DNA of 64,000 nucleotides from Halorussus rarus (GTDB lineage Archaea; Halobacteriota; Halobacteria; Halobacteriales; Haladaptataceae), in NCBI RefSeq assembly GCF_003369835.1, contig NZ_QPMJ01000003.1, positions 1 to 64,000 on the forward strand. Reading direction: 5' to 3'. Shown piece by piece: positions 1-64,000 of the stretch. Made by a program: the position numbers and the translations under genes. How positions within the stretch are numbered: position 1 is the first letter of the stretch; the number at the start of each line of letters is the position of its first letter. The notes under the pieces are model-generated. The model had not been told where the DNA came from. It searched no databases and saw only the letters and a program-made list of their open reading frames with translations.

Positions 1-42
1 GCAACGAGGCGTTGAGCCCGCGAGCACTAACAGATCGCGCCA
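1..42 (+). rRNA. 23S ribosomal RNA, 3' end (partial)
   Basis: The first bases match the conserved 3' tail of haloarchaeal 23S rRNA, including the block CGAGCACTAACAGA. The gene begins before the window. The exact 3' end is not visible and is placed near base 42 by judgement. The spacer that follows contains a hairpin at about 62-90 (ACCCG pairing with CGGGT) that may belong to the precursor processing stem. The order 23S, 5S, tRNA-Cys is the usual end of a haloarchaeal rRNA operon. Confidence 0.8.
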
Positions 43-136
43 CACACTCATCACCGCACTTGGTACCCGGACGAACTCGGGTCCAGGCGCAAACTGGATT
101 GCACGTAATCATACGGTCGGCAATCGGTCATTGGAC

Positions 137-183
137 CACCGACACTGGCGGAGAAATTCGCGGTTCGATTCCGCGAGTCGGCG
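137..183 (+). other. tRNA-like processing element ahead of 5S rRNA
   Basis: Just before 5S lies a perfect T-arm mimic: CGCGG (159-163), a 7-base loop TTCGATT (164-170) and CCGCG (171-175). It is closed by an acceptor-like helix CCGAC (139-143) with GTCGG (177-181). There is no anticodon arm, so it is not a tRNA gene. In Haloferax volcanii, tRNase Z is reported to cut at such a structure to form the 5' end of 5S rRNA. The same role here is an inference from shape and position. Confidence 0.7.
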
Positions 184-305
184 TTAAGGCGGCCACAGCG
201 GCGGGGCGACACCCGTACCCATCCCGAACACGGCAGTTAAGCCCGCCTGCGTTTCGGCAAGTACTGGAGTGCGCGAGCCTCTGGAAACCCCGATTCGCCG
301 CCTCC
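184..305 (+). rRNA. 5S ribosomal RNA
   Basis: This 122-base stretch begins TTAAGGCGGCC and ends GGCCGCC-complementary in CGCCGCCTCC, forming the closing helix I. It contains the archaeal 5S core CCCATCCCGAAC followed by AGTTAAGCCCGCC. The length is typical for halophiles. Ends were placed from the terminal helix and from the processing element immediately upstream. It is co-transcribed with the 23S rRNA and followed by a hairpin terminator. Confidence 0.95.
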
Positions 306-316
306 CACTCATCCAA

Positions 317-353
317 CGGCCCATCACAGCACCGCGCTGTGGTGGGCCGTTTT
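317..353 (+). terminator. hairpin terminator after 5S rRNA
   Basis: A 14-bp stem (317-330 with 336-349, one G-T pair) with a 5-base loop is followed by TTTTCATTT. The placement 12 bases after 5S suggests termination or processing of the rRNA transcript ahead of the separately promoted tRNA-Cys gene. Confidence 0.75.
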
Positions 354-396
354 CATTTCGAACGCGGCCAGCCGAGACCGACGGCGAGCGACCGCT

Positions 397-406
397 ATGT
401 TTAAGC
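397..406 (+). promoter_or_regulatory. TATA-like box of tRNA-Cys
   Basis: ATGTTTAAGC lies about 30 bases before the mature tRNA start, in an otherwise GC-rich spacer. This fits an archaeal TATA box and suggests that tRNA-Cys has its own promoter after the rRNA terminator. Confidence 0.5.
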
Positions 407-432
407 GCGCGGAACGAATACCCGCAAGTAGC

Positions 433-508
433 GCCAAGGTGGCAGAGTCCGGCCGAACGCAGCGGCCTGCAGAGCCGCCCACCGCCGGTTCAAATCCGGC
501 CCTTGGCT
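433..508 (+). tRNA. tRNA-Cys (anticodon GCA)
   Basis: The acceptor stem GCCAAGG (433-439) pairs with CCTTGGC (501-507), followed by discriminator T508. The anticodon stem GCGGC/GCCGC (462-466 and 474-478) frames the loop with anticodon GCA at 469-471. The T arm is GCCGG, TTCAAAT, CCGGC. No intron is visible and CCA is not encoded. A cysteine tRNA after 5S is the common haloarchaeal arrangement. Confidence 0.96.
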
Positions 509-661
509 TCTCTCGTTTCGATTCCGCCGAGCGATTCGTATCGCCCGGCCGGCCGTCAAGCGCTGTCGGTGGAAGGAGTAGATAACTCGACGGCGTCTCA
601 CAGCCGACTTCGGTCCTGCCCGACTCGGAGTTCCACGAGGGCCGCCGGAAGACACCGCGGC

Positions 662-1120
662 TCAGTTGGTCGCCGTGGTCACGTAGCCGTCGAAGTTGAG
701 GATCACCCGCTGTGCGAAGTCGCCGAAGATCGCCTTCCCCGTCGGCGACCGGCTCCGGCCGACGATGAAGGCGTGGTCGCAGCCGTATTCGTCGCCGGCG
801 TTGATCATCCGCTTCGCGCGCTCGTCCTCGTCGGCGACCGTCACGGCGATGTCGAACTCGATGTCGACTCCGTCGAGGACGTCCTCGGCTACTTCCCGGA
901 TGTCGTTGACCGCGCCCTCTATGACGGCGTCACTGCCGTAACTGACGTTCTCGACCCGGCCGATGGATTCGAGCGCCTCGATGTCCGCCTCGTACGATTC
1001 TTCGTCGAGGAACGCCAGCAGTAACAGGTCGGCGTCGGCGGAGGCCGCGTACTCGGCCGCCTCGCGCAGCAGATTCCTGTGGGTGACGGTGTCCTCGAAG
1101 ACGACGAGCCCGTGGTTCAT
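662..1120 (-). CDS. Universal stress protein (UspA family)
   Basis: This is a 152-residue single-domain Usp protein, the usual length for the family. It starts with a hydrophobic beta strand (GLVVFEDT) and ends with the nucleotide-binding pattern VGRSRSPTGKAIFGD, which resembles the GxxGxxxxxxxxxGS/T ATP-binding motif of Usp proteins. Such proteins bind ATP or other ligands and respond to stress, but the specific role here is unknown. The gene stands alone, reading toward the rRNA/tRNA end. The ATG at 1120 is the first in frame and is followed by a coherent Usp fold. Confidence 0.88.
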   Translation of the reverse strand: MNHGLVVFEDTVTHRNLLREAAEYAASADADLLLLAFLDEESYEADIEALESIGRVENVSYGSDAVIEGAVNDIREVAEDVLDGVDIEFDIAVTVADEDERAKRMINAGDEYGCDHAFIVGRSRSPTGKAIFGDFAQRVILNFDGYVTTATN

Positions 1121-1305
1121 ACCCCCATACGACGCCGAACCGGAATAAAACCATCGGCGGGGTGCGTATCCGCAATCCGCCCGGAGCGCGTTTCTGCCCC
1201 GAGTCTGCAGGGTCGGGCGCGATGCCGTCCCGCCGCCGGTCGCAGCGGGCGGACCGCGGCCGGCGTCCCGCGGAGCGAGATTGTTAAGTAGTGTTCGCCG
1301 TCTCT

Positions 1306-1947
1306 ATGCAACAAATGCCACCGGCAGCCGACGACGGGCCGACGACGAAGGTCGGACGGCTCCTCGAGCGCTACGACCTCGGGGAGGCGTTCGGGGACCG
1401 ACTCGAGGCCGCCTGGCTGGGCGAGGGCGTCGAGCGACGCAGCCTCCGCGATCTCGCCGACCTGTTCAACCGCGAACTGCTCGCGGTCGCGATGGAGGAC
1501 GCGGGGATGGCGGCGCTCGACGGCGAGGTCGAGAACATCTACCGACTGCTGACCGACGACGACGTCTCCAGCGGGATGCGGACCGACGCCCGGCGCCGGC
1601 TCGACCGCAACGGCGTCGACGTCGAGTCGCTGGAGCGGGACTTCGTCTCCTACCAGGCGATACGAACGTACCTGAAGGACGTCCGCGAGGCGGAGTACGA
1701 CGACTCGGCCGCCGACGACCGGGTCGAGAAGGTGGCCGAGAGCGTCCGGCGGCTCCGGTCCCGGACCGTCTCGGTCGCCGAGGGCAACCTCGACCAGCTC
1801 CGGAACGCCGACGAACTCGAACTCGGCGAGAGCCGCGTGCTCGTCGACGTCACCGTGCTCTGCGAGGACTGCGGCGCCCAGTACTCCTACGACGAGTTGC
1901 TCGAACGGGGCGGCTGCGACTGCGAGCCCGACGTCAGATCTCGGTGA
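1306..1947 (+). CDS. rdfA: Rod-determining factor RdfA family protein
   Basis: The protein (213 residues from this start) matches the haloarchaeal RdfA family as I remember it: an N-terminal VGRLLERYDL motif, a helical middle and a small C-terminal metal-binding tail (CEDC followed by CDC). In Haloferax volcanii RdfA is needed for rod-shaped cells and acts in a cell-shape signalling network. A TATA-like TTAAGTA at 1284-1290 places the RNA start near 1310, so the transcript is probably leaderless and the ATG at 1306 or 1315 is favoured over the GTG at 1291. Its last 14 bases overlap the 3' end of the convergent SMC-related gene. Confidence 0.82.
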   Translation: MQQMPPAADDGPTTKVGRLLERYDLGEAFGDRLEAAWLGEGVERRSLRDLADLFNRELLAVAMEDAGMAALDGEVENIYRLLTDDDVSSGMRTDARRRLDRNGVDVESLERDFVSYQAIRTYLKDVREAEYDDSAADDRVEKVAESVRRLRSRTVSVAEGNLDQLRNADELELGESRVLVDVTVLCEDCGAQYSYDELLERGGCDCEPDVRSR

Positions 1948-3877
1948 CGCGGTCGTACTCGTCGTCGAGCGCCTCGGCGTCCTCGATCAGCAGCGCCACG
2001 ACCAGGTACGGCGCGAAGTCCGCGAAGTAGTCGACCAGCCCGGCGATCCGCTCGGAATCGATGGCCTCCAGCGAGTCGAGCAGCATGAACGGCACCTCCT
2101 CGTACAGCTCGTGGACCAGGTAGCCCGCCAGCGCGAAGATGAGTCCCGTGACCTCCCGCTCGCTTTCTGAGAGGTGGTCGACGGTGTCCTCGTAGGTTGC
2201 GCCGGAGTCCGTCGTGCGCACGACGTGGAGCTCGAACTGGGTCCGCTCGACCTTCTGGCGGCCCTCGCGGACTTCCCGGTCGACCCGCTCGATCCAGATG
2301 CGGTCGATGTTCTCGTACGCGAGGATGTCGAGGATGGCGGCCATGTGCTCGTTGAACTGCTCGATGGCTTCCTGCTCGACCTGGTCGATGCGGGTCCGGA
2401 GGTCGACCAGCTCGTCGCCGATCTCTTCGCGGCGCTGTTCGAGCGTCGACTCCTCGTCGAGCTGCTCCTCGATGACCTGGATCTCCTCGGTGACCGAGTC
2501 GAGTTCGGACTCGAGCTGGCCGAGCTCGAACTCGAGCTCGTTGGCCTCGCGGTGGTGTTCGAGCACCTCGCTGGTGCCGTCGCCGTCGTCGGCCTCCTCG
2601 ACCTCCTCCTCGAGCGACTGGATCTCCTCGCGCAGCTCGTCGGCCCGGCGCTTGTGGTCGTCGAGTCGCTGTTCGCGCTCGTCGATCTCATCCTCGAGCC
2701 CCTCGACCCGCTGCTCGACCGTCTGGCGTCGCTGGACGCGTTCGCGGCGCTCGCGGCGCTCGCTCAACAGCGACTCGATGTCGTCCTCGAGTTCGGAGAC
2801 GGCGTCGATCTTCTCGGCGCGCCGGTCTTTGAGCTCGTCGAGGGTGGTCTCGATGTTCGACTGGGCGACGGTCGACCCGCAGGTCCAGCAGGTCACCTCG
2901 GTGTCGGGCTCGACCAGCTGGTCGGTCACCGACCCGTCCTTCACCTGGGTGCCGCCGTCGTGCTGGAAGACCCGCTCGTCGTGGGAGCCGAGCATCTCCT
3001 CGTTGAACGAGATGGCGCTCTGGAGCTGGCTGATGTCGGCGTCGAGCCGCTGCTTCTCGTCGCGCAGCCGCTGGAGGCGCTCGTCGATCTCCTCGTCGGG
3101 CTCGGGGGCGTCGGGCAGTTCGTCGAGCTCCTCGCGGCAGTCCCGGAGTTCGGTCCGCAGCGAGTCGAGGCTCTCCTCCTCGGTGTCGATGTCGTACCGG
3201 ACGTCCTCGAGCTCCGAACGCGTCTCGCGGAGCTCCGCGAGCGCGGAGTCGACCTCGCTCTCGCCCGCCTGGTCGTCCGGGTCGGCGTCGAGCGACTCGA
3301 TCTCGGCCTCCTTCTCGGCGAGCGCCTCGCGGGTCTCCTCGATCTCGGCTTCGAGTTCGCTCCGGCGTTGCTCGAGCTCGGGGAGGTCGCGCTTGCGGTC
3401 CTCGATGTGCTCGAGTTGGGCGTCGATCTGGTCGCGTTCGGACTGTAGCGACTCGATCTCGGCCTCGATCTCGTCGGTGTCGATGGGCCGCATGATGATC
3501 TCGCGGAGGTCGTCGCCGCGGGCCACCGCCCGGCGGGCCTCGTTCTGCTCGAGCAGGAACGCGAACAGGTCGGCCAGCGAGGGGTCGTCGAGGTAGCTGT
3601 CGCCCGACCGGACGACGCCGTCCCCGTTGCGTTCGAGGGTCCGCCGGTAGGTCTCGTCGCCCATCCGGAGTTCGACGACGCCCGCCTCGGCGTCGCCCTT
3701 CAGGGTCGTCTCGTCGCTACCCATCGCGGTCATGACCGCCTGCAGGAACGAGGTCCGGTTCGTCGCGTTCCGCCCCGCGAGGACGGTGACCCCTGGCGAC
3801 AGCTCCACGTCGGTCTCGTCGATGCCGCCCACGTTCTCTGCGTGGAGAGCGGCGACGTCCTGACTCGCTTGGTCCAT
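1934..3877 (-). CDS. Archaea-specific SMC-related protein with central zinc hook
   Basis: This 647-residue protein has an N-terminal P-loop-like segment (GRNATNRTS), two long coiled-coil arms rich in Glu, Leu and Arg, a central CWTC motif near residue 330 resembling a Rad50 zinc hook, and a C-terminal ATPase half with LSESE (signature-like) and LLDSLEAID (Walker B/D-loop-like). The canonical Walker A lysine is Arg and the Walker B glutamate is Ser, so ATP hydrolysis is uncertain. The start MDQASQ at 3877 is chosen because a TATA-like box (TTATACTA on the minus strand, 3898-3905) lies about 25 bases upstream. Members of this family sit beside rdfA in other haloarchaea, which suggests a role in cell-shape control or chromosome organisation. 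Confidence 0.88.
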   Translation of the reverse strand: MDQASQDVAALHAENVGGIDETDVELSPGVTVLAGRNATNRTSFLQAVMTAMGSDETTLKGDAEAGVVELRMGDETYRRTLERNGDGVVRSGDSYLDDPSLADLFAFLLEQNEARRAVARGDDLREIIMRPIDTDEIEAEIESLQSERDQIDAQLEHIEDRKRDLPELEQRRSELEAEIEETREALAEKEAEIESLDADPDDQAGESEVDSALAELRETRSELEDVRYDIDTEEESLDSLRTELRDCREELDELPDAPEPDEEIDERLQRLRDEKQRLDADISQLQSAISFNEEMLGSHDERVFQHDGGTQVKDGSVTDQLVEPDTEVTCWTCGSTVAQSNIETTLDELKDRRAEKIDAVSELEDDIESLLSERRERRERVQRRQTVEQRVEGLEDEIDEREQRLDDHKRRADELREEIQSLEEEVEEADDGDGTSEVLEHHREANELEFELGQLESELDSVTEEIQVIEEQLDEESTLEQRREEIGDELVDLRTRIDQVEQEAIEQFNEHMAAILDILAYENIDRIWIERVDREVREGRQKVERTQFELHVVRTTDSGATYEDTVDHLSESEREVTGLIFALAGYLVHELYEEVPFMLLDSLEAIDSERIAGLVDYFADFAPYLVVALLIEDAEALDDEYDRVTEI

Positions 3878-4288
3878 ACGCTTACGTACGGTAGCAATAG
3901 TATAACGATTTCCCTCGCGGAGTCCGGACATCGTGAACGTATTACGATTATTGCTTGAATTACTCTCTGTATTCGAGAAATAATCGCGGGGATTCGCGTG
4001 ACCGACGAGACTCCGGACGTGCGTCCAGATTACCGCCGTCTCGCTCACCTGACGGGGCTTTTCCCGCGGGGCGACGGTGAGCGGCCGGGATTCCCCCTCC
4101 GCTCTCGACGAACGTCCGAGCCTATGCACGACAGGAATCAAATAGGTTCCTAGACCGGCAAACGAGCTGACTATTCTCGGAATATATTAGGAGATAATAA
4201 CTCTGGATGGTCGGAGTATATCGTCCGGACACCTTCGGCTCACCTTAGTATTACTGCCGGAAATTATCCGCCTGGGCGACCGGCCGTT
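3878..4288. other. Intergenic region, promoter of SMC-related gene
   Basis: About 410 bases carry no convincing gene. The part nearest 3877 holds the TATA-like box (3898-3905) of the SMC-related gene. The stretch 4141-4260 is clearly richer in A+T than its surroundings, with runs such as GAATATATTAGG and GTCGGAGTATATCG. A possible 88-residue N-terminal extension of the SMC gene through 3878-4141 was not accepted because its composition is unlike haloarchaeal protein and it would skip the promoter. Confidence 0.5.
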
Positions 4289-4670
4289 TCAGCCGTCACA
4301 TGGTGCGCCGCCCGGCCGGTAGTCGCGGCTGATTCGTTCCCACTCGCCGGCCTGGAACCGGTGGTAACTCTCCGCGGCCAGCACGAGCGTCTCGCCGAAG
4401 GCCGAGGTCGTCGCGGACGTCGGTGTGCCGCTGGGTCACCGGCGCGATGGTCTCCACGGCCATCTCGCCGCCGACCGCGAAGGTCACGCCCCAGTAGGGG
4501 CCGGCGAACCCCATCCCCGTAATCACCGCCGGACCGACCCGACCCAGCGCAGCAGGAATTGTATCGGACTCAAACTGTCCCTCGGTCACGGGAACCGAGT
4601 CGCCGGTCCGCGAGACGCATTGAGAATCCGACGCGTTTCGCCGGCGCGCGGGTTTCGACGACTGTCGCAT
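4289..4670 (-). pseudogene. Small hypothetical gene with apparent frameshift
   Basis: The first part of this minus-strand gene reads as a sensible soluble protein (for example VITGMGFAGPYWGVTFAVGG, then VTQRHTDVRDDL). Near base 4405 the frame turns into Arg-rich nonsense, while the next frame continues sensibly (AFGETLVLAAESYHRFQ and GEWERISRDYRP) to a stop at 4289-4291. One base gained or lost near 4400-4410 explains this. The intact protein would be roughly 100-125 residues. I do not recognise the family. A sequencing error would look the same as a true pseudogene. The start is uncertain; a GTG near 4592 is as plausible as the ATG at 4670. Confidence 0.55.
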
Positions 4671-4706
4671 AAAGGTTCATGTGCTGTCGAACCGTCGGTG
4701 GGGTCG

Positions 4707-4808
4707 ATGGAAGCAGACTGTACCCGCTGCGCCGGTCGCATCAGACGCGTCAACGGTACCGTGGCCTGCCCGAACTGCGGTTACGCGCCGGCCCACGGCG
4801 CCGACTGA
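4707..4808 (+). CDS. Mini zinc-ribbon protein (33 aa)
   Basis: The protein has only 33 residues: a CTRC pair, a short RVNGTVA linker and a CPNCGY pair, which together form a four-cysteine zinc ribbon. Haloarchaea carry many such CPxCG mini proteins, some of which influence biofilm formation or swarming in Haloferax; the function of this one is unknown. A TATA-like CATAAAGG at 4668-4675 is about 32 bases before the ATG and supports a short or absent leader. The gene diverges from the frameshifted gene at 4289-4670. Confidence 0.72.
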   Translation: MEADCTRCAGRIRRVNGTVACPNCGYAPAHGAD

Positions 4809-4943
4809 CGCGACTCGGACCGAGAGACGACTGTCGTATCGAACTGGAACTGTCGAACCGAACGGGGACAATCCAATCCCGCGTCTCGCTTCGAGGGTCG
4901 GGCCGACATCATACTTCCCGTCGCTGCGGGGCCTTCTGAGCGG

Positions 4944-5876
4944 TTACCCGAAGTTCGGTCCCTCGACCGCCTCGTCCTCGGCGGTCCGCCAGTCGTGCTC
5001 GGCCGACCACGACAGGTCGCGCTCGGCCTTCGCAGTGGTGAACGCCGACGCCTCGCCGTCGAAGGCGCTCGCGTCCGGACCCTCGTCGTACAGCGCTTCG
5101 AACAACTGCGCGGTCTCGACGCCGAGGTAGTTCTCCGGAGCGTGACACAGGTACGGCTCGTGGCCCTCGAAGTCCGCCCGGAGCGCCGCCTCGACGAACC
5201 CCGCGAAGTCCCGGACGTCGACGTACGACCAGAAGTTGCCGACCCCGCCGACGTCGGGCGCACCGGGCGGCGCGGACTCCAGGTCGTCGAGGTCGAACGA
5301 CGCCCGGACGTCGGCGATCTCGTAGCGCCCGGGGTACTGTATCCACGAGGGGCGGACCGACGCAACGGGGACGCCGTCGCGCCGGGCCACCATCGCGGCG
5401 ACCGCCTCGCCCGCGACCTTCGAGGCGCCGTAGGGGTCCTCGGGCCGGAGCGGGTGGGCCTCGTCGACGGGCAGGTACTCGGGTTTCAGCACCGAGTCGG
5501 CGAACGGGAAGCCGTAGGCCGACTCGCTCGACGCCCAGACGACCTTGGCGTCGGCCCGGCCGGCCGCGTCGAGCACCGCGTACGCGCTCAGGACGTTGTT
5601 CTCGAACACCCGCGACCCGGCGTGGTTCAGCGGGTCGGGTATCGCGGCGAGGTGGACGACCGCGTCGGGGCCGGCGTCGGCGATAAGTTCGCCCGCCTCG
5701 CCGCCGTCGGTCAGGTCGACCGCGAAGAAGTCCGCCCCGTCGGGCACGTCGCCCTCGGGGAGTCGCCGGTCGAGTCCGACGACGTCGTAGCCCTCGTCGA
5801 GTAGCCTGTCGACCACCCATCGGCCGGCGCCACCCAGCGCTCCGGTGACGACGACGCTGTCGATGTTCGCTGTCAC
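4944..5876 (-). CDS. NAD-dependent epimerase/dehydratase (extended SDR)
   Basis: The 310-residue protein is an extended short-chain dehydrogenase. It has the N-terminal dinucleotide motif TGALGGAGR at about residues 11-19, the strand HLAAIPDP, a catalytic serine in SSESAYG, and YGASK as the Tyr-Lys pair. The closest functional types are nucleotide-sugar epimerases and uronate or sugar dehydrogenases; the substrate cannot be read from sequence. It uses a GTG start. It is divergent from the IclR regulator and lies at the edge of the uronate/xylose island, so a sugar or sugar-acid substrate is likely. Confidence 0.85.
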
Positions 5877-6065
5877 GGTCGGGCGAACGCGGACCGCGGT
5901 AATGAATCCCGCGATGGCGGCGTCGGCTCCGCGTCGATGCGTTCCACGGCGGACGAGCGACCCCGCCGACGTCGAATCCGGCGACGCCGAACTCGCCGTG
6001 TGTCGGACCGGTTCGCGTCCGGCCAGACGGCCGTCGTCGGTCCCTGCGAAATATCGAGAACGACC

Positions 6066-6082
6066 GTTCTGATATCCAGAAC
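6066..6082 (+). promoter_or_regulatory. Perfect palindromic operator at the iclR-type promoter
   Basis: GTTCTGATATCCAGAAC is a perfect palindrome of 6-bp half-sites around a 5-base centre. An extra half-site, AGAAC, lies at 6058-6062. A TATA-like CTTATG (6084-6089) follows directly, about 28-33 bases before the ATG of the regulator. The site touches the BRE/TATA region, which fits autoregulation by the IclR protein; this is inferred from position. Confidence 0.6.
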
Positions 6083-6116
6083 GCTTATGTTCGTCGGCCG
6101 CAAGAATTACCTAACC

Positions 6117-6872
6117 ATGGAGGCCAAACACCCTGTTCGCACCACCGAAAAGACGCTCCGGTTGGTCGAGGAGCTGATGGAGCAGGGGCAGTGCCGGGTG
6201 ACCGAACTCGCCGACGCGCTCGACATGGGCAAGAGCACGGTCCACAACCACCTGACCACCCTCCGCGAGCACGGCTACGTCGAACAGGTCGGCGAGGAGT
6301 ACCGGCTCGGGCTCAAGTTCCTCGAAGTGGGCGGCAACACCCGGAAGTCGATGGAGATCTACCAGGTCGCCGAGCCCGAGATCAAGCTGCTCGCCGAGGA
6401 GACCGGCGAACTCGCCAACCTGCTGGTCGAGGAGCAGGGACTGGGCGTCTACCTGATGCGGGCCAAGGGCGAGAAGGCCGTCGACCTCGACACCTACGCC
6501 GGCCTCCGGGTCAACCTCCACACCACCGCGCTCGGGAAGGCCATCCTCGCGTACCTCCCCGACGAGCGGGTCGACGAGATCGTCGAGCGCCGCGGCCTCG
6601 AGCGCAAGACGGCCGCGAGCATCGGATCGAGGGAAGAGCTGAACGAGTCGCTGGCGGCGGTCCGCGAGCGGGGCTACGCCATCGACGACGGCGAGCGCCT
6701 CGAGGGACTGCGCTGCATCGCCGCGCCCGTGAAGTCCTCCTCGGACGAGGTGCTGGGCGCGGTCAGCGTCTCGGCGCCCGCCCGCCGAGTGAGCGACGAC
6801 GACCTCCACGGCGAGCTCTCCGAGCGCGTGCTCAACGCCGCGAACGTCATCGAACTCAACGTCAACTACTGA
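6117..6872 (+). CDS. IclR-family transcriptional regulator
   Basis: The 251-residue protein has the two IclR domains. A winged helix covers residues 5-65, with recognition helix near [14 protein letters not shown] (37-50), and the effector-binding domain covers roughly 80-250, including [14 protein letters not shown] and the C-terminal LRCIAAPV segment. Haloarchaeal IclR regulators such as XacR control sugar pathways. This one sits at the head of the uronate/xylose island, so it is the best candidate local regulator. The ATG at 6117 is chosen because of the TATA-like element and palindrome just upstream; longer in-frame extensions would cross them. Confidence 0.92.
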
Positions 6873-6958
6873 CCCGGCGCGGTCCCGTTTTGCGCTGCGG
6901 AACGACTGCCCGGCATTTCAGAACGAGGTCTCCGACGGTCCGGTGCCGTCCGGCGCTC

Positions 6959-7738
6959 CTACTGGTCGCCGCTGCCCCAGCCGTAGGCCTGCCAGCCGCC
7001 GTCGGCGGTCAGGACCTCGCCCGTGACGAAGTTGTTCCGCCCGACGAGGAACAGCGCGCACTCGGCCATCTCCTCGACCGTGCCGAACCGGTGGAGGGGC
7101 GTCCGGTCGCGGATATCGTCGTCGGTGTACCCGCCCGAGCTCTGGGTCTGGTCGGTGATCTCGGTCCAGATGAACCCCGGCGCGAGCGCGTTGACGTAGA
7201 CGTCGTGCTCGGCCCACTCGACCGCCAGCGTCCTGGTGAGGTTGTTCACGCCCGCCTTCGACGCGCAGTAGGGCGACCGGAGCTGGAGCCCCCGCCCGCC
7301 CATCAGCGAGGAGATGTTGAGGATGGCGCCCTCGCCGTCCTGCTCGATCATCTGCCGGCCGGCGGCCTGGCAGCCGATGAACGTCCCGACCAGGTCGACG
7401 TCGACGACCTTCCGCCACTCCTCGACGTCGAACTCCTCGGCCGGCCCGAGCGTCGTCACGCCGGCGTTATTCACCATGACGTCGAGCCGACCGAACTCCT
7501 CGACGGTCGTCTCGACCAGCGCCGCCATCTCGTCCTCGTCGGTGACGTCGGCCTCGACCCCGATGGCGGTGCCGCCGGCCTCTTCGATGTCCGCGGCGAC
7601 CGACTCCGCGCGGTCGGCCGACCGGGAGTTGACGACGACGTTCGCGCCCTCCGCGGCGAACCGCTCGGCGATTCCCTTCCCGATGCCCTGGCTCGACCCG
7701 GTGACGATCGCGGTCTCCCCGCTCAGTCGCTCGCTCAT
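6959..7738 (-). CDS. Short-chain dehydrogenase, candidate fructuronate reductase
   Basis: This is a 259-residue classical SDR: TGSSQGIG cofactor motif near residues 13-20, NNAG, catalytic Ser in ISSLMGG, YCASK as the Tyr-Lys pair, and the C-terminal LTADGG. It lies 108 bases downstream of uxaC on the same strand, with uxuA a little further upstream. Between uronate isomerase and mannonate dehydratase the pathway needs reduction of fructuronate to mannonate, and no UxuB-type enzyme is visible here. SDR enzymes are known to fill this step in some bacteria, so this is the best candidate. A gluconate- or glucose-type dehydrogenase remains possible. Confidence 0.85.
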   Translation of the reverse strand: MSERLSGETAIVTGSSQGIGKGIAERFAAEGANVVVNSRSADRAESVAADIEEAGGTAIGVEADVTDEDEMAALVETTVEEFGRLDVMVNNAGVTTLGPAEEFDVEEWRKVVDVDLVGTFIGCQAAGRQMIEQDGEGAILNISSLMGGRGLQLRSPYCASKAGVNNLTRTLAVEWAEHDVYVNALAPGFIWTEITDQTQSSGGYTDDDIRDRTPLHRFGTVEEMAECALFLVGRNNFVTGEVLTADGGWQAYGWGSGDQ

Positions 7739-7846
7739 ACCCGATAACAGCGGCGAGTGCCGACTTCATTCTGTCGGTGCGGGGCGTCGCGACCGGCGGG
7801 TCGCCCCCGGGTCGGTCGCGACCGAGCGCGCGCGGCCGGCGTCCGG

Positions 7847-9220
7847 TCAGAGCCCGTAGAGTTCCTTCGGCCGGTCGTACGCGACGTGCTCGACGAGCCG
7901 CTCGGCGTTGCCGTACGGAATCCGGCCGCGCTCGACCATCCGGCCGACGACGTTCGCGAGCGTCCGCCGGAACATCTCGAACCGCGAGCCGTACGAGACC
8001 AGCTTCCGGGAGTCGCTGACCATCCCGGCGAAGTTCGCGAGCAGGTCGACCGACGCCACACGCTCCAGTTGGTTCTCGATGCCGAACGGGCTGTCGTTGA
8101 ACCACCACGCCGGGCCGACGCTCACGTTGGGGTAGGCCCGGGCGACGACCGTCGCGTCCGGGTAGTGGGTCGGGTCGAGCACGTAGAGGACGATCTCCAT
8201 CTCCCCGTCGAACGCGTCGAGGAAGTGGTCGAGGTCCGCGACGAGGTCGACGTCCTGGGTCGAGACGTCGCCGCCGGCGTTGGGGCCCAGTTCGTCGTAC
8301 AGCGACGCGCGGTAGTCCCGGACCGCCCCGACGTGCAGCTGGGTCACCCACCCCGCCTCGCTGTTGAGCTCGCCGACGAACTCCAGCAGGAACGCCCGGT
8401 AGTCCTCGACTTCCTCCGGTGAGAGGTTCTCGCCGCGTCGGGCCTTCTCGTACACCGCGGCCGCCCGTTCGCGGCTCACGGGCTTCGACACCGGCTCGGT
8501 CCCCGTACCGATATCGCAGGCGACGCAGCCGCGCTCGTCGAAGTAGTCGTGGCTCGCTTCGAGCGCGTCGAGGAAGGCAGCGAAGCCGCCGCCGTCCACG
8601 TCGACGTCGGTGGCGTCGTCGAGCTCCGCGACGAACGACGACCACGACTCGGTGTCGATCTTCAGCGCGCGGTCGGGCCGCCACGTCGGCCGGACGTCGA
8701 CGCCTTCGAACTCCTCGGCGGCCCGCTCGTGGTACGCGAGGTCGTCGGTCGGGTCGTCGCTGCTGCACAGCACCTCGACGTTCATGTCCCGGAGCACCTG
8801 CTGGGGACGCAACTCGGGCGCGGCGAGCTGGCGCTTGGTCTCGGTCCAGATGTCGTCGGCTGTGTCGGCGTTGATCGGTTCGCCGATGCCGAACCGCCGC
8901 TGCAGGTCGAGGTGGACCCACTCGTAGGTCGGGTTGCCCGCGAAGTCGGGGAACACCTCCGCGAGCGCGTCCCACTTCTCGCGGTTGCTCGCGCCGCCGG
9001 TGATCCTCTCCTCGGGGACGCCGCGCTTGCGCATCAGCTGCCAGACGTAGTGGTCGGTCGCGCCCTCGACCTCCCAGACGTCGCTCCACGGCTCGTTCTC
9101 GACGACCTCGGCGAGGTCGACGTGGTTGTGCGGATCGACGACGGGGAGGTCCTCGATAGACTCGTAGAGTCGATAGGCGGCGTCGCTGTCCAGCAGATAC
9201 CGCTCGTCGATGAATCCCAT
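7847..9220 (-). CDS. uxaC: Glucuronate (uronate) isomerase
   Basis: The 457-residue protein fits the UxaC family of the amidohydrolase superfamily in length and motifs: the metal pair HNH at residues 31-33, AWWFND in the C-terminal third, and GMVSDSRK followed by SRFEMFRR. The enzyme converts D-glucuronate to D-fructuronate (and galacturonate to tagaturonate) in the cytoplasm. The start at 9220 is supported by a TATA-like CTTTATTGG about 30 bases upstream, rather than the ATG 39 bases earlier. It is followed by the candidate fructuronate reductase and preceded by uxuA, forming a uronate-degradation block. Confidence 0.94.
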   Translation of the reverse strand: MGFIDERYLLDSDAAYRLYESIEDLPVVDPHNHVDLAEVVENEPWSDVWEVEGATDHYVWQLMRKRGVPEERITGGASNREKWDALAEVFPDFAGNPTYEWVHLDLQRRFGIGEPINADTADDIWTETKRQLAAPELRPQQVLRDMNVEVLCSSDDPTDDLAYHERAAEEFEGVDVRPTWRPDRALKIDTESWSSFVAELDDATDVDVDGGGFAAFLDALEASHDYFDERGCVACDIGTGTEPVSKPVSRERAAAVYEKARRGENLSPEEVEDYRAFLLEFVGELNSEAGWVTQLHVGAVRDYRASLYDELGPNAGGDVSTQDVDLVADLDHFLDAFDGEMEIVLYVLDPTHYPDATVVARAYPNVSVGPAWWFNDSPFGIENQLERVASVDLLANFAGMVSDSRKLVSYGSRFEMFRRTLANVVGRMVERGRIPYGNAERLVEHVAYDRPKELYGL

Positions 9221-9323
9221 GGACGCTAATGCCCGGACGTCGCCAATAAAGGTTCGCACGTCGGGGAATCATCGCGTCGAGGGAGCCGACGTAGCTTCGC
9301 GCTCGCACCCGACTGTCCAACCG

Positions 9324-9606
9324 GATTCCTGGCGGACTGAAAGGGCGAGGCGTGGTCGGCGAACCCCGACGAAGTAAGCACTGGAACGACCGAGCGAAGC
9401 GAGGGAGTGAAGCGCGCAGCGAGTCGCGGGAGTCCGAGCGCGCCGAGGGCTTTCGAGACCACGATGGTAACCACTCCGACGACTGTAATAGATAGTCGAC
9501 GCCAGAAAGCCCTCGGCGCGCTCGCGGCCGCTGAGCAGGATAGGGCCTGCTCAGACGGCTCCTCTACGGCGCGAGCACGCCTCGCCCTTTCAGTCCGCCA
9601 GGAGTC
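9324..9606. repeat. Large palindromic non-coding element
   Basis: Nested inverted repeats fill the gap between uxaC and uxuA. The outer arms, 9324-9354 and 9576-9606 (31 bases each), pair with a single mismatch. Inner arms 9436-9454 and 9505-9523 (19 bases) pair perfectly. A further hairpin lies at 9531-9539/9546-9554 (CTGAGCAGG with CCTGCTCAG). The stretch has no gene. It could be a miniature transposable element with terminal inverted repeats or a structured RNA. I recall similar palindromic blocks in other haloarchaeal genomes but cannot verify this. Confidence 0.75.
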
Positions 9607-9654
9607 GATTGGTCGGCCGGTCGTCGCTCGTGGGTCGGTTACCCTCCTCTGATT

Positions 9655-10614
9655 TTACTCCCCGTCGACCTGCTCCAGCAGTCCCTTCATGTAGCCGACC
9701 GCGAACAGCCGGCCCATGTCGGTGTAGCCCGACATCGCGGCCTCGCGATCCTCCTCGCCGAGCATCCGGGGGACGTGGTCGGGCCGGATGGGGCCGTCGA
9801 ATCCGACGTCGCGGTAGGCCGCCATCGCGGCCAGCATGTCGGTCTGGCCCTCCTCGTGCCAGGTCTCGACGAACTCCTCGGCGGTCCCCTCCACGTCGCG
9901 GAAGTGGACGAAGTGGATGCGGTCGCCGAACCGACGAATCGTCTCGGGCACGTCCGCGCCCATCGCCGAGAAGTTCCCCTGGCAGAACGTGAGCCCGTGG
10001 TTCGGGCTGTCGTGGAGGTCGAGGATGCGCCGGACGTTCTCGACGGAGTTGACCAGCCGCGGCACCCCGCGGACCGACGCCACCGGCGGGTCGTCGGGGT
10101 GGAGCGCCAGCTTCACGCCGGCCTCCTCGGCCACCGGGACCACCTCGTCGAGGAAGTACTCTAGGTTCTCCCAGAGCTCGGCCTCGGTGACGCCAGCGGC
10201 GGGGTGCGCTGGCGCGCCCTCGGACTGGGCGTGGTCGTACGCCGTCGTCCGGGAGTCGCCCCGGAGCCCGACCGAGTCGGACGTCCGGAGCACGCCCACG
10301 GGGTTCTCGGTCCACACCCAGCAGTAGACGCCGATGCCGACCTCGCCCATGTTCCGGAGCAGGCGCTTGACGGTCGCGATCTCCTCGTCGCGGCCCTCCT
10401 CGCCGAGCACCGTCTTCGTCATCGGCGGGCGGTCCTCGACCACGTCGAGCGAGAGGCCGTGGTCGGCGAACCGGTTCTTGGTCCGCAGCAGCGAGTCGTA
10501 CGTCCACCACTCCTCCTCCCCCCAGAACCGCACCACGGCGGTCGAGAGCCCGAGCTGCCGGGCGATGGTCCACCGCCGGTCGGACCGGGGCGGGAGCATC
10601 AGCGTCGTGTCCAT
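9655..10614 (-). CDS. uxuA: D-mannonate dehydratase
   Basis: The 319-residue protein belongs to the UxuA family, a TIM-barrel Mn-dependent enzyme that dehydrates D-mannonate to 2-keto-3-deoxygluconate. Candidate metal ligands are visible in LALHPDDP, TFCQGNF, HFVHFRDV and RPDHVP, in family order. It is shorter than the E. coli enzyme but in the range of archaeal and Gram-positive forms. The start MDTTLM at 10614 has a TATA-like AAGCTATTTG about 30 bases upstream. It shares orientation with uxaC and with the ABC transporter genes. Confidence 0.93.
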   Translation of the reverse strand: MDTTLMLPPRSDRRWTIARQLGLSTAVVRFWGEEEWWTYDSLLRTKNRFADHGLSLDVVEDRPPMTKTVLGEEGRDEEIATVKRLLRNMGEVGIGVYCWVWTENPVGVLRTSDSVGLRGDSRTTAYDHAQSEGAPAHPAAGVTEAELWENLEYFLDEVVPVAEEAGVKLALHPDDPPVASVRGVPRLVNSVENVRRILDLHDSPNHGLTFCQGNFSAMGADVPETIRRFGDRIHFVHFRDVEGTAEEFVETWHEEGQTDMLAAMAAYRDVGFDGPIRPDHVPRMLGEEDREAAMSGYTDMGRLFAVGYMKGLLEQVDGE

Positions 10615-10703
10615 GCCACCGGCTTCGGAAAGCGTCGTCAAATAGCTTGTGCGCCCGCCGGCCCGAGAACCGCGGGCCGCCCCGGTGCCGGTATCGCTCC
10701 TCC

Positions 10704-11054
10704 TCAGGAGTCCTCGCGGCCCTGCCGCTCGAGGACGTCGACGAACCGGTCGGCGAACTCGACCGTCCGCCTGGGTAGCCCGTACCGCTCGGTCTCCATG
10801 CCGTATTCGCGGAGCTCCGAGACCGTCTCCTCGGTGTGGGGCAGCGTCGTCACCGTCTCGCGCACGTCGATCTCGAGGACGCCGTCGTCGGTGTCCAGCC
10901 AGGGCTGGGTCCGCTGCTTCTGGTCGTACTCGATGGAGTAGGTGTCGCCGCCGACAGCGGCGACGACGTCGTCGACCGCGCCGACCTCGACGCGGTCGTC
11001 GTCCGCGACCAGGAACAGCGTCCCGTCGACGCACTCCGGCTCGTATCGTTCCAT
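10704..11054 (-). CDS. Conserved-looking hypothetical protein (116 aa)
   Basis: This is a small acidic soluble protein with no signal peptide or membrane segment. It begins MERYEPECVDGTLFLVADDD and has a helical C-terminus (VEFADRFVDVLERQ). I do not recognise the family. It lies 86 bases downstream of the double-ATPase gene and 89 bases before uxuA on the same strand, so it may be co-transcribed with either. Third-position GC and acidic composition match the neighbours. Confidence 0.75.
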   Translation of the reverse strand: MERYEPECVDGTLFLVADDDRVEVGAVDDVVAAVGGDTYSIEYDQKQRTQPWLDTDDGVLEIDVRETVTTLPHTEETVSELREYGMETERYGLPRRTVEFADRFVDVLERQGREDS

Positions 11055-11140
11055 GCGGCGGGCTATACCCGCTCGCTCAATAATACTGTCGTCGCGGGCC
11101 GACCGCGGCCGCGTAAAAGAATCAGGTGGAACCGCGCGCC

Positions 11141-13366
11141 TCAGCGCTCGGCGCTCGCCTCGGGCTCCTCGGTGGCGCCCTCGAGGGGTTCGCTGTCCCA
11201 GTACTCGTGGTCCGGGTCCTCGCGGAAGCAGGCCGCCTTCCCGTCCGCGTCGTCGAGGTCCAGCAGCTCCGGCGTCTGCTCGCGGCACGCCTCGCGGGCG
11301 ACCGGACACCGGGTGTGGAACCGGCAGCCAGACGGCGGGTCGACCGGGTCCGGCACGTCGATATCCCGGACGGGCGGCTCCTCGGCCTCCATGGCGTCGA
11401 GGTCGAGGTTCGGCGTCGCCCACCGGAGCACCTCGGTGTAGGGGTGGCGCGGGTCGTGGATGAGCCGCTCGGCCGACCCGATCTCGACGATCTCGCCAAG
11501 GTACATCACCGCGATGCGGCCGTCGCCGTGCTCGGCGAAGTACCGCGCGTTCGAGAGGTCGTGGGAGATGAACAGGAACGAGGTGTCGAACTCCGACTGG
11601 AGCTCGAGCATCAGGTCCATGATCTCGATGCGCAGCGACACGTCGACCGCGCTGATGGCCTCGTCGGCCAGGATGGCGTCGGGGTCCATCAGCAGGGCGC
11701 GGGCCAGCGCGACCCGCTGCTTCTCGCCGCCCGAGAGCTGGTGGGGGTACCGGTCGAGGAAGTCGTCGGCCGGCGTCATCCCGACCCGCTCGAGCAGCGA
11801 GTGCATCCGGCTCCGGCGCTCGGCCTGCCCGACGTTCGGGTGAGTGTGCCGGAGCGGCTCCGAGAGGATGTTGACGATGCGCCGGTTGGGGTTGAGCGCG
11901 CTGCCCGGGTCCTGGTGGATGATCTGCAGCGCCTGGCGGATCTCCTCGTGGGCGATCTCGACGTCGCCATCGCCGTCCTTGGCCTCCCAGACGTCCTGGC
12001 CGCGGTACTCGATGGACCCGCCGGTCGGGCGCTGGAGCCCGATCATCGTCTTGCCCAGCGTGGTCTTGCCACAGCCCGACTCGCCCAGGAGGCAGACCAG
12101 GTCCTGCTCGTGGATGTCGAGCGAGACGCCGTCGACCGCCCGCACCACGTCGGGGTCACTGGTGAACCGCTCGATGAGCCCCTGCTCCTTGTCGAAGTGG
12201 ACCTCGACGTCGTCGAGCGACAGCAGCGGCGTCTCGCCGCCGGCCTCGGCACGGTCTCTCACCGTCGACCGCCCGGACTCGGCCGGCCGGTCGCCGACGA
12301 ACTCCTCGGCGGTCTCGCCGAAGTTGAGCGGGATCTCCTCGCGGGCGTCCCGCCAGTGGTGGCACGCCGTCCGGTGGTTGTCCCCGCCGTCGATCGCGGC
12401 GAACGGCGGGTCGTCGGTCCGGCACTCCTCGGTCGCGAGCGGACACCGCGGGTGGAACCGGCAGCCCGACGGGAGGTTGACCGGCGCCGGCCCCTCGCCC
12501 TCGATGGGCTGCATCTCGGTCAGCGGCGCGTCGAGGTTCGGCGTCGCGTTCAGCAGCTTCCGGGTGTACGGGTGCGCGGAGTCGCCGATGATCTCGTCGC
12601 GCGGGCCGATCTCGGCGAACTGGAACGCGTAGATGATGGCCATCCGGTCGGCCAGCGACGCGACCAGCGGGAGGTCGTGGGTGATGAAGATGATGGTCAG
12701 GTCGTACTCGGTCTGGAGGTCGTCGAGCAGCTGCAGGATCGACCGCTGCATCAGCAGGTCGAGCGCGGCGGTCGGCTCGTCCATCACCAGCACCTCCGGG
12801 TCGAGCACCATGCTCAGCGCGATGAGCGCGCGCTGTTGCATCCCGCCCGACAGCTCGTGGGGGTACGAGTCGAGCACCCGCTCGGGTTCGAGGTAGAGGC
12901 TCTCGAGGAGCTCGCGCGCGAAATCCAGGCCCTCCGAGACGTCCTTGTCGTGGGCCTTGAGCGTCTCCTTGAAGTGGGCGCCGACCTTCATGGTCGGGTT
13001 GAACGAGCTCATCGCGCCCTGGAACACCATCGACACCTCCTCCCAGCGGAACTGCCGGAGCTCCTCGTCGGAGAGCTCCAGGACGTCGACGGTCGAGCCG
13101 TCCTCCCGGTTGTACTGGATGCTCCCGGTGAGCTTGCCGGGGTCGGGCACGGCGTCGAGCAGCGCGGAGGCGAACATCGACTTGCCGCTCCCGCTCTCGC
13201 CGACGATGCCCAGCACCTCGTGGCGGTCGATGTCGACGTTGACGTCCTCGAGGACGTACGTCTCACCGCCGCTGTAGGTGACGTTCGTGTCTCTGATCTC
13301 GAGGATGGGGTCCTCGACCACCTCGTTCGATACCGCCCGGTCGCTAGATGAACTGTCCACAGCCAT
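11141..13366 (-). CDS. Double ABC ATPase of oligopeptide-type importer (DppD-DppF fusion)
   Basis: The 741-residue protein contains two complete ABC ATPases. Domain 1 has Walker A GESGSGKS (56-63), signature LSGGM and Walker B VLVMDEP. Domain 2, beginning near residue 390, has GESGCGKT, LSGGE and ILADE. Each ATPase is followed by the oligopeptide-transporter C-terminal region with a Cys cluster (CRFHPRCP; CRFHTRCP). Bacterial systems usually encode these as two proteins. It would energise the two permeases encoded upstream; its ATG follows the permease stop with no gap. In this setting the cargo is probably aldouronates or xylo-oligosaccharides, although the family also moves peptides. Confidence 0.93.
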   Translation of the reverse strand: MAVDSSSSDRAVSNEVVEDPILEIRDTNVTYSGGETYVLEDVNVDIDRHEVLGIVGESGSGKSMFASALLDAVPDPGKLTGSIQYNREDGSTVDVLELSDEELRQFRWEEVSMVFQGAMSSFNPTMKVGAHFKETLKAHDKDVSEGLDFARELLESLYLEPERVLDSYPHELSGGMQQRALIALSMVLDPEVLVMDEPTAALDLLMQRSILQLLDDLQTEYDLTIIFITHDLPLVASLADRMAIIYAFQFAEIGPRDEIIGDSAHPYTRKLLNATPNLDAPLTEMQPIEGEGPAPVNLPSGCRFHPRCPLATEECRTDDPPFAAIDGGDNHRTACHHWRDAREEIPLNFGETAEEFVGDRPAESGRSTVRDRAEAGGETPLLSLDDVEVHFDKEQGLIERFTSDPDVVRAVDGVSLDIHEQDLVCLLGESGCGKTTLGKTMIGLQRPTGGSIEYRGQDVWEAKDGDGDVEIAHEEIRQALQIIHQDPGSALNPNRRIVNILSEPLRHTHPNVGQAERRSRMHSLLERVGMTPADDFLDRYPHQLSGGEKQRVALARALLMDPDAILADEAISAVDVSLRIEIMDLMLELQSEFDTSFLFISHDLSNARYFAEHGDGRIAVMYLGEIVEIGSAERLIHDPRHPYTEVLRWATPNLDLDAMEAEEPPVRDIDVPDPVDPPSGCRFHTRCPVAREACREQTPELLDLDDADGKAACFREDPDHEYWDSEPLEGATEEPEASAER

Positions 13367-14383
13367 TTACATCATCCCCGTGGTCGACGAACTACTCTCC
13401 TCCTCGACGGACTCGGACTCCCCGGTGAGCCGGGTCCGGACCCGGGGGTTGAAGATCCGGTCCATCCCCTGGCTCAGCAGGATGAGTCCGAACGCCAGCC
13501 CGACGATGGCGAGTATCGGTGCGAGCAGCCAGTAGAGCGTGTCCATGCCGAAGAGAGCGCCCTGGCTGTACGCGTTGTTCAAGGTGACGCCCCAGTTCTG
13601 TCCCGTGTAGGGCAGCACGCCGATGAAGTACAGCCCCACCGACGCGAAGATGGTGTACCGCGCCGCGAGCACGAAGTTGACCATCACGTACGGCATGATG
13701 TTCGGGAGCACGTCCTTCAGGATGATGCGGGGCGTGCTCGTTCCCATCGTCCGGGCGGCCTCGACGTAGCTCTCCTCGCGGATCGACAGCACCTGCGAGC
13801 GGATCGACCGGCCCAGGCCGGCCCAGTAGTTGATCGTGAGTATCACGCCGAGCAGGATGGGATTCTCCGGGCTCAGCGCGATGGCCAGCACGATGACCAG
13901 CGGGAGGCCGGGAATCGACATGAAGAAGTCCGAGATCGAGGTGATGACGGTGTCGACCGTGCCGCCCTTGTACCCCGACACCGTGCCGACCACGACCGCG
14001 ACGCCGGTCGCCCACACGCCGCCCGCCAGCACCATCAGCAGGATGAACGGCGTGGAGTCGATGATGAGCGCCAGCAGGTCGACCCCCGACTTGGTCGCGC
14101 CGAGCGGGTACGCCCAGTTCTGGAACGGGCTGAGGAACCGCTCGGCCTGGTTCGGACTCGGCTCGCGCCAGAGGCCGAACACAGCCATCACCGCCATGAG
14201 AACGTAGACGCTCAGGATCAGGATACCGAGCCGGGTGCGCACGTCCGACCACGCGACGAGTGCCGGCTCGTATATCATCCGATTGTACCACTCCTCGAGC
14301 CGTTCGCGCCGGCTCATCTCGACCGACGACGCCTCCGCGCGCCAGTCGATGTCCTCCGAGGAGGAGTCCGACTCAGTAGCCAT
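13367..14383 (-). CDS. ABC transporter permease (DppC/OppC type)
   Basis: This 338-residue inner-membrane permease has an N-terminal cytoplasmic segment, a first membrane helix near residues 50-70 and the BPD-type permease core. The EAA-like loop (EAARTMGTSTPRIILKDVLPN) couples it to the ATPase. It ends with an acidic and serine-rich cytoplasmic tail. The start MATESD at 14383 overlaps the end of the preceding permease gene by 11 bases, and its stop directly abuts the ATPase start, indicating one operon and translational coupling. Confidence 0.92.
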   Translation of the reverse strand: MATESDSSSEDIDWRAEASSVEMSRRERLEEWYNRMIYEPALVAWSDVRTRLGILILSVYVLMAVMAVFGLWREPSPNQAERFLSPFQNWAYPLGATKSGVDLLALIIDSTPFILLMVLAGGVWATGVAVVVGTVSGYKGGTVDTVITSISDFFMSIPGLPLVIVLAIALSPENPILLGVILTINYWAGLGRSIRSQVLSIREESYVEAARTMGTSTPRIILKDVLPNIMPYVMVNFVLAARYTIFASVGLYFIGVLPYTGQNWGVTLNNAYSQGALFGMDTLYWLLAPILAIVGLAFGLILLSQGMDRIFNPRVRTRLTGESESVEEESSSSTTGMM

Positions 14384-15374
14384 CCGAATCACCTGCGCTG
14401 ATGCGCGGATCGATGAGCCCGTACGTCATGTCGGCGACGTAGACCGCGACCACCAGGGTGGTCGTGATGACCAGGAAGCAGCCCATCATGAGCGGGTAGT
14501 CGTTCGCGTTGACCGCGCTGATGAGGTAGTAGCCCAGCCCCGGGTACGAGAAGATCTGTTCGAGCACGACCGTCCCGCCGAGTCGGAACCCGATCAGCAG
14601 CAGCAGACCGGTGTACATCGGCAGGATGGCGTTGCTCGCGACGTACCGGGTCGCGATGCGGCCGTCCGAGAGCCCGCGGAGCCGGGCGACCTCGACGTAC
14701 TCCTCGCCGAGCACCTGGATGCCGTTCCCGCGCATGTTGAGCGCGGTCGACCCGATGCCGCCGATGGCGAACGCCAGGATGGGCAGCGCGGCGTGGCGCA
14801 GTACGCTCGCGACGTACTCCACGGTGAGTCCGGCCTCGACGCCCCGGGCCACCGCGTTCCCGGTCGGGAACACGCGCCACAGGTACCCGAGGAAGAACAC
14901 GAAGAGGACCGCGAAGATGTAGTAGGGCACCGACATCAGGAAGATGGACCCGCCCGAGGCCAGCTTGTCGAACTTCGAGCCCTCCCAGTACGCCTGGACG
15001 GCCCCGATGAGCACGCCGACCACGAACATCAGCACCGTGGACGTCACTACCAGGAACACCGTCCACGGGAGCGCCCGCGCGAGGACGTCCATCACCGGCG
15101 CGTTCAGCGAGATCGACCGCCCGAGGTCGAACTGGAACACGCCGACGATGTAGTCGAGGTACTGCTGCCAGAGCGGCGCGTCCGGCCGGATGTTCTGGAG
15201 CGCCTCGATCCGGGCGTTGACCTGTTCGGCGTCCATGCCCTGGCGGAGCAGTTGAACCCGCAACTGGGTGAACGGACCGCCGGGGAGCAGCCGAATCAGC
15301 CCGAACGACAGCGTCGCGACTGCGAGGATAGTTAACGGGATTCTAGCCGTTCGTCTGAGGTAGTAGTTCACCAT
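14373..15374 (-). CDS. ABC transporter permease (DppB/OppB type)
   Basis: The 333-residue protein begins MVNYYLRRTARIP with a first helix immediately after, then the typical DppB extracellular segment (PLWQQYLDYIVGVFQFDLG), and a core of five further helices. The EAA loop is EEYVEVARLRGLSDGRIATRY. It partners with the DppC-type permease encoded downstream. It lies 37 bases after the substrate-binding lipoprotein gene, so all four transporter genes form one operon in the order binding protein, B, C, double ATPase. Confidence 0.92.
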   Translation of the reverse strand: MVNYYLRRTARIPLTILAVATLSFGLIRLLPGGPFTQLRVQLLRQGMDAEQVNARIEALQNIRPDAPLWQQYLDYIVGVFQFDLGRSISLNAPVMDVLARALPWTVFLVVTSTVLMFVVGVLIGAVQAYWEGSKFDKLASGGSIFLMSVPYYIFAVLFVFFLGYLWRVFPTGNAVARGVEAGLTVEYVASVLRHAALPILAFAIGGIGSTALNMRGNGIQVLGEEYVEVARLRGLSDGRIATRYVASNAILPMYTGLLLLIGFRLGGTVVLEQIFSYPGLGYYLISAVNANDYPLMMGCFLVITTTLVVAVYVADMTYGLIDPRISAGDSDGY

Positions 15375-15411
15375 TCGTTAATAAACGATAGTGCGGTCGA
15401 TGGCCAAGAAA

Positions 15412-17232
15412 CTATCCCTTGTACTGGAGGTCGCCCTCGTGGGTCCACCACCACTGGGGCCACTTGACCCGGCGGTTCTCGCTGCCCTCGGCGGCGGTAG
15501 TCCACTCGTCGTCCGTCGTCCACGACTGCTCGAACTTCGAGACCAGCCCGAGGAACGGCAGTTCGATGTGGCTGTGCCACGCCGCCTTCTGGACGAACGG
15601 CTTCGACTCCGCGTCGGTGGATTGCCGGGCGATCTTCTTGGCGGTCTCGAGCGGGTTGAGCGTCATCTCGCCGCCGTTGCGGCCGGGGATGGTCTGCTCG
15701 GTGTCGGCCTTCTCGCGGTAGTTGTGGCCGCCGCCGATGTCGGAGGCCCACAGCTGGTAGTACAGCGGGAAGTACGGGAACGCCGACCGCGACCCGCCGG
15801 GCAGCCAGTAGAAGCTCCCCATCTTGAAGTTGCTGTTGGAGTACTGGCCGAACCAGTCGTTGGTCGGCTTCGTGCTGACCGAGAAGTCGAAGCCGAAGTC
15901 GTTGAGCTGGCTGGTGACCGTCTGGGTCATCGTCGTCCAGTCGGTCCAGCCCGCCGGCGAGTAGTAGCTCCCGCCGAGCTTCTCCCCGTTCGAGTTCTGC
16001 CAGGTGCCGCCGTTCTTGGTGTAGCCGGCCTCCTCGAGGAGCGAGGCCGCCTTGTCGGTCTGGCTCGACTTCGCACCGTACGTCTCGAAGTCGTCGTACC
16101 AGTCGCCGAGCCAGTTCTCTTGATCCTCCGGCGCGACGCCGCAGGGGATCGGCGCCACGAACTTCGTCCGCGGGCCGGCGTTCTTGACCAGCGACTCGCG
16201 GTTGATGACGTGGGCGACCGCCTGGCGGACCTTCCGCTTCCCGAAGTCGGGGTCGTTGTGGTTGAACACGATGCCGTACCCCCACTTGGCCGGGATGTTG
16301 ACCTCGACGACGTGGTCGGGGAACCGGTCGGCGATCTCCGGCGGCGTGAACAGGCTCGGCGCCGCGTCGATCTGGTCGCCCGCGATGAGCGCCTGGTGCT
16401 GGGGCGTGTTACCGCCGAAGCTCTCGATGGTGAAGTTCTGGAAGTTGACGTTCCCCGCGTTGTAGAACCGCTCGTTGCGCTCGAACTCGAAGGCCTGGCG
16501 GCCCTTGCTCACGAACGAGAACATGCCGCTGGCCACCGGGTCCTCGTACGCCCACTGGAGGTACTCCGACTCGGACTTGTCGAGCCACTGCTCGTGGGTC
16601 TCCTTCTTGGTGTCGGCGAAGAAGTTGGTGAGCTCGAACTTGACGATCTGGGGGTTCGTCGGCCCGGACAGCATCAGCTTGGCCGTCCGCTCGTCGACGA
16701 TCTCGTAGTCGTCGAGGTAGCCCCAGAGCGTGTTGCCGGTCTTCTTCGCGAGCTGGAGCTGGACGTCGAGGTCCTCGGTCGTCCAGTCGTCGCCGTTGTC
16801 CCACTTGAGGTCCTCGCGGAAGGTGAGCGTGACCTCCTGGTTCTCGATCTGCAACTCCGAGAGCGCACCCTTCAGGAACTTCTTCTTGTTGAAGGAGTAC
16901 TTCAGGAACGGCGCGAAGACGCTCCTGTGGGCGGGCCAACTGAAGTTCTGGCTCGCCGCCTGGTTGAAGTGGAGGTCGACCGGGTTGCCGGTGTAGGCCG
17001 CGACGTACTCGGCGTCGTGGACGTTCACGCTCCCCTCGGTGGTCGTCTCGGTGTCGTCGCCACCGTTCCCGCCCTCGGTGGTTCCCGACCCGGAGTCGGT
17101 CGTGGTCTCCTGCGACCCGTCGCCGCCTGAACAGCCGGCGAGCGCCGCCATGCCGGACGACCCGGCCACGGCAAGCATCTTGCGCCGGCTAATCATGTCA
17201 CTGTACTCGCCCCGTCCGCTGTCGGATGACAT
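15412..17232 (-). CDS. Tat-exported substrate-binding lipoprotein of the ABC importer
   Basis: The 606-residue protein starts with a twin-arginine signal (SRRKM at residues 15-19), a hydrophobic stretch and a lipobox ending in LAGC (Cys34), followed by a Ser/Thr/Gly/Glu linker to about residue 65. The rest is a family-5 extracellular solute-binding protein, as used by oligopeptide and some oligosaccharide importers. It would be folded before export and lipid-anchored outside the membrane. The unusually high Trp/Tyr content (PQWWWTHEG at the end) suits sugar stacking. The divergent GH67 gene points to aldouronates as ligand (inference). Confidence 0.92.
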   Translation of the reverse strand: MSSDSGRGEYSDMISRRKMLAVAGSSGMAALAGCSGGDGSQETTTDSGSGTTEGGNGGDDTETTTEGSVNVHDAEYVAAYTGNPVDLHFNQAASQNFSWPAHRSVFAPFLKYSFNKKKFLKGALSELQIENQEVTLTFREDLKWDNGDDWTTEDLDVQLQLAKKTGNTLWGYLDDYEIVDERTAKLMLSGPTNPQIVKFELTNFFADTKKETHEQWLDKSESEYLQWAYEDPVASGMFSFVSKGRQAFEFERNERFYNAGNVNFQNFTIESFGGNTPQHQALIAGDQIDAAPSLFTPPEIADRFPDHVVEVNIPAKWGYGIVFNHNDPDFGKRKVRQAVAHVINRESLVKNAGPRTKFVAPIPCGVAPEDQENWLGDWYDDFETYGAKSSQTDKAASLLEEAGYTKNGGTWQNSNGEKLGGSYYSPAGWTDWTTMTQTVTSQLNDFGFDFSVSTKPTNDWFGQYSNSNFKMGSFYWLPGGSRSAFPYFPLYYQLWASDIGGGHNYREKADTEQTIPGRNGGEMTLNPLETAKKIARQSTDAESKPFVQKAAWHSHIELPFLGLVSKFEQSWTTDDEWTTAAEGSENRRVKWPQWWWTHEGDLQYKG

Positions 17233-17272
17233 AACATTGTATATGTTAACATAGGGGGTGATAAACATTGTG
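17233..17272 (-). promoter_or_regulatory. Operator-like palindromes upstream of the importer operon
   Basis: TATGTTAACATA (17242-17253) is a 12-bp perfect palindrome, and the half-site AACAT also occurs at 17233-17237, giving an AACAT/ATGTT pair with a 5-base centre. AACATTGT is repeated at 17233-17240 and 17264-17271. On the minus strand a TATA-like TTTATC (about 17260-17265) lies upstream of this cluster and the ATG at 17232 directly after it. Repressor binding between TATA and start is therefore plausible. Confidence 0.5.
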
Positions 17273-17507
17273 ATGGTCATTCATTACCATGGACGTGGCG
17301 GACGGTCCGTCCGACTCCCGGTCGCCGGGCCTCGCTCGACCGAACGGCCGGACTCGGCCGTACGCTCGCTCGCGAGTGTGCCGGAGAACTGTCGCACCCG
17401 ACCATCGCGTCGCATCGGGGAATCGCCGCGGCGCGGTTCGCGTTCGACCGGTCCGGCTCGGTGAACAGAACTCTTTTCCCGATTCCCGCCGCCCCGGTCA
17501 TACGTCG

Positions 17508-19577
17508 ATGAACGAGTACGACGACTGCTGGCTCCGGTACGAACCGGTCGCGGACGGCGAGCGCCGGGACGCGTACCGGCGCCGGTGTGCGCACGCGTAC
17601 GTCGCGGAGAAGGCCCCCGAACTCGCCGCGGTCCGCGACGAACTCCGGCGGGCGCTCCCCGACCTGCTCGGCGAGGACCCCCACCTCTGGCAGCATCCCC
17701 CGGAGACGGTCGAGGGGTTCCTCGCCGTGGGCACCCCCGACGACATGGCGATGATCGCCGAGTCGGTTCCGGTCGAGGAGGTCGAGGCCCTCGCGGACGG
17801 CGGCTACCTGCTCCGCGCGGTGACGTGGAACGGCGCGGACTGTCTCGTCGTGACCGCCCCGTCCGACCGGGGGCTGGTGTACGGGACCTTCCACCTCCTC
17901 CGGCTGCTGAGCACCGGCGAACCGATCGACGATCTGGACGTCCGCGAGGAGCCGGCGTATCCGAACCGGCTCATCAACCACTGGGACACCCCGTTCCGCC
18001 GGTCGGTCGAGCGCGGGTACGGCGGCGAGTCCATCTTCGACTTCGAGCGGCTCCCCGACCTCCGGGAGCGCTACGAGGACTACGCACGGCTGCTGGCTTC
18101 GGTCGGAATCAACGGCGTCGTGCTCAACAACGTCAACACGACCAAGCCCCCGCGGCCGAGCGCCGACGAAGCGTTCGACGCGCTCGAGGGGTGGCAACTG
18201 CTCGAATCCCGGCGGCTCGAGGACCTCACCGGGCTGGCGTCGGTGTTCCGGCGCTACGGGATCCGGACCTACCTCTCGGTCAACTTCGCGGCGCCGATGC
18301 TGGTCGGCGACCTCGACACCGCCGACCCGCTCGCCGAGGACGTCCGGGCGTGGTGGCGCCGGAAGGCCGACGAGGTGTACGACCTGATCCCGGACTTCGG
18401 CGGATTCCTGGTCAAGGCCGACTCGGAGGGCCAGGCCGGCCCCTACGACTACGACCGCGACCACGTCGACGGCGCGAACGCCATCGCCGAGGCGCTCGCC
18501 CCCCACGGCGGTCGGGTCTGGTGGCGCGCGTTCGTCTACGGCTCCCACGAGGACCGGGCGGTCCAGGCGTACGACACCTTCGAACCGCTCGACGGCGAGT
18601 TCGCCGACAACGTCACCGTCCAGGTCAAGAACGGCCCCATCGACTTCCAGCCCCGCGAGCCCGTGTCGACGCTGTTCGGCGCGATGCCCGACACCGACCT
18701 CGGCCTGGAGCTCCAGGTCACCGGGGAGTACACCGGCCAGGGCGTCCACGCGACCTACCACCTCCCGATGTGGAAGGAGATCTTCGAGTTCGACACGCGC
18801 GCCGACGGTGAGGGGTCGTCCGTGAAGTCGCTGTTCCGCGACGACGGCGAGGGCGTCGTCGGGGTCGGCAGCGTCGGCGAGGACCGCACCTGGACCGGCC
18901 ACTACCTCACGCAGGCGAACCTCTACGCCTTCGGCCGGGCGGCCTGGGACCCGGACCTGTCGACCGAGGCGGTGACCGAGGAGTGGGTCCGCCAGACGTT
19001 CGGCGCCGACGAGGCGGTCGTCGACACCGTGACCGAGATCCTGCTGGACTCGTGGGCGGCCAACGTCGACTACACCACCGGCGGCCTCGGACTGATGCAC
19101 ATGATGCACAACGGCGAGGAGTACCTCGAGAACCACTACTACCCCTCGCCCGGCGAGTGGCCCGGCTACCACGGCGCGACCGAGGACGGTATCGGCGTCG
19201 ACCGGACGTCCACCGGGAGCGGCTACGCCGGCCAGTACCGCGACCCGGTCGCCGAGCGCTACGAGTCGGTCGAGACCTGTCCCGACGAGCTGCTGCTGTT
19301 CTTCCACCACCTCCCGTGGGACCGCGAACTCGCCGACGGGACCACCGTGGTCCAGCGGCTCTACGACAACTGCTTCGCCGGCGTCGCCGAGGTCGATCGC
19401 CTCCGGGGGCTGTGGGACGCCCTCGACGGGAAGATAGACGACCGGCGTCACCGCCACGTCGCCGCGCGCTTCGACGAGCAGGTCGCCCAGGCCGAGCGGT
19501 GGTGCGAGGTGCTCACCGAGTACTTCTACGAGCACTCCGGCATCCCGGACGAGCACGGCCGGGTTCCCGCCGAGTAG
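17508..19577 (+). CDS. GH67 alpha-glucuronidase
   Basis: The 689-residue protein matches glycoside hydrolase family 67 over full length: N-terminal GH67 domain (1-130), the motif NHWD at 157-160 followed by GYGGESIF, GFLVKADSEGQAGP with a conserved glutamate, WWRAFVYG, NGPIDFQPREP and LELQVTGEYTGQ. GH67 enzymes cut alpha-1,2-linked (4-O-methyl)glucuronate from the non-reducing end of xylo-oligosaccharides. There is no signal peptide, so it acts inside the cell after import. It is divergent from the importer operon. A TATA-like CTCTTTTCCC lies near 17471-17480. Confidence 0.95.
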   Translation: MNEYDDCWLRYEPVADGERRDAYRRRCAHAYVAEKAPELAAVRDELRRALPDLLGEDPHLWQHPPETVEGFLAVGTPDDMAMIAESVPVEEVEALADGGYLLRAVTWNGADCLVVTAPSDRGLVYGTFHLLRLLSTGEPIDDLDVREEPAYPNRLINHWDTPFRRSVERGYGGESIFDFERLPDLRERYEDYARLLASVGINGVVLNNVNTTKPPRPSADEAFDALEGWQLLESRRLEDLTGLASVFRRYGIRTYLSVNFAAPMLVGDLDTADPLAEDVRAWWRRKADEVYDLIPDFGGFLVKADSEGQAGPYDYDRDHVDGANAIAEALAPHGGRVWWRAFVYGSHEDRAVQAYDTFEPLDGEFADNVTVQVKNGPIDFQPREPVSTLFGAMPDTDLGLELQVTGEYTGQGVHATYHLPMWKEIFEFDTRADGEGSSVKSLFRDDGEGVVGVGSVGEDRTWTGHYLTQANLYAFGRAAWDPDLSTEAVTEEWVRQTFGADEAVVDTVTEILLDSWAANVDYTTGGLGLMHMMHNGEEYLENHYYPSPGEWPGYHGATEDGIGVDRTSTGSGYAGQYRDPVAERYESVETCPDELLLFFHHLPWDRELADGTTVVQRLYDNCFAGVAEVDRLRGLWDALDGKIDDRRHRHVAARFDEQVAQAERWCEVLTEYFYEHSGIPDEHGRVPAE

Positions 19578-19623
19578 CGCCCGCACCACTACCTTTTTCA
19601 TCCGTCTCCGCCGAAGCCGTATC

Positions 19624-19857
19624 ATGTCGAAGACATCGGCGCTGCTCGACCTCCTCTGCGCCCAGCGCGGGCAGATGCGGGTGATCATCGGGGTCCTGGT
19701 CGCGATGGGCTTCCTCCTCGCGCTCTCGATCCCGTTCGTCGGCCCGGGCGACCGGGTCTACCCCATCCTCGTCATCGACATCGCGCTCGTGGTCGGGCTG
19801 TTCGTCCTCTTCAGCGCGACCTACTGGTACTGCACGAAGCGCGCGATGGACGACTGA
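19624..19857 (+). CDS. Small membrane protein (77 aa)
   Basis: The protein has two predicted membrane helices (about residues 19-39 and 47-68) joined by a short PGDRVYP turn, with charged ends. I do not recognise the family. It lies 46 bases after the alpha-glucuronidase on the same strand; a pyrimidine-rich ACTACCTTTTTC upstream may be its own promoter. Nothing ties it to sugar metabolism except position. Confidence 0.7.
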   Translation: MSKTSALLDLLCAQRGQMRVIIGVLVAMGFLLALSIPFVGPGDRVYPILVIDIALVVGLFVLFSATYWYCTKRAMDD

Positions 19858-19885
19858 CTCCGTTCCGACGGCAGAACGTCCCTTC

Positions 19886-20794
19886 CTACGATTCGCCCGC
19901 CAGAAAGTCAGCCGTCTCGGCAGCGAGCGCCCGGACGTCCTCGTCGTCGTCCTCGTCCGCGACCCGTCGGAGTTCGGGCACCGCCGCGTCGTCGCCGAGG
20001 TGGCCGAGCGCCCGCACCGCGCGGGCGCGCACGACCGTTCCGTCGTGGTCGAGGCAGTCGACCAGCCGGTCGCTCGCGGGCGCGACGACCTCGGGGTCCG
20101 CGGCCGCCAGGTGGCCGAGCGCGTCGACCGCGCCGCCGGCGACGCCCGGGTCCACGTCGTCGAGCAGCGCGACGAGTTCGTCCACAGCGTCAAATGCCGG
20201 CTCGGGCTCCTCCTCGGTGACGGCGACCACGACGTTGACCAGCGTGCGCCGGCCGGAGGTCCGGCGCTTGCGCTCCCCTTCGACGTGCTCCGCGATGGTG
20301 CGCTGGGTCACCTGATCGTCGACGAGGTCGCCGACGCCCTCGGGTCCGGGGCCGGGTTCGGTGACCCGGACGGCGTCGGCCAGCCGGCCCGCGTGCGGCG
20401 CGACGAGGTCGGGCCGGGCGACGACGAGCTTCCCCAGCGCGGTCGCGGCGGTCAGTTGAACGTCGACGACCTCGTCGTCGGCCGCGTCGACCAGGCCGTC
20501 CAGCCGGTCCTCAAGCGCTCCCGGCTCGTCCCCGACTACCTCGTCGAGGACGGCGATGGCCCGCAGCGCGATCGCGGCGTTGTCGTCGTCGGCCAGCGCC
20601 GCGACGTCGTCGAGCAGCGGGCGCACGGCGTCGACGTTTGTCTCGGCGAGCGCCTCGCAGACGTCGACCCCCGTCTGTTTCACCATCGGGTTCGCGGAAT
20701 CGAGGGCGGCCCGGACCTCGGTCTCGTCGACGTCCTCCGGGTTCACTGACTCCGGGTCGACCCCCTCCAGCGGCTTCGACGAATCAGTTGGCAT
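19886..20794 (-). CDS. HEAT-repeat protein
   Basis: The 302-residue protein is built from repeated paired helices of the HEAT/PBS-lyase type; clear units include AAIALRAIAVLDEV, VQLTAATALGKLV and VVRARAVRALGHLG. It is strongly acidic and lacks a signal or membrane segment. Such proteins are scaffolds for protein-protein contacts; partners are unknown. The ATG at 20794 is preferred because the longer in-frame extension is Ser/Thr/Arg-rich nonsense. It converges with the small membrane protein gene. Confidence 0.85.
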   Translation of the reverse strand: MPTDSSKPLEGVDPESVNPEDVDETEVRAALDSANPMVKQTGVDVCEALAETNVDAVRPLLDDVAALADDDNAAIALRAIAVLDEVVGDEPGALEDRLDGLVDAADDEVVDVQLTAATALGKLVVARPDLVAPHAGRLADAVRVTEPGPGPEGVGDLVDDQVTQRTIAEHVEGERKRRTSGRRTLVNVVVAVTEEEPEPAFDAVDELVALLDDVDPGVAGGAVDALGHLAAADPEVVAPASDRLVDCLDHDGTVVRARAVRALGHLGDDAAVPELRRVADEDDDEDVRALAAETADFLAGES

Positions 20795-20843
20795 GGACGT
20801 ACGATGCGGTCCGTCCGGTAAATACGTGGGGGTCGGTCGGCCC

Positions 20844-21836
20844 TCACCAGCGGTGGTGGACGTGCTCGTAGACGTGCTCCTCGTAGACGTCCCGGACGCC
20901 GCCACGGGTCTCGTGGGAGAGCCGCGGGAGGTCGGCGGCCGCGGCGTTCTCCCGGACGTGGTCGGGCGTCGTCGACCCCGGAATCACGGTGGTCACCGCG
21001 TCGTGGTCGAGAATCCACCGGAGCGCGAACTGCGCCATCGTCGCGTCCTCGGGCACGTACTCCCGGAGGTCGTCGACCGCCGCCAGCCCCGCCTCGAACG
21101 GGACGCCGGCGAACGTCTCGCCGCCCTTGGTGCCGACGCCGGCGTCGACGCCCTCCTCGGCGGCCGCGCGCCGGTGGTCGTCCCGGCCGAAGTCCGCGGC
21201 GTCGTCGAACGCGTCGGCGAGCAGCCCCGAGGCCAGCGGGACGCGCACGATGAGGCCGACGTCGCGGCGGGCGGCCTCCTCGAAGAACAGTTCGCTCGGG
21301 CGCTGGCGGAGCGGGTTGAAGATGAACTGGACCGACTCGACCACCGGGTACTCGATGGCCTTGAGCCCCTCCTCCACCGTCTCGACGCTGACTCCGGCGT
21401 GGCGGATCTCGCCCTCCTCCTTCAGTCGTTCGAGCGCGTCGAAGACCTCGGGGTCGTAGAACGCCTCGGTGTCGGGGCAGTGGAGCTGGACAAGGTCGAG
21501 CGCGTCGACGCCGAGCCGCTCCTTCGAGCCCGCGACCGACTCGGCCAGCCCCTCGTAGGAGTGGCCGCCGTCGGGGTCGGGCGCGGCCTTGGTCGCGACG
21601 TAGACGCGCTCGTCGGGGTCGTCGGCAGCCAGCACCTCGCCGATGACGCGCTCGGCCCGGCCGTCGCCGTACACCTCGGCGGTGTCGAGGAAGTTGACCC
21701 CGGCGTCCAGCGCCGCCCGCACCGAATCGTGGGCGTCCTCGTCGCTCGCTTCGCCCCACGCGGGGCCGACGTTCCACGTCCCGAGCCCGATCTCCGTGAC
21801 CTCGAATCCCGTGCTGCCGAGTGTTCGTCGTTGCAT
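20844..21836 (-). CDS. Aldo/keto reductase
   Basis: The 330-residue protein is an AKR with the complete catalytic tetrad: Asp and Tyr in NFLDTAEVYGDG, Lys in VYVATKA, His in LVQLHCPD. The C-terminal part carries the NADPH-binding pattern IPGSTTPDHVREN. AKRs reduce aldehydes and sugars, and some haloarchaeal members oxidise sugars; the substrate here is unknown. Its position between the GH67 gene and a Gfo/Idh/MocA dehydrogenase suggests a sugar substrate. The ATG at 21836 gives the usual start MQRRTLGSTG. Confidence 0.9.
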   Translation of the reverse strand: MQRRTLGSTGFEVTEIGLGTWNVGPAWGEASDEDAHDSVRAALDAGVNFLDTAEVYGDGRAERVIGEVLAADDPDERVYVATKAAPDPDGGHSYEGLAESVAGSKERLGVDALDLVQLHCPDTEAFYDPEVFDALERLKEEGEIRHAGVSVETVEEGLKAIEYPVVESVQFIFNPLRQRPSELFFEEAARRDVGLIVRVPLASGLLADAFDDAADFGRDDHRRAAAEEGVDAGVGTKGGETFAGVPFEAGLAAVDDLREYVPEDATMAQFALRWILDHDAVTTVIPGSTTPDHVRENAAAADLPRLSHETRGGVRDVYEEHVYEHVHHRW

Positions 21837-21969
21837 ACCGATACCGAGGGAGCGCGGCGCTAAAAAACTCCCTCCGGCGGCAGTTCCATCCGACGGAATT
21901 CCAGTTGCCGGAACGTTCGGGGCAACAGAAAGATTATGCCACGGGTCTGCAAACCCGGGACTCACACCG

Positions 21970-23079
21970 ATGGACACGCACACTGTTGCGGTGATCGGAA
22001 CCGGACCCGACCCGGAGAACCCGACGGTAGACGGCTTCGCGATGGGGTACCGGCACGCCGAGGCGTACGCGAACCACGACCGGTGCCGGCTGGTCGCCTG
22101 CGCCGACATCGTCCCGGAGAACGCGACCGCGTTCGCCGAGACGTTCGACCTCCCGGCCGAGAACGTCTACGAGGACCACCGCGAGATGCTCCGGGAGGTC
22201 GCGCCCGACGTCGTCAGCGTGACCGTCCCGCCCGACATCCACCCGGACGTCGTCGTCGACTGCGCGAGCAGCGAGGGCGTCGCGGCCGTCCACTGCGAGA
22301 AGCCGATGGCCCTCACGTGGGCGGGCGCACGGCGCATGGTCGAGGCGTGCCGGGACCGCGACGTCCAGCTGACGTTCAACCGCCAGCGCCGGTTCGGCCG
22401 GCCGTTCACCGAGGCCGAGCGCCTGCTCGACGAGGGGGAGATCGGCGACCTCCGGCGGGTCGAGATCGGCTGGGGCGACTTCTACGACACCGGCGCCCAC
22501 ACCGTCGACCTCGCGGGGATGTTCAACGGCGACCGCCCGGCCGAGTGGGTGCTCGCCGGCCTCGACTACCGCGAGGAGGACGTCCGGTTCGGCGTCCACC
22601 AGGAGAACCAGATGTGGGCCCAGTGGCGCTACGAGAACGGCGTCCACGGCTGCGTCTCGACCGGCGAGGGGTCGGCGTTCGTCGGGGCCGCGCTCCTGCT
22701 CCGGGGCACCGACGGCGCCCTCCGCATCGACGCCGACGACGGGCCGATGCTCGAACTCGAGCAGGACGGCGCCCGCCGGGCCGTGGACGTCGACGGCGAG
22801 ACGATGCACCACACGCCCGACGAGGACGGTCGATTCGGTTCGCGGTTCCACGACCGGGCCGTCGGGGAGGTCGTCGACGCGCTGGAGACCGGCCGGGAGT
22901 CGGTCCTCTCCGGCCGGGTCGGGCTAAACGCCGCCGAGATACTGTTCGGCGGCTACGAGTCGGTCCGCCGGCGCGGCCGGGTCGACTTCCCGCTGGAGAT
23001 CGACGGGAATCCCCTCGAGGAGATGGTGGAGTCGGGTGCGCTCGCCCCGACCCCGCCGGCCGAGCTCGAGAGCCCGTAA
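21970..23079 (+). CDS. Gfo/Idh/MocA family oxidoreductase
   Basis: The 369-residue protein has an N-terminal Rossmann fold (VAVIGTGPDPENP) and the family motif HCEKPMAL near residue 115, with an alpha/beta C-terminal domain. The first loop is longer than the usual GxGxxG, which may alter cofactor or substrate contacts. These enzymes oxidise sugars, inositols or sugar acids with NAD(P). It is not closely like the xylose dehydrogenase encoded at 28747. It precedes the GH3 gene on the same strand, so a role on a sugar from xylan or a related glycan is likely but unproven. Confidence 0.88.
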   Translation: MDTHTVAVIGTGPDPENPTVDGFAMGYRHAEAYANHDRCRLVACADIVPENATAFAETFDLPAENVYEDHREMLREVAPDVVSVTVPPDIHPDVVVDCASSEGVAAVHCEKPMALTWAGARRMVEACRDRDVQLTFNRQRRFGRPFTEAERLLDEGEIGDLRRVEIGWGDFYDTGAHTVDLAGMFNGDRPAEWVLAGLDYREEDVRFGVHQENQMWAQWRYENGVHGCVSTGEGSAFVGAALLLRGTDGALRIDADDGPMLELEQDGARRAVDVDGETMHHTPDEDGRFGSRFHDRAVGEVVDALETGRESVLSGRVGLNAAEILFGGYESVRRRGRVDFPLEIDGNPLEEMVESGALAPTPPAELESP

Positions 23080-23191
23080 CGGCCGACCTACCGCCTCCCG
23101 ATCGTTTCCTCCCTTCGTTCTTCGTTCCTCGCCGGCGAATATCGGTCCGAGAGCACCGCTGGCATCGCGATTCGGCTGTCCAAAGGATTTA

Positions 23192-23216
23192 TCACACTCC
23201 GAGTAAACCTGTGTGA
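23192..23216 (+). promoter_or_regulatory. Inverted repeat between TATA box and start of GH3 gene
   Basis: TCACAC (23192-23197) and GTGTGA (23211-23216) form a dyad with a 13-base centre. It directly follows a TATA-like GGATTTATC (23185-23193) and ends 3 bases before the ATG. This position would let a bound protein block transcription of a nearly leaderless gene. The binding protein is unknown. Confidence 0.45.
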
Positions 23217-23219
23217 ACA

Positions 23220-25463
23220 ATGCACGAGGACGAGCCGCCGTACCTGCGCGCGGACGCACCCACCGGAGAGCGCGTCGACGACCTGTTGAGTCGGATGACC
23301 GACGCCGAGAAGGCCGGCCAGTTGGTCGGCACGTGGCTCGGCAACCTCGACTTCGCCGCGAACGAGTTCGAGGACGTCGCCGACGCGGTCCGGGACCACC
23401 ACCTCGGGGTCGCCGCGCCGTTCGGCTGGGCCGGCTCGCCCGCCAAGCGAATCGGTGACGCGGTCGAGGCCGCCAACGGTCTCCAGCGCGTCGCGACCGA
23501 GGAGACCCGGCTGGGGATTCCGCTGCTGCTGAACGTCGACGCGGTCCACGGTCACGCGTACGTCGCCGGGTCGACCGTGTTCCCGAACGGACTCGGCGCC
23601 GCGGCGACCTGGGACCCCGAGGCCGTCGAGGAGGCGGCGAGTATCACGGCCACGGAGGTGCGCCGGACCGGCGCCCACCAGAACTACTCGCCGACCTGCG
23701 ACGTCGGCCGCGAGCCCAGGTGGGGCCGCATCTTCGAGACGTTCGGCGAGAGCCCCCAACTCTGCGCCGAGCTGGCCGCGGCCAAGGTCCGGGGCTACCA
23801 GGGCGACGGGCTCGCCGACCCCGACTCGGTCGTCGCCACCGCGAAGCACTTCCCGGCGTACGGCGAGTCCGAGCGCGGCGAGGACGCCTCCCCGGTCGAC
23901 GTCTCGGAATACAAGCTCCGGAACGTGTTCGTGCCGCCGTTCGAGGCCGCGCTCGACGCGGGCGTCGAGTCGGTGATGCCCTCGTACAACTCGATCAACG
24001 GCGAGCCGATGCACGGCTCGTCGTCGTTCCTGACCGACCTGCTCCGCGGGGAGCTGGGCTTCGAGGGCCACGTGGTCTCGGACTGGGCGGGCGTCCGCCA
24101 CCTCGACCAGGACCACGGGACGGCCGCCGACGCCCGCGAGGCCGTCCGCCAGTCCCGCGAGGCGGGCCTCGACGTCGAGTCGGTCGGCCACGTCGAGCAC
24201 GCCGCGCATCTGACCGACTTGCTCGAGTCCGGCGACCTCGACTCGGAGCTGGTCGACGCGGCCGTGCGACGGGTCCTCCGGCTCAAGTTCGAACTCGGCC
24301 TGTTCGAGGACCCGTACGTCGACGCGGACCGGGCGCACGAGACGCTGGCCTGCGACGACCACCGCCGGACCGCCCTGTCGGCCGCCCGCGACAGCATGAC
24401 GCTGCTGAAGAACGACGGGCTCCTCCCGCTGTCGGGCGACGAGGACGTGTTCGTCGGCGGGCCGAACGCCGACAGTTTGGTCCACCAGCTCGGCGGCTGG
24501 AGCGTCACCGAACCGACCGACGTTCCGGGCGAGACGGTGCTCGAAGCGATTCGGAGTCGGGCCGGCGGGACCGTCACCTACGAGCGGGGGACAACGCTCA
24601 ACGAGGGACTCGACGTCGACGCCGCGGTCGAGAAAGCCAGCGAGGCCGACGTCGCGGTGCTCGCGCTCGGCGAGGGGTGGTACCTCCACGAGTTCGGGCC
24701 GTCGGTCCAGGCGGGCATCGAGACCGGCGCGTGGCCGACCCGGACGGAGCTCGGGCTCTCGGACGCCCAGCGGGAGCTCGTCCGGCGGGTCCACGAGACC
24801 GGGACGCCCGTGGTCGGCGTCCTGATCACGGGCCGCCCGCTGGCGGTCGACTGGATGGACGAGAACGTTCCGGCGATCCTCATGGCCTACTACCCCGGGA
24901 CCGAGGGCGGCACCGCGGTCGCCGAGACGCTGTTCGGCGACAACGACCCGAGCGGCCGGCTCCCGGTGTCGGTCCCGCGGTCGGTCGCCGACCTCCCCCA
25001 GCACTTCGACCACCTCGCGCACCCGACGCCCATCGGCGAGGACGAGCACCCCGACTCCTACGACCCGCTCTACGAGTTCGGCCACGGGCTGAGCTACGCC
25101 GAGTTCGCGTACGACGACCTCCGGGTGACGACCCCCGAGGCCGCGCCCGAGGGCGACGTCGAGGTCGCGGTGGAGGTCTCGAACGCCGGCGAGCGCCCGG
25201 GCACCGAGACGGTCCAGGCGTACGCCCGCCAGGAGACGAGCTCGCGGGTCCAGCCGACCCGGAAGCTGGTCGGCTTCGACCGCGTCGACCTGGCGCCCGG
25301 CGAGTCAGCGACCGTCTCGCTGACGATTCCCGTCGAGCACCTCGGCTTCTACAAGCCCCGAACTGGCCACGTCGTGGAGTCCGGCACGTACCGCGTCGCG
25401 GTCGGCGACGAGACGGCGTCGTTCGAGGTGGTCACGTCGCCCGCGGTGACGTCGACAGAATAG
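23220..25463 (+). CDS. GH3 glycoside hydrolase (beta-xylosidase/beta-glucosidase)
   Basis: The 747-residue protein has the full GH3 arrangement: TIM-barrel domain with the nucleophile aspartate in GHVVSDWAG (about residue 286), the KHFPAYGESERGED active-site loop, the alpha/beta sandwich (CDDHRRTALSAARDSMTLLKN, GTEGG), and a C-terminal fibronectin-III-like domain. GH3 enzymes release single sugars from the non-reducing end. No signal peptide is present, so it acts on imported oligosaccharides. With GH67 and the xylose pathway nearby, xylo-oligosaccharides are the likely substrate, but beta-glucosidase activity cannot be excluded. Confidence 0.93.
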   Translation: MHEDEPPYLRADAPTGERVDDLLSRMTDAEKAGQLVGTWLGNLDFAANEFEDVADAVRDHHLGVAAPFGWAGSPAKRIGDAVEAANGLQRVATEETRLGIPLLLNVDAVHGHAYVAGSTVFPNGLGAAATWDPEAVEEAASITATEVRRTGAHQNYSPTCDVGREPRWGRIFETFGESPQLCAELAAAKVRGYQGDGLADPDSVVATAKHFPAYGESERGEDASPVDVSEYKLRNVFVPPFEAALDAGVESVMPSYNSINGEPMHGSSSFLTDLLRGELGFEGHVVSDWAGVRHLDQDHGTAADAREAVRQSREAGLDVESVGHVEHAAHLTDLLESGDLDSELVDAAVRRVLRLKFELGLFEDPYVDADRAHETLACDDHRRTALSAARDSMTLLKNDGLLPLSGDEDVFVGGPNADSLVHQLGGWSVTEPTDVPGETVLEAIRSRAGGTVTYERGTTLNEGLDVDAAVEKASEADVAVLALGEGWYLHEFGPSVQAGIETGAWPTRTELGLSDAQRELVRRVHETGTPVVGVLITGRPLAVDWMDENVPAILMAYYPGTEGGTAVAETLFGDNDPSGRLPVSVPRSVADLPQHFDHLAHPTPIGEDEHPDSYDPLYEFGHGLSYAEFAYDDLRVTTPEAAPEGDVEVAVEVSNAGERPGTETVQAYARQETSSRVQPTRKLVGFDRVDLAPGESATVSLTIPVEHLGFYKPRTGHVVESGTYRVAVGDETASFEVVTSPAVTSTE

Positions 25464-25553
25464 CGCCCCATCGACGCGAGGATTCCTGATGCCGAACAAC
25501 GCGATTCGACGTGCGGGGCAAGGATTTTTTGAATCGCGGTCTCCGTTACAGGC

Positions 25554-27011
25554 ATGATACACCAGGACGACGGCCCGGACGCGGTGCTCGCGGTCGACGG
25601 AGACCGCGGTCGGCGTGACGCGGCGGTCGACGCGCTCGACGACGCCGGCTTTCGCGCTCGGTCGGCCGAGACCTGCGAGGCGGCGCGCTCGGCGCTCGCC
25701 GACCGCCGTTACGACTGCGTCGTCACCTGCGCGGAACTGGCGGACGGCGACTACCGGGACGTACTCGCGGCGGCCGAGGCGGCCGACCCGTCGGTTCCGG
25801 TGGTCGTTCGCTCCGACGGGGTGGGCGCCGCCGAGGCGCTCGACGCGGGCGCGGCGGACCGCGTCGGGACGTCGGAGACGGCCGACCTGGTCGCGCGGGT
25901 CTGCCGCGTCGTCGACGACCGGCGGTCGCGGCGGGAACTCGAACGCGACAGCAGCATGCTCAACTCGTTCCTGGCGTCCATCCCCATCTCGGTCTACTTC
26001 AAGGACGAGCGCGGGCGCCACGTCCGGGTCAGCGACAGCATCACCGGGAGCGACGTCGACCGGCCCATCACCAACGAGGAGGGGAAGGTCCACCGGTCGG
26101 CCGAGGACGTCCTCGGCAAGACCGACTTCGACCTCTACCGCACCGGGTCCGCGGTCGAGGCGACCGCCGACGAGCGCCACGTGATGGAGACCGAGTCGCC
26201 CATCCTCGACAAGATCGAGAGCTACGCGGTCGCGGGGCTCGACACCGCCGCCGAGCACGGGTGGCACGGCTACTCCTCGACGTCGAAGGCGCCGTGGTAC
26301 GACGCCGACGGGGAGCTGGCGGGCACCGTCGGCATCACGCTCGACATCACCGAGCGCAAGAAGTACGAGCAGCGCCTCGAGCGCCAGAACGAGCGGCTCG
26401 AGCAGTTCGCGAGCCTCCTCTCGCACGGCCTGCGCTACCCGCTCACCGTCGCGCGGGGCAACCTCGACCTCGTCGCCGGCGACGCCGACCGGGAGCGACT
26501 CGACGCCGTCGACGGGAGCCTGGACAGGATCGAGAAGCTGGTCGAGGACATCCTCGACCTCGTCCGGTACGGCTCGACCGTCGACGACGTCGCGGACGTC
26601 GACCTCGAGACGGTCGCGACCGCCGCGTGGGAGGCGGTCGACGCCGCCGACGCGATGGCGCTGGACGTGGACTCGACCGCGCCGATATCCGCCGACAGAC
26701 CCCGCCTGCGGCGCCTCCTCGAGGACCTGTTCCGGAACGCCCGGGACCACGCCGGCCCCGACGCCACCGTCTCGGTCGGCGCGACGCCGACGGGGTTCTA
26801 CGTCGCCGACGACGGGCCCGGCATCCCGCCGGACCGCCGCGACCGGGTGTTCGACCGGGGGTTCTCGACCGGCGACGGCGGTCGCGGGTTCGGTCTCACG
26901 ATCGTCCGCCAGATCGCCGCGGCGCACGACTGGGGGGTCTCGGTCGACGAGGACGACGCGGGCGGCGCGCGCTTCGAGTTCGTCTGCGCCGGCATCGCCG
27001 ACCTCGCGTAG
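25554..27011 (+). CDS. Sensor histidine kinase with receiver-like and PAS domains
   Basis: The 485-residue soluble kinase has an N-terminal receiver-like domain (1-115) in which the segment CVVTCAELADGDY lacks the usual phospho-acceptor aspartate, a PAS-type domain (about 145-265) ending GITLDITERKKYEQR, a histidine box SHGLRYPLTVARG, an N box FRNARDH and glycine-rich boxes DDGPGIP and GRGFGLTI. It is a typical haloarchaeal cytoplasmic histidine kinase. The stimulus and partner are unknown; it lies between sugar genes but no response regulator is nearby. Confidence 0.9.
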   Translation: MIHQDDGPDAVLAVDGDRGRRDAAVDALDDAGFRARSAETCEAARSALADRRYDCVVTCAELADGDYRDVLAAAEAADPSVPVVVRSDGVGAAEALDAGAADRVGTSETADLVARVCRVVDDRRSRRELERDSSMLNSFLASIPISVYFKDERGRHVRVSDSITGSDVDRPITNEEGKVHRSAEDVLGKTDFDLYRTGSAVEATADERHVMETESPILDKIESYAVAGLDTAAEHGWHGYSSTSKAPWYDADGELAGTVGITLDITERKKYEQRLERQNERLEQFASLLSHGLRYPLTVARGNLDLVAGDADRERLDAVDGSLDRIEKLVEDILDLVRYGSTVDDVADVDLETVATAAWEAVDAADAMALDVDSTAPISADRPRLRRLLEDLFRNARDHAGPDATVSVGATPTGFYVADDGPGIPPDRRDRVFDRGFSTGDGGRGFGLTIVRQIAAAHDWGVSVDEDDAGGARFEFVCAGIADLA

Positions 27012-27152
27012 TCAGCCTCGACCGGAACGCCGCTTTCCGGGAACCTCGACCGCCGAGAGTGAGACAGACGTGGTCGGGTCACCGAACCGGACTCGCACCG
27101 GGTTCACCGCGTCCGGCGCCCGACCGGGAACTCCGTAACCGTCGACCGGACC

Positions 27153-28595
27153 TCAGTAGCTGTCGTACACCGTCTTCTCGATGGTGTAGAACTCCAGCCC
27201 CTCGTCGCCCTGCTCGCGCCACGTCTCGCTCGACGACTGCTTGAACCCGCCGAACGGGACGTGGAGTTCGAGGCCGGTGGTCTTCGCGTTGACCTTGGCG
27301 ACGCCCGCCTCGATCTCGTCGACGAACCGGTTGGCCTCGGTGTGGTCGTCGGTGACGACGCTGGCCGAGAGCCCGTAGTCGACGTCGTTGGCGACGTCGA
27401 GCCCTTCGTCGAAGTCGCTCACCTCGATGACCGCCACGACCGGTCCGAAGACCTCCTCCTGGGCGATCCGCATGTCGTTGTCGACGTCGGTGAAGACGGT
27501 CGGCTCGACGAAGTAGCCCTGCTCGGTCTCGGCCGACTCGGGGGTACCCCCGCCGGCCGCGAGGGTCGCGCCCTCGTCCTGCGCGATCTCGATGTAGTCG
27601 AGCGTGGACTCGAGCTCGTCGGCGCTGACCTGCGGCCCCATCTCGTGGTCGAGGCCGGGGCCGATGTCGACGGACTCGGCGCGGTCGACCAGTTCGTCGA
27701 CGAACTCGTCGTAGACGTCCTCGTGGACCACGGCGCGCGAGCACGCGGTGCACGACTGGCCGGTGGTGCCGAACCCGCCGCTGGCGACGATGTCGGCCGC
27801 CTCCGCGGGGTCGGCCGAGGCGCTGACGACGGTCGGGTTCTTGCCGCCGAGCTCGGTCTGGACGCGCTTGCCCGCGTCGGTCGCCTGGTCGTACACCATC
27901 TGGCCGACCTCGCTGGAGCCGGTGAACGACACCGCGTCGACCGCGTCGTGCTCGATGAACTCGGTGCCGACCGTGCTGCCGGGCCCGGTGACGACGTTGA
28001 GCGCGCCGTCGGGGAGCCCCGCCTCGTCGAGCGCCTTCGCGAGTTCGACCGCGGGGCCGGGCGCGGCCGACGCCGGCTTGAGGACGACGGTGTTGCCGGC
28101 GGCGAGGGCGGGCGCGAGCTTCCAGGCCGGGATGGCGATGGGGTAGTTCCACGGCGTGATGAGCGCCGCGACCCCTACCGGCTCCTTCACCGTGTAGAGG
28201 TTCTGATCCCGTGTGCTCGGTCCCTTCACCGTGCCGCCCAGGTCGGCGGCCTTCCCCGCGAAGTAGTGGAAGATGTCGATTGCGCGCTGGACCTCGCCGC
28301 TCGCCTCGGCGTAGGCCTTCCCCTCCTCGGCGACGAGCTGCTCGGTCAGCTCCTCCTTGCGGTCGGCCAGCCGGTTGCCGGCCCGCCGCAGGATGCGGCC
28401 CCGCTCGGGCCCGGGCGTGGCGGCCCACTCGTCCCGTGCGGCGGCCGCGGCCTCGACGGCCTCGGTCGCGTCGGCCTCGCCGGACTGCTGGTAGCTCGCG
28501 ACGACCTCGCTCGGGTCGGCGGGGTTCTCGACCTCGACGGTATCGCCGGTCTCGGACTCGACCCACTCTCCGTTGACGTAGTTCTTCTCCGGCAT
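27153..28595 (-). CDS. xacF: Alpha-ketoglutarate semialdehyde dehydrogenase (XacF-like)
   Basis: The 480-residue aldehyde dehydrogenase has the catalytic Cys in [12 protein letters not shown], the general-base Glu in ELGGKNP, and NAD-binding FTGSSEVG. In Haloferax XacF oxidises alpha-ketoglutarate semialdehyde to 2-oxoglutarate, the last step of oxidative xylose and arabinose degradation. The assignment rests on the family and on divergence from xdh, with xacD and xacE close by. It has its own promoter region shared with xdh (28596-28746). Confidence 0.88.
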
Positions 28596-28660
28596 CGTCT
28601 CCCGTTACTCGAGCCGCACATACCACTGTTACGGTCTCGCGAAGTTTGCCCGGGCCGGCG

Positions 28661-28724
28661 CGGTCCACCGCAGTTCCCGCACCGGTCCACCGCAGTTCCC
28701 GGTCCGGTCCACTACACTTTTGCC
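28661..28724 (+). repeat. 22-bp tandem repeat in the xacF-xdh divergent promoter
   Basis: Two nearly identical 22-base units begin at 28661 and 28683 (each starting CGGTCCACCGCAGTTCCC). A third partial unit, CGGTCCAC, begins at 28705 in the same period and runs into the TATA-like CTACACTTTT of xdh. The period of about two helical turns places copies on one DNA face. This suggests binding of a regulator upstream of the TATA box, perhaps the IclR protein (inference). Confidence 0.7.
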
Positions 28725-28746
28725 GGTCGGCCCGGACCACGCGAGT

Positions 28747-29850
28747 ATGGCAGTCGACGACTACCTGCGCGGCGTCCGGCGGCGCGACTGGGAGGAACTG
28801 GCGGAGGGCACGCTGCGGATCGCGATGGTCGGGCTCGGCTGGTGGACCCGCGAGCAGGCCATCCCCGCGGTCCGCGATTCGAAGTTCTGCGAGACGACCG
28901 TCGCGGTCAGCTCGAGTACTGAGAAGGCCGAGTCGGTCGCCGACGAGGCCGAGACCGGTACCATCGACACGGCCCTCACCTACGACGAGTTCGTCGACGG
29001 CGCCGCGACCGACGCGTACGACGCGGCGTACGTCTGCACCCCGAACGCCTACCACCTCCCGTACGTCGAGGCGGCCGCCGACCACGGCAAGGCGGTCCTC
29101 TGCGAGAAGCCGGTGGAGGCGACGGTCGACCGGGCCGAGGAGCTGGTCTCGGCCGTCGAGGACGCCGACGTCCCGCTGATGGTCGCCTACCGGATGCAGA
29201 CCGACCCGCAAGTCCGGCGGATGCGCGAGCTGATCCGGGAGGGCGCCGTCGGCGACCCGGTCGCGGTCCACGGCCACATGGGCCAGCAGATGCTCGACGT
29301 GGTGTCGGGCGACCCCGACCAGTGGCGGCTCGACCCCGACCTCGCGGGCTACGGCGCGACCGTGATGGACCTGGGCATCTACCCGCTCAACACCGCGCGG
29401 TTCGTGCTCGACGCCGACCCGACGAGCGTCACCGCCCAGATGCACTCCGAAGACGAGGCGTTCAGGAAGGTGCCCGACCAGCACGCCACCTTCACCATCC
29501 AGTTCGACGACGGGACCTACGCCGCCTGCACCGCCAGTCAGCACGCCCACCTCTCGGGCCACTTCCGGGTCGTCGGCACCGACGGCGAACTGGTCCTGCA
29601 GCCGTCGTTCCTCGGCCAGACGCCCCAGACGTTGACGCTCCGCCAGCCCGACGGCCGGGAGGTCGAGATCGACGACGGCCGCCGGGACCTGATGGGCGAC
29701 GAGATGACCGAGGAGTTCGACTACTTCGCCGACCGCGTCCTCCGGGAGGTGCCGCCGTCGCCCGACGGCGAGCACGCGCTGGTCGACATGCGGGCGCTCG
29801 GGGCCATCTACGAGGCCGCCGAGACCGGCGAGACGGTCGCGGTCGAGTAA
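28747..29850 (+). CDS. xdh: D-xylose 1-dehydrogenase (NADP+), Gfo/Idh/MocA family
   Basis: The 367-residue protein closely follows the haloarchaeal xylose dehydrogenases I remember: an N-terminal extension with RRDWEE, the Rossmann start [31 protein letters not shown], the motif [30 protein letters not shown], and an AAET-type C-terminus. It oxidises D-xylose to xylonolactone as the first step of the oxidative pathway. The ATG at 28747 is 28 bases after a TATA-like CTACACTT. It is divergent from xacF and followed by xacD and xacE. Confidence 0.93.
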
Positions 29851-29955
29851 CCGGGCGGAGTCCCGGCTCGACGCCGGACACTCCGCGAGGGCCGCCCCGC
29901 CACCGTCTCACAATTCACAAGCTTTACTATCGATACTGGGAATATCTCGCACGCA

Positions 29956-31194
29956 ATGGTTGACCACGCGAAGCTCCGCGACCCGAACGCGGAGTATACG
30001 ATGCGGGACCTGTCGGGCGAGACGATGGGTCTCACCGCCGAGCGCGGCGGCGTGCGCGACGCCGAGATCACCGACGTCCAGACCACGATGGTCGACGGCA
30101 ACTACCCCTGGATTCTGGTGCGGGTCTACACCGACGCCGGCGTCACCGGCATCGGCGAGTCCTACTGGGGCGGCGGCGACGCCGAGATCATCGAGCGGAT
30201 GAAGCCGTTCGTGGTCGGCGAGAACCCCCTGGACATCGACCGGCTCTACGAGCACATGATCCAGAAGATGTCCGGCGAGGGCTCGATCTCCGGGAAGGTC
30301 ATCTCGGCCATCTCGGGCATCGAGATCGCGCTCCACGACGTCGCCGGCAAACTCCTCGACGTCCCCGCCTACCAGCTCGTCGGCGGGAAGTACCGCGACG
30401 AGGTCCGGGTGTACTGCGACCTCCACACCGAGGACGAGGCCGACCCCCAGGCCTGCGCCGACGAGGGCGTTCGCGTGGTCGAGGAGCTGGGCTACGACGC
30501 CATCAAGTTCGACCTCGACGTCCCCTCCGGTCACGAGAAGGACCGCGCGAACCGCCACCTCCGCAACCCCGAGATCGACCACAAGGTCGAGATCGTCGAG
30601 GCCGTCACCGAGGCCGTCGGCGACCGGGCCGACGTCGCCTTCGACTGCCACTGGTCGTTCAGCGCCGGGAGCGCCAAGCGCCTCGCGAGCGCCCTCGAGG
30701 AGTACGACGTCTGGTGGCTCGAGGACCCCGTCCCGCCGGAGAACCACGACGTTCAGGCCAACGTCACCCAGTCGACGACGACCCCCATCGCGGTCGGCGA
30801 GAACGTCTACCGCAAGCACGGCCAGCGCACGCTGCTCGAACCCCAGGCGGTCGACATCATCGCGCCCGACCTGCCCCGGGTCGGCGGGATGCGCGAGACC
30901 CGGAAGATCGCCGACCTCGCGGAGATGTACTACATCCCGGTGGCGATGCACAACGTCTCCTCGCCGGTCGGCACGATGGCCTCCGCGCAGGTCGCTTCGG
31001 CCATCCCCAACTCGCTGGCGGTCGAGTACCACAGCTACCAGCTGGGCTGGTGGGAGGACCTCGTCGAGGAGGACGACCTCATCCGCGAGGGGCGCATGGA
31101 GATCCCCGAGGAGCCCGGCCTCGGCCTGACGCTCGACTTCGACGCGGTCGAGGAGCACATGGTCGAGGGCGAGGAGTTGTTCGACGAGGCGTAG
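29956..31194 (+). CDS. xacD: D-xylonate dehydratase (XacD-like, enolase superfamily)
   Basis: The 412-residue protein belongs to the mandelate-racemase branch of the enolase superfamily. Metal ligands are visible in FDCHWSF, WLEDPVPPENHD and VGENVYRKHG, with a catalytic lysine candidate in AIKFDLD and histidine in MHNVSSP. In Haloferax the XacD enzyme dehydrates xylonate (and arabinonate) to 2-keto-3-deoxypentonate. A gluconate or mannonate dehydratase is the main alternative, but synteny with xdh and xacE favours xylonate. A TATA-like GCTTTACTATC lies 26-36 bases before the ATG. Confidence 0.88.
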   Translation: MVDHAKLRDPNAEYTMRDLSGETMGLTAERGGVRDAEITDVQTTMVDGNYPWILVRVYTDAGVTGIGESYWGGGDAEIIERMKPFVVGENPLDIDRLYEHMIQKMSGEGSISGKVISAISGIEIALHDVAGKLLDVPAYQLVGGKYRDEVRVYCDLHTEDEADPQACADEGVRVVEELGYDAIKFDLDVPSGHEKDRANRHLRNPEIDHKVEIVEAVTEAVGDRADVAFDCHWSFSAGSAKRLASALEEYDVWWLEDPVPPENHDVQANVTQSTTTPIAVGENVYRKHGQRTLLEPQAVDIIAPDLPRVGGMRETRKIADLAEMYYIPVAMHNVSSPVGTMASAQVASAIPNSLAVEYHSYQLGWWEDLVEEDDLIREGRMEIPEEPGLGLTLDFDAVEEHMVEGEELFDEA

Positions 31195-31207
31195 CCGACG
31201 TCGAGCT

Positions 31208-31226
31208 CGCGGAGCTTCGCTCCGCG
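31208..31226 (+). terminator. Hairpin after xacD
   Basis: CGCGGAG (31208-31214) pairs with CTCCGCG (31220-31226) across a 5-base loop CTTCG. It lies 14 bases after the xacD stop. The following bases (TTCGATGAAGCGTAGC) resemble the 3' end of xacD itself, hinting at a small local duplication. It may end or stabilise the transcript; there is no T-run directly behind it. Confidence 0.35.
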
Positions 31227-31395
31227 GCGTTCGATGAAGCGTAGCTTCGGCGAGTAGTCGGACCCCGGCGCTCGGCGCGACTTCCACCCGAATCGTCGCT
31301 CGCGCCCGTCGGCCGAGCGCCGCCGCACCCCCGTCGCCGCGTCTGTCCCCTCGCTCCGGCGATACTCTTTTAACGGTATCCACACATGAGCAACT

Positions 31396-32280
31396 ATGCG
31401 CTACTACCGACTCCCGGGCAGAGAGTGCAGTTCTGACGCTGCGGCTCTCGTTGCAGTCGACGACGAAGGCTCCGCGTACGACCTGACGACCGCCTCGGCG
31501 GACCTCGGTTCGTTCACCGAGCTCTGCCGCGCGGCGAACGCCAACGGCGCGTCGATCGACGAGGTCGCGCGCAACCGCATTCCGGACGCCGAGGAGCTCG
31601 ACGTCGCGAACCCGGGGGCCGACGCGCTCCAGCCGGTCGTCGCCGAGGAGGTGTGGGCCGCGGGCGTCACCTACCGCATCAGCGAGGAGGCCCGCAAGTC
31701 CGAGAGCGGCAAGCCGGAGGTCTACATCGACGTCTACGACAGCGAGCGCCCGGAGCTGTTCCTGAAGGCGACGCCCTCGCGCACGGTCGGCCCCCAGGAG
31801 GCGGTCGGCGTCCGGGGCGACTCGAACTGGAACGTGCCCGAGCCCGAACTCGGCGTCGTGCTCCACCGCGGCGAGATCGTCGGCTACACCATCGGCAACG
31901 ACGTCTCCAGCCGGGACATCGAGGGCGAGAACCCGCTGTACCTCCCGCAGGCGAAGGTGTACGACCGGTGCTGCTCGCTGGGCCCGTGCGTCGCCTCGGC
32001 CGAGACCGTCGGCGACCCCCACGACCTCACGATGTCGCTGACCATCGAGCGCGACGGCGAGACGATGTTCGAGGACTCGACCTCGACCGGCGAGATGGCG
32101 ACCAGCTGCGAGAAGCTGGTGTCGTACCTCCGGAAGCACAACAGCCTGCCCGAGACGCTGGTCCTGCTCACCGGGACCGCGCTCGTGCCCCCGGAGACGT
32201 TCACCCTCGTCGAGGGCGATGACGTCACCATCGACATCGACCGCATCGGACGACTCGTGAACGGTACGGTCACCGTCTGA
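31396..32280 (+). CDS. xacE: 2-keto-3-deoxyxylonate dehydratase (XacE-like, FAH family)
   Basis: The 294-residue protein is a fumarylacetoacetate-hydrolase-fold enzyme. Visible motifs are VWAAGVTYRISEEAR, PEPELGVVL with the metal-binding acids, IGNDVSSRDIEGENPLYLPQAK, and TGTALVPP. In Haloferax the family member XacE dehydrates 2-keto-3-deoxypentonate to alpha-ketoglutarate semialdehyde, the substrate of XacF. The ATG is about 28 bases after a TATA-like CTTTTAACGG. It completes the xylose pathway except for a lactonase. Confidence 0.9.
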   Translation: MRYYRLPGRECSSDAAALVAVDDEGSAYDLTTASADLGSFTELCRAANANGASIDEVARNRIPDAEELDVANPGADALQPVVAEEVWAAGVTYRISEEARKSESGKPEVYIDVYDSERPELFLKATPSRTVGPQEAVGVRGDSNWNVPEPELGVVLHRGEIVGYTIGNDVSSRDIEGENPLYLPQAKVYDRCCSLGPCVASAETVGDPHDLTMSLTIERDGETMFEDSTSTGEMATSCEKLVSYLRKHNSLPETLVLLTGTALVPPETFTLVEGDDVTIDIDRIGRLVNGTVTV

Positions 32281-32536
32281 GTCCGCCCGACGCGGTCGTC
32301 GACCGAGCCCAGACTCGCGCCACGAGAGCGTCGACGTATCGCACCAGAGCACCAACGCATCTGTCCTGTCACGGGGCGGCGTCCCGCGGCGTTCGAACGC
32401 GCCGGGGACGCCGACTTCCCACGCGAAATCTGACTCCGAGTACCGGACGCGAAACTCCGACTTCGACCCCCGAACGACGCGGCGACGCGACTGCCGGGAC
32501 GAGAAATCGGAAAGGAACGAATTACGTCTCGCCGGC

Positions 32537-34870
32537 CTACTCGGCGTCCTCGACGCTGGTCTCTGTGAAGTAGGTCCGGCCGTTCGCCGGGACCTCCTTG
32601 GTCGCGGTCACCTCGAACGGTGCCGTGTCCGCGACGTCGCTCGCCGAGTGGCCGACGCGGAACTCGTAGGGGCCCGCCTCGACGGCCAGATCCATGTCGC
32701 GGTCGTGGAACGCGAGCTGGGAGGCGTCGACCTCGAAGCGGACGCGCTTTTCCTCGCCCGCGTCCAGGCGGACGCGCTCGAATCCGACGAGCTCCTGGAC
32801 CGGTCGGGCCTGGCTCGGGTTCTCGGCGCTGGCGTAGAGCTGGACCACGTCGTGGCCCGCGCGGTCGCCGGCGTTCCGGACCGTCACCGTCGCCGCGATG
32901 CTCCCGGCGGGTTCGAGCTCGTCGGTCGACAGCGAGAGGTCGCGGTACTCGAACTCGGTGTAGCTCAGCCCGTGGCCGAACGGGTACAGCGGCGCGCTGT
33001 CGGAGTAGACGTACTCCTCGTTGGCGGTGTTGGGTTTGCGGCTGTAGTGGACCGGGAGCTGGCCGACCGACCGCGGGACCGAGACCGCGAGGTGACCGCC
33101 GGGGTTGTGCTCGCCGAACAGCACGCTCGCGACGCCCTCGCCGCCGCGCTCGCCGGGCAGCCACGCCTGCACGACCGCGGGAACGTTCTCGGCGATCCAC
33201 TCGATGGAGTGGGGTTTGCCGCTGACCACGACGACGACCAGCGGCGTCCCGGTCTCGTGGACGGTCTCGACGAGCTCCCGCTGGACGCCCGGCAAATCGA
33301 GGTCGACCACGTCGCAGCCCTCGCCGCTGGTCGCGACGCTCGGGTTGTCGACCTGGGCCTCGTCGAAGTCCGAGAAGTCGACCGCCGAGCGCGCGCCGAC
33401 GAACGCGACCGCGACGTCGGCGTCGGCTGCGGCGTCGGCAGCCGCGTCGAACTCGTCGGTCGAGGGGCCGGTCGTCGTACAGCCCCGCTCGTAGCTCACC
33501 TCGAAACCGGCCGCCTCGCCGCGGGCGGCGACCGCGTCGAGGGGCGTCGTCGCGTCGAGTTCGACCTCCTCCTCGGGGTAGTGGGCGGCGTAGGCGTAGT
33601 CGCCCAGCATCTCCTGGGCGTCGTCGGCCTTGGGTCCGACGACCGCCACGGAGTCGAGGTCGTCGCCGGTCAGCGGCAGGAGGTCGCCCTCGTTCTTCAG
33701 GAGGGTCATCGACTCCTCGGCGGCGCGGGTGGTCAGCTCCTCGGCCGCGTCGGTGCCGAACGGCTCGGCGGCGGCGTCGGCGTCGACGTACGGGTCGTCG
33801 AGCAGTCCCTTCCGGAGCTTCGCGCGGAGCACCCGGCGGACAGCGGCGTCGAGCGTCGCCTCGGCGAGCTCGCCGTTCTCTATGGCCTCGACGAGGTGCT
33901 CGCCGTAGCAGTCGGTGTACGGGAGCTCGACGTCGATGCCGGCCTCGACGGCCGCGACGCCGGCCTCGCGCTCGGAGGCCGCGACGCCGTGCTCGCTCCG
34001 GAGGAACTCGACGCTGTAGTAGTCCGAGACCACCGTGCCGTCGAAGCCCCACTCCCCGCGGAGCACGTCGGTCAGCAGCCACTCGTCGCTGGCGCACGGG
34101 ATTCCGTCGATGTCGTGGTAGGCGTTCATGACCGCCTCGGCGTCGGCGGTCCGGACCGCGGCCTCGAACGGGAACAGGTGGGTCTCGCGGAGCTCGCGCC
34201 GGCCGACGTCGACCGAGCTCCGGTTCTTGCCGCCCTCGCCCGCGCCGTGGCCGGCGAAGTGCTTGAGCGTCGCCGCGATGCCGTCGCCGTCGCCCTGGAG
34301 CCCGTCGACGTAGCTGCACGCCATCGCCGCGACCAGGTACGGGTCCTCGCCGAACGTCTCCTCGACCCGGCCCCACCGGAGGTCCCGGGCCACGTCGAGC
34401 ACCGGCGAGAGCGCGTGGGCCGTGCCGATGGCCTCGAGCTGCTCGCGGATGGTCGCGGTGACCTCCTCGACCAGGTCGGGCGACCAGGAGCTCGCCAGCC
34501 CCATCGTCTGGGGGAACGTGGTCCCCTGCGGTCCCATGTAGCCGCTCAAGCACTCCTCGTGGGGAATCGCCGGGATGCCGGGCCGCGTCTCCTCCTGCAG
34601 AAACTCCTGGAGCTCGTTGGTCCGCGCGGCGGCCTCCCGCGGGGGGAGACTCCCCTCGCCTCCGATGCGGGTCAGGTGGCCGATGCCGTCCGCGAGGTGC
34701 TCCTCGACCGCCGCCCGGTCGAGGCTCCCGTCGTCGTCGAGCAGCTTCTCGGCGTTCACCGAGCCGAGCTGGGCCGCCTTCTCCGCGACGGTCATCTCCT
34801 CGAGGAGTTCGTCGACGCGCCGGTCGACGGAGGGTCGATGGACTCCGTCCTCTGGTTGCGTTTGCATCAC
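32537..34870 (-). CDS. GH3 glycoside hydrolase, second copy
   Basis: The 777-residue protein is a second full-length GH3 enzyme, only distantly similar to the one at 23220. It has the nucleophile aspartate in GTVVSDYYSV, the active-site loop KHFAGHGAGEGGKN, the sandwich domain with SMTLLKNEGDLLPL and a C-terminal fibronectin-III-like domain with WIAENVPAVVQAWLPGERGG before it. No signal peptide is present. Having two divergent cytoplasmic GH3 enzymes suggests different linkages or chain lengths, such as xylosidase and glucosidase or arabinosidase. A TATA-like CAATTAAGAG lies about 30 bases before the start. Confidence 0.93.
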   Translation of the reverse strand: MMQTQPEDGVHRPSVDRRVDELLEEMTVAEKAAQLGSVNAEKLLDDDGSLDRAAVEEHLADGIGHLTRIGGEGSLPPREAAARTNELQEFLQEETRPGIPAIPHEECLSGYMGPQGTTFPQTMGLASSWSPDLVEEVTATIREQLEAIGTAHALSPVLDVARDLRWGRVEETFGEDPYLVAAMACSYVDGLQGDGDGIAATLKHFAGHGAGEGGKNRSSVDVGRRELRETHLFPFEAAVRTADAEAVMNAYHDIDGIPCASDEWLLTDVLRGEWGFDGTVVSDYYSVEFLRSEHGVAASEREAGVAAVEAGIDVELPYTDCYGEHLVEAIENGELAEATLDAAVRRVLRAKLRKGLLDDPYVDADAAAEPFGTDAAEELTTRAAEESMTLLKNEGDLLPLTGDDLDSVAVVGPKADDAQEMLGDYAYAAHYPEEEVELDATTPLDAVAARGEAAGFEVSYERGCTTTGPSTDEFDAAADAAADADVAVAFVGARSAVDFSDFDEAQVDNPSVATSGEGCDVVDLDLPGVQRELVETVHETGTPLVVVVVSGKPHSIEWIAENVPAVVQAWLPGERGGEGVASVLFGEHNPGGHLAVSVPRSVGQLPVHYSRKPNTANEEYVYSDSAPLYPFGHGLSYTEFEYRDLSLSTDELEPAGSIAATVTVRNAGDRAGHDVVQLYASAENPSQARPVQELVGFERVRLDAGEEKRVRFEVDASQLAFHDRDMDLAVEAGPYEFRVGHSASDVADTAPFEVTATKEVPANGRTYFTETSVEDAE

Positions 34871-35540
34871 GTGTGTTCTCGTAATCGCGTCTCTTAATTG
34901 GTTCGGACGTGGTACCGCGTCGCCCGGTCCGTCGCGTCACGTGTCGGCTTGACACGGGGGTTCTCTATTTCAGAACGGGTTTCGACTCCACTTCCGTCAC
35001 GAACGAGACGAGTGCCGCAGGTGAACGGTCGTTTAGCGGGTCGAACTGTCTGCTCTCGTGAGCGAATCCCAACCACGGACTACGGGTGAGAGAGATCCGC
35101 GTTCTGTAATAGAGAATCGAGTGGAATCTCGCGAACGTACCCGGCTGCTCATTCTGCGATCGTTCACCGGCTCTGTCGCCTGAAATGGACTTGTTTTCCC
35201 GCCCGATCAGGGTCCACGTCGACGCATGCCGGTAAGAATAACAGCATTAGTTTTGTTATACACGGCGGCATCATGTGAATCTGAAGAAATATTACGACCT
35301 TTAATTCCTGGTATGTCATTCCCAGGCGTTGCGAAGGTGTTGCGCATAATAGAACAGGTGCGTGGTATCACCGACGAATAGCTCTACCCGCTGCATCGGC
35401 TCGGGGCGTACACTTTCTATTCTGCTGCACCTGTCATTAGGGGATAAAGCTTAAGTCGTTCGCGCCTAATTAGAGAACGAGGAGTTACTTCTTTATCTAA
35501 AACATAAATTAATAAGGGCGACGGTACGCAAGCGTGGAAC
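34871..35540. other. AT-rich gene-poor region
   Basis: This stretch holds no convincing gene and becomes markedly richer in A+T after 35100. It contains a site GTTCTGTAATAGAGAAT (35101-35117) that partly matches the iclR palindrome at 6066-6082. A 26-codon minus-strand frame (35316-35396) reads sensibly (MQRVELFVGDTTHLF) but is too short to trust and may be a gene relic. Several TATA-like runs occur (GTTATAC at 35256, TAAATTAATAAGGG near 35505). Loss of a gene or an insertion is likely. Confidence 0.45.
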
Positions 35541-35546
35541 AAAAAA
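35541..35546 (-). terminator. Poly-U terminator downstream of cyclo-ligase gene
   Basis: Six A on the plus strand read as T6 on the minus strand, 77 bases after the stop of the cyclo-ligase-family gene. Poly-U tracts are the usual archaeal termination signal. Confidence 0.4.
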
Positions 35547-35622
35547 GGAACACCCGAGACAGCGACGGCGACGTCCCGACCGAACCACAACCCCTCCTCT
35601 CCGCCCGGTTCCGAACTCGAAA

Positions 35623-36339
35623 CTACGGCCGCCGCCCGTCGAGCACCGGAATCTCCGCGACGCGCTCCTCGGGGAGGTCGTCCCAGAGCACGCCCGACGG
35701 CTTCTCGTGGCCCGTCTCGGTCCGGATCGTCCGCGTGGGCGTGACCACGAGGTCCATCGGCACGTCGTGGGCCTCGACCGCCACCGCCTCGTCGACCACC
35801 TGCGCGTCGTGGACCGTGGTCGCGACCGGCGTCTCGGCGTCCACGAGCTCCAGTTCCCGGAGGACCGCGTACTCGAGGTCGCTGTACCCCTCGCCCTTGC
35901 CGACGCGCGCGCCGTCGTCCGTGACCGCGACGCTGCCCGACACCACGAGGTCGACGGGCGCCACCTCCTCCGGTGCGACCTGCCTGGCGTACGACTCGAC
36001 GTGCGAGACGGTCGGCGCGCTGTCGTACTCCTCGGCCGGAATCGCGCCGGGGTCGAGCTCGTAGAACGGCTCCTCGTCGCGGAGCCTGGGCACCGCCATG
36101 TAGACGGTCTTGCCCTCGCGGAGCGCGCGCCGCCGGACCGGCAGTTGTGGCGCGTCGGGGTTCGCTTTGATCGCGTCCGCCGCCTGCCATTCGTCGGTCT
36201 CGGCCAGTCGGTCGGCGGCGTCCTCGGCGCCGGCGACGTTCGGGATGCGGTCGTGGGGCGGGAACGGGAACCGGGCGATGCCCTCGGCTTCGAGGTGGTC
36301 CCAGATGCGCTCGCGGAGGTCCTGCTTGCTCGTACTCAC
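35623..36339 (-). CDS. 5-formyltetrahydrofolate cyclo-ligase family protein
   Basis: The 238-residue protein has the MTHFS fold: an N-terminal helix (RERIWDHLEAEGIARFP), AADAIKANPD, LREGKTVYMAVPRL and the C-terminal GVLWDDLPEER. The family makes 5,10-methenyl-THF from 5-formyl-THF with ATP. The typical P-loop-like stretch is represented by RVGKGEGYSDLEYA. It uses a GTG start that overlaps the stop of the truncated dehydrogenase gene upstream by 4 bases, which suggests translational coupling. Confidence 0.87.
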   Translation of the reverse strand: MSTSKQDLRERIWDHLEAEGIARFPFPPHDRIPNVAGAEDAADRLAETDEWQAADAIKANPDAPQLPVRRRALREGKTVYMAVPRLRDEEPFYELDPGAIPAEEYDSAPTVSHVESYARQVAPEEVAPVDLVVSGSVAVTDDGARVGKGEGYSDLEYAVLRELELVDAETPVATTVHDAQVVDEAVAVEAHDVPMDLVVTPTRTIRTETGHEKPSGVLWDDLPEERVAEIPVLDGRRP

Positions 36340-36587
36340 ACGTCACCGCCCTCCGTCGCACCGCCCTCCACAGACACCGGTTCGCCCCGCTTCGCACTCT
36401 CGGCCAGCAGTTCGTCGTAAGAGCCGTAAGCCCGCGGAATCCCGAGGTCGTCGGCGAAGGCCGCGGCCGCGTCGGCGTCGCGCGAGGCGACCGCCAGGAC
36501 CACGTGGTCGGTGTCCTGAATCGCCGGCACGACCGCCGCGCGGCCGATGTTCGCGGTGCTGATGACGCCGAAGTTCATGTCCGACAC
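36336..36587 (-). pseudogene. Truncated Gfo/Idh/MocA dehydrogenase (N-terminal fragment)
   Basis: The first about 62 residues (MNFGVISTANIGRAAVVPAI, then DLGIPRAYGSYDELLAE) are a typical N-terminal half of a Gfo/Idh/MocA Rossmann domain. Family members continue for about 300 more residues with the CEKP motif; here the reading frame instead runs 20 residues of unrelated low-complexity sequence and stops. The frame overlaps the GTG start of the next gene by four bases. This looks like a deletion remnant that kept its start and perhaps provides translation for the cyclo-ligase gene. Confidence 0.7.
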
Positions 36588-36737
36588 GTCGCGCGCCCGG
36601 CGGAAAAATCACGCGCTCGGCGACCCGTTCCGCGACGATTCGCACTCGCCGCCCGCGAATCCCCTCGCCGGCGACGCGGCCCCGGTCTCGTCGCCGAAAA
36701 GTAATCATTAAACGGCCCGCGTCGAAACGCTTCGAAC

Positions 36738-37568
36738 ATGCAACGACGAGCCGCGACGGCGTACGCCGTCCTCTTCCTCGTGATCGCCGTGGGGTCCTAC
36801 ACGCTCATCGGCGTGGCCCAGGAGCCGGGGGTCGACCTCGAAGGGGAGACGTACGCCCAGAACGACACGGTCGCCGTCAACGGGTACGAGTACACGGTCT
36901 CCTCGGTCGGCGACGGCGAGGCGACGCTGGCACGGGTCAACGAGTCGGCGCGCTACACCGCGGAGTGGGCGAACAACTCGACCGTCCAGCTCGACAACTC
37001 CACGTACCGGGTCCTCATCCCCAACACCTCCGACCCGGGGCAGCTCACCGTCCGCCAGCAGTTCAACCTGAGCGACAACGTCACCACGGTCACGCAGGCC
37101 GACACGGAGTACGTCGTCGTGAACGGGACCGGCGACAACCGGTCGCTCGTCCCGGTCGACGAGTACAAACGCCAGCAGTTCGGCCAGCCCGACACCCGCC
37201 AGTACTCGGAGGGCCAGACCTTCCAGCTCGAGGGGAACCAGACGACCGTGACGAACATCACCGCCGACGCCGCGACCCTGGCCTGGACCGCACCGCGAAC
37301 GGAGGAGACGTCGGTGGCCGAGGGCGCGCAGGTCGACCTTGGGCCGGAGAACGACAACCGGACGTTCGTCGGTCACTTCGTGAACGGGACGGTCGACGGC
37401 GAGCAGACGACGCTCGTCCAGCTATCGCCGGACGTCGACGAGTACCAGGAGCAGGTCGATGCCCGGGACCACTTCAACGAGCGCATCGCGGGCCTGTGGG
37501 GCGTGGCCATCCTGAGCGGGCTCACGGTCGCGCTGCTGTTCGGATTCGCCTTCCTGCCGAACAAGTAA
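36738..37568 (+). CDS. Membrane-anchored surface protein of unknown function
   Basis: The 276-residue protein has an N-terminal signal or membrane helix (AYAVLFLVIAVGSYTLIGV) and a C-terminal helix (about 250-272). The middle, presumably outside the cell, is Thr/Asn/Gln-rich and carries about ten NxS/T N-glycosylation motifs (for example NNST, NLSD, NVTT, NITA). It probably has both ends membrane-inserted and a glycosylated beta-rich ectodomain. I do not recognise a named family. Confidence 0.82.
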   Translation: MQRRAATAYAVLFLVIAVGSYTLIGVAQEPGVDLEGETYAQNDTVAVNGYEYTVSSVGDGEATLARVNESARYTAEWANNSTVQLDNSTYRVLIPNTSDPGQLTVRQQFNLSDNVTTVTQADTEYVVVNGTGDNRSLVPVDEYKRQQFGQPDTRQYSEGQTFQLEGNQTTVTNITADAATLAWTAPRTEETSVAEGAQVDLGPENDNRTFVGHFVNGTVDGEQTTLVQLSPDVDEYQEQVDARDHFNERIAGLWGVAILSGLTVALLFGFAFLPNK

Positions 37569-37731
37569 CGGTCCGGCTCTCGCTTTTTCACCGCGTTCGC
37601 TCGTCGCTTACCGTCGGACTTGATCCATCGAGCGCGTTTCTCCCGTCCGCGCCGCTGGCGCTCTGCTTCGAGGAGGATTCTCCGCGTCTGCTCGGAGTCC
37701 CGGCGAGCGCCGTGACGGTCGGCTCGGGACG

Positions 37732-37932
37732 TCAGTCCCGGGCCACCCACGCGAGTCCCGCGCCGATGGCGATGGCCGCCACCGCGCCGAGGCCCTGGCC
37801 GAGCAGCAGGAGCAGGCCGCCGGACTTGTACGCCCACGGCGTTCCGACGATGGTCGCGAGGCCGACGAGGACGAGCAGCACGCCGACGCCGACGCCGAGC
37901 GGTTCGAGCGCGTTCGCGTTCGCAGTCGCCAT
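37732..37932 (-). CDS. Small two-helix membrane protein (66 aa)
   Basis: The protein starts MATANANALEPLG, then has two glycine- and leucine-rich membrane helices (about 13-32 and 38-63) separated by TPWAYKSGG. No family is recognised with certainty. It stands between a convergent membrane-protein gene and trpS. The composition matches other small haloarchaeal membrane proteins. Confidence 0.7.
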   Translation of the reverse strand: MATANANALEPLGVGVGVLLVLVGLATIVGTPWAYKSGGLLLLLGQGLGAVAAIAIGAGLAWVARD

Positions 37933-38049
37933 GTGTCGACCCTCCGGCTCCGAGCGGTTAACTGTTGCCGAAACGCGCGCAAGTGAACGACGCCGGCCGG
38001 AGCGCCGAGCCAGAGTGGTCGGAGAGCGCCGGCGGGAGAACGAGCCGCG

Positions 38050-39696
38050 TCAGTCGCGCGTGCGGTCGCTGTCGAGTTCGATGTCGGCCTCGTCCAGCAG
38101 CTCCTCGACCTCCTCGCGCTTCTCCTGGTGCTCGGCCAGGAACTCCCGCATCAGCTGTGCGGCCTGCTCCTTGCAGTCGCCGCAGAGCCGCTCGCCGCCG
38201 ACGCACTCGTCGTACACCTCCCGGGCGAACTCGTCGTCGTCGCCCGCCAGCAGGTAGGCGTACAGCTCGTACACCGGACACTCGTCGGCCCGGCCGCCCA
38301 GTTCGCGCTGCTCCTCGGCGGTCTCGCGGCCGCCCGTGGTCGCGGCCTTCACCTTGTCGTAGCCGTCCTCGGGGTCGTCGAGCAGGCTGATGTGGCTGGC
38401 CGGCACCGACGAGGACATCTTCCCGCCGGTGAGCCCGGTCATGAACCGGTGGTAGATCGAGGAGGGCGCGACGAAGCCGTAGCCGCCGTGGTCGATCTCG
38501 ACCTCGCGGGCCAGCTCCTCGGCCTCGTCGCGGTCGAGCTCGAACGAGTCGACGTGCTCCTCGAACACCCGCTTCTCGCCCTCGACGGCCCCGATAAGCG
38601 CCTCGAACGCCTCGTCGGTCGCGTTCCGGTCGAGGAACCGGACCCGGGGCCGCAGGGGCTCCTTGCCGGCCTCCCGGAGCTTCGCGACCGCGCCGTTCCG
38701 GGCGTCGTCCGCGGCCATCTCGTCTTCGAGCCAGTCGGCGGCGTCCTCGCAGCGAACCGGCTCGGCGTCGCCGCCCTCGGCGCGCTCCTCGGCCTCCTCG
38801 GAGAGCGCGGCGTAGGCGGCCGCGAGCAGTTCGCGCTCCTCGGGGTCGGCCTCGAAGCTGGCGTAGGCCTTCGTGACCCCGAAGTAGCGCATCCGGGCCG
38901 CGAGGTCGCGGGCGAGCCGGACGTGGGGGTCCTGGTCGGGCCCGACCGGGATGACCGTGGGCTTGGGCTCCTCCAGTTGGGGGTAGAGGATGTCGGCCAT
39001 TTGGGTCACGACGCTCTGCATGTGCGAGACGCTGGTCTCGCCCGAGAACCCGTAGATGTTCTCGAGCTCCGAGAAATTGGCCTTTGACCCCAGCTCGAAC
39101 GCGAGGTCCTGGACGTCGCGGTCGGCCGACTGGCGGTAGACGGTCCCCTCCTCGGGGTCGAACCCGAGCGCCAGCAGGCTCAGCAGGTAGTCCCGGGCGT
39201 GCTCGTCGATCTCGTCCCAGGTCATCCCGCGGGCGCTGTTGGCCTCCAGGTCGGCGATGAGCGCGTAGGCGTCGCCGCCCCGCTGCTGGTGCCAGATTAT
39301 CTCGTCGAACACCAGCTTGTGGCCGATGTGGGGGTCGCCCGTCGGCATGAACCCCGAGAGCGCCGCGAAGGGCTCGTCGTTGCGCATCGCGTCGGCGACC
39401 CGCCGGTAGTCGCGGTGGCCGAAGATGACCCCGCGGCGCATCAGGTAGTGGGGGTCGGGCACCTCGGGCAGCACCTCGTCGAACTCCTCGATGCCGAACT
39501 CCTCGAACAGCTTCCGGTAGTCGGCGACGGTCGAGGAGCCCCAGGGGTCCAGCGTGGTCTCGTCCTCGCCGGTCGCGGTGCCGCCGTCGGTGCGGATTCG
39601 GGGCGACACGTCGGGCTCGCGCCAGCGTTCGCCCGACGCGCGGCTGTGGTCGTCGGGCGATACGTCGGTCTCGCGTGCGGATTCGTCACCGGTCAT
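38050..39696 (-). CDS. trpS: Tryptophanyl-tRNA synthetase
   Basis: The 548-residue class I synthetase has the HIGH motif (HIGH at 123-126) in PTGDPHIGHK and the KMSSS motif in GGKMSSSVPASHI, spaced as in archaeal TrpRS. It charges tRNA-Trp. The first 50 residues are an acidic extension and the C-terminus has a Cys-containing segment (CVGGERLCGDCKEQ). In haloarchaea trpS is often close to endA, which processes the intron of pre-tRNA-Trp; here endA is 1.7 kb away with two genes between. Confidence 0.95.
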   Translation of the reverse strand: MTGDESARETDVSPDDHSRASGERWREPDVSPRIRTDGGTATGEDETTLDPWGSSTVADYRKLFEEFGIEEFDEVLPEVPDPHYLMRRGVIFGHRDYRRVADAMRNDEPFAALSGFMPTGDPHIGHKLVFDEIIWHQQRGGDAYALIADLEANSARGMTWDEIDEHARDYLLSLLALGFDPEEGTVYRQSADRDVQDLAFELGSKANFSELENIYGFSGETSVSHMQSVVTQMADILYPQLEEPKPTVIPVGPDQDPHVRLARDLAARMRYFGVTKAYASFEADPEERELLAAAYAALSEEAEERAEGGDAEPVRCEDAADWLEDEMAADDARNGAVAKLREAGKEPLRPRVRFLDRNATDEAFEALIGAVEGEKRVFEEHVDSFELDRDEAEELAREVEIDHGGYGFVAPSSIYHRFMTGLTGGKMSSSVPASHISLLDDPEDGYDKVKAATTGGRETAEEQRELGGRADECPVYELYAYLLAGDDDEFAREVYDECVGGERLCGDCKEQAAQLMREFLAEHQEKREEVEELLDEADIELDSDRTRD

Positions 39697-39779
39697 AGCG
39701 GAATCGACTGGCGGCGAGCCAATCTACTCCAGTGTAGGTGCTCGTCGGCGCAAAAAGGGTTCGCTTCGGCGGTGGCGTC

Positions 39780-39886
39780 ATAGGGTCGATTGTAGCTGTT
39801 CTCGGTACTGTTCTCCATCCGAGATGTAGTGAGCGTCACAAGGTCCGACGATTGAACAGACGGTACGGAACTACAACCGACCCTAT
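39780..39886. repeat. MITE-like imperfect inverted repeat between trpS and HTH gene
   Basis: The left end ATAGGGTCGATTGTAG (39780-39795) and right end CTACAACCGACCCTAT (39871-39886) are inverted repeats with one mismatch, and weaker pairing extends inward (GTTCTCGGTACTGTTC against GAACAGACGGTACGGAAC). The element is about 107 bases and overlaps the last bases of the HTH_10 gene. It may be a miniature transposable element or a bidirectional terminator. Confidence 0.55.
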
Positions 39887-40536
39887 CGGGACCGCTCGCC
39901 GAGGGCGTCGGCGACGAGTCGCGACTCGGCGCGCCGGAGCAGGGTCGACGCGGTCGAGACCGCGCAGTCGAGTTCGGCGGCCACCGCCTCGACGTCGCCG
40001 TCTCGCGGCACCTCGTAGTAGCCGACGCCCCACGCCGCGGCGAGCGCCTCGCGCTGCCTGCCGGTGAGCGTCGCCCCCAGGCCGCGCGTGAACGGACCGA
40101 CCGACAGCACGGTGACGTCCACCGCGTCGGGGAGCGCGTCGAGGAGGTCGCGGAGGTCGTCGCCGTGGCCGACGGCGGTGAGCCGCATCGTCCGGTCGGA
40201 ACGGAACTCGACCGGCGGAACCACCACGACGGTGTTCCGCCGGAACGCGTCGAACAGCGGGGCGTCGCGGTCGGTGTTCGGCGCGCGGACGTACAGGAAG
40301 AACCCGTCGTCGCCGTCCGGCCGCAGGTCGTACTCGGCGACGTCGTCCCGCGCCGCGAGGACCGACTCGTAGGCCGCCGGGTCGCCCTCGACGTAGAACA
40401 GCAGGGTCCGGGTCCCGTCGCCGGTCTTGCCCTCAAGCAGCACTTCGCGCTCGACGGCCGGGGAGTCGCAGACGAACGCGTGCATCGGATGGATGGTCTC
40501 CGACGTGTGCTCGACCACGAGTTCGAGGGACTTCAC
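39883..40536 (-). CDS. HTH_10 (bacterio-opsin activator type) regulator
   Basis: The 217-residue protein has the C-terminal HTH_10 domain of the haloarchaeal bacterio-opsin-activator family: LTGRQREALAAAWGVGYYEVPRDG, then the helix-turn-helix VAAELDCAVSTASTLLRRAE. The N-terminal 150 residues form a ligand- or signal-sensing domain typical of the group. Target genes are unknown. It is divergent from the methyltransferase gene, sharing a promoter region with a TTTAAGTAA element (40559-40567, minus strand). Confidence 0.9.
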   Translation of the reverse strand: MKSLELVVEHTSETIHPMHAFVCDSPAVEREVLLEGKTGDGTRTLLFYVEGDPAAYESVLAARDDVAEYDLRPDGDDGFFLYVRAPNTDRDAPLFDAFRRNTVVVVPPVEFRSDRTMRLTAVGHGDDLRDLLDALPDAVDVTVLSVGPFTRGLGATLTGRQREALAAAWGVGYYEVPRDGDVEAVAAELDCAVSTASTLLRRAESRLVADALGERSR

Positions 40537-40620
40537 GGGCGACCTATCGACGCCTTGTTACTTAAAGACCCGATGAGTATCGGGAATAGGACGGTCACCG
40601 TCACGCCCCGAGAGACGAGT

Positions 40621-41328
40621 ATGCGGGACGCGATGGATTCTCCGGGAGACGAAGCGGGCACCGGACGGCGGGCTCACCTCGAACGGAGCAGGCGCGTGTG
40701 GGACCGCTGGAGCGACCACTACGGCTTGAGCGAGGCCGACTACGAACCGATGCGGGGGACGGCGGTCGAGTATTTGAACCTCGAACCGGGCGACGCCGTC
40801 CTGGACGTCGGCTGTGGCCCCGGCGTGAACTTCGCGTCGCTCCGGGACGCGGTCGGCCCCCACGGGCACATCGTCGGCGTCGATTACAGCCCGGCGATGG
40901 TCGACCGGGCCCGCGCTCGCGTCGCCGACCGCGGCTGGGAGAACGTCACCGTCCGCCGGGCCGACGCGGGGCGGGTGGACCTGCCTGCCGAGAGCTTCGA
41001 CGCGACGCTCGCGACGCTCTCGCTGAGCGTGATGCCGTCACCCCGGGCCGTCGCCGAGCGCGTGCACGAGGCGCTCCGCCCGGGCGGTCGGTTCGTCGTC
41101 TTCGACGTCCGGGCGTTTCCGTCGGGACCCCTCCGGGTCGTGAATCCGCTGGTGCGGCGAGCACTCCACCTCGTCGGCAACTGGAACACCGAGGCCGACG
41201 TCCCGACCGCAATCGAGTCGGCGTTCGGCGAGTGCGAGGTCGTCGAGACGTACTTCGCGGGCCTGAACTACACCGCAGTTGCGACTCGCGACCTCAACTC
41301 CGGCGGTAGCGATCCGGGAAGTAACTAG
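40621..41328 (+). CDS. Class I SAM-dependent methyltransferase
   Basis: The 235-residue protein has motif I DVGCGPGVNF, followed by VGVDYSPAMVDRAR, RRADAGRVDLPAESFD and LRPGGRFVVFD, a UbiE/Gcd14-like small-molecule methyltransferase layout. The substrate is unknown; lipids, quinones or arsenic are family options. The start at 40621 (MRDAMDSPGD) is a choice; 40633 and 40573 are also possible. It is divergent from the HTH_10 regulator, which may control it. Confidence 0.85.
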   Translation: MRDAMDSPGDEAGTGRRAHLERSRRVWDRWSDHYGLSEADYEPMRGTAVEYLNLEPGDAVLDVGCGPGVNFASLRDAVGPHGHIVGVDYSPAMVDRARARVADRGWENVTVRRADAGRVDLPAESFDATLATLSLSVMPSPRAVAERVHEALRPGGRFVVFDVRAFPSGPLRVVNPLVRRALHLVGNWNTEADVPTAIESAFGECEVVETYFAGLNYTAVATRDLNSGGSDPGSN

Positions 41329-41356
41329 ACCGCGAACGAACGGCTCCCTCGTGGCT

Positions 41357-42385
41357 TCAGGGCGTCAGCCGCTTGACGGCCAGCCAGGACACGCCCTCCG
41401 CCCCGACGAGCGCGAAGATCATCCGCTTGCGGACCCCGTGGGCCAGCCGCACGTCGAGCGCGAGGTCCCGCGGCGAGAAGACGCGGTCGGCCGGCAGCAC
41501 CCGGACCAGCGCCTCCGAGTGGCCCAGGTCGTCGACCGACTCCACGTCGGCGTAGGTCCGGAAGTCCGCGCCGAACTTGAAGCCGGTCTTGGGCACGACG
41601 CCGCGCTCGCGGAGCGCCCGGTACACCCGGAGCCGGCGGTCGAACCGCTCGCCCTCGACCTCGCGACCGCGCTCGCCGACCGTCCCGGGGTCGAGCGAGA
41701 GCGCGCGCTCGTCGGCGAGGTACGCGGCCTCGACCAGCGAGAGCTGGAGGGCGTGCGGCCGGTCGGGGTGGCCGTCGCGGTCGTCGAGCGGCTGGCCGTA
41801 GAACCCCCGTTCGTGGAGGACCTCGGGCGGGTCCCAGACCAGCACGCGGTCGTCCAGCAGATCGGCGGCGACGTCCCGGGGCAGGTCGGTGCCCGAACTC
41901 CCGCGGAGGTCCGCGCGGTCGGTCTCCAGGTAGGTGATCTCGCTCTCCTCGTCGACGACCGCCAGCACCGTCTCGCCCAGGTCATCGGCTGGCACCGCCG
42001 CGCGCTCGCCGACGACCCGGACCCGGTAGAGCACCGCGTCGTCCCACGGGCCCTTCCCGCGGGGATAGACCACGAGATCGACGTTCGACCGCGGGGCGTC
42101 GACCCACCCGTCGCGGGCGGGCGAGAGGTAGAACCCCCGGTCGCGCAGGTCGGCGTACACGAGGAATCGGGTGGCGATCTCGCCGCCCGCGTCGGCGAGC
42201 AGCTCCCGGAAGCCCATCCCCTCGACCGAATCGATGTCGCCCTTGAACAGCAGGTAGGCGGCCTCGACCCGCGAGAGCGCGATCTCCTGGCCGCCGAGCG
42301 GGCGGCCGTACCCGCTGGAGTCGTAGAAGCGCTGGCGGGCGTCGCCGCCGACCACCACCTCGCCGTCGCGCAGGCGTCCGTCCAT
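41357..42385 (-). CDS. endA: tRNA-splicing endonuclease (duplicated-domain, homodimer type)
   Basis: The 342-residue protein has two endonuclease repeats, each starting with an ALxLSxVEAAYL-like segment (IALSRVEAAYLLFKG and LQLSLVEAAYLADER). Only the C-terminal repeat carries the catalytic set: Tyr in FRTYADVE, His in GHSEALVRV and Lys in VRKRMIFALV. This is the alpha-2 form of euryarchaeal EndA, which cuts bulge-helix-bulge introns in pre-tRNA and pre-rRNA. The ATG at 42385 gives the expected length. Confidence 0.95.
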   Translation of the reverse strand: MDGRLRDGEVVVGGDARQRFYDSSGYGRPLGGQEIALSRVEAAYLLFKGDIDSVEGMGFRELLADAGGEIATRFLVYADLRDRGFYLSPARDGWVDAPRSNVDLVVYPRGKGPWDDAVLYRVRVVGERAAVPADDLGETVLAVVDEESEITYLETDRADLRGSSGTDLPRDVAADLLDDRVLVWDPPEVLHERGFYGQPLDDRDGHPDRPHALQLSLVEAAYLADERALSLDPGTVGERGREVEGERFDRRLRVYRALRERGVVPKTGFKFGADFRTYADVESVDDLGHSEALVRVLPADRVFSPRDLALDVRLAHGVRKRMIFALVGAEGVSWLAVKRLTP

Positions 42386-42454
42386 GGTCGCCGTTCCGGT
42401 TCGCGGCGTCAAAGGGGCTCCGGTCTTTTGCGAGGTCGAGGACCGCTACGCAAC

Positions 42455-43255
42455 CTACGAGCCCTTGGCCTTCTGTACCCAGTCCGGTTTATCGACCTCC
42501 GCGCTCCCGATGTCGCTGAACTCGCCGTTCGCCTCGAAGGACCCTTCGCTACTGGTCCCCTCGTAGCGGAACTCGACCGGCCACGCCGCCTCGCTGACGT
42601 ACATTCTGCCGCTGGGGTCGCTCACCCACGAATCATCCCCCTCGCTAGTCCCCGTAATCGTCAGCGCCGCGACTGCCCTCCCGTCGCGTACCTCCACGCT
42701 GTCCACCGCGTACGTGAGGCTGTCGACGAAGTCCAGGTCCTCCCGTGCGGTATCGACCGCGGTCCTCCTGTCGAACCGATTCTCCCCGGTGCTCAGGTCG
42801 TACGCGCTGTATTCGACCTGACCGCCCAGCCCCTCGGCCATGTACACCTTGCTGCCGGACTGGTACGTGGCGTAGTTCACCGATCGCTCGCCGCTCGACG
42901 CTTGCACTCGCGTCAGCCCCTCCTCCGATTCGGGGTCGTACCGGGCGGTCTCGCTCACCTTGTAGGTGCTGTCGTCCGTCGATTCGATCTCGTAGTCTAA
43001 GGCGAAACTGGTGCTCTCGATGCCGTCGATCACCTGGTCGTTCAGGCGCTCGACGTCCGTGACGCCCTCCTCGGACAGCCCGTCCGGGTAATCGAAGTTG
43101 ACCCTGGTGGTCGTCGAGTCTTTCACCGCGGCCTCGGTCCGTCTGTCGCTCTCCGTCGCGTCGGTCCCGGGCGTCGGACTCTCGTCACCCGTACACCCGC
43201 TCAGTGGAACTACTCCGGAAACTCCTGCCAGTGTCACGAAACGGCGTCTTTTCAC
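42455..43255 (-). CDS. Secreted lipoprotein of unknown function
   Basis: The 266-residue protein begins MKRRRFVTLAG with a hydrophobic stretch and a lipobox ending SGC (Cys21), so it is exported and lipid-anchored. An Asp/Thr/Ser-rich linker follows. The mature part is beta-rich and acidic (STDDSTYKVSETARYD, MYVSEAAWPVEFRYEG), similar in style to the common haloarchaeal lipoproteins of about 250 residues that resemble LolA/LppX folds. The function is unknown. It is divergent from the PAP2 gene. Confidence 0.85.
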   Translation of the reverse strand: MKRRRFVTLAGVSGVVPLSGCTGDESPTPGTDATESDRRTEAAVKDSTTTRVNFDYPDGLSEEGVTDVERLNDQVIDGIESTSFALDYEIESTDDSTYKVSETARYDPESEEGLTRVQASSGERSVNYATYQSGSKVYMAEGLGGQVEYSAYDLSTGENRFDRRTAVDTAREDLDFVDSLTYAVDSVEVRDGRAVAALTITGTSEGDDSWVSDPSGRMYVSEAAWPVEFRYEGTSSEGSFEANGEFSDIGSAEVDKPDWVQKAKGS

Positions 43256-43309
43256 AACAGAACGACAAGATTGAAAAGTGATAAATATTCGCTATCTGTG
43301 ACATCGCGT

Positions 43310-44044
43310 ATGACACGTGGCTTCGGAGAAGCGGAGTTCGCTTCTCGGCTGCCGGAAACGGTGACCGCCGTCGCCGGACTCGTCACGCAGCTCGGCGACA
43401 TGTGGTTCGTCGTGGTCGGCATCTGCGCGCTCTTCGTGCTGGCGTCGCGGGACCGCTCGCTCACGGACGCGCCCGCGACCGACTGCGTCTACCTGCTCGC
43501 GCTGACCGTCGGCGCCTACTCGCTGACGGTCGCGCTCAAGCACGCCTTCGGCCTGCCCAGGCCGCCGGGAGCCGCCACCGCGACCCCGCCGGCGTGGATT
43601 CCCCAGTTCGGCCACGCCGCCTACGAGTCGATGGTGACCGGCGACAGCTACGGCTTTCCCAGCGGTCACGCGCTGAAGACGACCGCCGTCTACGGCGCCG
43701 GCGCGCTCGCGCTGGACGTCTGGGACCGCGAGCGCCGACTCGCCCTCGCGGCCGGAATCGGCGTCCTCGTCGCGGCGTCGCGGGTCGTCCTCGGCGTCCA
43801 CTACGTCGTCGACGTGGTCGCCGGGGCGGCGGTCGGCGCGCTCTTCCTGGCCGTCGCCGTTCGATCGACCGACCAGCGACCGGCGCGGGCGCTCGCGCTC
43901 TCGACGGTTCTCGGCGCGCTCGCGGTCGGCGTCGCGGGCACGTCGAAGTCGGTCCTCGCGCTCTCGGCCGCGGCCGGCGGCCTGGTCGTCTGGGTCGGCA
44001 CCGACCGGGTCCGCGCCGCGCGGACCGACGCGGCCGAGGGCTAA
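43310..44044 (+). CDS. PAP2-superfamily membrane phosphatase
   Basis: The 244-residue protein has the three phosphatase motifs of the PAP2 superfamily: KHAFGLPRPP, PSGH, and SRVVLGVHYVVDV. Five to six membrane helices are predicted. Such enzymes dephosphorylate lipid phosphates or polyprenyl diphosphates. The 3' end overlaps the convergent NucS-like gene by 4 bases. A TATA-like GATAAATATTC precedes the ATG by about 30 bases. Confidence 0.92.
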   Translation: MTRGFGEAEFASRLPETVTAVAGLVTQLGDMWFVVVGICALFVLASRDRSLTDAPATDCVYLLALTVGAYSLTVALKHAFGLPRPPGAATATPPAWIPQFGHAAYESMVTGDSYGFPSGHALKTTAVYGAGALALDVWDRERRLALAAGIGVLVAASRVVLGVHYVVDVVAGAAVGALFLAVAVRSTDQRPARALALSTVLGALAVGVAGTSKSVLALSAAAGGLVVWVGTDRVRAARTDAAEG

Positions 44045-44850
44045 CTGGGCGCTTCCTCCGTCGCTTCTCCTGCTTCTCCGTCGTTCATCTCGCGACAGTC
44101 GGGGGCGAGACACCCCGACTCCTCGCGTGCATCGCCGCCGTCGCCGTCTCCCCGGACCAGCGGCAGACCGCAGTCGCAGGTGCCGACCACCTCCCGGTCG
44201 GGGAGCGCGAACGTCGCCTCGCAGTCGGGGTAGCTCTCGCAGCCCAGGAAGAGGGTGCGCTCGCGCAGCACCCGGAGGTCGCCCCCGCAGTCGGGACACG
44301 ACCACTCGCGGTCGAACCGCTCGCGGACCGCGGCGTCGAGGTCCTCGCAGTCGCGGTCGATGCACAGCTCGAAGCGCGCGCCGCGGTCGACCGCCATCCG
44401 CGGGAGGCCGCAGTCGCAGGTCGATTCGAGCGTCGCGGCGTCCCTCGGCAGGCCGTACTCGGCCGGGCAGCCCAGGCAGGTGACCGCCCCGCGGGCCCGG
44501 ACGAGGGTGCCGTCGCAGTCGGGGCAGGTCCCCGCCTCGACGCCCGCCGGGGTCGCGGCGTGGCTGCCGCGGTGGGCCCGGCCGCGGCTCTCGACCCGGA
44601 GGCGCTCGCCGTCCTTGACCGCGACCAGGGCGAACCCGCCGTCGCCGTCGACCTCGCGGTGGACCGCGTTCGCGCGGGTGAGCCACGCGACCGGCTGGTA
44701 CCCCGCGGCGTCGTGGACGAGCACGGTACCGTCTGGCTTGTGGACCACCACGACCCGGCCGCGCCGGCGGGTCGGCTCGCTCCCGGCGTCGTCGCTCGCG
44801 GTGTAGGTCGTGGTGCACTCTCCGGCGTAGACGTGGACTGTCTCGCTCAC
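44041..44850 (-). CDS. NucS-like N-terminal domain fused to zinc ribbons
   Basis: The 269-residue protein begins with a domain resembling the DNA-binding half of endonuclease NucS (RVVVVHKPDGTVLVHDAAGYQPVAWL). Instead of a nuclease domain it continues with several four-cysteine clusters (CPDC/CLGC, CDC with CIDRDC, CPDC/CESYPDC, CDC with CLAPDC), like the zinc fingers at the end of type I topoisomerases. It probably binds nucleic acids, but no catalytic site is seen. It uses a GTG start. Confidence 0.8.
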   Translation of the reverse strand: MSETVHVYAGECTTTYTASDDAGSEPTRRRGRVVVVHKPDGTVLVHDAAGYQPVAWLTRANAVHREVDGDGGFALVAVKDGERLRVESRGRAHRGSHAATPAGVEAGTCPDCDGTLVRARGAVTCLGCPAEYGLPRDAATLESTCDCGLPRMAVDRGARFELCIDRDCEDLDAAVRERFDREWSCPDCGGDLRVLRERTLFLGCESYPDCEATFALPDREVVGTCDCGLPLVRGDGDGGDAREESGCLAPDCREMNDGEAGEATEEAPS

Positions 44851-44940
44851 GGACCCGGTTCGTTCCGTCCTCGGCCTTAAACTCTCGCGCGGTCCGTGTC
44901 GTGACGGTTCATTTATATCTCGGGCGGACGACCTCCCCGC

Positions 44941-45114
44941 ATGGTCTCCCGCGACACGAAGGAAACCGCGCTCCTGGTCGCCGTCGCAGTGGTCGGATTT
45001 CTCGCCGCCAACGCGCTCGACGCGCCGAGCGCCGTGGCCTGGGGTATCCTCATCGGAATCGGCGGCGTCGGTCCCACCGTGCGCGACGAGTGGCGCCGCC
45101 GGCAGGACGTCTGA
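44941..45114 (+). CDS. Small membrane protein (57 aa)
   Basis: The frame MVSRDTKETALLVAVAVV carries one hydrophobic helix (residues 10-26), a short loop and a second weaker helix (APSAVAWGILIGIGGVG) before a basic end (RDEWRRRQDV). A strong TATA-like TTTATATC at 44912-44919 is about 25 bases before the ATG, which supports expression as a leaderless transcript. No family is recognised. Confidence 0.7.
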   Translation: MVSRDTKETALLVAVAVVGFLAANALDAPSAVAWGILIGIGGVGPTVRDEWRRRQDV

Positions 45115-45211
45115 GGAGTCGGCTCCGTCCCGGGACGCGTGACGACCCGCTCCCTCCGTCAGCCTCCCGATCTCGGAAAAACCTATCCCCGTCCGCCGCG
45201 TCGGTCGGGGC

Positions 45212-45862
45212 GTGCAATCGACGGCTGTGCTGTTCGACATGGACGGCGTCATCGTGAACTCTGAGCGCTACTGGGTCGAGACCGAACAGGAGGAGATCCT
45301 TCCCGCGGCGGTCGACGGCGAGCCCGACACCAGCGAGACCACCGGGATGAACTTCCGGGAGATATACGACTACCTCGAGGAGCGCCACGAGATGACCGCG
45401 AGCAAGGACGAGTTCGTCGCCCGCTACGAGGAGACGGCCCGCGACATCTACGGCGAGCGGGTCGACCTGATGGACGGGTTCGAGGACCTGGTCGCCGACC
45501 TCCGGAAGGACGGTCGGACCGTCGCGCTGGTCTCGTCGTCGCCCCGCGACTGGATCGACCGGATGCTCGACCGGTTCGACCTCCGCGAGGCGTTCGACGA
45601 GGTCATCAGCGCCGAGGAGATCGACGGGAGGAGCAAGCCCGAACCCGACGTCTACGAGTACGCCGCCGAGCGGGTCGGCGCGGAGCCCGAGGACTGCATC
45701 GCCGTCGAGGACTCCACGAACGGCGTGAAGTCGGCGAAGGCCGCCGGAATGAAGGCGGTCGGCTACCGGAACCAGTCCGACGAGGAGCTGGACCTCTCGG
45801 CGGCCGACGCGGTGGCCGCCTCGCCCGCGGAGCTGCGCGAGATACTGCTTGGCGAGTCGTAG
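45212..45862 (+). CDS. HAD-superfamily phosphatase (beta-phosphoglucomutase-like)
   Basis: The 216-residue HAD hydrolase has motif I DMDGVIVNSE near residues 9-18, motif II VSSSP, motif III with K in RSKPEPDVY, and motif IV VEDSTNGV. The helical cap is inserted after motif I, as in the phosphoglycolate phosphatase and beta-phosphoglucomutase group. The substrate is a small phosphorylated metabolite. It uses a GTG start; the internal ATG at the motif itself would delete the first strand. Confidence 0.9.
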   Translation: MQSTAVLFDMDGVIVNSERYWVETEQEEILPAAVDGEPDTSETTGMNFREIYDYLEERHEMTASKDEFVARYEETARDIYGERVDLMDGFEDLVADLRKDGRTVALVSSSPRDWIDRMLDRFDLREAFDEVISAEEIDGRSKPEPDVYEYAAERVGAEPEDCIAVEDSTNGVKSAKAAGMKAVGYRNQSDEELDLSAADAVAASPAELREILLGES

Positions 45863-45945
45863 TCGGCCCAGACGGCCGATTCCCGGATTCTCCGATTCGT
45901 CGCGAGCCTCCACCTTCATTGCGGTCGCGACCGAACCGACGAGCC

Positions 45946-47160
45946 ATGCTCCCGGTAGCCGACGCGTTCGAGCACGAGTACCGCGGCTGCGACGTCGTCT
46001 ACGGCCGCGGCTGCGCGGACCGACTGGGCGAGTACCTCGCCGACCGCGGCCTCGACCGCGCGCTGGTCGTCTGCGGGTCGAACGTCGGGGCCAACGACGA
46101 CCTGATGGACCCGGTCCGGGCCGGCCTGGGCGACCGCCTCGTCGGCGTCTTCGACGGCACGACCCCGGAGAAACAGGCCGAGGCCGCCTTCGAGGCCATC
46201 GACGCGATGGAGGAGGCCGACGCCGACGTCCTGGTCGGCGTCGGCGGCGGCAGCAGCCTCGACGTGGCTCGGCAGGCCGGCGTCTTCGCGGCCGACGGGC
46301 GGTCGCTGGCGGACCTACGCGAGGAGGCCCGCGACGACGGGGAGGTCGCCCCGCCCGACCCGGACGCCGCCGAGCGACCGCCGGTCGTCGTCATCCCCAC
46401 GACGTTCGCCGGCGCGGACGTTTCTGCCGGCGGCTCACTCGAGGTCCTCTCGGCCGGCGAGTCGCCGACCGGACAGCCGGTCACCGCCAGCGGCTCGGCG
46501 ATGCCACTCGCGGACTTCGCCGACCCGGCGCTGTTCGAGACGACGCCCGCCGGCGCGCTGGCCGGGTCGGCGATGAACGGCGTCGACAAGGGTATCGAGA
46601 CGCCCTACGCCCGGGACGCCGACCCCGTCAGCGACGCGACCGCGGTCCACGGCCTCCGGCTGCTGAGCGAAGCGCTTCCGGCGGTCGTGGGTGACGGGGG
46701 TTCGGAGGAAGACGCCGCCGCGCTGATGGACCGCGCGGTGGTCGGCGCGCTCCTGGTCCAGTTCGACCGGAAGCTCTCGGTCGTCCACGCGTTCGGCCAC
46801 GGGTTCGCCCGCCGGTACGACGTCCAGCAGGGCGCGGTCCACGCGGTCGTGGTCCCCCACGTCCTCCGGTACCTCTTCTCGGCGGTCGACGCGGCCCGCG
46901 ACCTGCTCGCCCAGGGATTCGGCGTCGAGACCGAGGGGCGTTCCGACGACGCGGTGGGCGAGGCGGTCGTCGACGCGGTGACGGAGCTCCGGGATTCGCT
47001 CGGCACGCCGACGCGTCTCCGCGACCTCCCTGAAACGCGCGAGGAGGACCTGCCCGCGATTGCGGAGTTCGTCGTCGACGACCGCGTCATGGAGCGGGCG
47101 CCTGCCGGCCTCGACGCCAGCGCCGAGGACGTCGAGGACGTGCTCCGCGAGGCGTGGTGA
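45946..47160 (+). CDS. Iron-containing alcohol dehydrogenase family protein, metal site altered
   Basis: The 404-residue protein has the Fe-ADH fold: an N-terminal Rossmann-like domain with GGGSSLDVARQAG for NAD(P) and a helical C-terminal domain. By eye the usual metal ligands appear changed: the region DALTH of the family reads NGVDK, and PHG reads QQG, while HAFGH is kept. The protein may use another metal or none, or catalyse a different reaction. It precedes the helicase gene by about 20 bases. Confidence 0.85.
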   Translation: MLPVADAFEHEYRGCDVVYGRGCADRLGEYLADRGLDRALVVCGSNVGANDDLMDPVRAGLGDRLVGVFDGTTPEKQAEAAFEAIDAMEEADADVLVGVGGGSSLDVARQAGVFAADGRSLADLREEARDDGEVAPPDPDAAERPPVVVIPTTFAGADVSAGGSLEVLSAGESPTGQPVTASGSAMPLADFADPALFETTPAGALAGSAMNGVDKGIETPYARDADPVSDATAVHGLRLLSEALPAVVGDGGSEEDAAALMDRAVVGALLVQFDRKLSVVHAFGHGFARRYDVQQGAVHAVVVPHVLRYLFSAVDAARDLLAQGFGVETEGRSDDAVGEAVVDAVTELRDSLGTPTRLRDLPETREEDLPAIAEFVVDDRVMERAPAGLDASAEDVEDVLREAW

Positions 47161-47179
47161 GGGCTCTCGGCGAGCGTTC

Positions 47180-49621
47180 TTGTCGGATTCGCCAGGGGAC
47201 GCGCCCACCGTCCCCGACCTGTCCGCGACCATAGAGAAACGCCTTTGGGACCCCGACGCCGTGAAACGAACGATGGAAGTCGCCGAGGCCGTCCCCGACC
47301 CCGAGTTCGTCGAGGTGTTCCCGTTCGAGGAGTTCAACGACATGCAGCGCGAGGTCGTCGACGCGCTCGTCGCGACCGACGAGAACGTGGTCGCGAGCGC
47401 GCCGACCGCCAGCGGGAAGACCGCGCTGGCCGAACTCGCCATCTGTCGGACCCTGGAGGCCGGCGGCACCGCCCTCTTCGTCGCCCCGATGCGGGCGCTG
47501 ACCAACGAGAAGGAGAGCGAGTGGGAGCGGTTCGAGGACCTGGGCTACTCGGTGTACGTCGTCACGGGCGAGCGCGACCTCAATCCCCGCCGGGCCGAGC
47601 GCGCCGACATCCTGGTGATGACTCCCGAGAAGGCCGATTCGGCGACCCGGAAGCACGACTCGCGCCGCTACGCCTTCATCCGCGAGGTCGACTGCTGCGT
47701 CATCGACGAGGTCCACCTGCTCGACTCCGAGAAGCGCGGCAGCGTCCTCGAAGTGACGGTCTCGCGGCTCCGGCGGCTCTGCGACCCCCGCGTGGTCGCG
47801 CTCTCGGCGACGATGCCCAACGTCGAGGACGTGGCGGCGTGGCTCGACGCCCCGCCCGAGACCACCTTCGAGTTCGGCGACGACTACCGGCCGGTCGACC
47901 TCCACTCGGGCGTCGAGACCTACACCCACGGCGACAACTCGTTCGCCGACAAGTACAGGCGGCTCTACCGCGCGCTCGACCTCGCCGAGCCCCACATCCG
48001 CGACGACGGCCAGGCGCTCGTGTTCGTCTCCTCCCGGCAGGACACCGTCCAGGCCGCCAAGAAGGCCCGCGACGAGCTCGCCGAGCGCGACGTCCCCATC
48101 GGCGCCCGCGGCGACTACGACTTCCACAACGACGCGAAGGAGCTCCAGAACGACACCCTCCGGCAGTCGGTGCTCGACGGAGTCGCCTTCCACCACGCCG
48201 GCCTCTCGAAGGCCGACAAGGACCGGGTCGAGGAGTGGTTCAAGCAGGGCAAGATAGAGCTGCTGTTCTCGACCTCGACGCTGGCGTGGGGCGTCAACCT
48301 CCCCGCGCGGTGCGTCGTGCTCCGGGACACGAAGCTCCACGACCCCCTCGAAGGCGAGGTCGACATGAGCCCGCTGGACATCCTCCAGATGCTCGGCCGG
48401 GCCGGCCGCCCGGAGTACGACGACGTGGGCTACGGCTGGGTGGTCTGCGACCGGTCGGAGGCAGACAAGTACCGCCGGCTGCTCCGGGACGGCAAGGAGA
48501 TCGAGTCCCGGCTGGCCGAGGACATCGACGCCCACCTCAACGCCGAGATCGCGATGGGCACCATCCGCGGGCTCGAGGACGTGATGGAGTGGCTCGAGAC
48601 CACCTTCTACTACGTCCGGGCGGAGTCGAACCCCGACGAGTACGACTTCGAGGGGCTGCGCGACCGGGTCCGGGCCACCCTCGAGCGCCTGGTCGACCGC
48701 GGGTTCGTCGAGACCGGCGACCAGCTCGACGTCTCGGCCACCCCGCTGGGCCGGCTCGCCTCGAAGTTCTACCTCCGGCTCGACACCGCCGGGGAGTTCC
48801 GCGACCTCGCCGAGCGCGAGACCGTCGAGGACGGCGACATCCTCCGGACGGTCGCGGACGCCGCGGAGTTCGACAGCGTGAGCGCCCGCCAGTCCGAGCG
48901 CGAGGCGGTCGACTCGGTGCTGGTGGGCCAGGGCGCGGGCGACCTCGACCCCGGCGCGCGCAAGGTGCTGGCCATCCTGCGCTCGACGATGACCGGCACC
49001 ACGCCGGCCGAACTCCGGAGTGACGCCTGGGTCATCACCCAGAACGCGCTCCGGCTGCTCGCGGCGCTCCGGGCCTTCCTCGACCGGTTCGACCGGCCCC
49101 GGGCCGCCAACCTCGCCAGTCGAGTCGAGGCCCGCATCGAGCACGGCGTCAGCTCCGACGCGGTCGGGCTGACCGCCGTCGACGGCGTCGGCTCGGGCCG
49201 GGCGAGCAAGCTCGCCAAGGAGGGCATCGCCACGCCCGCCGACGTCCGGGAAGCGGGCGAGTCCGGCCTGGTCGACGCGGGCCTCTCGGCCGGGGTCGCC
49301 GAGGCGGTCCTCGAGAGCGCCGGCGACCTGCCCAGGGTCGACGTCGAGTGGGGTTCGTTCCCCGACTCGGTGCCGCAGGGCGAGAACGACATGCGCGAGG
49401 TGACGGTCCGGAACGCGGGCGACGGCGCCCAGGCCGGCGTCCGCGTGACGGTCAACGGCGTCGAGATGACCGAGACGACCACCTACCTCGACGGCGAGAC
49501 CGCGGTCCCGGTCGGCGTCTTCGGCGGCGCCGACGACGAGATGGAGTACACCGTGGAGGTCGTCTTCCCGGAACTCCCGCTGCTTCCGGTGACCGACTCG
49601 CGGACGGTGCGGGTGGAGTGA
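47180..49621 (+). CDS. Ski2-type DEAD/DEAH helicase
   Basis: The protein (813 residues from this start) has the superfamily 2 helicase motifs: Q-like FNDMQREV, Walker A TASGKTALAE, DEVH box (CVIDEVHLLD), SAT (ALSATMPN), and QMLGRAGRPEYD, followed by a winged helix, a Sec63/ratchet-like helical region with a helix-hairpin-helix (VDGVGSGRASKLAKEGI) and a C-terminal beta-sandwich domain. It resembles archaeal Ski2/Hel308-like helicases acting on RNA or forked DNA. The start is uncertain: TTG 47180, GTG 47261 or ATG 47273; the sequence before 47261 (VPDLSATIEKRLWDPDA) reads as real protein. Confidence 0.92.
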   Translation: MSDSPGDAPTVPDLSATIEKRLWDPDAVKRTMEVAEAVPDPEFVEVFPFEEFNDMQREVVDALVATDENVVASAPTASGKTALAELAICRTLEAGGTALFVAPMRALTNEKESEWERFEDLGYSVYVVTGERDLNPRRAERADILVMTPEKADSATRKHDSRRYAFIREVDCCVIDEVHLLDSEKRGSVLEVTVSRLRRLCDPRVVALSATMPNVEDVAAWLDAPPETTFEFGDDYRPVDLHSGVETYTHGDNSFADKYRRLYRALDLAEPHIRDDGQALVFVSSRQDTVQAAKKARDELAERDVPIGARGDYDFHNDAKELQNDTLRQSVLDGVAFHHAGLSKADKDRVEEWFKQGKIELLFSTSTLAWGVNLPARCVVLRDTKLHDPLEGEVDMSPLDILQMLGRAGRPEYDDVGYGWVVCDRSEADKYRRLLRDGKEIESRLAEDIDAHLNAEIAMGTIRGLEDVMEWLETTFYYVRAESNPDEYDFEGLRDRVRATLERLVDRGFVETGDQLDVSATPLGRLASKFYLRLDTAGEFRDLAERETVEDGDILRTVADAAEFDSVSARQSEREAVDSVLVGQGAGDLDPGARKVLAILRSTMTGTTPAELRSDAWVITQNALRLLAALRAFLDRFDRPRAANLASRVEARIEHGVSSDAVGLTAVDGVGSGRASKLAKEGIATPADVREAGESGLVDAGLSAGVAEAVLESAGDLPRVDVEWGSFPDSVPQGENDMREVTVRNAGDGAQAGVRVTVNGVEMTETTTYLDGETAVPVGVFGGADDEMEYTVEVVFPELPLLPVTDSRTVRVE

Positions 49622-49647
49622 GGACGCGGCTGCGCTGCGTCGCCCCG

Positions 49648-51045
49648 TCAGTCGGCGCTCGCGGCCGCCTTCTCGGCGGCCCGCTGGAGCATCCCGTTGT
49701 TCGTCGTGTAGTAGTAGTAGGCGCCGGCGCCGACCGCGGCGACCACGTTCGAGACGGTGACCGCCCAGAACACCGCGAGGACGCCGTAGTCCAGCACCAG
49801 CGCGCCGACCGCGGCGACAGGCAGTCGGACCGCCCAGTACTTCAGCAGGTTGGCGGCCAGGCTGACCTTCGTCCGGCCCGCGCCGTTGAATCCGGCCTCG
49901 AACAGGTACATCGCGCCGATGGCCCAGTAGCCGAACACGAGGATCTCGAGGTACCGGACGCTCAGCGCGACGCCCTCGGCCGACATGTCCGGCACGAACG
50001 TCGTGGCGATGAGCTCGGGCGCGACCCACTGGACCGTCCCGATGGCGGTCAGCCCGACCGCGGCGATGCCCGCGCCGAGCCACGTCGTCCGGCGCGCCCG
50101 GTCGGGTCGGTTCGCGCCGAGGTTCTGGCCGACGACGCTCTGGGCCGCGCTCATCAGCCCCTGGGCGGGGACGAAGGCGACGGTCGCGACCTGCGCGCCG
50201 ATGTTGTACGCCGCGAGCGCGGCGGGGGTACCGACCGCCGAGATGACCGCGATGACGAGCACCCGGACCGACTGGCTGGCCGCGGTCTGGGCGCCCCGCG
50301 GGAGCCCGACGTCGATGATCTTCCGGTACTCGTCGCGGTCGAAGCCGACGGCCTCGCGGGTGAGCGCGAACCCGTCGCGGCCGCGCACGTAGAGGGTGAA
50401 CATGACGAGGAAGCTGACGAGGTAGCCGCAACCGGTCGCCAGCGCCGCACCCTGCATCTCGAGCCGGGGGAACACCCACCAGCCGAGGATGAGGAACGGG
50501 TCGAGCGCGACGTTGGTGGCGACCGCCGAGACGTTGGCGTACATCGAGGCCCGGGAGTCGCCCCAGCCGATGAACCCGCCCTCGAGCGCGTCGCTCATGC
50601 TCGCGAACGGGAACAGGACCGCGAGCCACGCGAGGTAGGTGGCCGCGAGCGGCGTCACCGAGTCCCCCGAGAGCACCAGCGAGACGACGGCGTCGGCCCC
50701 GAGGAAGACGACGATGGCGACCGCGGTGCCGCCCGCGAGCGCGGCGGTCAGCCCGTGGAACGCGGTCCGGCGACCCCCGGCGAGGTCCTCGGCGCCCGCG
50801 CGCTGAGAGACGACGACCTGGGTCCCGGTCAGCAGCATCGTGGTGACGCTGAACAGCAGCGCGGTCACGGGGAACACCGCGCCGACGGCTGCCACGGCGG
50901 TCTCCCCTAGGCGGCCGACCCAGAACGTGTCGACCACCTGCTGGACGACGATCACGAGGTTCTGGACGACGAGCGGCGCCGCGAGAACCAGCAGTGAGCG
51001 CGCGAGCGACCCCTCCGTGATTTCGTCTCGCAATACGCCAGGCAT
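49648..51045 (-). CDS. MATE-family multidrug/Na+ exporter
   Basis: The 465-residue membrane protein has 12 predicted helices in two related halves, each with the MATE pattern (LVVQNLVIVVQQVVDTFWVGRLG and QVATVAFVPAQGLMSAAQSVVGQNLGA). It exports drugs or metabolites using a proton or sodium gradient; the substrate is unknown. A GATATAAACG stretch lies just before the ATG. Confidence 0.93.
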   Translation of the reverse strand: MPGVLRDEITEGSLARSLLVLAAPLVVQNLVIVVQQVVDTFWVGRLGETAVAAVGAVFPVTALLFSVTTMLLTGTQVVVSQRAGAEDLAGGRRTAFHGLTAALAGGTAVAIVVFLGADAVVSLVLSGDSVTPLAATYLAWLAVLFPFASMSDALEGGFIGWGDSRASMYANVSAVATNVALDPFLILGWWVFPRLEMQGAALATGCGYLVSFLVMFTLYVRGRDGFALTREAVGFDRDEYRKIIDVGLPRGAQTAASQSVRVLVIAVISAVGTPAALAAYNIGAQVATVAFVPAQGLMSAAQSVVGQNLGANRPDRARRTTWLGAGIAAVGLTAIGTVQWVAPELIATTFVPDMSAEGVALSVRYLEILVFGYWAIGAMYLFEAGFNGAGRTKVSLAANLLKYWAVRLPVAAVGALVLDYGVLAVFWAVTVSNVVAAVGAGAYYYYTTNNGMLQRAAEKAAASAD

Positions 51046-51076
51046 CGTTTATATCGCTTAGTCAGTAAGAAAATAT

Positions 51077-51104
51077 CGCATCTGATAATAAATTTTCCGA
51101 TGCG
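51077..51104. promoter_or_regulatory. Inverted repeat in the MATE-aldolase divergent promoter
   Basis: CGCATC (51077-51082) and GATGCG (51099-51104) form a dyad with a 16-base AT-rich centre (TGATAATAAATTTTCC). It lies in the 155-base gap between the MATE gene and the aldolase gene, about 32 bases upstream of the MATE start. This could be an operator for one or both genes. Confidence 0.4.
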
Positions 51105-51200
51105 TTCGCATTCCCTGGTGCGCGTCTCTCGGTACCAGTTAGCGCGATTGCGGGAACTCCGACCCGGTGTAATAAATAGCTACCCCTCCTCGATGCGGAC

Positions 51201-51836
51201 ATGCTCGGAGCGGAACGCCGCGCGGTCGCCACCCGCGCACCGGACCTCGCGTCGCTCACACCCGGTCGGACCGGGAACCTGAGCGTGCGCCGCGACGACC
51301 GATTCGCGGTCACGCCGACCGGCGTGGCCTACGACCGCATCGACGCCCCCGACGTCCCCGTCGTCTCGCTCGACGGCGAGCGGGTCGCCGGCGAGTCGGC
51401 CCCGTCGAGCGAGACCCCGATGCACGGCTCGGTGTACCGGGAGTTCGACGCGGGCGCCATCGTCCACACCCACTCGCCGTGGGCCTCGACGCTGGCGATT
51501 CTCCACGAGCCGATTCCGCCGGTCCACTACATGCTCGCGCTCGCGGGCACCACGGTGCCGGTCGCCGACTACGCTACCTATGGGACCGCCGAACTCGCCG
51601 CGAACGCGGTCGAGGCGATGGAGTCGGCCGACGCCGAGGCGTGCCTGCTCGCCAACCACGGCCTGCTCGCGACCGGCGACGATGCCGACGACGCGCTCGA
51701 GACCGCCGTCAACGTCGAGTACACCGCCCGCATCTACTGCCAGGCCAAGGCGTTCGGCGACCCGGTCGAGCTGAGTCACGAGGAGATGGCCGCCGTGGCC
51801 GAGAAGTTCGAGGGGTACGGCCAGGGCGACGGGTAG
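51201..51836 (+). CDS. Class II aldolase/adducin family protein (FucA-like)
   Basis: The 211-residue protein has the zinc-binding motifs of class II aldolases: the HTHSPWAS segment with two His, and ANHGLLATG with a third, plus the TGNLSVR and TPTGVAYD substrate-binding loops. L-fuculose-phosphate and L-rhamnulose-phosphate aldolases belong here; haloarchaea may use such enzymes for lactaldehyde-yielding sugars or in other salvage steps. The exact substrate is unknown. A TATA-like AATAAATAG lies about 25 bases before the ATG. Confidence 0.9.
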   Translation: MLGAERRAVATRAPDLASLTPGRTGNLSVRRDDRFAVTPTGVAYDRIDAPDVPVVSLDGERVAGESAPSSETPMHGSVYREFDAGAIVHTHSPWASTLAILHEPIPPVHYMLALAGTTVPVADYATYGTAELAANAVEAMESADAEACLLANHGLLATGDDADDALETAVNVEYTARIYCQAKAFGDPVELSHEEMAAVAEKFEGYGQGDG

Positions 51837-51896
51837 CCAGTCCTAGTTGCGCTCTCGGTGAAGTTCGTGTCCGAATTCGGTGGAAAACCGACTCGG

Positions 51897-51964
51897 CGCG
51901 TGCTGGCGCGCCCTCGTGGCGCGCCCATGCACGCGAGGGAGGCGGCCGCGTTCAGGCGGCCGCC
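51897..51964. repeat. Pair of strong palindromic hairpins
   Basis: The first hairpin has outer arms CGCGTGC (51897-51903) and GCACGCG (51929-51935) and inner arms GGCGCGCC (51905-51912 and 51918-51925) around the loop CTCGT. The second has GGCGGCCGC (51941-51949) with GCGGCCGCC (51956-51964). They are followed by GAGGCTGGGGAGGTGTGAGG. Together they lie between convergent genes. They may be a two-way terminator or a dispersed haloarchaeal repeat; I recall similar motifs elsewhere but cannot verify it. Confidence 0.65.
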
Positions 51965-52119
51965 GAGGCTGGGGAGGTGTGAGGCCCGCGGTCGCGGTGC
52001 CGTGCGGTAATTCAGAGGTGACGGCGGTAGCTAGCTCCACTCGCCTCTTCCCGTTCGCGCCGCCGTCTCGGTAGTCATTCTCCCAATCCAATCGAGAGAA
52101 ACGTCTCCAGTCGAACCGC

Positions 52120-52461
52120 CTACGTCTCGGTGTTGGTGTTCTCGGTGTCCGTGTCGGTGTAGTCGGTCGTCGTCTCGGTCCGGGTCGTGGCGTCGCGCTG
52201 GCGACGCTCGCGCTTGGCCCGACGGCTCGCGCGGCCCATCTTGTAGGCGATGTACAGCAGGTAGACGCCCGCGACGCCGACGAGGGCGTAGATGAGGTAC
52301 TCGACGGTCTCGCCCGGACCCTCCCTGAAGATCGGCGCGAGGAACATCTCGACGACGTTCACGGGGTCGCCCATGAGCCCCGTGACGCCGAGGATACCCC
52401 ACGTTATCGCCCCGACGGCGACGAGCAGGATGGCGAACCAGTCCAAGCCGTTGGTCTTCAT
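52120..52461 (-). CDS. DUF378-type small membrane protein
   Basis: The 113-residue protein has a first helix WFAILLVAVGAITWGILGVTG and a second helix LIYALVGVAGVYLLYIAYKMG, which is the DUF378 layout. The C-terminal 40 residues are basic then Thr/Asp/Asn-rich, with repeated Thr-Asp/Thr-Glu steps (TDTDTENTNTET). The function of the family is unknown. The gene is convergent with the aldolase gene across the palindromic hairpins. Confidence 0.85.
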   Translation of the reverse strand: MKTNGLDWFAILLVAVGAITWGILGVTGLMGDPVNVVEMFLAPIFREGPGETVEYLIYALVGVAGVYLLYIAYKMGRASRRAKRERRQRDATTRTETTTDYTDTDTENTNTET

Positions 52462-52698
52462 AGTGTGAGATAGGCGTTTGACGTGCTTTGTTATTGTGGC
52501 CTTATAGCGGCGGACGGCCGCTGGGCCTCGGTTCCGGTCCGTTTCGCGGAGTCGTGACGCCAGCCGGCGGACGGAACGGGAGGTCCGGCGGCGGCGAATG
52601 GTATCGTTACGGGGGTTTTCGCCGGGGCACCCCGGCCGAACGCCCGCCGCGACCCGGATACCCCACCCTTTTCACCACCCGCATCCAATACAGAGCCA

Positions 52699-53637
52699 AT
52701 GAGTCGCCGCCGGAAACCCGATTGGCTGAAGATGCAACCGCCGTCCGGCCGGGAGTTCACGGGCATCAAGCGGACCCTGCGCGACCACGACCTCAACACC
52801 GTCTGCGAGGAGGCCAACTGCCCCAACCTCGGGGAGTGCTGGTCCGGGCGCAACTCCGACTCCGGGGGCACCGCGACGTTCATGCTGCTGGGCGACCAGT
52901 GCACCCGCAACTGCGGCTTCTGCGACGTCGACACCGGCGGCGGCCAGCCGCTCGACCCCGACGAGCCCGCGAACGTGGCCAGCGCCGTCGCCGAAATCGG
53001 CCTCGACTACGTGGTGCTGACGTCGGTCGACCGCGACGACCTGGAGGGCCAAGGCGCGGCCCACTTCGCCGAGACCATCCGGGAGATCAAGCGGCGCGAC
53101 CCCTCGATCCTCGTCGAGGTGCTGATTCCGGACTTCCGGGGCGACGAGGACCTGATCCGCGAGATCATCGAGGCCGAACCGGACGTCATCGCTCACAACG
53201 TCGAGACCGTCGAGCGACTCCAGCAGCCGGTCCGGGACCCGCGTGCGGGCTACGAGCAGAGCCTCGGGGTGCTCGAGCAGGTCGAGCGGGAGTCGGACAT
53301 CTACACCAAGACCAGCCTCATGCTCGGGGTCGGCGAGTACGACCACGAGGTGTACCAGACCCTCTCGGACCTCCGGGAGGCCGACGTCGACATCGTCACG
53401 CTCGGCCAGTACCTCCAGCCGTCGCGGGACCACCTCGACGTGTCGAGCTACGTCCACCCCGCGAAGTTCGAGACCTGGCGCCGGGTCGCCGAGGACGAAC
53501 TCGACTTCCTCTACTGCGCCAGCGGGCCGATGGTCCGGTCGTCGTACAAGGCGGGCGAACTGTTCGTCGACGCCGTCCTCCGGGACGGCAAGACCGTCGA
53601 GCAGGCGCGCCGCGAGGCCCGCCGGGCCTCGGTTTGA
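52699..53637 (+). CDS. lipA: Lipoyl synthase
   Basis: The 312-residue radical-SAM enzyme has the auxiliary cluster cysteines in CEEANCPNLGEC (residues 36, 41, 47), the SAM cluster CTRNCGFC (68, 72, 75) and the C-terminal RSSYKAGE serine motif. It inserts sulfur into octanoyl chains to make lipoyl groups on the E2 protein of 2-oxoacid dehydrogenases. It sits directly upstream of the pdhA-pdhB-pdhC genes. The ATG at 52699 gives the family start. Confidence 0.96.
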   Translation: MSRRRKPDWLKMQPPSGREFTGIKRTLRDHDLNTVCEEANCPNLGECWSGRNSDSGGTATFMLLGDQCTRNCGFCDVDTGGGQPLDPDEPANVASAVAEIGLDYVVLTSVDRDDLEGQGAAHFAETIREIKRRDPSILVEVLIPDFRGDEDLIREIIEAEPDVIAHNVETVERLQQPVRDPRAGYEQSLGVLEQVERESDIYTKTSLMLGVGEYDHEVYQTLSDLREADVDIVTLGQYLQPSRDHLDVSSYVHPAKFETWRRVAEDELDFLYCASGPMVRSSYKAGELFVDAVLRDGKTVEQARREARRASV

Positions 53638-54003
53638 GCGAGCGGTGGAACCGCGCGCAGGAAAGCCCGAAAGGATTCCGTCTAAGTGCGCGTCGGACCC
53701 CGCGAACCCAGTCGACCCACCCGAGTCGGCGACGACGCTCCGAGCCGGGCGACCCCTGCTACTGATTCCCACACCGGTTCGCGCAATACTTGCCATTCGT
53801 TCACCGAGGAGCGCCCTGAGAACGACACCGTCAGACGAACGCCTATTTTCCACGACAAAAGTTTAGAAATCGATGTTCGATTGGGTGTAAAATGGCTATT
53901 TGAGTGCCGAACCCGGGGGAGAATCGTACCTATGGAAAGTTAGTTACGAAAACCCTATATTGCGCGCGGGTGATTTAGTCGATATGTCAGGACGGGTTCG
54001 ACC
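53638..54003. other. Intergenic region with pdhA promoter and short upstream frame
   Basis: About 365 bases carry no gene. A TATA-like CCCTATATTG (53952-53961) is strongly placed. The ATG at 53984, 28 bases downstream, opens a seven-codon frame (MSGRVRP) whose TGA (54005-54007) overlaps the GTG start of pdhA as GTGA. The transcript would begin at or near this small frame. The stretch 53860-53980 is AT-rich relative to its surroundings. Confidence 0.55.
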
Positions 54004-55113
54004 GTGAGCATCGTACACCGAGACCCGAAGGACCGCGTACAGGTCCTCGACGAGGACGGTACCGTGGTAGAGGGCGCGGACGTGCCCGACATCTCCGACG
54101 AGGAGATGCTGGACATGTACCGCGAGATGAAGTTGGTCCGGCACTTCGACGAGCGCGCGGTCTCGCTCAACCGGCAGGGGCGGATGGGCACCTACCCGCC
54201 GCTCGCCGGCCAGGAGGGCGCCCAGATCGGCAGCGCCCACGCGCTGGCCGCCGACGACTGGATGTTCCCGAGCTACCGGGAGCACGGCGCGGGGCTCGTC
54301 CGCGGGCTGTCGCTGGAGCAGACCCTGCTGTACTGGATGGGCCACGAGCAGGGCAACGCCATCCCCGACGACGCCAACATCTTCACCGTCGCGGTGCCCA
54401 TCGCGACCCAGATCCCCCACGCGACCGGCGCGGCGTGGGCGTCGAAGCTGAAGGGCGAGCAGAAGGCGTTCCTCTGCTACTTCGGCGACGGCGCCACGTC
54501 GGAGGGCGACTTCCACGAGGGGCTGAACTTCGCCGGCGTCTTCGACACCCCCACGGTGTTCTTCTGCAACAACAACCAGTGGGCCATCTCGGTCCCGCGC
54601 GAGCGCCAGACCGCCTCGGCGACCATCGCCCAGAAGGCCCAGGCGTACGGCTTCGAGGGCGTGCAGGTCGACGGGATGGACCCGCTCGCGGTGTACAAGG
54701 CGACCAAGGACGCCGTCGAGAAGGCCAAGAACCCCGGCGAGGACGACCTCCGGCCGACGCTCATCGAGGCGGTCCAGTACCGCTACGGCGCCCACACCAC
54801 GGCCGACGACCCCTCCGTGTACCGCGAGGACGAGGAGGTCGAGCGCTGGAAGCAGAAGGACCCCATCCCGCGCATGGAGAAGTTCCTGCGCAACCGGGGA
54901 CTGCTCGACGAGGAGGCGGTCGCGACCGTCGAGGACGAGGTGAAAGAGCGGGTCGCCGACGCCATCGACGCGGCCGAGTCGGTCGAGCGCCCCGACCCCG
55001 AGGAGATATTCGCCCACGTCTACGCCGACATGCCCCGGCACCTCCGCGAGCAGCTCGAGGACTTCGAGGGGCTCCGCGAGCAGTACGGCGACGACGCGCT
55101 TCTGGAGGACTGA
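54004..55113 (+). CDS. pdhA: 2-oxoacid dehydrogenase E1 component, alpha subunit
   Basis: The 369-residue protein has the thiamine-diphosphate motif [18 protein letters not shown] ending CNNNQWAIS, and the E1alpha N-terminal pattern [15 protein letters not shown]. With the beta subunit it decarboxylates pyruvate or another 2-oxoacid and transfers the acyl group to lipoyl-E2. In Haloferax the homologous cluster is present although pyruvate is mainly oxidised by a ferredoxin oxidoreductase, so the true substrate is debated. The GTG start matches the family N-terminus ([12 protein letters not shown]). Confidence 0.94.
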
Positions 55114-55115
55114 CC

Positions 55116-56117
55116 ATGAGTCAGGCAGAACAACAGCAAGAAACCGAGAACCTCACGCTGGTGCAGGCGGTTCGAGACGGACTGTACACCGAGATGCAGC
55201 GGGACGACGACGTGCTCGTGATGGGCGAGGACGTCGGCCGGAACGGCGGCGTGTTCCGCGCGACCGAGGGCCTGTTCGACGAGTTCGGCGACGACCGGGT
55301 CATCGACACCCCGCTGGCCGAGTCGGGCATCATCGGAACCGCCATCGGAATGGCGGCCTACGGGCTGAAGCCGGTGCCCGAGATCCAGTTCATGGGGTTC
55401 ATCTACCCCGGCTTCGACCAGATCGTGAGCCACGCCGCCCGGCTCCGCACCCGGAGCCGCGGCCGGTTCACCTGCCCGATGGTCATCCGGGCGCCCTACG
55501 GCGGCGGCATCCGCGCCCCCGAGCACCACTCCGAGTCCACGGAGGCGTTCTTCGCCCACCAGCCGGGCCTGAAGGTCGTCATCCCCAGCACCCCGTACGA
55601 CACCAAGGGGCTGCTCACGTCGGCCATCCGGGACCCCGACCCCGTGATGTTCCTCGAGCCGAAGCTCATCTACCGGGCGTTCCGCGGCGACGTGCCGACC
55701 GAGTCCTACGAGGTCCCCATCGGCGAGGCCGCCGTGCGGAAGGAAGGGTCGGACATCTCGGTGTTCACCTGGGGCGCGATGACCCGACCGACCGTCGAGG
55801 CCGCCGAGGACCTCGAGGGCGAGATCGACGTCGAGGTCGTCGACCTCCGGACCGTCTCGCCGCTCGACGAGGACGCCATCGTCGAGTCGTTCAAGAAGAC
55901 CGGCCGGGCGGCGGTCGTCCACGAGGCGCCGAAGTCCGGCGGCCTCGGCGCCGAGATCACCTCCATCATCCAGGAGGAGGCGCTGCTCTACCAGGAGTCG
56001 CCGGTCGAGCGCATCACCGGGTTCGACACCCCGTTCCCGCTGTACGCGCTCGAGGACTACTACCTGCCCGAACCGGCCCGCATCAAGGAAGGCATCCGCG
56101 ACGCGGTGGACTTCTAA
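55116..56117 (+). CDS. pdhB: 2-oxoacid dehydrogenase E1 component, beta subunit
   Basis: The 333-residue protein has the E1beta motifs VMGEDVGRNGGVFRAT, TPLAESGIIG, PYGGGIRAPEHHSES and EAPKSGGLGAEI. It forms the heterotetramer with PdhA and contributes to the thiamine site. The start lies two bases after the pdhA stop and its stop is one base before the pdhC start, so the three genes form a tight operon. Confidence 0.95.
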   Translation: MSQAEQQQETENLTLVQAVRDGLYTEMQRDDDVLVMGEDVGRNGGVFRATEGLFDEFGDDRVIDTPLAESGIIGTAIGMAAYGLKPVPEIQFMGFIYPGFDQIVSHAARLRTRSRGRFTCPMVIRAPYGGGIRAPEHHSESTEAFFAHQPGLKVVIPSTPYDTKGLLTSAIRDPDPVMFLEPKLIYRAFRGDVPTESYEVPIGEAAVRKEGSDISVFTWGAMTRPTVEAAEDLEGEIDVEVVDLRTVSPLDEDAIVESFKKTGRAAVVHEAPKSGGLGAEITSIIQEEALLYQESPVERITGFDTPFPLYALEDYYLPEPARIKEGIRDAVDF

Positions 56118-56118
56118 C

Positions 56119-57711
56119 ATGGTCAGAGAGTTTAAGCTCCCCGACGTCGGCGAGGGCGTCGCCGAGGGCGAGATCGTCAGCTGGCTGGTCGAGGAGGGCG
56201 ACCCGGTCTCCGAGGACCAGGCGGTCGCCGAGGTCGAGACCGACAAGGCCATCGTCGAGGTGCCCTCGCCGGTCGACGGCACGGTCCGCGAGATAATCCC
56301 CGAGGAGGGTGAGGTCGTCGCGGTCGGGTCGGTCATCATCACGTTCGACGTGGAGGGGGAGGAAGCAGAACCGACCGACGAGTCGACGACCGAATCGGCC
56401 GGGTCCGACCGGCAGCCCGAGTCGCAGGCCGAGACCGCCCAGGAGCCCGAGGTTTCGGGCGACAGCGGGGCCGAGGCCGGCGAGGTCTCGACGAGCGAGG
56501 GCCGGGTGTTCGCCGCGCCGAGCGCGCGCCGGCTCGCCCGCGAACTCGGCGTCGACCTCGCGGCGGTCGAGGGGTCGGGCCCGAGCGGCCGCGTGACCGA
56601 GTCCGACGTGCAACGGGCGGCGGATTCCGGCGGCACCGAGGAACCCGACGAGGACGCCGGCGGCCCCGAGCCGATGGACGGGTCGGGGAGCACCGGCGGT
56701 CCCGCGTCCACCGACGCGGTCGGCGTGGGTGACGGGTCGGCGCCCGGCGAAGGCGCGGGCTCGACCGGCGGAACTGCACCGGCCGGGGGCGCGCCGTCCA
56801 GCGTCGAGTCGGCCGACCGCGACCGGACGCTGGCCGCGCCCGCGACCCGGCGCGTCGCCGAGGAGCAGGGCGTCGACCTGAACGCGGTGCCCGCGTCCGA
56901 GCAGCGCGACGGCCAGGCGTTCGTCACCAGCGAGGCCGTGATGGAGTACGCCGAGGCCCAGCGGCAGGCCCAGCGCGAGCAGGCCGAGGCCGCCGCCGGA
57001 ACGACCGAGGGCGAGCGGGTCGAGCGCATCGAGTACAGGGGCGTGCGCAAGACCATCGGCGACGCGATGTCGCGGTCGAAGTACACCGCGCCCCACGTCA
57101 CCCACCACGACACCGCGGTCGTCGACGACCTGGTCGACACCCGCGAGCGGCTCAAGCCCGAGGCCGAGGAGCGGGGCATCCGGCTGACCTACATGCCGTT
57201 CGTGATGAAGGCGGCCGTGGCCGCGCTCAAGCAGCACCCCAAGCTGAACGCCGAACTCGACGAGGAGGCCGGCGAGATCCTCCGGAAGAACTACTACAAC
57301 GTCGGCGTGGCGGCCGCGACCGACGCCGGCCTGATGGTGCCGGTCGTGGAGGACGTCGACAGAAAGGGCCTGCTCCAGATCTCCAGCGAGGTCAACGAGG
57401 TCGTCCAGAAGGCCCGCGACCGCTCGATCTCCCGGGACGAGCTCCAGGGCTCGACGTTCAGCGTCACCAACTTCGGCGCCGTCGGCGGCGAGTACGCCAC
57501 GCCCATCCTCAACTACCCCGAGGCGGCCATCCTCGGCATCGGCAAGCTCGAACAGCGCCCGGTCGTCGAGGACGGGGAGGTCGTGGCGAAGCACACCCTG
57601 CCTATCTCGCTGACCATCGACCACCGCATCGTGGACGGCGCCGACGCCGCGGCGTTCGCCAACACGTTCATCGAGTACGTCGAGAACCCCGAACTCCTGC
57701 TGCTGGAGTAG
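56119..57711 (+). CDS. pdhC: 2-oxoacid dehydrogenase E2 (dihydrolipoyl acyltransferase)
   Basis: The 530-residue protein has one lipoyl domain (1-76, lipoyl-lysine K43 in ETDKAIVE), an acidic linker, a subunit-binding domain (about 131-168: APSARRLARELGVDL), a Gly/Ser/Thr linker, a second subunit-binding-like domain (about 238-285: APATRRVAEEQGVDLNAV) and the acyltransferase core with HRIVDGADAAAF (His502). It swings the lipoyl arm between E1, E2 and E3. The second binding-like domain is unusual and might bind both E1 and E3. Confidence 0.94.
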   Translation: MVREFKLPDVGEGVAEGEIVSWLVEEGDPVSEDQAVAEVETDKAIVEVPSPVDGTVREIIPEEGEVVAVGSVIITFDVEGEEAEPTDESTTESAGSDRQPESQAETAQEPEVSGDSGAEAGEVSTSEGRVFAAPSARRLARELGVDLAAVEGSGPSGRVTESDVQRAADSGGTEEPDEDAGGPEPMDGSGSTGGPASTDAVGVGDGSAPGEGAGSTGGTAPAGGAPSSVESADRDRTLAAPATRRVAEEQGVDLNAVPASEQRDGQAFVTSEAVMEYAEAQRQAQREQAEAAAGTTEGERVERIEYRGVRKTIGDAMSRSKYTAPHVTHHDTAVVDDLVDTRERLKPEAEERGIRLTYMPFVMKAAVAALKQHPKLNAELDEEAGEILRKNYYNVGVAAATDAGLMVPVVEDVDRKGLLQISSEVNEVVQKARDRSISRDELQGSTFSVTNFGAVGGEYATPILNYPEAAILGIGKLEQRPVVEDGEVVAKHTLPISLTIDHRIVDGADAAAFANTFIEYVENPELLLLE

Positions 57712-57955
57712 GATCGGGCGGACTCTTTCGCGGGGACCGTGACGAACCCTCCGGTTCGCTTGGACCGTCGACCCATCCGGTCGCTAACGGGATTTTGCGC
57801 GGTGCGTACGTGTTGCCGACTGACCGTCCGACGCTCTGCCGTGGACCGGTGCTGTCCGGGAGGTGGCTCCAGCGGAATCAGGGTCGGTAGGATGGCGGAG
57901 GTTACGGGCGACAGCTTCCGAAACCAACTTACTCTGACGGAAGAATCGCGTCCGT

Positions 57956-58333
57956 ATGGGACGAGAGCCCCCAGAAGCGGTGGCGACGACGTTCCTCGAG
58001 CGATTCGGTGACGGCGAGTTCGACGAGGCGGACGACCTGATCCATCCCGAGGGACCGCTGGAGGGCGCCGGTGACGCTGCGATGATTTTCTCGCTGATCC
58101 TGACCGATGTCCTCGCTACCCTCGTTCTGGGAGCAATTCCCATAGCGGTCACTGAAACGGCGATCGTCGAGGAAAGCCCGACTAAAGCAAGCGTCGAAGC
58201 GAGTCTCGACGTCGCCGGAGTGGCCGAAATCGATGCGCTCGTCGAGTTACGCCCCTGCGACGACGATGAACGCGACCTCGGCGACGGGAGACGCGACGGT
58301 TGGTGCGTCTGGAGCGTCGATACCGACCTGTGA
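57956..58333 (+). CDS. Small NTF2/SnoaL-like hypothetical protein
   Basis: The 125-residue protein starts PPEAVATTFLERFGDGEFDEADDLIHPEG, the typical first helices of an NTF2-like (SnoaL/DUF4878) cone fold, followed by beta-like segments (TKASVEASLDVAG) and a GWCVWSVDTDL end. No catalytic residues are evident. Codon use is slightly less GC-rich than in the neighbours. It lies between the E2 gene and threonine deaminase and is probably not part of either pathway. Confidence 0.65.
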   Translation: MGREPPEAVATTFLERFGDGEFDEADDLIHPEGPLEGAGDAAMIFSLILTDVLATLVLGAIPIAVTETAIVEESPTKASVEASLDVAGVAEIDALVELRPCDDDERDLGDGRRDGWCVWSVDTDL

Positions 58334-58383
58334 GAGCCGTCTCGCTGATAAACTACTATACACCTCCTCGCTTACTGGCAAAT

Positions 58384-59601
58384 ATGGCCGAAGTCACGCT
58401 CCGCGACGTCGAGGCCGCCCGGGCGGCGTTCGACGACGCGGTGGTCCAGGAGACCGGCATCGACCGGAGTCGGTCGCTGAGCGAACTGACCGGCGCCGAG
58501 GTCCACCTCAAGATGGAGCACCTCCAGCGCACGGGGTCGTTCAAGACCCGGGGTGCGTTCAACAAGCTCCGGCAGCTCGACGGGCGCGGCGACGTCGACC
58601 GGGTCGTGGCCGCGAGCGCGGGCAACCACGCCCAGGGCGTCGCGCTGGCCGCGACGAACGTCGGCATCGACTCGACCATCGTGATGCCCGAGAACGCGCC
58701 CCAGGCGAAGGTCGAGGCCACCCGCGAGTACGGCGCGGACGTCGAGCTGCGCGGCGAGGACTTCCGGGCCGCGATGGAGTACGCCGAGTCGCTGACCGAG
58801 GCCGCGGGCACCGAGTTCGTCCACGCCTACGACGACCCGGCCATCGTCGCGGGCCAGGGCACCATCGGGATCGAGATCCACGAACAGCTACCGGAGGTCG
58901 ACACCGTGGTCGTCCCCATCGGCGGGGGCGGGCTCGTCGGCGGCATCGGCGCCGCGCTGGCCGAACTCGACCCCGACGTCCGGGTCGTCGGCGTCCAGGC
59001 CGAGCGGGCCGCCACGGTGCCCGATAGCCTGGAGAAGGGACTGCCGACGACAATCGACTCCCCGGAGACCATCGCCGACGGCATCGCGACGGGGAGCGTC
59101 TCGGAGCTGACGCTCGGGCTCATCGACGCGCACGTCGACGAGGTGGTGACCGTCTCCGACGACGAGATCGCCCGCGCGGAGCTGCTGCTGCTGGAGCGGG
59201 CCAAGCAGCTGGTCGAGGCGGCGGGCGCTTCCTCCGTGGCCGCGGTGCTCTCCGACGACCTCGACGCGGCGGGCGAGACGGTCGTCCCGGTGCTGTCGGG
59301 CGGCAACATCGACATCTCGATGCTCCAGACCGTGCTCACCCAGGCGCTGACCGAGCGGAGCCAGCTGCTCCGGCTCCGGGTCCGCATCGACGACCAGCCC
59401 GGCGAGATGACGACGCTGTCGGGCATCATCGCCGACACCGGCGCGAACATCCGGACGGTCCGCCACGACCGCGCGGTCGACGACCTGCGCGTCGGCGAGG
59501 CCTACCTCGTGTTCCAGGTCGTGACCAGCGGCCGCGGCCACGCCGAGAACATCATCGAGCGGGTCAGGGACGCCGGCTACGAGGTCGAGCGGGTGGCGTA
59601 G
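58384..59601 (+). CDS. ilvA: Threonine ammonia-lyase (threonine deaminase) with ACT-like domain
   Basis: The 405-residue PLP enzyme has the Schiff-base lysine in GSFKTRGAFNK (K54), SAGNHAQGVA, the phosphate-binding GGGGLVGG loop and a C-terminal regulatory ACT-like region (330-405: RLRVRIDDQPGEMTTLSGII). It makes 2-oxobutanoate from threonine for isoleucine synthesis; serine is also a possible substrate. The ATG at 58384 lies about 30 bases after the TATA-like CTACTATAC. Confidence 0.93.
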   Translation: MAEVTLRDVEAARAAFDDAVVQETGIDRSRSLSELTGAEVHLKMEHLQRTGSFKTRGAFNKLRQLDGRGDVDRVVAASAGNHAQGVALAATNVGIDSTIVMPENAPQAKVEATREYGADVELRGEDFRAAMEYAESLTEAAGTEFVHAYDDPAIVAGQGTIGIEIHEQLPEVDTVVVPIGGGGLVGGIGAALAELDPDVRVVGVQAERAATVPDSLEKGLPTTIDSPETIADGIATGSVSELTLGLIDAHVDEVVTVSDDEIARAELLLLERAKQLVEAAGASSVAAVLSDDLDAAGETVVPVLSGGNIDISMLQTVLTQALTERSQLLRLRVRIDDQPGEMTTLSGIIADTGANIRTVRHDRAVDDLRVGEAYLVFQVVTSGRGHAENIIERVRDAGYEVERVA

Positions 59602-59786
59602 CCGGGCCGACGTCTCTGCCGCGCGACACGACGGTGACGCCCGCGTCACCCGCCGACACCGACGCCGTCGGGCGACGTCGGCGTCCGCGAGCGCTTATGG
59701 GGGCGCCGCGAATACACCCGGACGAGACGCGGCGCGCGCCGGTCCCGTCTCACGTCCGAGCCGCCGACGCGCCGCGACCGACACCC

Positions 59787-60443
59787 ATGCAACACGACAA
59801 AGCAGCCTTCGCCGCCGACGTCGAATACGACGAATCGCTCGACGACCTCCCGACCGACGCCGAACTCGAGGAGACCGTCTCGAACCTCGAGGACCGCGGC
59901 TTCGAGGTCGTCGTGGTCGACACCGCCGAGGACGCGCTCGCCGAGGTCAAATCCCGGATTCCGGCGGACGCGTCGGTGATGAACGGCCACTCCACCACGC
60001 TGGAGGAGATCGGCTTCACCGAGTACCTGAGCGAGGGCGACCACGACTGGGAGAACCTCCACGCCGAGATCTTCGCCATCGACGACGACGCCGAGCGCGC
60101 CCGGGCGCGCCGCGAGGCCCAGACCGCCGACTACTTCCTGGGCGGCGTCAACGCCATCGCGCAGTCGGGCGAACTCGTCGCGGCCGACGCCTCGGGCAGT
60201 CGGGTCGGCGCGTACCCCTTCGCGGCCGGGAACCTGCTGCTGGTCAGCGGGACCAACAAGGTGGTCGCGGACCTCGACGCCGCGCTCGACCGCGTCGAGA
60301 ACGTCGCCTACCCGCTCGAGGACGCCCGGGCCCAGGAGGTGTACGGCGCGGGCAGCGCGGTCGCCAAGCAGCTCATCTACCGGTACGAGAACGACGAGGG
60401 CCGGACGACCGTCGTGCTCGTCCGCGACGAGTTCGGCTACTGA
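59787..60443 (+). CDS. LUD-domain protein (LutC/YkgG-like)
   Basis: The 218-residue protein has the LUD fold motifs NGHSTTLEEIGFTEYL, ADYFLGGVNAIAQSGEL and LLLVSGTNKVVADLDAAL. LUD proteins take part in lactate or other organic-acid oxidation, usually with LutA/LutB-type subunits; those are not seen here. The start MQHDKAAF at 59787 is chosen because the upstream extension is Arg/Pro-rich. Confidence 0.88.
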   Translation: MQHDKAAFAADVEYDESLDDLPTDAELEETVSNLEDRGFEVVVVDTAEDALAEVKSRIPADASVMNGHSTTLEEIGFTEYLSEGDHDWENLHAEIFAIDDDAERARARREAQTADYFLGGVNAIAQSGELVAADASGSRVGAYPFAAGNLLLVSGTNKVVADLDAALDRVENVAYPLEDARAQEVYGAGSAVAKQLIYRYENDEGRTTVVLVRDEFGY

Positions 60444-60566
60444 GGCCGGATTCCGGTACACGCTCCGTTTTCCCCTCTCCTCCCGCTCCGTTTCCGCACC
60501 GTCACGCGAAGCTCGGTTTCTATCGGTAGGCTAACTAATAAGTCGCCCTCCCGCGTGGGGTCTCGT

Positions 60567-61703
60567 ATGGACTTCGAGCTCACCCCGTCCCAGCGAGCGC
60601 TCCAGGCGGACGTCCGCGAGTTCGTCGACGCCGAAATCCGCCCGCGCGCCATCGAACTCGACCGCGACGAGGAGTACCCCGGCGACGCGCTGTCCGAACT
60701 CGGCGACCGCGGCTACGCCGGCATCACGCTCCCCGAGGCGTACGGCGGCCGCGGCGAGGGGCTGGTCGAACTCGCGGTCCTCACCGAGGAGCTCGCGGCG
60801 GGGATGATGACCGTCGCCAGCGCGTTCGCGCTCAACCTCGGCGTCGCGACCGTCATCGAGCGGTTCGGCACCGAGGCCCAGAAGGAGCGATACCTCCCGG
60901 AGATGGCGAGCTACGACACCGTGGGCGCGCTCGGCCTCAGCGAGGCGAACGCCGGCGCGAACAAGCTGGAGATGGAGACCTCTGCTGAAAGGCAAGGCGA
61001 CGAGTGGGTCGTCGACGGCCACAAGCAGTGGGTCACCAACTTCGAGCGCGCCGACGTCGTCCTCACCTACGCGAAGACCGGTCCCGACGCCGACGCGCCC
61101 CACAACATCAGCGCGTTCCTCGTCCCGACCGAGGAGTTCGAGGTCGAGGAGGTCTGGGAGACGCTGGGCGCGCGCAACGTGAAGTCGCCGCGGGTCAGCC
61201 TCGACGCGGTCCGCGTGCCCGACGAGAACATGGTCGGCGAGGAGGGCGAAGGGTACGTCCAGCGCGGCGAGGTCCACACCGGCGTGAACGTCCCGGCCCG
61301 CGGGGTCGGCATCGCCCGGGCCGCGCTCGAAGACACCGTCGCGTACACCAGCGACCGCGAGCAGTTCGACCAGCCCGTCGGCGACTTCCAGGGCGTCCGG
61401 TGGGACGTCGCGAAGATGGCCGAGCGCGCCGACGCCGCCCGACTGCTGACCCTCCGGGCCGCCGACCGGGCCGACCGGGGCGCGGACCCGACCCGCGAGA
61501 TGGCGATGGCGAAGGTCCGCGCGACCGAGGCCGCGGTCGAGAACGCCAACGACGCGATGCAGCTCCACGGCGGCAAGGGGTACACCACCGAGCACCACGT
61601 CGAGCGCTACCTCCGGGACGCCCGGCTGCTGACCATCGCCGGCGGGCCGAACGAACTCCACAAGAACAAGCTGGCCGACGCGGTGTACGCGGAGTTCGAG
61701 TGA
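60567..61703 (+). CDS. Acyl-CoA dehydrogenase-family protein
   Basis: The 378-residue flavoprotein has the acyl-CoA dehydrogenase layout: N-terminal helical domain, LGLSEANAGAN (FAD/substrate loop), the beta domain with VTNFERADVVLTYAKT, and the C-terminal helices with QLHGGKGYTTEHHVERYLRD. The catalytic glutamate of the usual YEGT motif is replaced: IAGGPNE appears instead. It may desaturate acyl-CoA by another base or do different chemistry. It is located between a LUD protein and E3. Confidence 0.9.
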   Translation: MDFELTPSQRALQADVREFVDAEIRPRAIELDRDEEYPGDALSELGDRGYAGITLPEAYGGRGEGLVELAVLTEELAAGMMTVASAFALNLGVATVIERFGTEAQKERYLPEMASYDTVGALGLSEANAGANKLEMETSAERQGDEWVVDGHKQWVTNFERADVVLTYAKTGPDADAPHNISAFLVPTEEFEVEEVWETLGARNVKSPRVSLDAVRVPDENMVGEEGEGYVQRGEVHTGVNVPARGVGIARAALEDTVAYTSDREQFDQPVGDFQGVRWDVAKMAERADAARLLTLRAADRADRGADPTREMAMAKVRATEAAVENANDAMQLHGGKGYTTEHHVERYLRDARLLTIAGGPNELHKNKLADAVYAEFE

Positions 61704-61793
61704 AACTCGTCGAGCACGAGTGACACGTTACCACGCGGAGCTCGCCGCAAAATCCACCTGATTTTTCACCCGCAAGCCCGACGTACTGACCAT

Positions 61794-63266
61794 ATGGTCG
61801 TCGGAGACATCTCGACCGGGACGGACGTGCTCGTAATCGGCGCGGGACCGGGCGGCTACGTCGCCGCCATCCGCGCGGGCCAGCTCGACCTCGACGTGAC
61901 GCTGGTCGAGAAGGACGCCTACGGCGGGACCTGCCTCAACTACGGCTGCATCCCCTCGAAGGCGATGATCACCGCGTCGGACCTCGCCCACGAGGCGGGC
62001 CACGCCGAGGAGATGGGCATCTACGCCGACCCCGAGGTCGAGATGGGCGAGATGGTCGGCTGGAAGGACGGCGTGGTCGACCAGCTCACCGGGGGCGTCG
62101 AGAAGCTCTGCAAGGCCAACGGCGTCGAGCTGATGGAGGGCCGCGCGGAGTTCGCCGACGAGAAGAAGGCCCGCGTGGTCCACGGCGGCGAGGGCCAGGG
62201 CTCGGAGACCGTCGAGTTCGAGCAGGCCATCGTTTCGACTGGAAGTCGGCCCATCGAGGTGCCCGGCTTCGACTTCGGCGACGAGCCGGTGCTCGACTCC
62301 CGGCAGGCGCTCGCGCTCGACGAGATTCCCGAGAGCCTCGTCATCGTCGGCGCGGGCTACATCGGGATGGAGCTGGCGGGCGTGTTCGCCAAGCTCGGCA
62401 CCGACGTCACCGTCGTCGAGATGCTCGACTCCGTGCTGCCGGGCTACGAGGACGACCTCGCCCGCCCGGTCAAGAAGAAGGCCGAGGAGCTCGGCATCGA
62501 CTTCCACTTCGGCGAGGCCGCCAGCGACTGGGAGGAGTCGGGCGACGGCATCACCGTCCGGACCGAGAGCGTGGACCGCGAGGCGCAAAGCGCCTCGGAC
62601 AGCGCGAACGGCGAAGCCGTGAGCGGCGACGTCTCGGAGTTCGGCGCCGAGAAGGTCCTCGTGGCGGTCGGCCGCGAGCCCGTCACCGACACCCTCGAAC
62701 TCGACAACGCCGGCGTCGAGACCGACGAGAACGGCTTCATCCCGACCGACGACCGCGCGCGCACAGAGGTCGAGCACATCTACGCCATCGGCGACGTGGC
62801 CGGCGAACCCATGCTCGCCCACAAGGCCAGCAAGGAGGGCCAGGTCGCCGCGGAGGTCATCGCGGGCGAGCCCGCGGCGCTGGACTACCAGGCGGTCCCC
62901 GCCGCCGTCTTCACCGACCCCGAAATCGGCACGGTGGGCCTGACTGAGGAGGAGGCCGAGGCGGACGGCTTCGAGCCGGTAGTCGGCAAGTTCCCGTTCA
63001 ACGCCTCGGGCCGGGCGCTCACCACGGGCCACGCCGACGGCTTCGTCCGGGTCGTCGCCGACGAGCCCAGCGGCTTCCTGCTGGGCGCCCAGATCGTCGG
63101 CCCGGAGGCCTCCGAACTCGTCGCGGAGCTCGGCCTCGCCATCGAGATGGGCGCGACCCTGGAGGACGTCGCGGCCACCATCCACACCCACCCGACGCTC
63201 TCGGAGGCCGTGATGGAGGCCGCCGAGAACGCGCTGGGCCACGCCATCCACACGCTGAACCGCTGA
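61794..63266 (+). CDS. lpdA: Dihydrolipoyl dehydrogenase (E3)
   Basis: The 490-residue flavoprotein has the FAD motif GAGPGG (17-22), the redox disulfide in GGTCLNYGCIPSK (C47/C52), the NAD motif VGAGYIGMELAG, and the C-terminal His-Glu pair in HTHPTLSE. It reoxidises the dihydrolipoyl arm of E2. An acidic, Ser/Ala-rich insertion (about residues 260-285: REAQSASDSANGEAV) is unusual. It is separated from pdhABC by four genes, though on the same strand. Confidence 0.95.
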   Translation: MVVGDISTGTDVLVIGAGPGGYVAAIRAGQLDLDVTLVEKDAYGGTCLNYGCIPSKAMITASDLAHEAGHAEEMGIYADPEVEMGEMVGWKDGVVDQLTGGVEKLCKANGVELMEGRAEFADEKKARVVHGGEGQGSETVEFEQAIVSTGSRPIEVPGFDFGDEPVLDSRQALALDEIPESLVIVGAGYIGMELAGVFAKLGTDVTVVEMLDSVLPGYEDDLARPVKKKAEELGIDFHFGEAASDWEESGDGITVRTESVDREAQSASDSANGEAVSGDVSEFGAEKVLVAVGREPVTDTLELDNAGVETDENGFIPTDDRARTEVEHIYAIGDVAGEPMLAHKASKEGQVAAEVIAGEPAALDYQAVPAAVFTDPEIGTVGLTEEEAEADGFEPVVGKFPFNASGRALTTGHADGFVRVVADEPSGFLLGAQIVGPEASELVAELGLAIEMGATLEDVAATIHTHPTLSEAVMEAAENALGHAIHTLNR

Positions 63267-63475
63267 GTCCGCGCTCCTTCCTGGCCGGTGTTCCCGCGCC
63301 CCGATGGACCGCCCCGACTGCGTCGAGCCGAGCGGCCCGAGGCGGTCCGGCGCTCGACCGGCGGACGTTCTACCCCTCGTCACGGCCCGTTCGGCCGTTC
63401 GTGGCCACTCTTCCGCCCCTTTTCCGCCCGAAAGGAATATAACACGCTCGACGGAACCGACGTATCAACGGACGC

Positions 63476-64000
63476 ATGAATCGCCGAACCCTCCTCCGAC
63501 GCGGCGTCGCGGCGGCCGGCGTCGTCGGCACGGCAGGCTGTCTCGAGCGGGTCCCCCTGCTGTCGTCCGAGAACTCGGTGACGGTCCCGGACGCCGGGGA
63601 CCCCACCTATCGCCGGTGGCTCCCCGGCACCGACGGGCTCGAATCGGTGGACGGCTACACCGTCCGGTACGAGTCGGTCGCGGACCTGCGGGGGGCACCC
63701 CGCATCGAGGCCGACCGGGACCTCCGGCGGTGGCTCGTCGCGGGCCGACTCGACCGCCTGCGGAAGCGCTGGGACGACTTCGGTATCGGGGTCGAGGACG
63801 TGGAAGACGTCGTCAGACTCGACGGGGCGGCCGACTACGCCGACCCGTCGCCCCGGGCGGACGTGGTCCGGGGCTCGTTCGACCCCGAGGCCGTCGGCGA
63901 GACGCTCGCCGAGAGCGACTTCGACCGGAGCGGGACGTACCGCGGATTTCGGGTCTTCCGACGGGGGTCGCCGCCCCGAGCGACCGGCGTCGGCGAGGGC
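63476..64000 (+). CDS. Tat-type lipoprotein, 3' end beyond window (partial)
   Basis: The frame starts MNRRTLLRRGVAAAGVVG with a twin-arginine signal and a lipobox TAGC (Cys22), and runs 175 codons to the window edge with no stop. The mature part is soluble, with many charged residues (RLDRLRKRWDDFGIGVEDVE). It is probably an exported haloarchaeal lipoprotein of unknown function. The TATA-like AGGAATATAAC (63433-63443) lies about 35 bases before the ATG. Confidence 0.82.
   Translation, partial: MNRRTLLRRGVAAAGVVGTAGCLERVPLLSSENSVTVPDAGDPTYRRWLPGTDGLESVDGYTVRYESVADLRGAPRIEADRDLRRWLVAGRLDRLRKRWDDFGIGVEDVEDVVRLDGAADYADPSPRADVVRGSFDPEAVGETLAESDFDRSGTYRGFRVFRRGSPPRATGVGEG

Follow-up and report, generated by a model that had tools for sequence, protein, structure and literature searches.

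The convergent gene pair near the start of the 64,000-nucleotide stretch of Halorussus rarus DNA analysed here (the window) is one more pair of an RdfA-family gene with a gene for an archaea-specific SMC-related protein (ASRP, or Sph), on a contig whose gene order largely matches that of a Halorussus vallis plasmid. The reading we prefer, with a probability of about 60%, is that the two genes encode proteins that evolve together as a pair, the SMC-like one serving as a static clamp and not as a motor, and that the overlap of their 3' ends is a product of drift. For the window copy we infer contact between RdfA and ASRP, clamp action and an effect on cell shape. The locus itself is ordinary; adjacency of the two families and the rarity of their linkage to DdfA were already known (PMC10869688; papers are cited here from the available portions of their text). 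The results at the level of the families make it testable how an SMC-like protein sets archaeal cell shape. The features discussed below are the following, in window coordinates.

1280-1291, plus strand: AT-rich, promoter-like stretch 15-26 bases before the rdfA ATG, a candidate picked by eye
1306-1947, plus strand: rdfA-family gene, 213 aa from the ATG at 1306 (GTG at 1291 as alternative start), PF21811 262 bits
1861-1923, plus strand: zinc-ribbon-like CxxC...CxC at the C-terminus of RdfA, with conserved Cys and two short strands in the AF2 model
1934-1947, both strands: tail-to-tail overlap of 14 bases, from ORF calls
1934-3877, minus strand: ASRP/Sph gene, ATG at 3877, 647 aa, NF045487 691 bits
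1970-1981, minus strand: second copy of the 12-base repeat GACGCCGAGGCG, at the deletion junction of the other genomic copy
2057-2089, minus strand: Walker B, FMLLDSLEAID, with Ser at the position of the catalytic Glu
2876-2890, minus strand: zinc hook CWTCG, residues 330-334
3683-3694, minus strand: first copy of the 12-base repeat GACGCCGAGGCG, within the window ASRP gene
3749-3775, minus strand: non-canonical Walker A, GRNATNRTS, with Arg at the Lys position
3897-3905, minus strand: TATA-like TTATACTAT before the ASRP ATG, with identical letters in Halorussus vallis, a candidate

The two proteins and the nucleotide site of ASRP

A sequence-only reading of this DNA had named the genes a rod-determining factor homologue and a gene for a zinc-hook SMC-related protein, and both family names were right. 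In profile searches RdfA is full-length over PF21811 (positions 1-195 of 195; 262 bits against a gathering cut-off of 27) and ASRP over NCBIfam NF045487 (1-591 of 593; 691 bits against a cut-off of 300). The zinc hook is also there, since the CWTCG motif sits between coiled coils, with long helices on both sides in the AF2 model. Computed from a nine-row alignment, this model (pLDDT 84.4) has a head and long coiled coils, and in structure it most resembles Rad50 and SMC heads, among them 3qku (Z 20.5 over 305 residues, 5.1 Å) and 5xns (Z 20.4 over 323 residues, 3.7 Å); the ASRP sequence had 0 matches among solved structures. The AF2 model of RdfA (213 residues, pLDDT 83.7) is helical in its N-terminal part, has a long helix at residues 136-167 and places its CxxC...CxC between two short strands, each of these Cys being present in 96-98% of rows (n=92). 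No usable structural match to the RdfA fold was found (best E of 0.6 in Foldseek, best Z of 4.3 with VIA), and the RdfA sequence had a single match among solved structures, at E 0.32.

Walker A and B motifs have been described in ASRPs (PMC9389158), and the available part of that paper carries no remark on a loss of residues. The window ASRP departs from what is expected of an ATP-hydrolysing SMC or Rad50 protein, with Arg for the Walker A Lys and Ser for the Walker B Glu. Across 82 haloarchaeal ASRP rows, which include the duplicate L028 and count the split gene L130 as two, each nucleotide-site motif was found in 81. Walker A mostly reads GRNATNRTS, with Arg in 75 of 81 rows and Lys in 6, and the Walker B Asp is followed by Ser in 76, by Ala in 4, by Arg in 1 and by Glu in none. 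Among 14 additional haloarchaeal ASRPs, selected as apparently lone, Glu occurs once (L223) and Lys four times (L216, L217, L220 and L223). All seven ASRPs from outside Halobacteria keep the Lys and have Glu (4), Asn (2) or Asp (1) at the Walker B position; three of these proteins (L207, L208 and L209) fall slightly short of the NF045487 cut-off, and that of L226 was found with our own profile only. The loss of residues in haloarchaea and the Lys-keeping ASRPs outside the class extend the cited literature, and we do not claim the first report of the loss. Judged by these residues, the SMC-like partner seems to lack what ATP hydrolysis needs and hence to be a pseudo-ATPase. The altered Walker motif, which is itself strongly conserved, may bind or use nucleotide in some other way.

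It is unlikely that ASRP is instead an active DNA-organising ATPase like the Sulfolobus coalescin, with RdfA as its loader and cell shape as a by-effect of chromosome organisation. Such a role would fit the common family of haloarchaeal Sph and coalescin (united as ASRPs in PMC9389158, and with NF045487 above cut-off in S. acidocaldarius), the drop to about 5-20% survival in a gene-conversion assay when any one of the four Sph proteins of Haloferax is lost (PMC11276520) and the two outside-class ASRPs with intact motifs that adjoin an RdfA-like gene. However, nearly every haloarchaeal row has other amino acids in place of the catalytic ones, and Halobacterium salinarum is without transcription-linked compartments (PMC9389158). 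Under the clamp reading, ASRP would form a zinc-hooked dimer whose heads, having neither the Walker A Lys nor the Walker B Glu, would act as a stable clamp or scaffold with no cycle of ATP hydrolysis; DNA or a cell-shape structure would be its target.

Gene order in relatives, the overlap and ddfA

A census of 97 genomes of the class, covering 150 of 175 RdfA matches and the best 12 ASRP candidates per genome, placed an ASRP within 3 kb of 109 of these 150 RdfA places; 64 of the pairs were rdfA-first, 17 SMC-first, 19 convergent and 9 divergent. With 14 RdfA places added (164 of 175) and a distance limit of 1 kb, the close pairs numbered 120 (69 rdfA-first, 20 SMC-first, 20 convergent and 11 divergent). 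Left out were an ASRP place below the cut-off (G060:C2:363095) and, from the enlarged census, an RdfA fragment interrupted by three stops (G036:C5:12435). An RdfA match in G191 was discarded as a SurA-like frame by eye. Counted from the other gene, RdfA lies within 1 kb of 118 of 141 ASRP places, a total in which the split gene of G096 stands twice; L217 and L223 appear as lone ASRPs in this 1-kb count, yet on reading the DNA each has an adjacent RdfA. These figures can be set beside a published adjacency of 42 of 54 RdfA and 42 of 50 SMC-like proteins (PMC10869688); ASRP genes have no consensus neighbours according to the available part of PMC9389158. In the G096 locus (L130, on C37) the ASRP gene is split into two reading frames beside an open RdfA gene.

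No ASRP lies within 1 kb of 44 of the 164 RdfA places (164 of 175 matches), one of which is in the genome of the window itself (C2:1164264). This second, lone RdfA-family gene (L118, C2:1164264-1164842) has no ASRP in the 12.6 kb around it. Five more lone RdfA genes (L121, L122 and L124-L126) cluster in the tree with the paired L132.

The sequence-only reading had correctly placed a 14-base overlap at the 3' ends (1934-1947 from the ORF calls) and had proposed that opposed transcripts give antisense control of shape genes, with a comparison of gene order as one check. That comparison, once run, found the convergent arrangement in 20 of 120 close pairs, so that it is not kept in relatives. On quick trees of 79 pairs with open backbones, approximate for that reason, we counted no fewer than 16 changes of arrangement on the ASRP tree and no fewer than 13 on the RdfA tree. 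Convergent loci themselves seldom overlap: of the 22 measured (20 relatives, the window and H. vallis, with the duplicate L028 excluded and L070 counted as divergent), four do so, by 25, 14, 4 and 4 bases, and 18 have gaps of 9-213 bases. An extra convergent locus, L219, has a gap of 66.

A mechanism in which the overlapping convergent transcripts regulate each other, by antisense action or collision, and so couple the doses of two shape proteins would suit the tail-to-tail overlap in the window and the convergence of 8 of the 9 rows in the window's RdfA clade. Against it, 18 of the 22 measured convergent loci have no overlap and 89 of the 120 close pairs are co-directional, and we regard it as highly improbable. 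A conserved antisense element is thus unsupported, because few convergent loci overlap and most are gapped. The main text of PMC10869688 has no mention of orientation, strand, convergence or antisense. Since the pair is kept in many relatives at any gene orientation, the overlap of 14 bases is probably incidental. Its origin may lie in drift of a stop codon. In Halorussus vallis the stop codons of the two genes share four bases, CTAG; in the window this shared stop is altered and rdfA runs ten bases longer, which makes the overlap of 14. The unit under selection would then be the protein partnership and not the layout of transcripts.

Each gene would have a promoter of its own. In profiles aligned on guessed gene starts, AT content peaks 26-31 bases before the assumed starts of both genes in every arrangement, and ASRP genes that follow rdfA (34 loci) have the peak as well, at 0.70 against 0.50 overall. 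The known position of the archaeal TATA element is the background to a promoter reading of this peak, which fits separate promoters with short leaders.

The window ASRP gene also has a deleted second copy in its own genome (C2:1087349-1087616, or 6350-6617 of L119), in which 1713 bases are gone between two 12-base direct repeats and an in-frame ORF of 75 codons is left. The last 60 bases of this copy equal window 1922-1981 exactly, so it carries part of the convergent rdfA tail. Its ORF has a promoter-like start, and 0.3 kb upstream there is an ORF of the phage integrase family.

A third gene enters the question of gene order through Haloferax, where, as the sequence-only reading had it, the two families do lie with ddfA (HVO_2174-2176, PMC10869688). 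It had further been said that no gene of that kind is near, and a local profile scan indeed detected no HalOD1 (DdfA-like) domain in the 64-kb window. This absence is no anomaly, however: DdfA, which bears a HalOD1 domain, seldom forms a cluster with RdfA and Sph3 outside Hfx. volcanii (PMC10869688), and among 88 loci (the pair at 79, RdfA alone at nine, flanks of about 4-6 kb) a clear HalOD1 gene stood near the pair in four. Three of the four loci are Haloferax-like (L106, L109 and L111), a label given because two other RdfA proteins of the genus are 75-86% identical to RdfA of named Haloferax plasmids; in the fourth, L115, the protein was assigned by its domain alone and not by likeness to DdfA. 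The genome of the window has 33 HalOD1 domains, the nearest on the same contig at 96920, beyond the window. As DdfA reference we took the HalOD1 genes adjoining the pairs of the Haloferax-like genus (98 and 104 aa, 57% identical over 86 residues). Among 30 of the 33 domains none was a reciprocal best relative of DdfA, the domain being short and the scores close, and with these 30 compared, a ddfA elsewhere in the genome is neither shown nor excluded.

Co-occurrence, co-divergence and function

RdfA and ASRP occur together, are usually adjacent, have been re-oriented repeatedly and have diverged in parallel. Of the 97 class genomes, 81 carry both families and 15 carry neither; RdfA stands without ASRP in one, and ASRP without RdfA in none (E limits of 1e-8 for RdfA and 1e-75 for ASRP; Fisher p 1e-16, uncorrected for kinship). 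Tree distances of the two proteins correlate with r 0.81 over 79 pairs and with r 0.66 over the 73 pairs left without six deep loci, and in either case none of 2000 permutations was as high. The ASRP tree and the pair tests exclude L028, whose ASRP is identical to that of L021, and the split gene L130. In a paralogue-swap control for host ancestry, which used 10 genomes with two or three pairs, the true neighbour fitted better in 14 of 14 comparisons, which partly share genomes and so are not all independent; they include pairs that differ in orientation. Linkage alone could be an alternative source of the co-divergence of neighbours. An apparent conflict between the trees over the window ASRP was gone in an AU test, which favoured, by 48 log units (p-AU 0.959), the tree in which this ASRP was constrained to stand next to its RdfA clade.

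In the preferred reading RdfA, with its helical part, long helix and zinc-ribbon-like end, would be a dedicated partner of ASRP, and the quantity of the RdfA-ASRP complex would bias cell shape. The results point to such a partnership, and they lead one to expect that ATP hydrolysis is dispensable, a prediction open to test in Haloferax volcanii. Partner proteins of coalescin are listed as still to be found in PMC9764264.

Alternatively, the pair could be an accessory module carried by plasmids that here serves something other than shape, for example maintenance of the plasmid or protection from foreign DNA. RdfA is matched at 185 places in 126 plasmid records and reaches five copies per genome among the 97, ASRP is weakly similar to the LmuB and JetC models, and chains of MukB, Lamassu and JetABC are among its fold matches. 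We nevertheless hold this to be very unlikely, because many pairs sit on contigs of 2-4 Mb, most of the weak LmuB and JetC similarity falls within the coiled coil, the defence library gave no match to RdfA, and Haloferax genetics indicates shape and motility (PMC10869688). In viral contigs, 17 stretches fitted a pattern and none coded for an RdfA relative by tblastn.

In Haloferax, HVO_2174 (RdfA) is reported to be required for rods, and loss of RdfA or Sph3 leaves disks only (PMC10869688); sph3 loss leaves only disks also in PMC11276520, where loss of Sph2 gives mostly rods. Sph3 is described as plate-promoting in PMC13286277, the opposite of both of these papers. Judging from the trees and these phenotypes, the label "rod-determining" should not be carried over to the window copy, because losses of Sph2 and Sph3 act oppositely and the window pair falls outside the ddfA-linked clade. 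That clade is the starred group of three rows, L106, L109 and L111, which excludes the window pair in both quick trees, their backbone being poorly resolved.

Comparison with known systems

Among plasmid records, the nearest relative found was the pair on Halorussus vallis plasmid NZ_CP100002.1 (NGM07_RS23030 and RS23025; RdfA 85.8% and ASRP 86.4% identical), which is also convergent, with an overlap of 4 bases against 14, and has the same flanking order of Usp, IclR, (sugar) dehydrogenase and uxaC/glucuronate isomerase. Between ASRP and IclR, an additional epimerase-family gene (4944-5876) is present in the window and not in H. vallis. Genes for epimerase, IclR, short-chain dehydrogenase and glucuronate isomerase flank the window pair at 4944-9259. 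On a Haloprofundus salinisoli plasmid, an IclR gene and sugar-acid genes likewise flank a convergent pair.

As in rdfA-sph3-ddfA of Haloferax volcanii (HVO_2174-2176; PMC10869688), RdfA and Sph lie side by side. We represent the ddfA-linked pair of Haloferax by the Haloferax-like L106, L109 and L111 and not by the H. volcanii sequence itself; in these the genes are co-directional with HalOD1 next door, whereas in the window they are convergent, overlapping and without HalOD1. Sulfolobus coalescin, ClsN, shares the ASRP family and the zinc hook with the window protein and belongs to a separate clade (PMC9389158). RdfA had no match in the S. acidocaldarius control. Compared with Rad50 and SMC proteins, the predicted head fold is alike; the window ASRP differs in having its hydrolysis residues replaced and in being only 647 aa long.

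Outside the class, five genomes had an ASRP in the NF045487 search, of which one only (G116, that of L204) had an RdfA match, and in G270 and G278 RdfA-like genes have no ASRP within a stretch of 7-8 kb. In L205, L207, L208 and partly L206, ASRP stands in a recurring cassette with CxxC-bearing proteins (identified by eye) and an AAA ATPase, weakly IetA-like in L207. The cassettes of L205, L207 and L208 have a PAPS-reductase-family gene, BrxP/SspD/DndC-like in L207, and L205-L208 are possibly a defence or DNA-modification island.

In two outside-class genomes of one family, which we guess to be methanogens, an RdfA-like gene directly follows ASRP (PF21811 35.4 bits in L204, above the cut-off of 27, and 25.3 bits in L226, below it), and a winged-helix gene comes next (HTH_45 27.3 and 26.7 bits, cut-off 25.5). 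The three genes thus stand in one row, at 3872-7115 of L204 and 4339-7353 of L226, and both ASRPs have the Lys and the Glu. Such a row may be likened to SMC-kleisin-ScpB gene sets. With this in mind, it is possible, and we put it forward only tentatively, that an ATP-hydrolysing module of ASRP, RdfA-like and winged-helix proteins was deprived of its ATPase residues in haloarchaea and turned into a static scaffold, zinc-hooked and bound by RdfA, which then multiplied into freely re-oriented paralogous pairs that push cell shape in opposite directions. If true, an SMC complex would have been converted into a shape switch.
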